Below are positions 1 through 39,835 of a DNA stretch of 39,835 bases, piece after piece. The stretch is taken from contig PWQX01000267.1 in the NCBI GenBank assembly GCA_003556605.1, positions 1 to 39,835 of the forward strand, read 5' to 3'. The DNA comes from Spirochaetaceae bacterium (GTDB lineage: Bacteria; Spirochaetota; Spirochaetia; DSM-27196; SLAA01). Both the position numbers and the translations under genes were made by a program. The notes under the pieces were generated by a model, which was not told where the DNA came from, ran no database searches, and saw only the letters and a program-made list of their open reading frames with translations. Each line of letters opens with the position of its first letter. Position 1 is the first letter of the stretch.

Positions 1-2
1 CC

Positions 3-1247
3 GAGCGGGCGTTTGAGCTTACCCATAACGGCCGGCCGGTCTCGGGAAGGTTCCGCTGGGAACGAACACGAATGCGCTTCTATCCCGACGAGCCGATTCG
101 CAGCGCGGCGCTGTACCGCTATGCCCTGACAACCGAGGCCCAAGACCGTTATGGCAACGCGCTGCGCGCGGCGTTTAGCTTTACGTTTCGCACCGGGGTA
201 AACGAGCTTCCGCCGAGTCTGGTCGAACACCGGCCGAGTGCCGGAGCAACCGCAGTTCACCGGCGGGCGCCGCTGAGCTTTCACTTCTCGCAACCGGTTC
301 TGCGCGGAAGCTGGTTACAGGCGTTCCGCCTCACGCCTGCAGTCGCCGGCGGGTTCGAGTGGAACGAAAACGACACACGCGTAAGCTTCACCCCCGCAGA
401 GGACTACCGCCGCGACACCGAGTACCGCGTGCAGGTGGGAACCGAGCTGTTGAGCGTCTCGGGAACCCCTAAGGCGGACCGGGTTGAGTTCCGCTTTCAC
501 ACCGGCCCGCTCGAGCCCGCCGAGCTCACCGGCATTCGGATCTCAGGTCGCGGTCAAACGCTCGAACCGGTTGAAACTGCCTGGAGCAACGACGGAATAG
601 AGCGCGAGGACAGCTTCATTCTCTCATTCAATCGGGCGATAGCGAGCGATGAGCGTGCGGCGGTGCTCTCGGTGATTCCGCGCCGTGAGCACTTGCTGAG
701 GTGGTCGGACTCCGGCGCGCAGGCGACGCTGGAGTTTCCGCAAGGACTTGTTCGGGATGAGCGCTATGAGCTCGTGCTATTGGGTACCAGCTATAGAGTG
801 GCGGTCAACGGTCCCCGCTCGCTTCCACCCCGCGTGCACGGCGTATGGTTTAACCGGGACCTTGAAGAGCACGATTCGGAGTTTGTGCGGCTTGCGTTGA
901 ACGACATTGTTGTAATGCGAGAGACCGGGCGTGCCGCCTTCGACGTCGCCATAATCCACGCTGTAGGGTCGCAGATTGAGCTGGGACGCTTCATGGATAC
1001 GTTCAGTATTGAACCCGGAAACCCCGCCGTCGAGCTACGCCCGCGGCGCGTACAGATCGTCACTGACGATTACACCGTTGAGGCGCCGCCGGATAGCAGC
1101 GCACAGTCGTTCACGACGGTGCGAGTGGAGACGGCGACAACTCCGTACCCGGTCTCCGGCACCATGACGATCCGGCTTACGGATCGATTCCAGGATTCGT
1201 TCGGGAATCGAAAACGGCAGCCGTTTGCGCTGAGCGTGAATTACTGA
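3..1247 (+). CDS. Ig-like (Big_5/SbsA-type) repeat protein, 5'-truncated by the window edge
   Basis: The frame of ORF 72..1247 stays open back to nt 3 (ERAFELTHNGRPVSGRFRWERTR-MRFYPDEP...). Repeated pattern of F.P...R..T.YR/YALTTEAQDRYGN/FTFRTG typical of bacterial Ig-like domains, so M72 is probably internal. Confidence 0.7.
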   Translation, partial: ERAFELTHNGRPVSGRFRWERTRMRFYPDEPIRSAALYRYALTTEAQDRYGNALRAAFSFTFRTGVNELPPSLVEHRPSAGATAVHRRAPLSFHFSQPVLRGSWLQAFRLTPAVAGGFEWNENDTRVSFTPAEDYRRDTEYRVQVGTELLSVSGTPKADRVEFRFHTGPLEPAELTGIRISGRGQTLEPVETAWSNDGIEREDSFILSFNRAIASDERAAVLSVIPRREHLLRWSDSGAQATLEFPQGLVRDERYELVLLGTSYRVAVNGPRSLPPRVHGVWFNRDLEEHDSEFVRLALNDIVVMRETGRAAFDVAIIHAVGSQIELGRFMDTFSIEPGNPAVELRPRRVQIVTDDYTVEAPPDSSAQSFTTVRVETATTPYPVSGTMTIRLTDRFQDSFGNRKRQPFALSVNY

Positions 1248-1271
1248 GCGCGGCGGTGCGCGGGAAAAGGG

Positions 1272-4200
1272 GTGAGGCTTGTGCACACGCTATGGTACAC
1301 CGTCTTAACGCGGCCGCGGGCAATCTTGGCAACGACCGCAGGTCTGTTGCTGTTCGGCGGGTTCTCGGCCGCTCGCCTGCCGGTTGAGTATCTGCCTCGC
1401 ATTGAAGTCCCGGCGGTGCGAATCGTGACCGAGCACGCGGGCATCGGCGCGGCAGAAGTGGAACAACTGCTTACGACCCCGGTTGAGAACGCGCTCGCAT
1501 CGGTTTCCGGCGTAAACCGAATAGAGTCGGTGAGCATGCACGGCACGTCGCTCGTAACGGTTCGATTCAGCTGGGGTGCAAACATAAACCGTGCGGTTGT
1601 TGAGGTTCGTGAGCAGCTCGATGCAGTCCTGCCGCTTCTCCCGCGAGGCGCGCGCTCACCCCTGGTGTTTCGAGACGATCTCTCGCTGCGCCCGGTAGCG
1701 GTGCTCGCAGCGGTCCCAAACGAGAGCTCCGACCATACCCCCGACACCGCGCTGATAGAAACCACCCGCGCAGTTGAACACGACCTCGCTGCAGAGATCC
1801 GCCGGCTGCCGGGCATCGGACGGGTCGATGTACACGGGGCGGTTCGCCCGGAGCTCAGAGTGTCCGTAGACCCCGAATCCGCCGCCGCCGCCGGGCTCGG
1901 AATGCCGCGGATCGCCACCGCGATCGCCGAGGCGGTCGTCGATCTCCCGGTCGGTTGGCTGCGCAACGGCGACAAGGAGTATCCTCTGCGCGTGCAAAGC
2001 GGCGTGAACTCGGCCGCAGACCTACAGGCGCTTCGAATCGAGGGAACCCGCTTGGGTGCTATCGCCAGCGTCGAAGCCGGGGTTGAGGACCGCACCACAT
2101 TCTTTCGTTCAGCCACCGCCGACGCAGTCGGCCTGGTGGTCTATCCGCGCCCTGAGCTCGGCGCGCTCGCCGCGGCAGCATCACTCCGGGAAGAGCTTCC
2201 GCGGCTCGCAGACGAGTTTCACCACACCTTTGCACTTGAGCTCGTTGAGGACAACGCGGAGCCGGTGCGCCGAGCGCTCCGCGATCTGTTCGTTGCGCTG
2301 GCGGTAGGCATCGGCGCCGCAGCCGGCGTGTTGTTCGGCCTGCAGCGGTCGCCCGCACCGGCGCTTGTGTGCGCCGCGGTGATCCCCGTTACGCTCTGCC
2401 TGACCGCCGGCGTGCTGTTTCTCGCAGGCGTCACCCTGAATCTTGTATCGCTTGCCGGGGTTGCAATTGGAATCGGCATGGTGCTCGACAACGCTATAGT
2501 CGTCGTTGATAGACTGCAGTCTGGTCAAACACCGCAAATAGGAGCTTCGGTACAAGCGCTCAGCGAATGTGCGGTTTCCACCTTCGGGGGCACCGCCACC
2601 ACCATCTTGGTGTTCTTTCCGATCGCGTTGGTACCGGGGCCGGTCGGCGCGGTGTTCGGCGAGCTCGCGCTTACCGTATCGATCCTGCTCGCGTTGTCGT
2701 ACGTTGTGTCGCTGACCTTCGTTCCCGCGGCACTAGTGTCTGCACGCGAGCTAACGCAGCGTAGAACACAGGCCGCTCGGCTCACACCGCGCTGGGTGAA
2801 TTTCGAGCAGCGCTATCGCTGCGTTCTGCACACCGTGATCAGGCGCCGGCGTATTGCTCCCGCGGTTATGCTGCTCATCGCCGGCGGGGCAGCCTTCCTT
2901 CTCGGCACGCGCGAACAAACGCTATTCGCGCGCGCGGGTGAGCATGACTACCTCCTCGAGCTGCAGTTCCCCCGCGATCTACACCTCTCGGCGATGCGCG
3001 AGCACGCCGCCGACGCGGCGCGCGAGATAGCCTCGTTAACGGGTGTGACGGTGCGGCACCTCTCGGCAGGTGTAGACCGCCCGCGAGTGACCGACCGCCT
3101 CTCCGCAGGCGGGCGTGACCGCCTGGTAACTATGGCGCTCACGGTCACGCCCACCGGATCCGCCCGGCTGGGCGGCAACGTGCGCGCGGGGCTGCGCCAC
3201 GTTCCATTTCGCAACTACCGCTTGGCACCGGCTGAGAATCCGATCGAGACGCTGCTCGGCGGCCGGAGCGCCAATACACTGCTCGTGCGGGCCGAAAACC
3301 GGGCGGCCCTGCAAACCGCGGTCTCCACGCTTGCATCAGCGCTCGGTGAGCTGAGCGCAACGGACGCGGCCGCAGCGGGCCTGCACCCCCTCACCGAGCC
3401 CGCATACGCGCTGGTCCCTGATTTCGCCGCCCTCCAGCGCGCGGGCGCTGCACCGCGCACCCTGCTTACAACGCTGCGCCACGCGGTACGCGGCGCGGTT
3501 GTGGCGCACCTGCAGGACCGCGGCGGCGAGCTGCCGATTCGGGTAACGCTACCCGAAGCACTGCGCACACCGGACGAAGCGCTTCGCACGCTCCGTGTGC
3601 AGGCCGCGGACGAGCGCCTGGTGCCGCTGCGCGCAGTTGCACAACTGCACCGCCGGCGTTCGCCGGTCGCACTCCAGCGCGTGGACCGGCGGCCTGCACA
3701 AACGCTGACAGTAGAGGCCGCGTCGCAACCCGCGGCCGGGAATACGGAGGCCTGGAACGCTATAGACCGGCTGAGGCTCGACAGCGCACAGGTGGAACCA
3801 ACTGAGCGTGGCGCGCTTCGCGAAACCAAGCGCGAGATGATCTGGGTGTTCTCACTCGCGTTGATGCTCCTGTACATGCTGCTCGCGGCGCAACTCGATT
3901 CGTTCCTGCTGCCGCTTTTGGTGCTCGCGGTGGTACCCTGCTACGCGTTCGGGGGGCTGGCGGCGCTGGCGGCAACATCAACGCCGCTCAGCATCAGCAG
4001 CCTCCTCGGCCTGCTCGTGTTGTTGGGCACAGCGGTAAACGGCGCGATTTTGTTGAGCGTCGGGTACCGGCGCGGGCAGTCACACCGCGTGAACGAAACA
4101 GTCTACGCCTCCGTTGTAGACGAGAGCGCGCGCCGGTCGCGTCCGGCGTTTGCGGCCTTCGCGACTACGGTGACGGCGCTCGCACCGCTCACGCTCGGGC

Positions 4201-4334
4201 CGTTCGCCGCTAACGTCTTAATCCGCGACACCACGGTGCCGCTTGTTGGGGGCTTGGTCATCGGCACCGAGGCGACGCTGCTTCTGTTTCCGTCGCTCTA
4301 TCTGCTGTTCTTCCCCGGGACGCCCGCACCGTGA
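1272..4334 (+). CDS. RND superfamily (HAE1-like) efflux permease
   Basis: 1020 aa with AcrB-like layout: N-terminal TM, LPVEYLPRIEVPAVRI, VEQLLTTPVENALASVSGV, TM4 GIGMVLDNAIVVVDR, TM10 LLGTAVNGAILLS. Confidence 0.9.
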   Translation: MRLVHTLWYTVLTRPRAILATTAGLLLFGGFSAARLPVEYLPRIEVPAVRIVTEHAGIGAAEVEQLLTTPVENALASVSGVNRIESVSMHGTSLVTVRFSWGANINRAVVEVREQLDAVLPLLPRGARSPLVFRDDLSLRPVAVLAAVPNESSDHTPDTALIETTRAVEHDLAAEIRRLPGIGRVDVHGAVRPELRVSVDPESAAAAGLGMPRIATAIAEAVVDLPVGWLRNGDKEYPLRVQSGVNSAADLQALRIEGTRLGAIASVEAGVEDRTTFFRSATADAVGLVVYPRPELGALAAAASLREELPRLADEFHHTFALELVEDNAEPVRRALRDLFVALAVGIGAAAGVLFGLQRSPAPALVCAAVIPVTLCLTAGVLFLAGVTLNLVSLAGVAIGIGMVLDNAIVVVDRLQSGQTPQIGASVQALSECAVSTFGGTATTILVFFPIALVPGPVGAVFGELALTVSILLALSYVVSLTFVPAALVSARELTQRRTQAARLTPRWVNFEQRYRCVLHTVIRRRRIAPAVMLLIAGGAAFLLGTREQTLFARAGEHDYLLELQFPRDLHLSAMREHAADAAREIASLTGVTVRHLSAGVDRPRVTDRLSAGGRDRLVTMALTVTPTGSARLGGNVRAGLRHVPFRNYRLAPAENPIETLLGGRSANTLLVRAENRAALQTAVSTLASALGELSATDAAAAGLHPLTEPAYALVPDFAALQRAGAAPRTLLTTLRHAVRGAVVAHLQDRGGELPIRVTLPEALRTPDEALRTLRVQAADERLVPLRAVAQLHRRRSPVALQRVDRRPAQTLTVEAASQPAAGNTEAWNAIDRLRLDSAQVEPTERGALRETKREMIWVFSLALMLLYMLLAAQLDSFLLPLLVLAVVPCYAFGGLAALAATSTPLSISSLLGLLVLLGTAVNGAILLSVGYRRGQSHRVNETVYASVVDESARRSRPAFAAFATTVTALAPLTLGPFAANVLIRDTTVPLVGGLVIGTEATLLLFPSLYLLFFPGTPAP

Positions 4335-7060
4335 ATCACGAACAACTTTCCCCTATGCCCCCTGCCCCGGCCGCCCTGCCGGTGGTACTGACTCCCGGCC
4401 GGCGTGCTCTGCTCATCGCGGCACTCACGCTTGTTTGCGCGGCGATGATCGCACAAGCTCAGCTCGGAGAACCGCGCCGGGCGACCGAGCCCGTCCTGGC
4501 GGTGCGGGTCCAGTACGACGGGGGCCTCGCCGAGGTGGTTGAGCGCAGGATAACGCGGCCCTTGGAAGACGCCGTCGCTTCGGTACCGCACCTGGTGCAC
4601 CTGCGATCGGTAAGCTCCCGTGACGAAGCGGAGCTCGTGCTGCATTTTCACAGCGCCACCGACTTGGACGCGGCCTACCTGGAACTGCGCGCAGCGGTTG
4701 CACGCGTGGCGCCGGGCTTACCGGAGTCCGCACGGCCGCCTCGCATACTTCGCTCCGACCGCAGCAGCCCGGTTGCAATGATCATAGCCTTACCGGGTGG
4801 GGGAACGAGTGATCCCGAACAGCTGCGCAACACCCTTGCACAGGTGGATGGTGTTGCCGAGGTAATCATCGCCGGCAGACGAGCCCGCGAGGCAGCAGTA
4901 CAGGTTGCGCCCGACCGCGCGGCAGCGGCCGCCGTATCAATGCTCGACATCATCACAGGCTTGCGCGGGCACGCGGTAGTCGGCGGGTTCGCTCGACCCG
5001 GCACCCCCTCAGCAACACTGGACACTCGCATCAAGACCATCGAGCAACTGCCTGCAATCTTCATCCGCCCTTCGCTGCGGTTAGGGGATATCGCGGCAAC
5101 ACTCGAGCGTTCACCTCCGGCCGAGTACGTTTCACGATTGAACGGCAGCGAACGGGTGCTGCTGTACTTACAGCCGCAAGGCGATGTCAATTCGGTAACC
5201 GTATCTCGGCGTTTGCGGCGCGTACTACAACGCTATCCCGAGACGGAAATCGTGGTTGACCGGGGAAAAGAAATCGTGAGTGAGATTACACGCTCGGCGG
5301 TCCGGCTCGCCGCCGGCTTGGCGCTCGCCGCCGCAGCGCTCGGCGCACTCGCACGTTCCGGCATCGCTGCACTGCTGTGTCTCTTCGGCGCGTTGGGTGC
5401 CGCAGCCGGTGGCGTCGCGGGTTTGGCGGCGGCCGGCCTGCCTCTGGAGCTTCTCGGGCTCACCGGCGTCGCTGCCGCCTCGTGGGTGACGATAGCATTG
5501 GTGGCGGCGAGACTCCGGCGCGCGGATAACGCCGCACTGGGTATCCTTGTGATGCTCGCGGCGCTCGCGGCGCCAACAGCGTTTCTTGCAGCCCCACTGC
5601 GGTTCACGCTCCAGCCGCTGATCGTCGCCAACGCAGCGGGGCTGCTCGTTGGATACGCGTATGTGCGCGTCTGTCTGCCCGGGCGGGCCGGAGCAGGCCT
5701 CCCGGCGCGCGGACGAGATACCGTCTCGCGACCGGGATTCACCCTGATCGCGCTTTGGGTGTTCGCGGCCGCTTCGGCAGGAGCCCACGGTCTCGGCTCA
5801 CCTTTTCAAAAGGCGAACCACGACAGTTTCAGCGTCCTGCTGGAGTTCCCGGCCGGTGCCACGCTCCAGTCAGTTGAGCGTAAAAGCCGGCGCGTTGAAG
5901 AGGCCCTGCTGCGCCACGTCGCCGTAACGACCGTCGCTTCGCGCTACGAACGTGAACGCGCACGGTTTGATCTGACAGCCGCTGCCGGCCACGATTCTTC
6001 CGCTCTTCTTGCCGACCTTCGTGCGATGCGCACTATAGTACCGGGGGCATACCTCGTGATACCTGAGCACTCGCGTGCCGATTTACACGCGACTGTAACG
6101 ATCACCGGTGACTCACACGCCGGGTTGCGCGAGCGCGCCGAGATGTTCGCGCAAACGCTGCGGCTGCGCAGCGAAGTGGCCGAGGTTGTCTTCGCATTCA
6201 AGCAGCCGCCGGCCTCGTACATCTTTCGCCTCGACCAAGACCGCCTTGCGCATTTCGACGTTTCACCGGCCACGCTCACCCGCAATATCGCGTGGAGCCT
6301 TGGCGAGCGCGTCGCGGCAAAATGGTACACTGCCGATGACGAGCGCGATGTGCGCGTGTTCGCCGCAGGCGGTGCTGATCTCAACGCGCGGGCGTTTCTC
6401 CAGGCACCGGCCCCGGCCGTGCTCGCGAACGGCGCGCGCTACCGCGACCTCGGCGCCGCGGCAGCCGGTTTTGAGGTTAGTCGACTCTACCGGTACGACC
6501 GCCGGCCGGGGGTTCAACTCACTGCGTTCTTCAACCACACCCGCGCTGCGCGCCCGCACAATAAGCTCGCCGAGCCCGCAGGCCTCGCAGACCTCGCAGC
6601 GCTCGCCGCCGAGGCCGGCAGACTAACCGGCTATCGCCATGTGGTCGCAGAGCCACACCTCGGACCGGACGGCGGCACGGCGACCCCCATGGTGCTCGCG
6701 CTGTTCTTCGCCTTACCCTGCCTTATTATCCTTGCTAAGGCCCGCTCGGCCGGAGAGGCTCTGAGAACGGTGGGGCTTGCGGCCTCCGCCGTCGCCGGCG
6801 GCGTCCTCGCAGTCCAGCTCACCGGCAGCTCCTCTTGGGTTGCGGCAGCTTTGGGACTCGCAAGCGCGATCGCTGTTCTGGCAAACAGTCGTCTCTCCGC
6901 ATCCGAATACTTCGTATTGGCGCTTGCTATACTACCGTGCGCGCTGCCTCCCAGCACCGCAGGTCCGCTAGCTCCGTATGCGCTTGCCGTCCTCGCCGCC
7001 CTTGCCGCGGCCCAAGTAACAGCAGCGTCCACGTTGGGGGGGTCCCAAGGCCCGGCTTGA
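4331..7060 (+). CDS. Divergent RND superfamily permease-like protein, possible non-relay partner subunit
   Basis: GTGA overlap with the upstream RND gene. Porter-like segments (VRVQYDGGLAEVVERRITRPLEDAVASVPHLVHLRSVSS; SVLLEFPAGATLQSVERKSRRVEEALL). The TM4 region LLGLTGVAAASWVTIALVAARLRR lacks the usual VD(D/N) motif. Confidence 0.75.
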   Translation: MNHEQLSPMPPAPAALPVVLTPGRRALLIAALTLVCAAMIAQAQLGEPRRATEPVLAVRVQYDGGLAEVVERRITRPLEDAVASVPHLVHLRSVSSRDEAELVLHFHSATDLDAAYLELRAAVARVAPGLPESARPPRILRSDRSSPVAMIIALPGGGTSDPEQLRNTLAQVDGVAEVIIAGRRAREAAVQVAPDRAAAAAVSMLDIITGLRGHAVVGGFARPGTPSATLDTRIKTIEQLPAIFIRPSLRLGDIAATLERSPPAEYVSRLNGSERVLLYLQPQGDVNSVTVSRRLRRVLQRYPETEIVVDRGKEIVSEITRSAVRLAAGLALAAAALGALARSGIAALLCLFGALGAAAGGVAGLAAAGLPLELLGLTGVAAASWVTIALVAARLRRADNAALGILVMLAALAAPTAFLAAPLRFTLQPLIVANAAGLLVGYAYVRVCLPGRAGAGLPARGRDTVSRPGFTLIALWVFAAASAGAHGLGSPFQKANHDSFSVLLEFPAGATLQSVERKSRRVEEALLRHVAVTTVASRYERERARFDLTAAAGHDSSALLADLRAMRTIVPGAYLVIPEHSRADLHATVTITGDSHAGLRERAEMFAQTLRLRSEVAEVVFAFKQPPASYIFRLDQDRLAHFDVSPATLTRNIAWSLGERVAAKWYTADDERDVRVFAAGGADLNARAFLQAPAPAVLANGARYRDLGAAAAGFEVSRLYRYDRRPGVQLTAFFNHTRAARPHNKLAEPAGLADLAALAAEAGRLTGYRHVVAEPHLGPDGGTATPMVLALFFALPCLIILAKARSAGEALRTVGLAASAVAGGVLAVQLTGSSSWVAAALGLASAIAVLANSRLSASEYFVLALAILPCALPPSTAGPLAPYALAVLAALAAAQVTAASTLGGSQGPA

Positions 7061-7192
7061 GCGTAGCTTCTGATAAAGCGGTGGTATGACTGGGACTGCA
7101 GTTCAAGTTCAAGGCCTGAAGATGATACGTCTCCGATCATCGCAACGGCTAAGAAAATTGCAACGGCTTGATATTTCTGGTACAAGGGACCT

Positions 7193-7609
7193 ATGAAAAC
7201 ACTGACCAAAGAAATCTGGATGAACACCCCGCAGCGTCGCGCAATTGTCTCGATCCACAACGAAGTCGAGCGACTCGTGCAGGAAAGCGGCGTCAAGGAA
7301 GGTCTCGTGCTTGTCAACGCGATGCACATCACCGCCTCGGTTTTCATCAACGATAACGAGTCGGGCCTGCACCACGATTATGAAGTCTGGCTGGAAAAGC
7401 TCGCCCCCGAAAAGCCCCACAGTCAATACCGGCACAACGGCTTCGAGGACAACGCCGACGCCCACCTCAAGCGGCAGGTCATGGGCCGTGAAGTCGTCGT
7501 CGCCATCACCGACGGGGCGCTGCACCTCGGCCCCTGGGAGCATATTTTCTACTACGAGTTCGACGGCAAACGCAGAAAGCGCCTCCTCATCAAAATCATC
7601 GGTGAATAG
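7193..7609 (+). CDS. yjbQ: YjbQ/UPF0047 family protein
   Basis: 138 aa; [75 protein letters not shown] are family hallmarks. Confidence 0.9.
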
Positions 7610-7616
7610 CCCCCCA

Positions 7617-7658
7617 CCGGTGATTCGCGAAGGCATCGTCCGCCGCATGTTCAACGGA
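7617..7658 (+). pseudogene. Short relic of a recQ-family helicase gene
   Basis: Encodes PVIREGIVRRMFNG versus PVIREGIVRHLFSG (11/14 aa) in the intact helicase at 10294..10335; 33/42 nt identical, with four of the differences synonymous third positions. Confidence 0.55.
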
Positions 7659-7865
7659 TTGCGCTCCGGATTCGACGAGGCTCTGAGTTGCGCGGAGTAC
7701 CGTCTGTACTCTTCATCTGATCTTTGCTATTATCCGGCATTACCCTCACGTTAACTCTTGAGGTGCTTGTTGATTTTATCGTCAACCACGATAGCCGCCA
7801 AGGATATTCGTTGCGGGCTGCCTCCTTGTACGGACTAAGGGGGCGAGCGACCAGGAGGACAAGAC

Positions 7866-8915
7866 ATGCTGAACACCGGACACTGGCTGGGGCTCTTTCC
7901 GCCTCAACGGATCTTTTCCCGCCGCAGGTTCATAGGAATCGCACTCGAGCCACCGGACCAAAACCCGGGCTCCTGGATTGGCGCAGGCAAGACTGTCTGG
8001 GACCCCCAGAGCAGAGCATTCCTGCTTTCGGCGCGCCCTCGAAAGGCCGAGGGCGGTGTCAGAGGTTACGCCGCGGAGATTTACCGCTCCGAGGACGGAC
8101 TGCGTTTCGAGCAAGTCGCAAGTGTAAGCAAGGAGCAAGCCTCCACCGTCAGCGGGCTGTTGATTCACAGCATTGAGGGCACACAGTTGCTTCGAGACCC
8201 AGCTACCGATCGCTGGCACTTCTACCTCTCGGTCGATACGGGCGAGAGTTTTGTTTGGGGCGGCATTCAGTGGGAAACCCTTCTGCTGACGTCCGACTCG
8301 CTGGAGGGGCCCTGGGAATCTCATGGTATCGTACTGGCGCACGATCAGGACTACGACGCCAATCAGGCCCGGGACTCGAGCATCGACATCGTGGACGGTC
8401 TTTGGATATGTCTCTACAAAGCGATGGATGACCGCAGGGACGTCCGCCCCGCTCTCGCCATCAGCCGCGACGGGGTGAGCTGGCTCAAGACGGGCTTTCT
8501 CACAGTAGACGGTGAGGAGCGGATCGCCTTTCTCAACGGTTCTTTCTTCCCAGGTTCACAAGGGCCGGTCTTCGTTGGGCTGGAGTCAAGTCTGGCGGAC
8601 AGCCGTCAGAAGAGCGAGAGCGTCGTATACGCAGACGAGCACGGAATCGGCCACGGCAGTAGCGACACCCACGGAGTGGCCTACCTCTTGGATCGCAGGA
8701 CTGGGAACCTAGAGACCCTTTACCACGAGTACTGGAAGCCGGGATCGGCTTACGAACATGCTCACTATCCGCTTCTGGGGTATTCGAGTATCGTGTGGGA
8801 TGCTCAGAGGAATCGCTTTCTACTGTACGTAGAAGCCATCGATGATGAGCTCACCAGGAGTATCGGCCTGAACGAGACTGTTGAACGCGTGCTGGTTTAC
8901 GAGAGCATCGTGTGA
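7866..8915 (+). CDS. Beta-propeller glycosidase-like protein (GH43/GH130-type fold suspected)
   Basis: 349 aa with repeated blade-like motifs: GAGKTVWDPQSRAFLLSARPRK, EIYRSEDGLRFEQV, LRDPATDRWHFYLSVD, TSDSLEGPWESHGIV, SRDGVSWLKTG, YSSIVWDAQRNRFLLYVEA. No signal peptide seen. Confidence 0.6.
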   Translation: MLNTGHWLGLFPPQRIFSRRRFIGIALEPPDQNPGSWIGAGKTVWDPQSRAFLLSARPRKAEGGVRGYAAEIYRSEDGLRFEQVASVSKEQASTVSGLLIHSIEGTQLLRDPATDRWHFYLSVDTGESFVWGGIQWETLLLTSDSLEGPWESHGIVLAHDQDYDANQARDSSIDIVDGLWICLYKAMDDRRDVRPALAISRDGVSWLKTGFLTVDGEERIAFLNGSFFPGSQGPVFVGLESSLADSRQKSESVVYADEHGIGHGSSDTHGVAYLLDRRTGNLETLYHEYWKPGSAYEHAHYPLLGYSSIVWDAQRNRFLLYVEAIDDELTRSIGLNETVERVLVYESIV

Positions 8916-9497
8916 AAGTGAATGATGAGGATCAGAATCGTCGGGACACCCGCGACTCCGCAGGTGGCTAGGGTTCCTAAGCAGACTCCGGATAGGGCCG
9001 CGCTACAGGTCCGCACAGCGGCAGCGGGGGAATAGACAGTAGGGAGAACGGCGCTTCATTGACTCCTGCGTCACTGTAGCTATTCTTGACTAGTGCAAGA
9101 CACAGTGCAGCGAATATACGTCGCTGTGATAGCTCGCACAATGGATGGGGCCGCCAACGTGGCCCCGCGGCCGATGCACCGAGCTGATCAATAAAACGGC
9201 GTTGCACGCCCTCGCCTCGCCGGCACTACTCGAATAAATGTGCCCCCCTTTCTAACGGGATACCCCCGCTGTCTCTAAGCAGCGCACGCCTCGGCAGCAG
9301 GTCCGACCAGACGGTGCCGCTGCCGGACCGCGTTCGCCACTGCTGTGGATAGCGTGGAACCGACGAACGACGAGCACAACGTGAGCGGCACGACCACCGA
9401 GTTGTTTCGCGATGATACCTCTGGCCGTTTCAGTGTGTCGGGGACGCGGTCTTTTGCCGTGGAGGCCGTGCAGACGAGGAGGAGCGGCATCAGACCC

Positions 9498-9517
9498 GCC
9501 GTGGGCTACCCCACGGC
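9498..9517. other. Perfect 8-bp stem-loop (core of a 40-nt two-tier hairpin, 9488..9527)
   Basis: gccgtggg-ctac-cccacggc, flanked by catcaga/tctgatg complementary arms. Confidence 0.75.
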
Positions 9518-9646
9518 AGATCTGATGAGGACGGCTGCCACGATCCCGCCGCCGCGCCGCAGGCGCCGCGAAAACCTATAGGAATCGACGCGACAAGCGA
9601 TGCGGCGGTGCGAATCCGATGGTTGTACTGTCTGCGGAGGGTGGCA

Positions 9647-9682
9647 ATGCAAAATACACCGTATGCAGAGCAGATCTCATGA
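9647..9682 (+). CDS. Putative leader peptide MQNTPYAEQIS overlapping the recQ start
   Basis: GGAGG at 9636-9640, 6-nt spacing, ATG at 9647; 11 codons, with TGA (9680-9682) overlapping ATG (9679-9681) as ATGA. Confidence 0.4.
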   Translation: MQNTPYAEQIS

Positions 9683-11331
9683 GCCGCGATCATCAGGGCG
9701 GATTCGAGCGGCTCAACCCGCAACACGCGCTCCAAGACCCAGTGGCCGAGCTCGCCGCCGAGCGCCTCGGCATTCCGTACCTTTTTCCGTATCAGCGTAT
9801 CGTGATCGCAAACATCATCGATCGTGCCGGCCACGAAGAAGACCAGTACGACCGGCCGCGAGTTCAACTCGTGATTCTTCCCACCGGCGCCGGCAAGAGC
9901 CTGTGTTTCCAACTGCCGGCACTCATACTGTCAGGAATCACTGTCGTAGTCTTTCCGTTGCTCTCGCTGATAGAGGATCAGCGCCGCCGACTCCAAGAGC
10001 TCAAGATCCCGGGAGTGGTGTTGCGGGGCGGCCAGAGCACGAGTGAACGCCGCCAGGCATTGGAGGCCTGCGGCAACGGTACCGCGCGTGTAGTCCTGAC
10101 CAACCCTGAGACGGTGCTCTCCGACACGATCCTCCAAGAGCTGGCGGCGGCGCAGGTTGCGCATCTCGTAATCGACGAGGCGCACTGCGTATCCGAGTGG
10201 GGCGAGACCTTCCGTCCGCGGTACCTCGAGCTTCACACACTGTGCGGGCGGCTGCCAAACGCCGCGGTCACCGCCTTCACCGCCACCGCCTCGCCGGTCA
10301 TCCGGGAAGGCATCGTTCGCCACCTGTTCTCAGGAACCGAACCGCAGCTGGTGCAGGGAGTGCCCGATCGTCCCAACATCCACTATCGCGTGCTTCCTAC
10401 GCTGTCCTCCCAGTACAGTCTGCGCCGCTTACTCGCAAAGAACTCCGCCACTGCTGTAGAACGTCCGGCGCTCGTGTTCTGCCCAACGCGCCGACGCAGC
10501 GAAGAGACCGCTCGCATGCTGCGCGACGCGCTCGGCGAGACGGAGATCTTCTTCTATCACGCCGGGCTGACACGCGAGGAGAAGATAGACCGTGAGCAAT
10601 GGTTCTTCTCATCCGACGACGGGATTCTCGCAGCCACGACTGCGTACGGCATGGGAGTGGACAAGAAAAATATCCGCAGCGTTATCCACCTCGAGCCCTC
10701 GCCCTCGGTGGAAAGCTATCTGCAGGAGTCGGGGCGCGCCGGCCGCGACGGCAAGCCGTCGGCAGCGGTACTGATCGCGCCGTTGGGCGGCGCTGCCGAC
10801 CCACGGAGAAATCAAGACCGCTCGAAGCTGGAGCGCGCCCGCGCCGACATTATGACCGGGTACTTGAGCGTACACAACTGCCGGCGCAGCTACCTCCTCG
10901 CGGCCCTGGGCGCTGAGGCTGACCACTGCAGCGGCTGTGATCGCTGCGAGCAGGCCGCACAGCAGGTGAACACTGCTGTTGCCGACGAGCCCGATGCGCT
11001 GCGCGCGGTTCTCGCGTTCTTCGCCGACCACGGGGCGGCTCTAACCAAGAAGGCTGCAATAGCTGCGCTGTGCGGGCTTCGCGACCTCACCGCTCAGCAA
11101 CACCACGCCGACGAGCTCAAGGGCTACGGGCTGCTTTCTCGGTGGCAAGAACACGAGGTAAGCGAGGCCTTACGGTGTGTGCAACGCGGCGCACTGCTGA
11201 AAACCTCACGCCGCGGCCTGTTCAAGGGCCGCTTGCGCCTTACCGTTGGCGGAAAGCGCCGGCTTCTCGAAATCCGCCGTAGAACGCGTGCCTGCACTAT
11301 GAGAAACCGGAAAATCGGACTCCGGGATTGA
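9679..11331 (+). CDS. recQ: RecQ-family ATP-dependent DNA helicase
   Basis: LPTGAGKSLCFQLPAL (Walker A), VIDEAHCVSEWG (DEAH), AFTATASP (motif III), ATTAYGMGVDKKNIRSVIHLEPSPSVESYLQESGRAGRDG (motifs V/VI), Zn-binding CSGCDRC. ORF opens at 9619; start 9679 preferred. Confidence 0.9.
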   Translation: MSRDHQGGFERLNPQHALQDPVAELAAERLGIPYLFPYQRIVIANIIDRAGHEEDQYDRPRVQLVILPTGAGKSLCFQLPALILSGITVVVFPLLSLIEDQRRRLQELKIPGVVLRGGQSTSERRQALEACGNGTARVVLTNPETVLSDTILQELAAAQVAHLVIDEAHCVSEWGETFRPRYLELHTLCGRLPNAAVTAFTATASPVIREGIVRHLFSGTEPQLVQGVPDRPNIHYRVLPTLSSQYSLRRLLAKNSATAVERPALVFCPTRRRSEETARMLRDALGETEIFFYHAGLTREEKIDREQWFFSSDDGILAATTAYGMGVDKKNIRSVIHLEPSPSVESYLQESGRAGRDGKPSAAVLIAPLGGAADPRRNQDRSKLERARADIMTGYLSVHNCRRSYLLAALGAEADHCSGCDRCEQAAQQVNTAVADEPDALRAVLAFFADHGAALTKKAAIAALCGLRDLTAQQHHADELKGYGLLSRWQEHEVSEALRCVQRGALLKTSRRGLFKGRLRLTVGGKRRLLEIRRRTRACTMRNRKIGLRD

Positions 11332-11368
11332 CAATCCGCCGATACCAAGGTATGTTTTAGGCGAATGA

Positions 11369-11384
11369 TTAGAACGAGTATTAA
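11369..11384. promoter_or_regulatory. Imperfect palindrome upstream of the Fur-family gene (possible operator)
   Basis: TTAGAACGAGTATTAA has symmetry TTAnnACnnGTnnTAA, about 50 bp before the start codon in an AT-rich patch. Confidence 0.35.
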
Positions 11385-11435
11385 AAGATTTTACATATAA
11401 GGTAAGACTCAGATTCTTTGGGGAGCCAAATATTT

Positions 11436-11912
11436 ATGTGCTCAGCAACACCCGGAACGGTATCGCGTGCTAATCAACTGTTACAGGCGCTTGAAGACGC
11501 CGGTAAGCGCAACACCGCTCAGCGCTACGCAATTTGCAAAGCGCTGGCAGCTCATCGAGGTCACCCCACAGTGGCCGAGATATACACCGAAGTGCGTAGG
11601 GAGTTTCCTATGATTAGTCAGGCAACCGTGTACAACACCGTCGAGACTCTATGCGGACTCGGCGTGCTGACTCAACTTGATATCGCTGATCACGACCACA
11701 TTCACTACGACTTAGATACCACACCACACGTCAACCTGGTGTGCCGCTACTGCGAAAATATCGCCGATCTGCACATTGAAACCGTTCCTTCGCTGATTGA
11801 CGAGGCGGCCGCACGCAGCGGCTTTGAAGTCCAGCACGAGGCGGGGTTGATTTTGTACGGAGTGTGTCCCGAATGTTTGCGCAGGCGTGTTAATCAACGA
11901 CAACGGAGTTAA
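11436..11912 (+). CDS. Fur/PerR-family metalloregulator
   Basis: NTAQRYAICKALAAHRGHPTVAEIYTEVRREFPMISQATVYNTVETL winged helix; DLDTTPHVNLVCRYC and CPEC (two CxxC zinc motifs). ATG 11436 preceded by GGGGAG. Confidence 0.9.
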   Translation: MCSATPGTVSRANQLLQALEDAGKRNTAQRYAICKALAAHRGHPTVAEIYTEVRREFPMISQATVYNTVETLCGLGVLTQLDIADHDHIHYDLDTTPHVNLVCRYCENIADLHIETVPSLIDEAAARSGFEVQHEAGLILYGVCPECLRRRVNQRQRS

Positions 11913-11916
11913 GCTC

Positions 11917-14556
11917 ATGAGCACCACCCAAAACCCCGAAGCCTGGGTAAAGGCCAACTGCCCGGTACCGGTTGAAGACCGCTGGTGCCCGGTCACGATA
12001 TTTCGTCTTGTGCAAGCTGAACCCGGAATCCGCGAGGTGCGCTATGACATATCAAACCGTGAAATGCAGATTGACTACGACCCACAACAGCTTACCGGGA
12101 AACAGGCGCAGTCAATAGCGGACAAACTGGCGCGCAGTATAGAACAACAGGTTTCGCCCCTTCGCGACCGCACCCGAATGAGTGCCGAACACAGCTGCCG
12201 GATATCGCTGCAGCAACTGCAGCGCCGGGCCGATGAGAAGCCGGCACGCGTGGTAGACACAGATCATACCGGCGACTGCACCGCCAGAACGCTGATCGGC
12301 AATGATACCATTGAGATCAGCAACGGAGTAATGCGTGTCTCGCAACAACGCACGCAGCGGCGCGCCAGCCCCTGGGTAACTCGCAAGATCCGCATTGACG
12401 GCTTAGATGCCGAGGCGCCAAGCGGCGAGGCGCGCACAAGCGGCTACTCCGCAAGCGGAGCAGCAGCAGACGATGTAAGTGCGCCCGCCGTGACCGCCAC
12501 TGCCGGCCAAGCGGCGGCTACCGCCATACGGGCGGTTCTCAGCGGCGCGCAACGCCGCCTCGGGCGGGTCTCGCTCGAGCCGCTTTTCGTGGCAATCACG
12601 CTGGTGACGATGGTGGCAGGGGCAGTTAGCGAACGCACCGGCCCGCCGGGGCTGTCTTGGGTGTTCTATGCCCTGGCCTATTTGTCAGGCGGCTATTTCG
12701 GCGTACAGGCCGGCTATGCAAGCCTAAGCGCTCGCAGGATCGATATCGACCTGCTCATGATACTGGCCGCGATTGGTGCGGCGGCGGTAGGGGCGCCGTT
12801 TGAGGGTGCGCTGCTGTTGTTCTTGTTCTCACTTTCGAACGTGCTGCAGGATTACGCCCTTGACCGCACCCGCAGCGCGATCCGGGCGCTGTCGAAACTG
12901 CGTCCCGACACCGCTATAGTGCTGGATACACCGCAGAGCGAGCAGGGCCGCACGCTTCCGGTTAACGATATCGCGATCGGCGCCTTTCTTCAGGTACGCC
13001 CGGGCGACCGTATTGCGCTTGACGGCGTAGTGTACAGTGGCGGCAGTAGCGTAGACCAGTCGAGCATCACCGGTGAATCAATGCCGGTTGAGAAGAGCCC
13101 TGGGCAGGATGTGCTCGCGGGAAGCTTCAACCAGGATGGCGAGCTGGTGATACGGGTAACCAAGACCAGCGATGAATCTACCATCGCCAAGGTCATTACC
13201 CTGGTTGAAGACGCTCGGGAACAACAGGCCAAAACCGAGCGTTTTCTCGACCGTTTCGAACAGTACTACGCCATGGGAGTCATTGCCGCCACCATACTTG
13301 CCGGCGTGCTCCCGCCATACCTATTTGGAACCGAGTGGTCTCTGTCAGTGTATCGAGCGATCACCTTGATGGTGGCAGAAAGTCCGTGTGCGCTCATTAT
13401 CAGCACCCCTGCGTCCATATTATCCTCAATCGGCAACGGAGCACGGCGCGGCATTCTGTTCAAAGGTGGGGTGCATGTTGAGCAAGCCGCGGGTATACAA
13501 GCAGTTGCGTTTGATAAGACAGGCACTCTCACCGAAGGAAAGCCGTATGTTGCCGATGTTGTCTCACTATGCGGCAAGAGTGAAGACGAGCTGCTTGCAC
13601 TGGCCGCTTCCTTAGAGAGCAAAAGTGAGCATGTGCTCGCCAGGGCAATCACCACTGAGGCGCAAACTCGCGGTCTGCAGTACGGCAGTCCAACCCAATT
13701 TAGAAGCGAGTCCGGTGTCGGCATCCGCGGCAGGTTCAATGGCGCGGAGTTTCGCATCGGGAGCCCGGCGGTCTTCAATGAGTTTTCCGAAAACGACCCA
13801 GAGCTCGCTGCTGCCAATGAGGAAGTAGCGCGGCTGCAGCGTGAAGCCAAAACGGTGGTGGTGCTGCTTGAAGAGCTCGGCAGCACACCAGCAGGAAACG
13901 GGGCCGGCACATCTGCAAAACGGCGCATCATGGGGCTGATAGCGCTGGAGGATCGCCTGCGCCCCGGCGTGCGCGAGGTTGTTCAAGATTTGCACGACGC
14001 CGGTATCAAGCATGTGGCGATGCTCACCGGTGACAATGCCGCCGCGGCGCAGCAAATAGCGGCGCAAGCGGGAATTGATGTGGTGTTTCCCGAGCTTCTG
14101 CCTGAGAACAAGCTCGACGCTATTCGCCGCATTGAAGCTGAGTACGGGCCCACCGCCATGGTGGGGGACGGAGTCAACGATGCACCGGCTCTCGCGGGAG
14201 CGCGGCTAGGGATCGCCATGGGCGCCGCCGGCACCGACGTGGCACTTGAAACCGCCGATGTGGTGCTTCTCTCGGATGACCTGGAAAAAGTGCCGTATCT
14301 TATCGCCTTGAGCCGGCGCACCAAGCGCACCCTCGCGGTAAACATCGCGGTGGCGTTGAGTTTGATTGCGCTGATGGTGGTCGGAATCTACACTATCGAC
14401 TTGCCCCTACCCTTAGCCGTGGTTGGCCACGAGGGCGGCACCGTGCTGGTATCGCTCAACGGCGTGCGCCTGCTGATGTTCAAACGCTCCGGCCGCCGGC
14501 ATGCACGCCCGGCCGGCGGTAGCGAATCACCGGGTCCCGCAATGCGGCAAACATAG
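11917..14556 (+). CDS. P1B-4-type heavy-metal ATPase (Fe/Co/Zn efflux candidate) with degenerate HMA-like N-terminus
   Basis: DKTGTLTEG phosphorylation site, SSITGESMPVEKSPG, TM motif ESPCAL (SPC rather than CPC), MLTGDN, MVGDGVNDAPAL and HEGGT in the last TM region. Starts 4 nt after the fur stop, behind GGAG. Confidence 0.88.
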   Translation: MSTTQNPEAWVKANCPVPVEDRWCPVTIFRLVQAEPGIREVRYDISNREMQIDYDPQQLTGKQAQSIADKLARSIEQQVSPLRDRTRMSAEHSCRISLQQLQRRADEKPARVVDTDHTGDCTARTLIGNDTIEISNGVMRVSQQRTQRRASPWVTRKIRIDGLDAEAPSGEARTSGYSASGAAADDVSAPAVTATAGQAAATAIRAVLSGAQRRLGRVSLEPLFVAITLVTMVAGAVSERTGPPGLSWVFYALAYLSGGYFGVQAGYASLSARRIDIDLLMILAAIGAAAVGAPFEGALLLFLFSLSNVLQDYALDRTRSAIRALSKLRPDTAIVLDTPQSEQGRTLPVNDIAIGAFLQVRPGDRIALDGVVYSGGSSVDQSSITGESMPVEKSPGQDVLAGSFNQDGELVIRVTKTSDESTIAKVITLVEDAREQQAKTERFLDRFEQYYAMGVIAATILAGVLPPYLFGTEWSLSVYRAITLMVAESPCALIISTPASILSSIGNGARRGILFKGGVHVEQAAGIQAVAFDKTGTLTEGKPYVADVVSLCGKSEDELLALAASLESKSEHVLARAITTEAQTRGLQYGSPTQFRSESGVGIRGRFNGAEFRIGSPAVFNEFSENDPELAAANEEVARLQREAKTVVVLLEELGSTPAGNGAGTSAKRRIMGLIALEDRLRPGVREVVQDLHDAGIKHVAMLTGDNAAAAQQIAAQAGIDVVFPELLPENKLDAIRRIEAEYGPTAMVGDGVNDAPALAGARLGIAMGAAGTDVALETADVVLLSDDLEKVPYLIALSRRTKRTLAVNIAVALSLIALMVVGIYTIDLPLPLAVVGHEGGTVLVSLNGVRLLMFKRSGRRHARPAGGSESPGPAMRQT

Positions 14557-14741
14557 TTGATGCCCCCTTGCCTCGGGCAGCCTTATCTCGAAGCGGCACA
14601 ACACTATCGTGCCGGCCGGCGACAGGGTGTAACCGTTCGTTCGTCGGTTGGCTGGCCGATCGCGGCGCGCGTAATCCGCCACGACCCCGCGTCTCCGCTT
14701 CGCGGCTGTAGCGCTGTATAGTATAAACCTGAACCGCAGCC

Positions 14742-15362
14742 TTAGCGCCGGGGGTAACGGTAGGCGCGGGTCGAGAATACCCGCAGCTGATACAACACGC
14801 CGACAAGGGTAATTGCACCGACCAGGCCGGCAAAGACCATGTACCACGCGCCTTCCGACAGGCCGACGGTCCGGTGGAGAATGGTCGAACCGGCGGCACC
14901 CGCGTGCAGCGCGCCGACCCAGGCGCTGGCTACGATTATCGCGACGCGGTCAAGCGCTATCGCGGCTATTCCGCCTACGAGACCCCCGACAGCCGCGGCG
15001 ATCAGCTGCGGCACCTGGGCGCCGGGAAAGAGCGCCCCACTCGCTGCCACCAGAAGCGAAGCACCGGCCAACAGCCCCACAAAAAACAGCGCCACAAAAT
15101 ACAGGCGCACGGCGACAAAGCCCCCGATGACCCCGGCGATAGCTCCGAACACGAGTGCGGTTTGCGGGGCGTCGATCAGCGCGGCGAACAGCGGCCCAAT
15201 CGTAACCGCCCCGACATAGAACCCCACGACGAAGAAGAAGGCGAGGCGGATACGGTAGCCGGCGAGCGCCACGCCCAGCCCCGCAAGCATCAAGACGCCC
15301 AAACCCAGCCACCCAACCTGCGTCAAATACTCGATCAATTGTGCGAAGGTCTGTTCAAGCAT
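14742..15362 (-). CDS. Multi-pass membrane protein (DUF4203-like)
   Basis: 206 aa with about 7 hydrophobic helices rich in G/A (LAFFFVVGFYVGAVTIGPLF, YFVALFFVGLLAGASLLV). Confidence 0.6.
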   Translation of the reverse strand: MLEQTFAQLIEYLTQVGWLGLGVLMLAGLGVALAGYRIRLAFFFVVGFYVGAVTIGPLFAALIDAPQTALVFGAIAGVIGGFVAVRLYFVALFFVGLLAGASLLVAASGALFPGAQVPQLIAAAVGGLVGGIAAIALDRVAIIVASAWVGALHAGAAGSTILHRTVGLSEGAWYMVFAGLVGAITLVGVLYQLRVFSTRAYRYPRR

Positions 15363-15449
15363 GCGTCAAGAGTAGCCGTCCGGCAGCTCAAACGCAAGAG
15401 CTTCGGGGTCGCTGAACCACTGCCGGCGCGCTGTTATCGGTTGGACACC

Positions 15450-15469
15450 GCAGCCCACCGTTGGGCTGC
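15450..15469. other. Perfect 8-bp stem-loop in the divergent intergenic region
   Basis: gcagccca-ccgt-tgggctgc with outer ggttg (15439-15443) / caacc (15475-15479) arms. Confidence 0.7.
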
Positions 15470-15635
15470 ACCGGCAACCCGGGTCCGCACGGCAACGAGA
15501 TCGGCGCCGGAACGAACCGCGGGTAATTCACCTGCTTCACTGCAGCCCTACGAGAATACCGCTTCACGCTCTCGCAAGGATCGGGACTTCTTCTCTCACC
15601 CCAGCGGTGAATCCTACGGTTCGGATACGCGGTGC

Positions 15636-15664
15636 TTGACGGCGCCGCGCGGCTACGGTAGCTT
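15636..15664 (+). promoter_or_regulatory. Candidate sigma70-type promoter for the Rrf2 gene
   Basis: TTGACG (15636-15641), 17-bp spacer, TAGCTT (15659-15664). Confidence 0.35.
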
Positions 15665-15689
15665 AACAGCATAACTGTAGGTGGCATTT

Positions 15690-16103
15690 GTGTTTACACT
15701 TTCGGCCAAAGCGGTGTACGGACTCACTGCCGTCACGGAGCTTGCTGTGCGCTATCGCACCGGAGCGGTACAGATCCGCGATATCGCCGAGCAGCACGAC
15801 ATCCCGCAGCAGTACCTCGAGCAAATTCTCGTCACCTTGAAAAGAGCAGGGTTCATCGAGAGTTTTCGCGGGGCCCAAGGCGGGTACGCGCTCTCGCGTC
15901 CGCCGGATCAGATTCGGCTCGGGGAACTGCTCGCGACGCTCGAGGGCAGGCTTGAGGTTGTGCCTGAGAATCACGAGAACAATGCGTTGTCGTTTTTCTG
16001 GCAGGAGCTTCATGCAGGGCTCAGCGCCCTGCTCAACCGCACACTCCAGGACCTCATCACCGCGAAACAGCACAGCGAAACGCGCTACACGTACAGCATT
16101 TGA
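15690..16103 (+). CDS. Rrf2-family transcriptional regulator
   Basis: MFTLSAKAVYGLTAVTELAVRY...IRDIAEQHDIPQQYLEQILVTLKRAGFIESFRGAQGGYALSRPPDQIRLGELL is the canonical Rrf2 wHTH. No Cys cluster. GTG at 15690 preceded by TAGGTGG. Confidence 0.9.
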   Translation: MFTLSAKAVYGLTAVTELAVRYRTGAVQIRDIAEQHDIPQQYLEQILVTLKRAGFIESFRGAQGGYALSRPPDQIRLGELLATLEGRLEVVPENHENNALSFFWQELHAGLSALLNRTLQDLITAKQHSETRYTYSI

Positions 16104-16182
16104 CACTTGAGTAGTGAGCTCCGCTCACTGAACCAGTATCCCAAGAGGCCTCGCGCCCCTATGCGCTCAAGGAGGAGACAGA

Positions 16183-17442
16183 ATGCCGGCTCACGCCGAC
16201 GGATTCGCAACGCGCGCGGTACACGCAGGCTCACGCCCCGACAAGGCGAACGGAGCCACCACCACGCCGATTTACGCATCGGCCGGATTCGCCTACGAGA
16301 CTGCCGCCGAGCTCGAGGACGTATTCTGCGGGCGCACGCCCGGCCACATCTACTCGCGGATCAGCAACCCAACCGTAGCGGCCTACGAGGAACGCTTAGC
16401 GGCCATTGAAAACGGGCGCGGTGCCATCGCGACAGGCTCGGGAATGGCTGCGATCGCTACGGTGATCATGGCGCTCACCCGCGCCGGCGACCGCATCGTG
16501 TCTAACGCCGGCCTGTTCGGCGGTACTCGGCGGCTGTTCAGCTCGCTGATGTCGCGCTATAACCTGGACGTGGTGTATATCGATCTCGACGAAATGGGAT
16601 CACTGGAGGCGGCCATCAACGACCGCACCCGCTTTGTCTATCTCGAGGCGATCGGCAATCCCAAGCTCGACGTACCCGACATCCCCGCCGCCGCTGCGCA
16701 GTCGCACGCACGCGGCATTCCCTTGGTCGTGGACAGCACGCTTACCACCCCTTTTCTGCTCGACGCAGCGGCGCTGGATGTGGATCTGGTACTTCATTCC
16801 GCAACAAAGTTCATCAGCGGTCACGGTAACTGTATCGGCGGCGCACTGATTGACACCGGCAGATTCGACTGGGGAACCATCGCGGACCCCGACATGCAGC
16901 ACGCCGTGTCGAAGGCAGGCCGCGAGCCGGCGTTCCTGTACACCGCCCGCCAACTGGTGGTGCAGAGTCTCGGTAACCTCGCCTCGCCGTTTGACGCCTA
17001 TCTGCAGTCTCAAGGTATAGAAACGCTGGCGCTGCGGATGGAGCGGCACTGCAGCAATGCCCTGTCCCTCGCGCGTACACTTGAAGCCCACTCGGCGGTC
17101 GCCGCGGTGAACTACCCCGGCCTCGCGTCAAGTCCTTGGCACGAGACCGCAAAGCGACTGTACCGGGGCTACTACGGCGCGCTGCTTACTGTACGGCTCG
17201 GCTCACGCGAACGCGCCTTTGAGTTTATCGATGCGCTGCGGCTCCCGAAGCAGATTGCAAATCTCGGCGACTGTAAGACGCTCGTGATTCACCCTGAGTC
17301 TACAATCTACCACGACCACTCGGCAGAAGCTCGCGAGGCGGCCGGTGCGTATGACGACATGGTGCGCGTCTCGGTCGGCATAGAGACCGAGGCCGACCTG
17401 GTTGCCGACTTCTTGCAGGCGCTCAACCGGCTTTCCCGTTAG
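16183..17442 (+). CDS. Cys/Met metabolism PLP-dependent enzyme (O-acetylhomoserine sulfhydrylase / methionine gamma-lyase-like)
   Basis: GFATRAVHAGSRPDKANGATTTPIYASAGF, IYSRISNPT, SGMAAI, HSATKFISGHGNCIGG (PLP lysine region), SVGIE near the C-terminus. Confidence 0.88.
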   Translation: MPAHADGFATRAVHAGSRPDKANGATTTPIYASAGFAYETAAELEDVFCGRTPGHIYSRISNPTVAAYEERLAAIENGRGAIATGSGMAAIATVIMALTRAGDRIVSNAGLFGGTRRLFSSLMSRYNLDVVYIDLDEMGSLEAAINDRTRFVYLEAIGNPKLDVPDIPAAAAQSHARGIPLVVDSTLTTPFLLDAAALDVDLVLHSATKFISGHGNCIGGALIDTGRFDWGTIADPDMQHAVSKAGREPAFLYTARQLVVQSLGNLASPFDAYLQSQGIETLALRMERHCSNALSLARTLEAHSAVAAVNYPGLASSPWHETAKRLYRGYYGALLTVRLGSRERAFEFIDALRLPKQIANLGDCKTLVIHPESTIYHDHSAEAREAAGAYDDMVRVSVGIETEADLVADFLQALNRLSR

Positions 17443-17469
17443 CGGCCGCAGCGGGCCCGGCGCTCTGGG

Positions 17470-18234
17470 TCAGAAATTACGCTCGGCGATGAGGCGCACC
17501 CCGTGCAGCGCCAAGTCAGGTGCACGCTCATCAACACCGCCGATCTCATCTACGATACGCGGCGACATGCCGCCGGTTACGATCACCTTGGCTCGTTCGC
17601 TGAGCTCCCGCTGCATGCGCTTGATCATCGCTTCCACCATGCCCGCATACCCGTACACAATGCCGGATTGAATAGCATGAATGGTATTGGTACCGATTGC
17701 TCGGGGCGGCGGCTGCAGCTCCACGTGCGGAAGCTGCGCGGTGTCGCTGACTAATGAATGCGCTGCCCCGCGCAACCCCGGCGCTATCGCAACGCCGCGC
17801 ACGCAACGCGCGGAATCCACAACCGTGAAGCTCAACGCGGTACCAAAGTCCACCACGATACAGCCGGTCTTGTACAGCTCTACCGCAGCCGCCGCGTTTG
17901 CCAGCAAGTCGTTGCCCAGCTCCATCGGATTGTCGGTGTTGAAACTCAGCCCGGTGTTCACTGCCGGGCTGATCATGAAAGGCGGCACACCGAGTAGTTG
18001 CTCAACCGCGGCGCCGATAACCTCGTTGAGATCCGGCACCACGCTGGCAACCGCGGCGCCGTGCAACTCAGCGGGACGCACGCCCTTTGAACCGAGAACC
18101 GACCCGAGCAAGGCTTCATACTCATCGGCGCTGCGATCCACCGAGCTCACCAAGCGCACCCGCGCGACCAGTGTGTCGCCGTCGAACACGCCGCAGGCTA
18201 ATGAGCTGTTTCCAAGATTCATCGTCAAAAGCAT
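17470..18234 (-). CDS. coaX: Type III pantothenate kinase
   Basis: MLLTMNLGNSSLACGVFDGD, VVASVVPDLNEV-like segment, NPMELGNDLLANAAAA, CIVVDFGTALSFTVVD, GVAIAPGL, VIVTGG. ATG 18234 preceded by GAGGGG. Confidence 0.9.
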   Translation of the reverse strand: MLLTMNLGNSSLACGVFDGDTLVARVRLVSSVDRSADEYEALLGSVLGSKGVRPAELHGAAVASVVPDLNEVIGAAVEQLLGVPPFMISPAVNTGLSFNTDNPMELGNDLLANAAAAVELYKTGCIVVDFGTALSFTVVDSARCVRGVAIAPGLRGAAHSLVSDTAQLPHVELQPPPRAIGTNTIHAIQSGIVYGYAGMVEAMIKRMQRELSERAKVIVTGGMSPRIVDEIGGVDERAPDLALHGVRLIAERNF

Positions 18235-18294
18235 TGTCACACCCCTCACTGCCGTCCGCCGGCTCTTTGCCCCGGCGGGCTCGCCTCGGACAGC

Positions 18295-21200
18295 CTACGA
18301 GCAGCCGGTCGTTGACCCGCAGGTCATGCACTTCATGCACGCGCCGTTGCGGATCAAGGTGAAATGCCCACAAGTCGGGCACGGGTCGCCTTCGTAGCCC
18401 TTCATGCGCGCCTTGCGCGCCTCTTCGGTGGACAGCGGATCTCTTGTTGCACGCCCGGCCGTGCCGGCTTTCGGTGTCTCCCGCGGCCCCCCGGCCGGTT
18501 GTGTCACAAAGCCGATTGAGCCGCTCTGTGATCCGCCCTCGCCGCTTGCCTCACGCCCCCATTCACCGGATGCCGCATCGTGGCTTTCGCCGGTTCGCCG
18601 GCGGGAGTGCGCGCTCGGCGCGTCGCTCCGCTCACCATAATGCCCCGTATCGGTGGGCCGCAGATCATCGGGAGAGACCTGTACCAGGTCTGTACGGCCG
18701 AGGTATGTGAATGCAAGATCGCGGAAAATGAAGTCCAGAACCGAGGTGCTCATCTTGATGTTTGCGTGTCCGCGCACGATACCGTTCGGCTCAAAACGCG
18801 AAAAGGTGAACGCGTCAACGTACTCCTCCAGCGGCACTCCGTACTGCAGGCCTAGCGAGACCGCAATCGCAAAACTGTTCATGAGCGATCGAAATGCCGC
18901 CCCTTCTTTGTGCATGTCGAGGAATACCTCACCGAGACGCCCGTCGCTGTACTCGCCGGTGCGCAGGAACAGACTGTGCCCGCCGATCTTGGCCTTCTGC
19001 GTGTAGCCGACGCGGCGCGTCGGCAACGGGCAGCGCTTGGAGACCTGCGGCTGCCGCTCGCCGTGCGCACCGGCGGTCGGCTGCGATTCGGGCGGCTGCG
19101 CTGCAGGCTCGCGACTGCCGGAGGCCCGGATCTCCGCCGTCTCACCGGACCGTACTGCTGCGGAGCGCAGAGCGTCTAAGCGCAGCTCACCGTTGCGCCG
19201 GCGTTGCTCCGCGCTCATAATGGCGGCGGCAACCGGGTCGGAACCGCCGGCGAACGTAGACAGCGGCTGGCTGAGCTTCGACCCGTCGCGATACAGCGCA
19301 ATTGCCTTGAGCATGCGATGCCATGCCAACATATAGGCTCCCTTCACATCTTGCACCGTTGCACTGTTCGGCATGTTGATCGTCTTCGAGATCGCCCCCG
19401 ATACGAACGGCTGACCCGCAGCCATCATCTCTACGTGCGCGTGCCACGGGATTGAGCGAACCGCGGTGCGTCCCGAAGGGTTCGCGGTGTCGAAAACCGG
19501 AAGGTGCTCGTCTTTGAGGTACGGCGCGCCTTCCACACCCATCTGTCCGCAGGCGTACACCTCGGCCTGCTCGATCTGCGCATCGCTAAACCCCAGGTGC
19601 CGCAGCAGGCTGAACCCGGACAGCGAATAGGTTGCCTCCGGCACCCCGATGGTGTTTTCCAGGAACTCTTTGTCGAACAACCATGGACCGAACGCGTCGT
19701 GCAGCGAGAATGCGCCTTTCAGCGCGGCGCGTACCTTCTGCAGTTGCGCGTCGCCGAAGCCTTTTTGCCGCAGTGCAGCCTCGTCGATAGCCGGCGCACC
19801 CTCGAGACTGCCGTGCCCAACGCAGTATGCGATGATTTCGTCGATTTCTTGGCTGCTGTATCCGAGCTTCTTAAGCGCCGGGGGAATAGATTGGTTGATG
19901 ATCTTGAAAAACCCGCCCCCGGCGAGCTTTTTGAACTTCACAAGGCTGAAATCAGGTTCTATGCCGGTGGTGTCACAATCCATCACCAGGCCGATGGTAC
20001 CAGTGGGCGCGATTGCAGTGGTCTGCGCGTTCCGAAACCCGTGCTTCTGCCCCTGTTCGAGCGCAGCGTCCCAGCTCTCGCGTGCGGCGGCGAGCAGTGG
20101 CTCGGGACAGTGATCGGGATCGATAGGCTGCGGCGTTACGGTGAGGTTCTCGTACTCCGCAGCCGGCGAGGCGTAGGCGGCACGGCGATGATTGCGGATC
20201 ACGCGCAGCATGTTCTCTTTATTCGCTTCAAAACGCGGAAACGGGCCTACGCCGGCTGCGATTTCGGCCGACATCGCATAACTCTCACCGCTGAGAACGG
20301 CTGTCAACGCAGCGGTGATTGCGCGCCCTTCCGGCGAATCGTACGGAATTCCCATTACCATCAGCAGCGTGCCGACGTTAGCGTACCCGAGCCCCAAGGT
20401 GCGGAAGTCATAGCTCTTGCGGGCCACCGCTTTGCTCGGAAACTGGGCCATTACCACGCTGATCTCGAGGATCAGCGTCCAGATACGAATCGCGTGACGG
20501 TAGGACTCGATATCGAAAGCTGCGCTCTCTGGGTCGTAGAAACGCATCACGTTCAGCGAGGCGAGGTTACATGCAGTGTCGTCGAGAAACATGTACTCCG
20601 AACACGGATTCGAGGCGCGAATGTCGCCGTCGGCCGGGCACGTGTGCCACTCGTTTATGGTTGAGTGAAACTGCACACCGGGGTCGGCGCAGCTCCAGGC
20701 CGCCCGCGTAATCTGCTCCCACAGAGCACGCGCCTTGATCTTCTTCCAGAAACTGCCGTCGGTGCGGGCGGTGAGCTCCCATTCACCGTCGTCGAGCACT
20801 GCCTGCATAAACTCAGACGTCAAGCGTATTGAGTTATTGGACGACTGCCCGCTCACGGTGTTGTACGCTTCGTCGTCCCACTGGGCGGTAAACCTCTTGA
20901 GCTCGGCCGGAACTTCACCCTGGCGGGCGAGCTGCAGGAGCTGATACAAGAACGGTGCCGGGATCTCGGCCGCAACCGCCTCTTCTATCGCGGCACGCAG
21001 CATGCTGTTCTGGTCGGGGTTCATACGGTCCTGATCCGGGCCGTTATACTGCTCAATTGCGGCAAGGATCCGCCCGGCCTCGCGGTTGATCGCGGCGCTG
21101 CCGGCGGCCATCGCCGCTACCTTGTACTCCTCGTCGGCCTTCCAGTTGACGTACTTCTCGATATCGGGATGGTCGGCGTCGAGCGTTACCATCTTGGCCG

Positions 21201-21945
21201 CGCGGCGCGTGGTGCCTCCGCTCTTGATTCCGGCCGCCGACCGGTCGGCAATCTTGAGAAACGACAGCAAGCCGCTGGACACGCCGCCGCCTGACAGCGG
21301 TTCGTTGGCGCCGCGAATGCGTGAGAAATTGCTTCCGGTACCCGAACCGTACTTGAACAAGCGCGCTTCGCGCGAAACGAGGTCGATGATTCCGCCTTCG
21401 TTTACCAGGTCATCCTGCACGTCGAGTATGAAACACGCATGCGGTTGCGGCCGCCGATAGGCGCTGCCGGACTTCTCCACTTCACCGGTTTCGGGATTCA
21501 CGAAGTAGTGGCCCTGCGGCGGCCCTTCAATACCGTAAGCCGCATACAGCCCCGTATTGAACCACTGCGGGGAGTTCGGCGCCGCCATCTGGTGGGCCAG
21601 CATATAAACCGTTTCGTCGTAAAACGCCTGCGCGTCTTCTTGAGCATCGAAGTAACCCGCCGCCTTACCCCACTCGGTCCAGGTATGCGCCAAACGATGA
21701 AACACCTGGCGCGCATCGTGCTCGCCACCGGTGCTGCCGTCTTGGCGGGGAACTCCGGCTTTGCGGAAGTACTTCTGCGCAAGGATATCAGTTGCAATCT
21801 GCGACCACGACTCGGGTACGATGACGTTATCTTGGCGGAACACCAGGGTTCCGTCGGGGTTGCGCAGCTCGCTGGCGCGAGAAACCCAGCTAATATCGGC
21901 GTATGGATCCTGCCCTTTGGTAGTGAAGTGTCGGGTAACGTGCAT
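18295..21945 (-). CDS. nrdJ: Adenosylcobalamin-dependent (class II) ribonucleotide reductase
   Basis: 1216 aa; [101 protein letters not shown]-terminal zinc-like [28 protein letters not shown]. Confidence 0.95.
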
Positions 21946-21992
21946 GCTCGGCCTCCCAGTAGTAAGCTAATTCCTTGTCTGCGCTCGATATA

Positions 21993-22007
21993 GCACATAT
22001 ATAGTGC
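21993..22007. promoter_or_regulatory. NrdR-box-like palindrome 1 (gcacatatatagtgc)
   Basis: Close to NrdR consensus acaCwAtATaTwGtgt, one base shorter in the core; upstream of nrdJ. Confidence 0.7.
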
Positions 22008-22026
22008 TCTATCGGGCAACAAGGCT

Positions 22027-22055
22027 ATCTTAGCACCATATATGGTGTAGGTCAA
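22027..22055 (-). promoter_or_regulatory. nrdJ promoter (TTGACC-17-TAAGAT) with NrdR box 2 in the spacer
   Basis: Minus strand TTGACC tacaccatatatggtgc TAAGAT; the palindrome gcaccatatatggtgt (22033..22048) lies wholly inside the 17-bp spacer. Confidence 0.75.
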
Positions 22056-22090
22056 GTGCCGCCGACGAATATTCTCCGGATTGAGCCGTT

Positions 22091-23497
22091 TTATTCGCGC
22101 ACCCTGCGTACACGCAGTACGTCACCGGCGGTGAACCCGGTCGCCTGCCACAACGCACGCTCTAAGTCTCGCGCCGAGCGCGAAAAGGTGCCGGGATGCT
22201 GCTGTAAGAACTCGCGGATCCAGCCGGCCCGGTCGCTGCGATCGGCTTTCAGCCGGCCGATCCACGTGTCGTAGAAGTACTCATCGACGATCTGCACCGG
22301 CTGCTGCAACAGGTACGCCTGAAACTCATTTACCATGAGGTACTCGTACGTGGGATCAAAATCGCGAAACTCAAAAAACAGCCGCCAGAACTCGCGCTCT
22401 TCCGGGGCGAGTGCCTCCCAGTAATCGAAAGTGAACTCGCGGAACTCATCCACCATGTAGAACAGCCCGTGCATCGCCTCGTGCGTGAGAAACACCTGCC
22501 GCAACCACGGCAGTTGACGTGAGATCGATAACACACCGCCCTCGCCGGGCCGGTACCGGCGGTCACGGTACTCTATCACTCCGTTTGCCGCTGCGATCTC
22601 CGCGAGGTGATATTCTTCGGGGTTCAGCTTGAACCCGGTATCCGCAGCGGCCTGGAAAAACGCGGCGAGCCCTTCGGGGCTGTAGTTATGGGCGTTCCAC
22701 CCATGCTTGCCTTCAAGCTCTTCATTGCTCAGCAATGTGCCGCGATGCTCGTTCTTCTCATAGAAGAACGCCAGCCGTTTGAACATCCGAGACTGATAAT
22801 CCAGCTCGGCGATATCCAACACCACGATCTCCGGATAGCTGCTCCAGGAATACAGCTCGTACTCCGGCCGCCGCCACAGCTCCTGCCGATACTCGATAAC
22901 CGTACCAAGGTCCGCCGGCAGCGGTGCAAACTCGTTGCCGCGCTCGACACTGCGGCTGACGCTCGTCACCCGCAGCTCATAGATCTCGAGGTCCGGATGG
23001 TCACCGATAATTCTCAGCGCCGTGGGACAAAAGCCCGGCGCACCGCTGTATAGATAGACGCTGTTCTCACCCGGTTGCAGCGTTACGCGGTACCGTTTCG
23101 TCTGCCGCCGGTCCTCCCCGTCAGCATCGAGTGCAAGCTCAATGCGCTGCGGCGAGCGTCCGGGGTTCGCCCGGTCGCCCCAGAACGCGGCCGGGTCATC
23201 GGGCATCCGATAGCTGAGTTGCACCTGCGCCTGGCGCTTTTCGAACGCTATCGACCCGAGCGCTTCTGAGAGCTCAATGCGCAGCTCTTTATCTTGGTAC
23301 GCCGCGCGGTCAACGATTCCTACCGGGGTCTCGGCCGGCTCCCTATCCTGAGTCGCCGCCTGCTCTTCGGTCCGGATCTCTGCCGGCTCCTCAGCCCGCG
23401 CATCAACGGAATCACCGCCGCTTGCGGCTGAGCACGCGACTAGCGCGAGCGCCAGCATGCACGCAATCACCACCGTTGGCAACCCTGTTGTTTTCAT
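22091..23497 (-). CDS. Lipoprotein with HExxH zinc-metallopeptidase motif
   Basis: Signal MKTTGLPTVVIACMLALALVACSA (lipobox-like LVAC); LTHEAMHGLFYMVDEF, then YLMVNEFQAYLLQQP 47 residues after HEAMH. Confidence 0.7.
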   Translation of the reverse strand: MKTTGLPTVVIACMLALALVACSAASGGDSVDARAEEPAEIRTEEQAATQDREPAETPVGIVDRAAYQDKELRIELSEALGSIAFEKRQAQVQLSYRMPDDPAAFWGDRANPGRSPQRIELALDADGEDRRQTKRYRVTLQPGENSVYLYSGAPGFCPTALRIIGDHPDLEIYELRVTSVSRSVERGNEFAPLPADLGTVIEYRQELWRRPEYELYSWSSYPEIVVLDIAELDYQSRMFKRLAFFYEKNEHRGTLLSNEELEGKHGWNAHNYSPEGLAAFFQAAADTGFKLNPEEYHLAEIAAANGVIEYRDRRYRPGEGGVLSISRQLPWLRQVFLTHEAMHGLFYMVDEFREFTFDYWEALAPEEREFWRLFFEFRDFDPTYEYLMVNEFQAYLLQQPVQIVDEYFYDTWIGRLKADRSDRAGWIREFLQQHPGTFSRSARDLERALWQATGFTAGDVLRVRRVRE

Positions 23498-23550
23498 TAC
23501 TACAACTCTCTTGGAAACTAGGTGGCCGCAAGCTCGAATATACCGCACGG

Positions 23551-24318
23551 TTACAGCGCAAGCACACTACGAGCCATGAGCTCACCGACTTGATAGCGCT
23601 GCTCGGGCGAAAGCCCGCCCTCGGCCCGCAGAAAACTCTCGAAGCGCCCGCCGAACGGTTCGGGTAACGTTGGAAGCTCAACCACCTGCTCGGCAAGCAG
23701 CCGCGCCGACGGCTCGAACCGGCGATTGATAGCAAACAGCACGCTGCACAGGCTCTGAATGAAGCCCGCGGAAGACACCAGATAAAACAAGTCGTCCTCG
23801 CGCACCACCGCTGCGTACAGATCGCTCAGGTTGTGCTCCATCCGCGCCTGGGCCGACAGCCGCACACCCCGCCAGAACTTGTCGGTAAGCCTCTTGAGGT
23901 CCGAGCGTACCCGGTCCAACCAGTCGGAGTGCTGCACCAAGACCCGCGCATTCTTCAACCGGTAGAACATAAAGGTACCGCTGTCCCGAGACGGCCCGTC
24001 GCCGTCGGTGGTGGCGTCCAGGATGATGCGGTCGAATCGATCGATGTCCTTGTACTCTAAGCGGATCGGGATGTCGTTCAGCACGAACCGGTCCTTGCGC
24101 CCGGCGGTCAGCGACTCGAACGCAAAGGTATCTTCAAACGCAGCTTCACGCGCCGACACGGCGGGTACGTTTCCGCGGCAATAGAGGTCGAGACTGAAGA
24201 AAAAATACGGGTCATAGTAATCCTCCCCGGACTCCAGCACCGTAACGGTATCAATGGCTTCCCATTCGGAGACCCTTTCCACCACCTGCGAAATGACCTG
24301 ATCAGCTTTGCGTTTCAT
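23551..24318 (-). CDS. Conserved hypothetical protein (possible DUF4037/nucleotidyltransferase relative)
   Basis: 255 aa, charged, well-formed ORF ending just before the lipoprotein gene. GEDYYDPYFFFSLDLYCRG and a helical C-terminal half. Family assignment is tentative. Confidence 0.5.
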   Translation of the reverse strand: MKRKADQVISQVVERVSEWEAIDTVTVLESGEDYYDPYFFFSLDLYCRGNVPAVSAREAAFEDTFAFESLTAGRKDRFVLNDIPIRLEYKDIDRFDRIILDATTDGDGPSRDSGTFMFYRLKNARVLVQHSDWLDRVRSDLKRLTDKFWRGVRLSAQARMEHNLSDLYAAVVREDDLFYLVSSAGFIQSLCSVLFAINRRFEPSARLLAEQVVELPTLPEPFGGRFESFLRAEGGLSPEQRYQVGELMARSVLAL

Positions 24319-24441
24319 ATACTGCCCTTGCCTGCATTCTGAGCTCCGTCTTCCGCGCTCACGTGTGCCGTACCGTCGTACGTGGGTTGCTTGCGTGCGC
24401 GCTTGCCGTGCGTAGCGCCCTTACTGTACCATAGCTCCGTT

Positions 24442-25086
24442 GTGTTTGTAACCGCTTTGGCCCTTCCCGGAAGCCTGCAACGCGATTACGGCGAGCTGCA
24501 AACCGCGCTGTTCCGCGAATACGGCGTGGTTGGAGCGCGTTCGCTGCCGGCGATGATTCCGGTCGCGGTTTTCCACGATCCCGCCGGCCATACTGAGTCC
24601 ATCAATGCAGCCGCGCTACAGGCCGTCTGCACCGCCGATCCCGCGCGCGCTCGCGCCGCCGAGAGCTTGTTCCCCCCCGAGCCGGCACGGCTGCCGGTGC
24701 TGCAGCCGAACAGGTACACCGCCCGAGAACACGCGCTGTACGTGTTGTACTCTCCGGAACACGAACTGCTGGAGCTCGGCCGTGCGGCCGAGTCCATTGG
24801 GGTGGCGGCCGGCCTCACCCCCTTGGCGCATGAACTGCCGCTTGCCCCGGGCGTCCTCCTCGCCTTGGGAACCCCCGAGCAGCTCTCTGCGCTGCAGGCA
24901 TCTCTGCCGTCCCCGCCGGCCGCCGCTGTGCGTCAGGCCTGGTGGCAGCTACTGCGGATTGTGCCGCGCGGCGAGATTGCGGCACCGAGAAGCGGCAGCG
25001 GCGCGGGAAGCGCCCGCCCGTTCCCGTGGTGGTACGCGATTGAGTACGATATTCTGGCCGAGCGGCGAATCCCAAAAGCCAAGTAG
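24442..25086 (+). CDS. Hypothetical protein
   Basis: In-frame GTG 24442 (VFVTALALPGSLQRDYGEL...). ORF opens at a less plausible TTG (24382). No recognised domain. Confidence 0.5.
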   Translation: MFVTALALPGSLQRDYGELQTALFREYGVVGARSLPAMIPVAVFHDPAGHTESINAAALQAVCTADPARARAAESLFPPEPARLPVLQPNRYTAREHALYVLYSPEHELLELGRAAESIGVAAGLTPLAHELPLAPGVLLALGTPEQLSALQASLPSPPAAAVRQAWWQLLRIVPRGEIAAPRSGSGAGSARPFPWWYAIEYDILAERRIPKAK

Positions 25087-25092
25087 TGCCGC

Positions 25093-26829
25093 CTACGCGG
25101 TGATGACCTTGTTGCGGCCCTGTTCCTTTGCCGCGTACAGCGCCCGGTCGGCCGCCTCAGTGAGCACCATAGCGCCATCGTACTGGGGAAAGGCCGCGAC
25201 TCCGCAGCTGAAGGTCAGCTGGAAGGTATCGTGCCCTACCTGATGGACAAGCTCGGAGAACTGTTCACGGATCGCGTTCATCAATCGGGCTCCCTGGGTT
25301 ACGTCGGTGTCCAGCAAGATCACACCAAACTCCTCCCCGCCCCATCGGCCAATGGCGTCGGTATTACGCAGTCGCTCCTGCAAGAGCCGCGCGAGCGTCT
25401 TGAGTACGCGGTCGCCTACCAGGTGTCCGTATCGGTCATTCGCTCGTTTGAAATAGTCAAGATCCAGCATCGCGAAGCATACAGAGCTCTTCAGGCGTGA
25501 GGCTCGCTGCAGCTCGGTGCTCAGCCTGTCCATCAGGCTCGAGTGATCGCGCAGTCCGGTGAGAGAGTCACGCTCCATGTAGTACCGCATCGCGCGCGTG
25601 CGCTGACATCGCGTTCGAACCAGCCGAACAAACTGCTCGGGATCAACCGGCTTGGTAAGAAAGTCGTCGGCGCCGGCCGCAATAGCCTCAATCTGCTTTT
25701 CGCGATCAGACTCAATCGATAGGTAGACGATCGGAACTCCGACGAACACCTCTTGTTGCCGAATGACCTTGGTGAGCTCCACTCCGGTACAGTCGCCCAG
25801 ATACATATCGAGTAAGATGAGCTCCGGTCGGGCATCTATCATCGCCGAGAAGAGGTAATGCGGGTTAGTCACGACCGAGGTGATCATTCCCGCCTGCTGT
25901 AGAATCCACGCCACATGCGAGACTTGCTCGGGATCGTCGTCCACCAGCAGAATATGAAACGGGTTGTCTGGTCTCTTGTTCGTCAACGCCTCTAGGCCAT
26001 CGATGAGCTGCACCAAATCGACAGGACGCGAGACAAACGCTGCCGAACCGGCCCGCACGGCACTGAGGCGCGTACCGACCGAGTCGCTGGAGGAGAAACA
26101 CACGAGCTTCACCACACCGGCCTCTATAGCGGCTATATGCGGTGCCAAGCCATCATCGCGATCTTGAACAAGTCGCGAGACCTCGGTAAGCACAACCGCC
26201 GGTTGAGCCGCCGAATACGAGGCGCTATCGAGCGCTGCAAGAGGACGGATCTCAAACCCGAAGAAGGACAGCTGCTCGAAAATTTGCTTCATCTCGTCAC
26301 CGGATTCAGTGTTATCGTACAGAACCGGGGTATCCAACGGCGGTTGCCCGTTTTCCTCGATCTTATCCATCTCCAAGACCTCGCTATCGCTGCCGGCATC
26401 CCGCACGGCACCATCCACCTCGTGTTCGCGTCTCTCCGCAGCACGTTTGTGCGCCGAGCTGTGCGAAGAACCTTTGCGGCCGCCCGCCGGCGACTCGGCG
26501 CCGGCCGCAGTCGCCGCGATCGCGGCAATCAATGCCCCAATAGTACCGTGTTGCTCCTCCGGAGGTGCCTGCCCGTTCTCGAGGATCGCATCGATCTCGC
26601 TCTCGAGCAGCCGCGCATCAAGCGAGAGCCCCGCGTACCCGAACGTCGCGCCGGTCCCGGCGAGGCGGTGCGCCAAATCCCGAAGCCTTACGAGCGGCGT
26701 CAAATCGCTTGCCTCCCCAAAGCACGAGTAGGTCGCTTCGAGTTCGGCAATGCGGGCCGGCAGTTGCTCGGCAAACCGCTTCCCCAGCTCCTCAAACCGA
26801 CGCTTCATACGGTCCGAAAGTACAGCCAT
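25093..26829 (-). CDS. Hpt - degenerate REC - REC - GGDEF diguanylate cyclase
   Basis: Hpt motif LRDLAHRLAGTGATFG; REC HILLVDDDPEQ...LILLDMYLGD...DDFLTKP; GGDEF with RNTDAIGRWGGEEFGVIL (RxxD I-site plus GGEEF) and FSCGVAAF. ATG 26829. Confidence 0.92.
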   Translation of the reverse strand: MAVLSDRMKRRFEELGKRFAEQLPARIAELEATYSCFGEASDLTPLVRLRDLAHRLAGTGATFGYAGLSLDARLLESEIDAILENGQAPPEEQHGTIGALIAAIAATAAGAESPAGGRKGSSHSSAHKRAAERREHEVDGAVRDAGSDSEVLEMDKIEENGQPPLDTPVLYDNTESGDEMKQIFEQLSFFGFEIRPLAALDSASYSAAQPAVVLTEVSRLVQDRDDGLAPHIAAIEAGVVKLVCFSSSDSVGTRLSAVRAGSAAFVSRPVDLVQLIDGLEALTNKRPDNPFHILLVDDDPEQVSHVAWILQQAGMITSVVTNPHYLFSAMIDARPELILLDMYLGDCTGVELTKVIRQQEVFVGVPIVYLSIESDREKQIEAIAAGADDFLTKPVDPEQFVRLVRTRCQRTRAMRYYMERDSLTGLRDHSSLMDRLSTELQRASRLKSSVCFAMLDLDYFKRANDRYGHLVGDRVLKTLARLLQERLRNTDAIGRWGGEEFGVILLDTDVTQGARLMNAIREQFSELVHQVGHDTFQLTFSCGVAAFPQYDGAMVLTEAADRALYAAKEQGRNKVITA

Positions 26830-26877
26830 ATGTCTTTTGCACCTCGATACTACTGTAGTGCGGGGCGCCCGATATTG

Positions 26878-26898
26878 CAACAGGCGTAGCGCCGGTTG
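26878..26898. promoter_or_regulatory. 21-bp near-perfect palindrome between the divergent GGDEF and DtxR-like genes
   Basis: CAACaGGCG-tag-CGCCgGTTG, one mismatch per arm pair. Confidence 0.5.
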
Positions 26899-26974
26899 TA
26901 GACAGTTATCGACAGGCAGTCAGCCGCCTGCAGGAAGATCCCATGAGTTGCTAAAACCATCGAGCCACGGTAAG

Positions 26975-27472
26975 ATGGGCCAAATGGTGAGCACCGGCGC
27001 TCAGTTATCTCGAAGCCTGCAGCAGTACTTAGGGGCGGTCTATATCCTCGAAGGTGAACGGCGCGTCGCCCGCGTAAAGGATATCGCGGGGTACCTCGGC
27101 GTTCAGATGCCCTCGGTAACCGGTGCAATCAAGTCGCTGAAACAGAAAGGGCTTATCGGGCAGGAGAAGAACTCGTTCATCACGCTGACGCCGGAGGGTC
27201 GGCGTGTCGCACAGCAACTGCAACGGGTACATTCGGTGCTGCAGTGTTTCCTCGAGAATGTGCTGATGGTTGAAACCGAAAAGGCCGAACAGTTTGCCTA
27301 CAATATGGAGTGCGCGCTGGACACGGAGACCGCCGAGCGGCTGTGCAACAGCATCAAATACTTCACCACCGAGCTATCCGCCAAACAGCAGATCTCACGC
27401 GAAGAGTGGATTCAAATACTGAAATCGCAAAGGACACCGTGCACGATATGCCGGCCATGGCCCGATACCTGA
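26975..27472 (+). CDS. DtxR/MntR-family-like transcriptional regulator (metal ligands eroded)
   Basis: LSRSLQQYLGAVYILEGERRVARVKDIAGYLGVQMPSVTGAIKSLKQKGLIGQEKNSFITLTPEGRRVAQQLQRVHSVLQCFLENVL. Confidence 0.8.
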   Translation: MGQMVSTGAQLSRSLQQYLGAVYILEGERRVARVKDIAGYLGVQMPSVTGAIKSLKQKGLIGQEKNSFITLTPEGRRVAQQLQRVHSVLQCFLENVLMVETEKAEQFAYNMECALDTETAERLCNSIKYFTTELSAKQQISREEWIQILKSQRTPCTICRPWPDT

Positions 27473-28251
27473 CGGCGGTCCTTCAAAACCGCCCGATCGC
27501 AGAGGACTTCTACGAACTGCAGTTCAACTGGCCATCGCAGGCACCGGCGCCGAAGCCCGGTCAGTTTCTTACTATTCGGACCTCCCAGTCTTCAGTGCCG
27601 CTATTACGGCGGCCGTTCGCGTTCAGCCGCTACGATCATGAGGACGGTTCAGCCCGGATCATCTACAAAGTGCGCGGTGCGGCTACGGCCCAGCTCGCCG
27701 GAAAGCGTCCGTTTGATGCGGTCGATGTCCTCGCCCCGCTCGGAAAGCCGTTTCCCCTACCCGACTCCGAAACCCGTCCGATTCTGGTGGCCGGAGGCAT
27801 CGGTATAGGGCCTATTCTGTTCCTGGCGCGAGCTCTGCACGCCCATTCGCCCGCTCTGCGTTTGATTGTCGGGGCGAGAACCGCCGCCGGTCTGCCTTCG
27901 CAGCTTTCCGGCGAATACGGTGAGGTCATCGCCTGCACCGACGACGGCAGCTTCGGGCATTCGGGCACCGTGATCGATGCGCTGCGCAGTTATCTATCCA
28001 CCACAACGCTCTCCACCAACAGCGGCGAGAGCGTGTTGTATCTCTGCGGCCCCGAACCGATGCTCGCGGGCGGGCACCGTCTCGCGCTGGAGTGCGGCAT
28101 CACCGCGTACGTCGCGGTCGAGCAGACGATGGGGTGCGCCGTGGGCGCGTGCATGGGATGCGCGGTTCGCGTCCTCGGACCGGAGCGCTACGCGCGGGCG
28201 TGCACCGAAGGACCCGTATTCGACTCACGGCTGATAGACTGGCGAGAGTGA
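27448..28251 (+). CDS. pyrK: Dihydroorotate dehydrogenase electron transfer subunit (FAD/2Fe-2S)
   Basis: KPGQFLTIRT, LLRRPFAFSR, LVAGGIGIGPILFLAR, LYLCGPEPML, EQTMGCAVGACMGCAV...RACTEGPVFDS (Fe-S Cys pattern). Confidence 0.92.
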   Translation: MPAMARYLTAVLQNRPIAEDFYELQFNWPSQAPAPKPGQFLTIRTSQSSVPLLRRPFAFSRYDHEDGSARIIYKVRGAATAQLAGKRPFDAVDVLAPLGKPFPLPDSETRPILVAGGIGIGPILFLARALHAHSPALRLIVGARTAAGLPSQLSGEYGEVIACTDDGSFGHSGTVIDALRSYLSTTTLSTNSGESVLYLCGPEPMLAGGHRLALECGITAYVAVEQTMGCAVGACMGCAVRVLGPERYARACTEGPVFDSRLIDWRE

Positions 28252-28262
28252 GCGGAGGGTGC

Positions 28263-29168
28263 ATGGATCTTACGGTGCAGATCGGCAGGAGCGAACTGTA
28301 TAATCCGCTCGGCGTCGCCTCGGGGACATTCGGGTACGGCAGTGAGTACGAAAAGCTCATCGATCTCAATCGAATCGGTGCGCTGTACACCAAGGCGGTG
28401 ACGCCCGAGCCGCGCCCTGGAAACGAAATACCCCGTATCGTTGAAACCCCTTCCGGTATGCTGAACTCTATCGGCTTGGCGAACGTAGGGCTGCAGCGCT
28501 TTATCAGCGACAAGTTGCCGTTCCTCAAGAGCGTTCCGTCGGCGGTTATCGTCAACGTCGCCGGCTCCGAGGAACGCGACTATTTCACGGTGGTGGAGAC
28601 CTTAGCGGCTGAGGATGCAATATGGGGATGGGAGATCAATCTCTCGTGTCCAAACGTGAAGTGCGGCGGGCTTGCGCTCGGCACCGACCCTGAACAAGTG
28701 AGGATGCTCACCGCCTCGTTACGAAGACTGACCGAAAAACCGGTGATCGTCAAACTCACACCGAACGTCACCGATATCACCACCATCGCCCGGGCGGCGG
28801 AAGACGGCGGGGCCGATGCGGTAAGCTGTATCAATACCTTGGTCGGTATGCTGATCGACACCGATCGGCAGCGGACCGTGCTGCCCGGCGCCACCGGAGG
28901 CTTGTCGGGCCCGGCAGTGTTGCCGGTGGGACTCGCCGCAGTGTACCGCGTCAGCCGCGCCGTTCGAATCCCGGTAATCGGTGTGGGAGGGATTCTCGAA
29001 CCCGATCACGCGCTGCAGTATCTGCTCGCCGGCGCTGCCGCGATACAAATCGGTACGGCAAACTTCATCGACCCCTCAATTCACCAACGAGTTCTCGAGG
29101 CGATCGAGCAATACGCAGCACAACACGAGGTACGCTCGATAGCCGAGTTCGGCCGGCTCCTGCGGTGA
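28263..29168 (+). CDS. pyrD: Dihydroorotate dehydrogenase catalytic subunit (class 1B)
   Basis: NPLGVASGTFGYG, NSIGLANVGL, WEINLSCPNVKCGG, VIVKLTPNVTDI, CINTLVGMLID, GGLSGPAVLPVGL, IGVGGI. Confidence 0.95.
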   Translation: MDLTVQIGRSELYNPLGVASGTFGYGSEYEKLIDLNRIGALYTKAVTPEPRPGNEIPRIVETPSGMLNSIGLANVGLQRFISDKLPFLKSVPSAVIVNVAGSEERDYFTVVETLAAEDAIWGWEINLSCPNVKCGGLALGTDPEQVRMLTASLRRLTEKPVIVKLTPNVTDITTIARAAEDGGADAVSCINTLVGMLIDTDRQRTVLPGATGGLSGPAVLPVGLAAVYRVSRAVRIPVIGVGGILEPDHALQYLLAGAAAIQIGTANFIDPSIHQRVLEAIEQYAAQHEVRSIAEFGRLLR

Positions 29169-29184
29169 GCAGCGCTCGCGGCCC

Positions 29185-29254
29185 AGCCCACCCACACGCC
29201 GCAGCGCACTCATGCCTCGCCGCACTCACACCCCCCCCACCGCACCCCCGTCTC
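29185..29254 (+). other. C-rich, G-poor tract downstream of pyrD (rut-like)
   Basis: By my count 42 C versus 10 G in 70 nt, including an 8-C run (29231-29238), in the convergent pyrD/queG gap. Confidence 0.45.
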
Positions 29255-29275
29255 GCCGCCGGGCGCACCGGCAGA

Positions 29276-30382
29276 TCACGTTTCAACGGCAAGTTGCCCG
29301 ATCGCCCATATCGCATGTTCGACAATGATCGGGTCACCGTCTTCGGCTCTGCGCTGCAACAGCGGCACAAGCGACCGGGCATGCACATTTGCGGCCACCA
29401 CGCATGCATTGCGCAGCAGCCCACGCCGTTTGGCGCGCATCAACGGCGTACCCCTGAACTGCCCGGCAAACTCTTCATCAGTCTCGATCATCAAGATACG
29501 CTCAAGCTCCTGTACCGGCCCGGCACGCCAAGCGGTAAAATCCGGTTCCGGACTCGGCTCGGCGGGCGCGTTCAAGGGGCAGACTTCTTGGCAGAGATCG
29601 CAGCCGAACAACCAGTTGCCGATCATCGGCCGTAGTTTCAACGGGATCGACCCCTTGAGCTCAATCGTAAGGTACGAGATGCAGCTCGCCGCGTCAATGC
29701 GGTGCGGCCCACGCAGCGCCCCGGTCGGGCAAACCTCAATACAGCGGCGACAGCTCTGCGGGCACGCACCGTGAACACCGCTCGGCGTCCGCGACTCAGA
29801 CCACGGCACGGTAGTCAGAATCTCGCCGATAACAAACCAACTACCGAGCGGCGCGCTGATCGCCAGAGTATTACGGCCGATAAACGCGATGCCGGCTTCC
29901 TCGGAGAACAAACGCTCGGCAAGCGGGACAGCGTCGGTGAAACTGCGAAAGCCGTGGCTTGGGTAGCGCTCCTGTAACCGTCTCCGCGCCCGCCTGAGCT
30001 TGCCGCCGAGCGTCTTGTGATAGTCGCGCCCCCACGCGTACCGCGCCACGCGCCCTACCGCCGCCCGGCGCTGCGCAACATGCTGCGCCTCAAAACGCTG
30101 ATAGTAGTTGAGCCCTACTACGATCACTGCGCGACAGCCGGGCAGCATCCGCCCGGGATCAAACTTGCCGGGTGCGTGGCGCTCAAGATACGTCATCTCA
30201 CCGTGATACCCGCAGGATAGCCACTCACGATACTCCGCGCTGCGCAGCTCCCGGCGCTCGCCGGCCTCGGACGCCGGCGGAACCGCCGCAGGCGCCACTC
30301 CCAGCAACGACAAGCCCTCGGCGGCGAGCACCTCGCGTAGCTCTTCCGGCACATCCGGTTGGAATCGGAGATCGCCGATCAT
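29276..30382 (-). CDS. queG: Epoxyqueuosine reductase
   Basis: YLERHAPGKFDPGRMLPGCRAVIVVGLNYY, FTDAVPLAERLFSEEAGIAFIGRNTLAI, CPQSCRRCIEVCPTGAL, GCDLCQEVCPLNAP (two 4Fe-4S motifs), HEAT-like tail. Confidence 0.93.
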   Translation of the reverse strand: MIGDLRFQPDVPEELREVLAAEGLSLLGVAPAAVPPASEAGERRELRSAEYREWLSCGYHGEMTYLERHAPGKFDPGRMLPGCRAVIVVGLNYYQRFEAQHVAQRRAAVGRVARYAWGRDYHKTLGGKLRRARRRLQERYPSHGFRSFTDAVPLAERLFSEEAGIAFIGRNTLAISAPLGSWFVIGEILTTVPWSESRTPSGVHGACPQSCRRCIEVCPTGALRGPHRIDAASCISYLTIELKGSIPLKLRPMIGNWLFGCDLCQEVCPLNAPAEPSPEPDFTAWRAGPVQELERILMIETDEEFAGQFRGTPLMRAKRRGLLRNACVVAANVHARSLVPLLQRRAEDGDPIIVEHAIWAIGQLAVET

Positions 30383-31029
30383 AGGGCCTTCTCGGGATAC
30401 GGACACAGCACCATGACGGGACACTCGGCGCAGGCCGGGCGGCGCGCGGTGCAGCAATAGCGGCCGTGATAGTTCAGCCGCATCGAGAACCCGCTCAGCT
30501 CCGACTCCGGGAGTAACGCGCGAACCTCACGCTCTATCTTGTGCGGATCCTTGTGCTCCGTGAGCGCCAGTCGCTGGGTCACGCGCATGAAATGCGTGTC
30601 CACAACCACACCAGGCTTGCCGTACAGCTGCGAAACGATCACGTTGGCCGTCTTTCTCCCGACGCCCGGCAAGCCGATGAGCTGCTCGATACTGTCCGGC
30701 ACCTTAGCGCCGAAGCGGTCAAGCAGCGCGCCCGCCGCGGCGCGCGCATTGCGAGCCTTACTGCGAAAGAATCCAACCGGCCGCAACAGCTGCTCGAGAT
30801 CATCGAGCTTCGCCGCGGCGAGATCGCGCGGGGTAGGATACCTCGCAAACAGCTCAGGGGTAACTTTGTTAACCTGCACGTCGGTGGTCTGCGCTGAGAG
30901 GATAACCGCAATCAACAACTCAAACCCGTTAGCGAATCGCAGCAAAGACCGCGTGGCGGGGTACACTTCGGCCAGCGCTGCATGCACCCGCAGCGCCCGT
31001 TCACGATCGGTCAAAACCGGCTTATCCAC
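30379..31029 (-). CDS. nth: Endonuclease III
   Basis: VILSAQTTDVQVNKVTPELF, GLPGVGRKTANVIVSQLYGKPGVVVDTHFMRVTQRL (HhH-D), Fe-S CCTARRPACAECPVMVLC. ATGA overlap with queG; GTG start at 31029 preceded by GGAG. Confidence 0.93.
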   Translation of the reverse strand: MDKPVLTDRERALRVHAALAEVYPATRSLLRFANGFELLIAVILSAQTTDVQVNKVTPELFARYPTPRDLAAAKLDDLEQLLRPVGFFRSKARNARAAAGALLDRFGAKVPDSIEQLIGLPGVGRKTANVIVSQLYGKPGVVVDTHFMRVTQRLALTEHKDPHKIEREVRALLPESELSGFSMRLNYHGRYCCTARRPACAECPVMVLCPYPEKAL

Positions 31030-31321
31030 GCCCCAACTCCAGACTCCCGGGAACCCAACTCCCTGACTTGAGGCGTAGTGTAGCATACCCGGCAACTGTC
31101 ATCAGCCGGCGTACCGCATCCGGAAGGAGATGTGGGAGTCCGCGTTACCACCAAAGGCCAAACGCACCTGCAGCCGCTGCGTGAGGAGCTTAGAACACCG
31201 GCAGGTCTTCCCGCAGTACCAATTCAAGCCCCTCCGGTCTTGGTGGAGCCTTCAGCCGCGAAACCTGCTCGCTTCATGCTGTGTACACCCCCGGTATCCG
31301 CTTCGTCGCGGGAAGGTATTC

Positions 31322-31351
31322 TTGACGTTATTGCGGGAGAGCTGATACAAA
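31322..31351 (+). promoter_or_regulatory. Candidate promoter for the dehydrogenase/LarA gene pair
   Basis: TTGACG (31322-31327), 18-bp spacer, TACAAA (31346-31351); flanked by inverted CTTGAC (31321-31326)/GTCAAG (31355-31360). Confidence 0.35.
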
Positions 31352-31475
31352 TAAGTCAAGGCTTATGAAAATATCGAGTGTATGAGTCAGGTACCAGTGG
31401 TTACTCGCCTGAAACAAACAGCCCGGCGGTGCCCCTGACTACTCGACTCTTTCGGCAGCCGGAGAAGGTTCAAGA

Positions 31476-32426
31476 ATGAATGGCACAACAGTTGTCGTAA
31501 CTGATTATCCTTGGGCGGACCTCCAAACCGAGAGACAGGCACTGGAAGAGGTTGGCGCTGCTGTGGTACCGGTGGCAGCCGAGGCAGATCTTGAAGGTCT
31601 CCTGGCGGACGCTGATGCGGTGTTGAACGGCTTCAAACCAATCACGGCACGTCTCATTGCCCGCATGCAGAACTGTCGCATCATCGCCCGTTGGGGGATA
31701 GGGGTGGACAACGTTGATGTAGCCGCTGCCACCGGCGCCGGTATTCAGGTGACCAACGTCCCCGATTACTGTATCGAGGAGGTGAGCACCCACGTCATTG
31801 CGTTGATCTTAGCTGCGAGCCGCAAGCTCTTCAGCGTACACCAACAGGTCTGCACGGGCAGCTGGGGATTCGCCGGTATTCGGCCTATCCACCGTCTACA
31901 AGGACAGGTGCTCGGCGTCGTCGGTTACGGACGCATTGGACGGGCCGTAGCGGCCAAGGCGGCCGCACTGGGGTTGGATGTGCTCTGTTTCGACGTCTGC
32001 GCACAGCAAGACGCGGCTGCCCGCCAGGTTGACCTCGAAACGCTTTTGAGTGATTCAGACTACGTTTCTCTGCACCTACCGTTATCCGAGGATACCCGGC
32101 ACTTTCTAAACGCGGAGGCGTTATCGCTGATGAAGCCGGATGCATTCTTGATTAACACCGCCCGAGGCGAGGTGCTTGACGTTGAGGCGCTCACAGCGGC
32201 GCTCAAAGAGCGACGCATCCAGGGTGCGCTCTTGGACGTGCTTGCCGAGGAGCCGCCTCGCAAGAATCATCCTGTAAGAGAGTCCGGGGCGATTCTGACC
32301 GGACACACGGCGTGGTATTCAGAGGAGGCACTGGTGGAACTACGACTCAAAGCAGTGCGGCAGGTGGTACTCGCCCTTTCGGGGAAGCCGGTAGAATCCC
32401 CTGTCAACCGCCTCGCCGACAGTTGA
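31476..32426 (+). CDS. D-isomer-specific 2-hydroxyacid dehydrogenase
   Basis: GIGVDNVDVAAATGAGIQVTNVP, LGVVGYGRIGRAVAAKAAALG (NAD Rossmann), VSLHLPLSEDTRHFLN, FLINTARGEVLDVEAL, TGHTAWYSEEA. Confidence 0.92.
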   Translation: MNGTTVVVTDYPWADLQTERQALEEVGAAVVPVAAEADLEGLLADADAVLNGFKPITARLIARMQNCRIIARWGIGVDNVDVAAATGAGIQVTNVPDYCIEEVSTHVIALILAASRKLFSVHQQVCTGSWGFAGIRPIHRLQGQVLGVVGYGRIGRAVAAKAAALGLDVLCFDVCAQQDAAARQVDLETLLSDSDYVSLHLPLSEDTRHFLNAEALSLMKPDAFLINTARGEVLDVEALTAALKERRIQGALLDVLAEEPPRKNHPVRESGAILTGHTAWYSEEALVELRLKAVRQVVLALSGKPVESPVNRLADS

Positions 32427-32528
32427 GCCCCCGGTCTCAAGCTGCCGCAGCGGGCATAACTCTGGTGGACAAGAGCGCAGCTTGACGCTGATTCCGGAGA
32501 ACTCCTCGAGCGATTAGGACCGGCGGCA

Positions 32529-32552
32529 GAAAAATCATGAGAAAAATCATGG
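32529..32552 (+). repeat. Two tandem copies of a 12-nt unit (GAAAAATCATG[A/G])
   Basis: gaaaaatcatga gaaaaatcatgg, just upstream of the larA-like GTG start (32569). Confidence 0.6.
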
Positions 32553-32568
32553 GTCGTGAGGTGATACA

Positions 32569-33843
32569 GTGACGCAACGATCAGTGCGATATGGGTCTGA
32601 AACTCTGGAGTTCGAGCTTCCGAGCGGCCGCTTGATTGACGAAGTCGGTGCCGCCCGCACCGAAGCGGTATCCGATCCTTCGAGTGTAATCTCCCGAGCG
32701 TTGCAGGCACCGTATGGTTCGAGCCCACTGCGCGAAGCTGTCAAGGGCAGCGGTTCGGTTACTGTTCTCGTTGATGACAACACGCGCCCCACGCCGGTGC
32801 ACTTGATTGCGCCACATATCGTTGAGCATCTGGAGCACGGGGGAATCGGGCGAACGGACATACGATTTCTCATTGCGGCCGGCACTCATCGTGCAATGAC
32901 CAACCGTGAACTCGAGCATAAGCTCGGCAGTGAGATCGCGAGCAAGTATCAGGTTTACAATCACCACTACGAGAACCCGGACGCTCTGTGCCGCATGGGA
33001 ACAACGCCGAGCGGTGTCCCTATTACCGCTAACCGAATCGCCCGAGACGCCGACTTTCTAATCGGGGTAGGCAATATTGTACCCCACCGCTACTGCGGCT
33101 GGTCCGGCGGGGCAAAAATCATCCAACCGGGAATCGGCGGTGAAGCGACCACCGCCGAAACACATCTGATGATAACGCGGTTCCCCGACGTCCGGTTAGG
33201 CGTGGTTGAGAACAAAGTCCGTGAGGAAATGGAGTCTGTGGCCGAGCGCGTGGGTTTGAAGTTTATCGTCAATACAGTGCTGACTCACGATCAGAGGCTA
33301 TATGACGTTGTGGCTGGAGACTTTCGACAAGCGTTTCGAGAGGGAGTCCGGCGGGCCGAATCGGTCTATTCCTGTCCGATTACGCAACGGGCGGATGTAG
33401 TGATCGCGAGTTCATTCCCGAGCGATCTGAACCTGTGGCAGGCGGCAAAAGCGCTGTACTCAGCCGAGCTCATGGTCCAGCCGGAAGGCATAATCATTCT
33501 GGTTTCGCCCTGCTATGAAGGCGTAGGTGAACACGATGAGTTCTGCCGCTTACTTGCCCTCGACTATCAGACCGTCGATGCGATGATAACGAACGGCGAG
33601 GTGCGTGATAGAGTCGGGGCCGCAGCGGTCTTGGCGGTCGCACTAGTTCGCAAACATGCGACGGTGTATCTCGTCTCAGAAGGAATTGTGGAGAGTGAAG
33701 CAGAGACCATGGGGATCGAGGTGTTCGGCAATCTACAGCACGCAATTGACAAGGCGCTTCGGGTCAAGGGACCGGGGAGTACCGTTTCAATTGCGCACGA
33801 GGCAACCGAGATTCTCCCGCGCTTGGCTGACTACCGCGCTTAA
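32569..33843 (+). CDS. LarA-family nickel-dependent 2-hydroxyacid racemase/epimerase
   Basis: VLVDDNTRPTP, FLIAAGTHRAMTNRELEHKLG, IGVGNIVPHRYCGWSGGAKIIQPGIGG, matching the catalytic His and pincer-binding His/Lys regions of LarA. Confidence 0.88.
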   Translation: MTQRSVRYGSETLEFELPSGRLIDEVGAARTEAVSDPSSVISRALQAPYGSSPLREAVKGSGSVTVLVDDNTRPTPVHLIAPHIVEHLEHGGIGRTDIRFLIAAGTHRAMTNRELEHKLGSEIASKYQVYNHHYENPDALCRMGTTPSGVPITANRIARDADFLIGVGNIVPHRYCGWSGGAKIIQPGIGGEATTAETHLMITRFPDVRLGVVENKVREEMESVAERVGLKFIVNTVLTHDQRLYDVVAGDFRQAFREGVRRAESVYSCPITQRADVVIASSFPSDLNLWQAAKALYSAELMVQPEGIIILVSPCYEGVGEHDEFCRLLALDYQTVDAMITNGEVRDRVGAAAVLAVALVRKHATVYLVSEGIVESEAETMGIEVFGNLQHAIDKALRVKGPGSTVSIAHEATEILPRLADYRA

Positions 33844-33971
33844 CTGACTGCCTATAAGCGCGTTATTTCCCGCGCGTCGCATGACCTCGAGTGCTGTCGT
33901 CTTTCGTTACAAGCACCGCGGCATGTCTTGTTTGCTGAAGCCGGTAGCCACGCCAAAGCTACGTTGGCATG

Positions 33972-34808
33972 CTACATCCACTGCCACGAGGATTTCTCTT
34001 CGTTCCTCGTAATGAACTGCCGAAGATATCGAATAGACGAACCAACCACATACTCGTTAGTTCCATCGGGAAACACCTCTACGCTCAATGGCCCATCGTA
34101 ATCTATGTCCTTCAATAGTGCAAAGTATCGATCGAAGGCGACACTGCCTTTACCTATCGGTCGGTGCGCAGTATCGGCAAGATGCACAACGGCAATCGAA
34201 GATGAGTTCATCCTGATCGCGCTTTCTTCCTCAAGCGCTGTGTGATCGGTATCCAGCATCAAAGCAGTCGAGGACAGCTGACTTCGGTCTATGAAGTCCA
34301 CCGTTTCGTCGATCGAGTTCAACGTATCACAGACGTGCGCACGAAGGGGCTCAAGCAGCACCATGACACCTCGCGGTTCTGCAATACTGTCCAGAAATGA
34401 TAATCCTTCGGCCATTCGTTCCATTGAATTACTGCGACCGTCCTCCCAGACCTTCCCCCGGAATCTCCCGATGTTCATTGGACATTCCAAAACCTCTGCC
34501 AGTTTCACGGTGCGCTCGCCCCACTCCCGTGCCCTACGCCGAAGCTCAGGGTCAATATGGTTCAAACACAGATCGTAGCTGCCGAAGTACTCTCCTGTAC
34601 ACAATTGCACCACATTCACGCTCTTCTTTCGAATACACGAGGACACATCTTTCAGGTCAAAGCGAAAGGGGTTGCCGATCATAATCTCTATTGAATCAAA
34701 CCCATGTTCGAGCAATAGATCAACCACGGACGGGAACGCGCCACGTATGCCGGTAACGGTCCGATCGGTCGGAATGGTACCATCAACCCACATGAAAGCG
34801 AGGTCCAC
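33972..34808 (-). CDS. Sugar phosphate isomerase/epimerase-like TIM-barrel protein (AP endonuclease 2 superfamily)
   Basis: Candidate metal ligands in VLLEPLRAHVCDT, LMLDTDHTALEE, VVHLADTAHRP, LSVEVFPDG. Confidence 0.78.
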   Translation of the reverse strand: MDLAFMWVDGTIPTDRTVTGIRGAFPSVVDLLLEHGFDSIEIMIGNPFRFDLKDVSSCIRKKSVNVVQLCTGEYFGSYDLCLNHIDPELRRRAREWGERTVKLAEVLECPMNIGRFRGKVWEDGRSNSMERMAEGLSFLDSIAEPRGVMVLLEPLRAHVCDTLNSIDETVDFIDRSQLSSTALMLDTDHTALEEESAIRMNSSSIAVVHLADTAHRPIGKGSVAFDRYFALLKDIDYDGPLSVEVFPDGTNEYVVGSSIRYLRQFITRNEEKSSWQWM

Positions 34809-34938
34809 TACCCACCACCTTCAATAACAAGCGTCTTGTCACACATTGAGACACGCTCCAATCTTTGTGGTATCGGCGGAGCGCAAAACGGAACACCCCC
34901 AGTGATCCATGACGTCCAAAGCAAGGACCTCGGCCGGA

Positions 34939-35658
34939 TCACTTCTCCGTCGCGAAATAGAGCTCCCGCATCTCTTCATCTTCTTTGATCAGGTCGACTG
35001 GGCCGTCCAAAGTGATTTCCCCTTGCGACAAGACATAGACGCGGTCGCTGAGCTGAAGTGACAATCGTGCGTTTTGTTCAACGATCAGGAGCGTCAGTCC
35101 CTTCGACTCCATAATATCCCGTAGCGTCGTGAAGATACGCATAACGATTACCGGAGCCAGCCCCATAGACGGTTCGTCGATCATTATGAGCTCGCAATCC
35201 GAGACCAGCGCACGGCCGATTGCGAGCATCTGCTGCTCTCCTCCACTCAAGGAGCCTGCGATTTGCTTCTTTCGCGTTGCCAGCTCGGTGAACAACTCAT
35301 AGACCTCGGCCGTCTTCGTCTTCCGCTTGCCGGCATCGATACGTACACCGGCTACCTCGAGATTCTCGTCCACCGAAAGATCGGGGAAGATCTGGCGCCC
35401 TTCCGGAACGTGTGCAATGCCCTGCCGCGCGATCTTGTACGGTTCAACTCCTATCAACGAGCGCCCGTGGAAAGACACCACCCCTCCTGGCTCAGGTTTT
35501 ACGAGACCCGAGATAACCCGCAAGAGAGTGCTCTTCCCTGCGCCGTTCGGCCCTAACACCGAGACTACTTCTCCGCTATCCACATGCAGATTGACTGCAC
35601 GCAACGCATGAATGCCGCCATAAGTTGCGGAGATATTCTCAATCGAAAGCAGTTTCAT
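34939..35658 (-). CDS. livF: Branched-chain amino acid-type ABC transporter ATPase (LivF family)
   Basis: GPNGAGKSTLLRVISGL, VPEGRQIFPDLSVDENL, LSGGEQQMLAIGRAL, IMIDEPSMGLAPVI, VEQNARLSLQLSDRVYVL. ATGA overlap with livG. Confidence 0.93.
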   Translation of the reverse strand: MKLLSIENISATYGGIHALRAVNLHVDSGEVVSVLGPNGAGKSTLLRVISGLVKPEPGGVVSFHGRSLIGVEPYKIARQGIAHVPEGRQIFPDLSVDENLEVAGVRIDAGKRKTKTAEVYELFTELATRKKQIAGSLSGGEQQMLAIGRALVSDCELIMIDEPSMGLAPVIVMRIFTTLRDIMESKGLTLLIVEQNARLSLQLSDRVYVLSQGEITLDGPVDLIKEDEEMRELYFATEK

Positions 35659-36428
35659 AGTGTCTCGTCTCCACCCAGGTAGGCCTTTATCACATTCTCG
35701 TCCTGCTCCACATCGCCAAAGACCCCTTGCGAGATAACCTCGCCGAAGTTGAGTACGTAAACCCAATCCACCACTCTGCGGATGAACTCCATGGTGTGCT
35801 CCACTAACAACATCGTGATGCCTTGCTCCTTAAGGCGCTCCATTATGCGCACTATGTCGGCGTATTCCTCTTTGGCCATCCCGGCCGCAGGCTCGTCTAA
35901 GAGCAGAAGCTCCGGTTCCAGGGCAAGGGCTCTCGCGATTTCGAGTGCACGCCGCTTGCCGTACGGAAGCGCGGTCGGCAGTTTGCCGGCCTCCGACTCT
36001 ATCCCCAACCGCTGCAGCAGCGTCATTGCATGCTCCAGTTGCTCGCGCTCCTCGCGGCGGTTGCGCCGGGTATTAAGAACGATGTCCAGAACGTTTGCGG
36101 AGAAGAAATGCCGTCTCGCGACCAATACGTTCTCAACCACGGTAAGACGGTGAAAGAGCCGGATTCGCTGAAAGGTCCTTCCGATACCGGAACGGGCAAT
36201 CTTGTTCGCACTGTACCCGGTGATGTCTTCTCCCTTGAAAAACGTTCTACCGGAAGTTGCCGGCAGCTCGCCTGAAACCTGATTGATCAAGGTAGTCTTA
36301 CCGGACCCATTGGGCCCGATAAGTCCGGTTGTCGTTCCCTTATTGACGGTGAGATTGATGTTCTTATTGGCGATAATTCCGCCGAACTGTTTTGTTAAGC
36401 CCTTCGTTTCAAGTAAGACTTGCATCAT
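35655..36428 (-). CDS. livG: Branched-chain amino acid-type ABC transporter ATPase (LivG family)
   Basis: GPNGSGKTTLINQVSGE, GIGRTFQRIRLFHRLTVVENVLVA, LPYGKRRALEIARAL, LLLLDEPAAGM, VEHTMEFIRRVVDWVYVLNFGEVI. Confidence 0.93.
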   Translation of the reverse strand: MMQVLLETKGLTKQFGGIIANKNINLTVNKGTTTGLIGPNGSGKTTLINQVSGELPATSGRTFFKGEDITGYSANKIARSGIGRTFQRIRLFHRLTVVENVLVARRHFFSANVLDIVLNTRRNRREEREQLEHAMTLLQRLGIESEAGKLPTALPYGKRRALEIARALALEPELLLLDEPAAGMAKEEYADIVRIMERLKEQGITMLLVEHTMEFIRRVVDWVYVLNFGEVISQGVFGDVEQDENVIKAYLGGDETL

Positions 36429-37440
36429 CAGCACCTGCTTCCGAGTCATCAACTACTGTCGCATCTTTCAGGGTCTTGGTGGCCCCCTCGACCTTCCAGA
36501 GTCGATCTAAGGCCTTCGAGGCCAAATCACCCAGTCCACGGGGAAGAAACACCACGAACAGGATCGTAATCGTTGACGCTAACAGAAGGTAGTAGTTCTC
36601 CCAGCCCGCATAAGGAAGCCTCAGCGTTTCGGGAAGAAGTGTCAGGCCGATTCCGCCGATCACGCCGCCCCAGAGGTGCCGCAACCCGCCCACAACCGCC
36701 ATTCCGACGAACCTGGACGACTCGAAGAACACAAACGGCTCCGGCGTCAAGAAGCCCGCAAAGTGCGCGTAAAGCGCCCCGGCGAGACCTGCCAACGCCC
36801 CGGAAAACGCGAACGCAAACACCTTCGCCTTTCGCGCGCTGATACCGCATGACTCGGCCGCCGTTTCGTCATCGTTGATCGCGAACATCGCCCGGCCCAA
36901 ATACGAACGCTTAATGTGATACATCGAGACAACCGTCGCGGCGAGAATGCCCAGGAACAGATAGTAATGCATATTGCTCGTGAACATCGATCCCGCCCAA
37001 CGCATGGGCGGTATCCCGAAAAAGCCGTTCGTTCCTCCGGTCAGAGGCTGTAGATTTACGATCAGTCGATGCACAATCAAGCCGAACGCTATGGTAACAA
37101 GCGATAAGAAAAACGCCTTGAGGTTGAACGACGGAACACTCACCACCAATCCTGCTACAACGCTGAAGATTACGCCGACGATTATCGACAGCGGAATAGG
37201 AACCCCGTAACTCGTCGAGAGAATTGCAGAGGTGTAGGCCCCGATAGCATAGAATCCGGCCTGACCAAGCGAGATCTGACCGGCGAAGCCGGTCAGAAAT
37301 ACCAAGCCCGAGGCGAGAATCGCGTGGATTAAGCCGCGATTCATGACGAACAATCGATACTCGTTTTCCTCCATCAGCGGGTAGTAGAGCACGGCCCCCA
37401 AGAACACAAGTATCATTACAAGTTTCAGTCGTTTTCGCAC
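36409..37440 (-). CDS. livM: Branched-chain amino acid-type ABC transporter permease (LivM family)
   Basis: HAILASGLVFLTGFAGQISLGQAGFYAIGAYTSAIL, FSGALAGLAGALYAHFAGFLTPEPF, GGLRHLWGGVIGG. GTG start at 37440 after GGGAAGG. Confidence 0.92.
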   Translation of the reverse strand: MRKRLKLVMILVFLGAVLYYPLMEENEYRLFVMNRGLIHAILASGLVFLTGFAGQISLGQAGFYAIGAYTSAILSTSYGVPIPLSIIVGVIFSVVAGLVVSVPSFNLKAFFLSLVTIAFGLIVHRLIVNLQPLTGGTNGFFGIPPMRWAGSMFTSNMHYYLFLGILAATVVSMYHIKRSYLGRAMFAINDDETAAESCGISARKAKVFAFAFSGALAGLAGALYAHFAGFLTPEPFVFFESSRFVGMAVVGGLRHLWGGVIGGIGLTLLPETLRLPYAGWENYYLLLASTITILFVVFLPRGLGDLASKALDRLWKVEGATKTLKDATVVDDSEAGADDASLT

Positions 37441-37453
37441 GCCTTCCCAGCTC

Positions 37454-38350
37454 CTATTCCTTTTTGGATGTCCAGTTGAAGATTCCGGTGGGTTTCCACA
37501 CCAGGACGACGGCAATAACCGCGAACGAAATGACGTCACGATAGGCGGATGAGATGAAGAGCGTAGAGAAGTTCTCCAACGCTCCCAACACAACACCGCC
37601 GAGAATTGCTCCATACGGGTCTACTAGTCCGCCCATAACCGCCGCAGCGAAGCCTTTGATGCCGATTGCACCGCCGCCGAGCACCGGTGATACGAAGTAA
37701 ATCGGCCCCAGCAGTAAGCCTGCGACACCCACCACCGTGGTCGACATGACGAACGCCAGGTTCGCCGTCAGGTTTACGTTGATGCCCATCAGTTGCGCAG
37801 TCTCTTTGCTCTGAGCGGTTGCGCGCAGCATTTTGCCCATTAACGTCTTACGAAGGATGACGTGCAGCAACGTCATCAAGACCGCAACCACCACAATCAT
37901 ATAGAAGTAGATGGCGCGAACACCAACCCCGAAAAAGCGTACGAACTGGGTTGCATCCCCGAATAGCGGGGGAAACCGCCGGGGCATGCCGCCGAACATC
38001 GCGATTATGAGAGTAAGCCAAAACACCGTTAGCATCAGCGTTGCGACGACAAACTCCAACCGTGCTCCGCCGCGTTTGGTTATCGGTTCATACAACAGAT
38101 ACCGCAGGCCCAGACCGTACACCGCCACCAGAACAATTGCGAGCACCGCGGACAGCAGCATCGAAAGACCGAGCCAAGTGTGAAACAGGAAGAACAAATA
38201 GACACTCAACATCGCTGAGCTGATGTTGGCAAAGTTGATTCGGTTTATGCTCTGCCAAAGGAATACGACGCCCAGACCCATAAGGCCGTACGTGAGTCCG
38301 ACCGAGACCCCGGCAACCAGATTCTGAATGAAATCAGTCAGTCCAAGCAT
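37454..38350 (-). CDS. livH: Branched-chain amino acid-type ABC transporter permease (LivH family)
   Basis: NLVAGVSVGLTYGLMGLGVVFLWQSINRINFA, RATAQSKETAQLMGINVN, GIKGFAAAVMGGLVDPYGAILGGVVLG. Confidence 0.92.
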   Translation of the reverse strand: MLGLTDFIQNLVAGVSVGLTYGLMGLGVVFLWQSINRINFANISSAMLSVYLFFLFHTWLGLSMLLSAVLAIVLVAVYGLGLRYLLYEPITKRGGARLEFVVATLMLTVFWLTLIIAMFGGMPRRFPPLFGDATQFVRFFGVGVRAIYFYMIVVVAVLMTLLHVILRKTLMGKMLRATAQSKETAQLMGINVNLTANLAFVMSTTVVGVAGLLLGPIYFVSPVLGGGAIGIKGFAAAVMGGLVDPYGAILGGVVLGALENFSTLFISSAYRDVISFAVIAVVLVWKPTGIFNWTSKKE

Positions 38351-38435
38351 CGTGGGTATTCCTTCTGCTGAGGTATTCGCTTATTTGTCGTACCGACCGA
38401 ATCTCGGTCGCGCACATACGAGGTCTGCAAGAGCC

Positions 38436-38464
38436 CCGCCACTGCCCAATAAGGCCAGTGGCGG
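38436..38464 (-). other. 9-bp perfect hairpin in the livK-livH intergenic gap
   Basis: ccgccactg-cccaataaggc-cagtggcgg; no T-tract follows on the transcribed strand. Confidence 0.65.
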
Positions 38465-38499
38465 TTGCTCGCGCCGCACAAACAGCATCTATCGCAATT

Positions 38500-39657
38500 C
38501 TACCGCAGGATATCGATGATTGCCCAGTCCTCGCCGTCGAACTGCGAGATGTAGCTGATATCCGTGAAGTTGTGATGCTCGTCGGCTTTCATTCTGCCTT
38601 GAACGCCGTAGTACTCCATCTCCCGGAGCGTCTGGGCCAGAGCTTCACCGTCGGTTGTCCCGGCCTGTTCAATTGCCTTAGCCAACATGTGGATACCGTC
38701 GTAGTAGCACTGCGCCGGATCACTTGGTCTGTCGGTGTATTGCGCTGCATGGTTCTCGACGAATCTGCGAACCTCTGGCGTGTCGTCGTTCGGATTGAAG
38801 CCTTGGACCGAGTATACCCCGGTTGCGGCGTCGCCTGCAAGGTTGGTAAAAGCCGGTACACCCCACGCGGAGAAACCGATGATGGGAATATCGAACTCCA
38901 GCTCCCGCATCTGACTGACGACAACTGCCGCCTCAGGCTCGTGCGTCAACCCGATCAGACCGTCGACTCCGGCCCTCCTGAGGCTGAGAATCTGTCCGGT
39001 CGCATCGGCATCACCTTCGGTGATCTGTTCGGCCGCAACGATTTCTACTCCGAACTCCTCGAACGCTGCCTCGGCAACAGCCAAGGACGCCGTACAGTAG
39101 TCGGTTGAACCGTAGATTACTCCCGGCCTCGTAATACCCAGCTCCTCGATGGCGTACTTCACCTGCAGATAGACCTTGACGCCGTCGTCGGCGCGCAAGC
39201 GAAACAGGTACGGGTTTCCGACCTCGGTGTAGCGGAACGATGGAGACGTTGCGCCGACCAGCATCGGGGTCTTCGCCTGCTCCGCGATTCGGTGCACACC
39301 CAGCACCGCGCTGCTCATATTCGGCCCGAATACCGCGACAACGCGGTCTTCATTGATCGCCCGCCGCAATACCGTAGCCGCCACGCTCGCGTCGGCTTGG
39401 GTGTCATAGATTCGCAAATCCAGATCACGTCCGTCTATGCCGCCCGCCTCGTTGATCTCCTGAACCGCCATCCACGCGCCGCGCTGAATGTACTCACCCA
39501 GGATCGAACCGAGTCCGGTGAACGGCGACAGCAATGCAATCCGAATGATGTCCGGCTCTTCAGGCTCAGCCTCTCGTCCCCCTGCTGCCGGGAGGATCAT
39601 TCCGACTAGTGCAATCAACACCAGCAGTATCACACCCCGTTTAGCCAATCTTTTCAC
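38500..39657 (-). CDS. livK: ABC transporter substrate-binding protein, LivK/HAAT type
   Basis: Signal-like N-terminus, IRIALLSPFTGLGSILGEYIQRGAWMAVQEINEAGGIDGRDLDLRIYDTQADASVAATVLRRAI, FGPNMSSAVLGVHRIAEQAKTPML. GTG start preceded by GAGGAGG. Confidence 0.93.
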   Translation of the reverse strand: MKRLAKRGVILLVLIALVGMILPAAGGREAEPEEPDIIRIALLSPFTGLGSILGEYIQRGAWMAVQEINEAGGIDGRDLDLRIYDTQADASVAATVLRRAINEDRVVAVFGPNMSSAVLGVHRIAEQAKTPMLVGATSPSFRYTEVGNPYLFRLRADDGVKVYLQVKYAIEELGITRPGVIYGSTDYCTASLAVAEAAFEEFGVEIVAAEQITEGDADATGQILSLRRAGVDGLIGLTHEPEAAVVVSQMRELEFDIPIIGFSAWGVPAFTNLAGDAATGVYSVQGFNPNDDTPEVRRFVENHAAQYTDRPSDPAQCYYDGIHMLAKAIEQAGTTDGEALAQTLREMEYYGVQGRMKADEHHNFTDISYISQFDGEDWAIIDILR

Positions 39658-39695
39658 AGCGATACCTCCTCATTGGTCCTGTTAGTTGTAAAAAA

Positions 39696-39724
39696 AGTGT
39701 AACCCTGCTTACCTGTACTGTCAA
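39696..39724 (-). promoter_or_regulatory. Strong sigma70-type promoter for the livK-led operon
   Basis: Minus strand TTGACA gtacaggtaagcagggt TACACT (exact -35, 17-bp spacer), -10 ending 39 nt upstream of the start codon. Confidence 0.75.
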
Positions 39725-39835
39725 CATAACTCTGCAATCAGCTGAACAGTTCTAAGCGTTCCTGCTAACTTCTGAAAGAATGTGTTTGACAACGCATCCG
39801 GCCATACCGTAGACTATCTCGCGCCGGCAGGCAAG

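Follow-up and report, generated by a model that had tools for sequence, protein, structure and literature searches.

Our analysis indicated that the eight genes at positions 31476 to 39657 of the window, the 39,835-nucleotide stretch of Spirochaetaceae contig PWQX01000267.1 that was analyzed, probably form a module for hydroxy-acid uptake and C2-epimerization. The module would pair an altered Liv transporter with an RY-type LarA dependent on the nickel-pincer cofactor (NPN). In this proposal, which is built on sequence comparisons, a Liv-type ABC transporter whose LivK no longer binds an α-ammonium group would import a carboxylate with an α-hydroxy (or α-oxo) group. The RY-type LarA would then invert C2 of the imported acid, with NPN reaching it from a source other than LarBCE. 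In the spirochete, a D-2-hydroxyacid dehydrogenase and a sugar-epimerase-like TIM barrel may act on the LarA products. In Bacillota, the products may instead be handled by a second LarA, an IPMS-like HMGL, a UxaA/GarD-like dehydratase, butyrate kinase, phosphotransbutyrylase and often IlvD. We infer the direction and order of these steps. A sugar acid or a polar hydroxy-diacid is the most probable substrate; IlvD and the IPMS-like HMGL of the Bacillota loci would fit a branched-chain or 2,3-dihydroxy acid just as well as a sugar acid.

Organization of the locus

All eight genes are open and carry the expected domains in the ORF list and Pfam searches: 2-Hacid_dh, Lar_N and LarA_C, AP_endonuc_2, two ABC ATPases, two BPD_transp_2 and Peripla_BP_6 (Table 1). 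The dehydrogenase and larA genes on the plus strand converge at 33843/33972 with the other six genes on the minus strand, confirming the layout in the preliminary description. The TIM-barrel gene is the last in the livKHMGF direction. The ORF-list starts of LivF, LivG and LivM likely lie too far upstream, with the actual starts at about 35658, 36428 and 37440. In promoter and terminator scans, matches were no more frequent than in shuffled sequence, and an Rfam search gave no match.

Table 1. Genes of the locus (L046, ortholog locus in a congeneric species)
Product	Position	Strand	Evidence and remarks
D-2-hydroxyacid dehydrogenase, 316 aa	31476..32426	+	Pfam 2-Hacid_dh_C 2.5e-52
LarA-family racemase/epimerase, 424 aa, GTG start	32569..33843	+	Lar_N 4.6e-56, LarA_C 2.2e-12
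TIM-barrel sugar epimerase/isomerase-like protein, 278 aa	33972..34808	-	AP_endonuc_2 1.8e-35
LivF-like ATPase	34939..35658	-	ATG at ~35658 is the likely start (ORF list: 35766)
LivG-like ATPase	35655..36428	-	ATG near 36428 is the likely start (ORF list: 36452)
LivM-like permease, 343 aa, GTG start	36409..37440	-	BPD_transp_2 1.7e-36; start as in L046 ortholog
LivH-like permease, 298 aa	37454..38350	-	BPD_transp_2 3e-27; 79% identity in L046
LivK-like binding protein, 385 aa	38500..39657	-	Peripla_BP_6 3.1e-66

Conserved linkage of LarA and the Liv genes

The complete eight-gene locus is also found, identically arranged, in another member species of the genus (G003/L046), at 60-79% identity, and LarA with LivKHMGF, in rearranged order, in eight further genomes on the Bacillota side. 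Because of this recurrence, which bears out the neighborhood conservation raised in the preliminary description, the linkage is beyond chance. Liv genes adjoin the RY-type LarA in all ten loci read, one of them on a truncated contig (L047). Only one of 25 other LarA loci contains a complete Liv set, and this one (L111) is divergent. LarA and LivK identities are correlated (r = 0.95), a correlation that shared ancestry alone could produce. Since LivK and the racemase are genetically linked in one conserved subfamily, identifying the LivK ligand should reveal what an unassigned LarA group acts on. Contamination as the origin of the window contig is unlikely, as the same whole locus is present in another species of the genus.

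The Bacillota loci contain the additional enzymes named above, and their IlvD scores above its equivalog cut-off.

LarA active site and pocket

The window LarA belongs to the LarA superfamily, scoring 189.7 bits for Lar_N and 47.6 bits for LarA_C (gathering cut-offs 23.3 and 25). It has the fold and two-domain architecture of LarA, the malate racemases LarAH5/6 and LarAH10, with the complete set of NPN ligands and the two catalytic histidines. D70, R73, H107, H173, K183, H199, Q291 and K294 are equivalent to D72, R75, H108, H174, K184, H200, Q295 and K298 in LarA. All of the NPN-binding residues (R75, K184 and H200 in LarA numbering) and catalytic residues (D72, H108, H174 and K298) are therefore present, and they are intact in all RY LarAs from two phyla. 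The AF2 model (pLDDT 86.7) matches the fold of 9eid with a TM score of 0.92.

Unlike the active site, the pocket differs from those of known members. It is formed by R174, Y175, A293, A352 and A353, and the ten RY LarAs have the signature R,Y,A/G,A,A/G, which matches no published LAR, MAR, HGR, GntE or HHR pattern. These ten form one separate clade (SH-aLRT 99), and the window LarA scores below every NCBIfam equivalog cut-off. This suggests that the RY-type LarA is a distinct subfamily whose pocket fits none of the characterized groups compared, in line with the earlier idea that the substrate may be an unassigned one.

LivK and the transporter

The Liv set is complete in one operon, with a HAAT-family binding protein, two permeases and two ATPases in the order K-H-M-G-F, as in E. 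coli LivKHMGF. The window LivK keeps the carboxylate clamp, with S115 and T137 equivalent to Ser79 and Thr102 in LBP, although in one LivK alignment shifted gaps around the GAT motif and T137 make the T137 mapping ambiguous. In contrast, the ammonium-binding acid Glu226 of LBP is replaced by S263. Further changes relative to LBP are Tyr202 to His (H239), Trp/Tyr18 to Leu and Leu77 to Asn, and, unlike the E. coli system, the transporter is linked to LarA. Position 226 is Ser or Thr in all nine RY-linked LivKs read, and S79 and the GAT motif are kept.

Five amino-acid-type binding proteins are acidic at position 226, with Glu in LBP, LIVBP and the Leu-bound 4n0q, and Asp in 4gnr and 3td9. The position is Asn in a 3-hydroxybenzoate binder and in 4obb from Anabaena variabilis, a 3-methyl-2-oxo acid complex by its title. 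The window LivK shares the HAAT family and a neutral residue at this position with 4obb, at about 21% identity and with Ser/Thr in place of Asn. The sequence of 4nqr/4nv3 has Asp there (4nv3 is titled N280D), and 3hut, for which the only annotation is putative BCAA protein, has Ser. A neutral residue at position 226, alone, rules out no ligand. Together, the sequence comparisons support re-assignment of the window LivK to hydroxy or oxo acids and make an amino-acid ligand unlikely, strengthening the doubt about an amino-acid substrate in the preliminary description. The link of this position to amino versus hydroxy/oxo-acid ligands could help to revise the annotation of other transporters labeled 'branched-chain amino acid'.

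LarA proteins and nickel-pincer cofactor genes

The window lacks larB, larC and larE, as originally described, and profile searches at family cut-off found none in the whole genome, which is 99.4% complete. A genome without maturation genes is an outcome that the preliminary description itself had named as counting against its reading. A weak LarB-like match is PurE (AIRC) beside PurK, and weak LarE-like matches score no higher than 37 of 150 bits; neither was accepted as a divergent homolog. Four LarA-class proteins are encoded in the genome, and three of them retain every cofactor residue. Besides the window LarA, one is above the lactate-racemase equivalog cut-off and two are above the LarAH18 cut-off. 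Two further Lar_N matches (C31, C105) are distant proteins lacking LarA motifs by eye and were not counted.

Among 61 genomes, larB, larC and larE are present all together (11) or not at all (50), and 26 of the latter 50 have good LarA matches. Of the genomes lacking LarBCE, twelve with LarA matches above 100 bits have a completeness of 90% or more and contamination of 5% or less. The all-or-none pattern and these near-complete cases led us to reject assembly gaps as a general cause of the missing LarBCE. LarC was not detected in nine of ten genomes with an RY LarA; the exception is G591.

With no larB, larC or larE in the genome, LarA activity would depend on cofactor from a source other than LarBCE. 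We tentatively suggest, at somewhat below even chances, that most of the genus, other sampled families of the order and some Bacillota run intact nickel-pincer enzymes without LarB, LarC and LarE, either by scavenging finished cofactor from neighbors or via a novel route. One user would be the RY-type LarA described here, together with its altered Liv transporter. A literature search of limited coverage returned no paper on LarA without LarBCE, whereas the opposite case, LarBCE without LarA, is discussed. How cofactor is supplied in genomes that encode several intact nickel-pincer enzymes but no known pathway for making it is a sharp question, and LarA activation in this spirochete, whose genome lacks all known genes for making the nickel cofactor, is a testable one.

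Alternative explanations

Because the organism appears unable to make NPN, the window LarA might be inactive or use another cofactor. The absence of LarB, LarC and LarE from a nearly complete genome and of LarC from most RY genomes is consistent with this. We consider it unlikely, as the NPN-binding and catalytic residues are intact across two phyla, G591 has LarC, and the same genome encodes LarAs above the lactate-racemase and LarAH18 cut-offs. The linkage of the transporter to LarA where LarC is missing could also mean that the Liv system imports NPN or a precursor in place of LarBCE. This is highly improbable: G591 has both the Liv-LarA locus and LarC, and LarAs read in other LarBCE-less spirochetes (L055, L058, L065) lack a neighboring Liv operon.

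The locus could also import and racemize malate or another C4 dicarboxylate. The malate racemase LarAH6 is the best NCBIfam match of the window LarA, but at 336.5 bits against a cut-off of 500 (NF052593). Mar2, the best PDB sequence match, falls outside the RY clade. The Arg in the H174 loop is a possible ligand for a second acid group. However, malate racemases are reported to have H/Q and K at the positions of W358 and T359 in LarA (PMC11770544), and these are A352 and A353 in the window LarA and A-A or A-G in RY LarAs. Malate is thus quite unlikely. Chance proximity of a conventional branched-chain amino-acid transporter to a larA gene with no functional relation to it is very unlikely, given linkage in all ten loci, in rearranged order and across phyla, and loss of the ammonium ligand in all nine LivKs. 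Such a transporter would fit the typical LivH, LivM, LivG and LivF, the common occurrence of Liv operons, and the LivK AF2 model (pLDDT 85.2), whose top fold matches are the leucine-type binding proteins 3td9 and 4gnr.

The dehydrogenase and the TIM barrel

In the module proposed here, the remaining two enzymes would act downstream of LarA. The dehydrogenase contains the 2-Hacid_dh catalytic and NAD-binding domains, and inspection identified the NAD motif GYGRIGR at 150 and catalytic R230 and H277. It reaches no NCBIfam equivalog cut-off, the best match being PGDH (203 against 454 bits). Its PDB relatives are 1wwk, CtBP and glyoxylate reductase, and its L046 ortholog is 65% identical. The gene for the NAD-dependent oxidation previously proposed is present in the spirochete loci and missing from the Bacillota RY loci, and the oxidation is therefore not a universal step.

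The TIM barrel has metal-site residues E153, D186, H209 and E244 by inspection, in common with IolO and ketose 3-epimerases, and its PDB relatives are 2zvr/TM_0416 and ketose 3-epimerases. Its best NCBIfam match, the 5-keto-L-gluconate epimerase IolO, reaches only 119 bits against a cut-off of 300 (NF041099). An IolO-like TIM barrel also lies near three Bacillota RY loci. A TIM-barrel step in the pathway is plausible. The locus in G003 is flanked by DeoR, ribulose-phosphate epimerase and a split transketolase.

Conservation of the LarA-Liv gene cluster

All eight genes proposed in the preliminary description were found, each with a secure domain assignment. The genes for a D-2-hydroxyacid dehydrogenase and LarA converge with livK-H-M-G-F, and the TIM-barrel gene follows the end of livF. 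Upstream of livK, 178 bases remain before the contig end. For the draft genome (3.88 Mb, 296 contigs), completeness is estimated at 99.42% and contamination at 4.38%.

When genomes were scanned with the window LarA protein, a Spirochaetaceae MAG proved to carry a locus (L046) with the same eight-gene arrangement and 60-79% identity. The locus and identities in G003, a genome of the same genus, match L046; the two are probably one assembly and were counted once. In five Bacillota contigs, LarA is preceded on its own strand by Liv genes 46-57% identical to those in the window; the short Bacillota contig L047 carries LivF and part of LivG only. Extending the search to 393 genomes of the spirochaete phylum and to 299 relatives of G063, a Bacillota genome, gave three further Liv-LarA loci (L103-L105), with the gene content of the other Bacillota loci. 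Additional genes in the Bacillota loci encode a second, LarAH10-like LarA, an IPMS/citramalate-synthase-like HMGL protein, butyrate kinase, a split UxaA/GarD-like dehydratase, a PucR-type regulator and, in some, the dehydratase IlvD.

Ten LarAs, including that in the window, carry the invariant motif PHRYCGW and form a single clade (SH-aLRT 99). All ten of these RY LarAs adjoin Liv genes. A complete Liv set, which is divergent, was found in 1 of the 25 non-RY loci read (L111); another, L120, encodes two LivK-like proteins and a dehydrogenase. A Fisher test of 10/10 against 1/24 gave p ~8e-8, which overstates independence, given related loci and some short contigs. Pairwise identities of LarA and LivK are correlated (r = 0.95), which fits genes that move as a unit, but shared ancestry could also produce it. 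Three deep lineages support the LarA-Liv link.

The Bacillota loci L048-L051 and L103-L105 share the cluster M20 peptidase-livKHMGF-(IlvD)-larA-larA2-HMGL-UxaA-butyrate kinase-phosphotransbutyrylase-PucR, in varying order. It resembles a route for hydroxy-acid fermentation, for which no match to a known pathway was found.

Coordinates of loci and genes
Sequence	Position	Strand	Feature
Window	31476-39657	+ and -	Dehydrogenase and LarA (+); livK-H-M-G-F and TIM-barrel gene (-)
Window	18295-21945	-	Class II B12-dependent ribonucleotide reductase, ordinary
L060 (own genome, C43)	~3415-4527		LarA, pocket residues F,F,V,W,Q
L111	2269-13102		Divergent Liv operon; UxaA-like protein; LarA with I,Y pocket; 2-hydroxyacid dehydrogenase (45% to the window enzyme); HMGL protein

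Ligand pockets of LarA and LivK

In LarA, the nickel-pincer cofactor (NPN) is bound by R75, K184 and H200, and D72, H108, H174 and K298 are catalytic (PMC7583248). Alignment to L. plantarum LarA and Mar2 indicated that RY LarAs keep all of them. Their specificity positions F175, F176, V297, W358 and T359 are R, Y, A/G, A and A/G. This pocket fits none of the published patterns for lactate (F,F,W,E/Q), malate (H/Q-K), 2-hydroxyglutarate (Y,F,H/Q,T), gluconate (E,V,A,H) or hydrophobic acids (F/Y at W358) (PMC11770544). Consistent with the mismatch, the best NCBIfam model for the window LarA, LarAH6, scores 336 of 500 bits. Its AF2 model (pLDDT 86.7) matches LarA structures (9eid, TM 0.92).

The LIV-binding protein contacts the carboxylate of its ligand through Ser79 and Thr102, and the ammonium through Glu226 (PMC13103812). 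Compared with E. coli LivK/LivJ, the window LivK retains the counterparts of Ser79 (S115) and of the GAT motif (T137), whereas positions 226 (S263), 202 (H), 18 (L), 77 (N) and 276 (P) are substituted. All of this recurs in the nine LivKs linked to RY LarAs, where position 226 is S or T, and a profile alignment pairs the same residues. Position 226 is acidic in the solved-structure controls LBP, LIVBP, 4gnr, 3td9 and Leu-bound 4n0q. It is Asn in 4q6w (titled a 3-hydroxybenzoate complex) and 4obb (titled a complex with a 3-methyl-2-oxo acid), and Ser in 3hut, annotated as a putative BCAA protein. The 4nqr/4nv3 sequence has Asp exactly there; 4nv3 is titled an N280D mutant. Judged from these residues, the window LivK would bind a carboxylate without an alpha-ammonium group. 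The substitution and structure controls support the earlier doubt about an amino-acid substrate, and the proposed hydroxy-acid uptake gains independent support. The proposed enzyme chain of LarA epimerization, oxidation and TIM-barrel handling is plausible, but only LarA and the transporter are conserved throughout.

The L111 LivK carries R in place of Glu226, which suggests that its ligand may be another acidic compound.

LivK and LarA point to one shared ligand class. A sugar acid is one candidate, on the strength of the IolO-like TIM barrel in both phyla, of the G003 genes for DeoR, ribulose-phosphate epimerase and the transketolase halves, and of the GarD/UxaA-like dehydratase in Bacillota. 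A polar hydroxy-diacid is another, given the Arg in the LarA loop and GarD as best dehydratase match. IlvD over its equivalog cut-off, the IPMS-like HMGL protein and butyrate kinase/phosphotransbutyrylase fit a 2,3-dihydroxy branched acid. A sugar acid or hydroxy-diacid is favored, at about an even chance for the two combined, with no single compound named.

LarA without known cofactor synthesis genes

LarC (two models), LarB and LarE, which synthesize NPN, gave no match over cut-off in the genome. Among 61 genomes related at class level or closer, all three were detected jointly in the same 11 and none in the other 50; this exact joint detection indicates that the searches are sensitive. Of those 50, 26 have matches above 100 bits to the window LarA. 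The preliminary description had listed an absence of these maturation genes from the genome as refuting its reading; because the pattern spans the order, it is the most interesting part. Aligned LarAs from genomes lacking LarB, LarC and LarE keep the NPN residues, with a change at H174 in one (L019). The own-genome C43 LarA exceeds the lactate-racemase equivalog cut-off (467.6 of 460 bits), and those on C179 and C200 exceed the LarAH18 cut-off, the latter with L at the NPN-binding R75 position. NPN salvage or another synthesis route fits these observations best; loss of the cofactor with the pocket retained fits less well.

LarC was found in 1 of 10 RY genomes (G591) and is apparently absent from the other nine; the Bacillota genomes among them were searched for LarC alone. 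Together with the residue conservation, the G591 case argues for NPN as the cofactor of the RY subfamily.

A LarB-like match in the own genome is PurE, adjoining PurK. The C179 and C200 LarAs (L003, L004) are paralogs of the 'putative hexonate epimerase' type. The C43 LarA adjoins a sugar-type ABC transporter (SBP_bac_1 and two BPD_transp_1) and GATase1-like and URO-D-family proteins. G536, whose 2.88 Mb contig C1 holds two LarA matches, gave no match in the LarC search. This apparently near-complete Bacillota-side genome is a good candidate case for NPN salvage.
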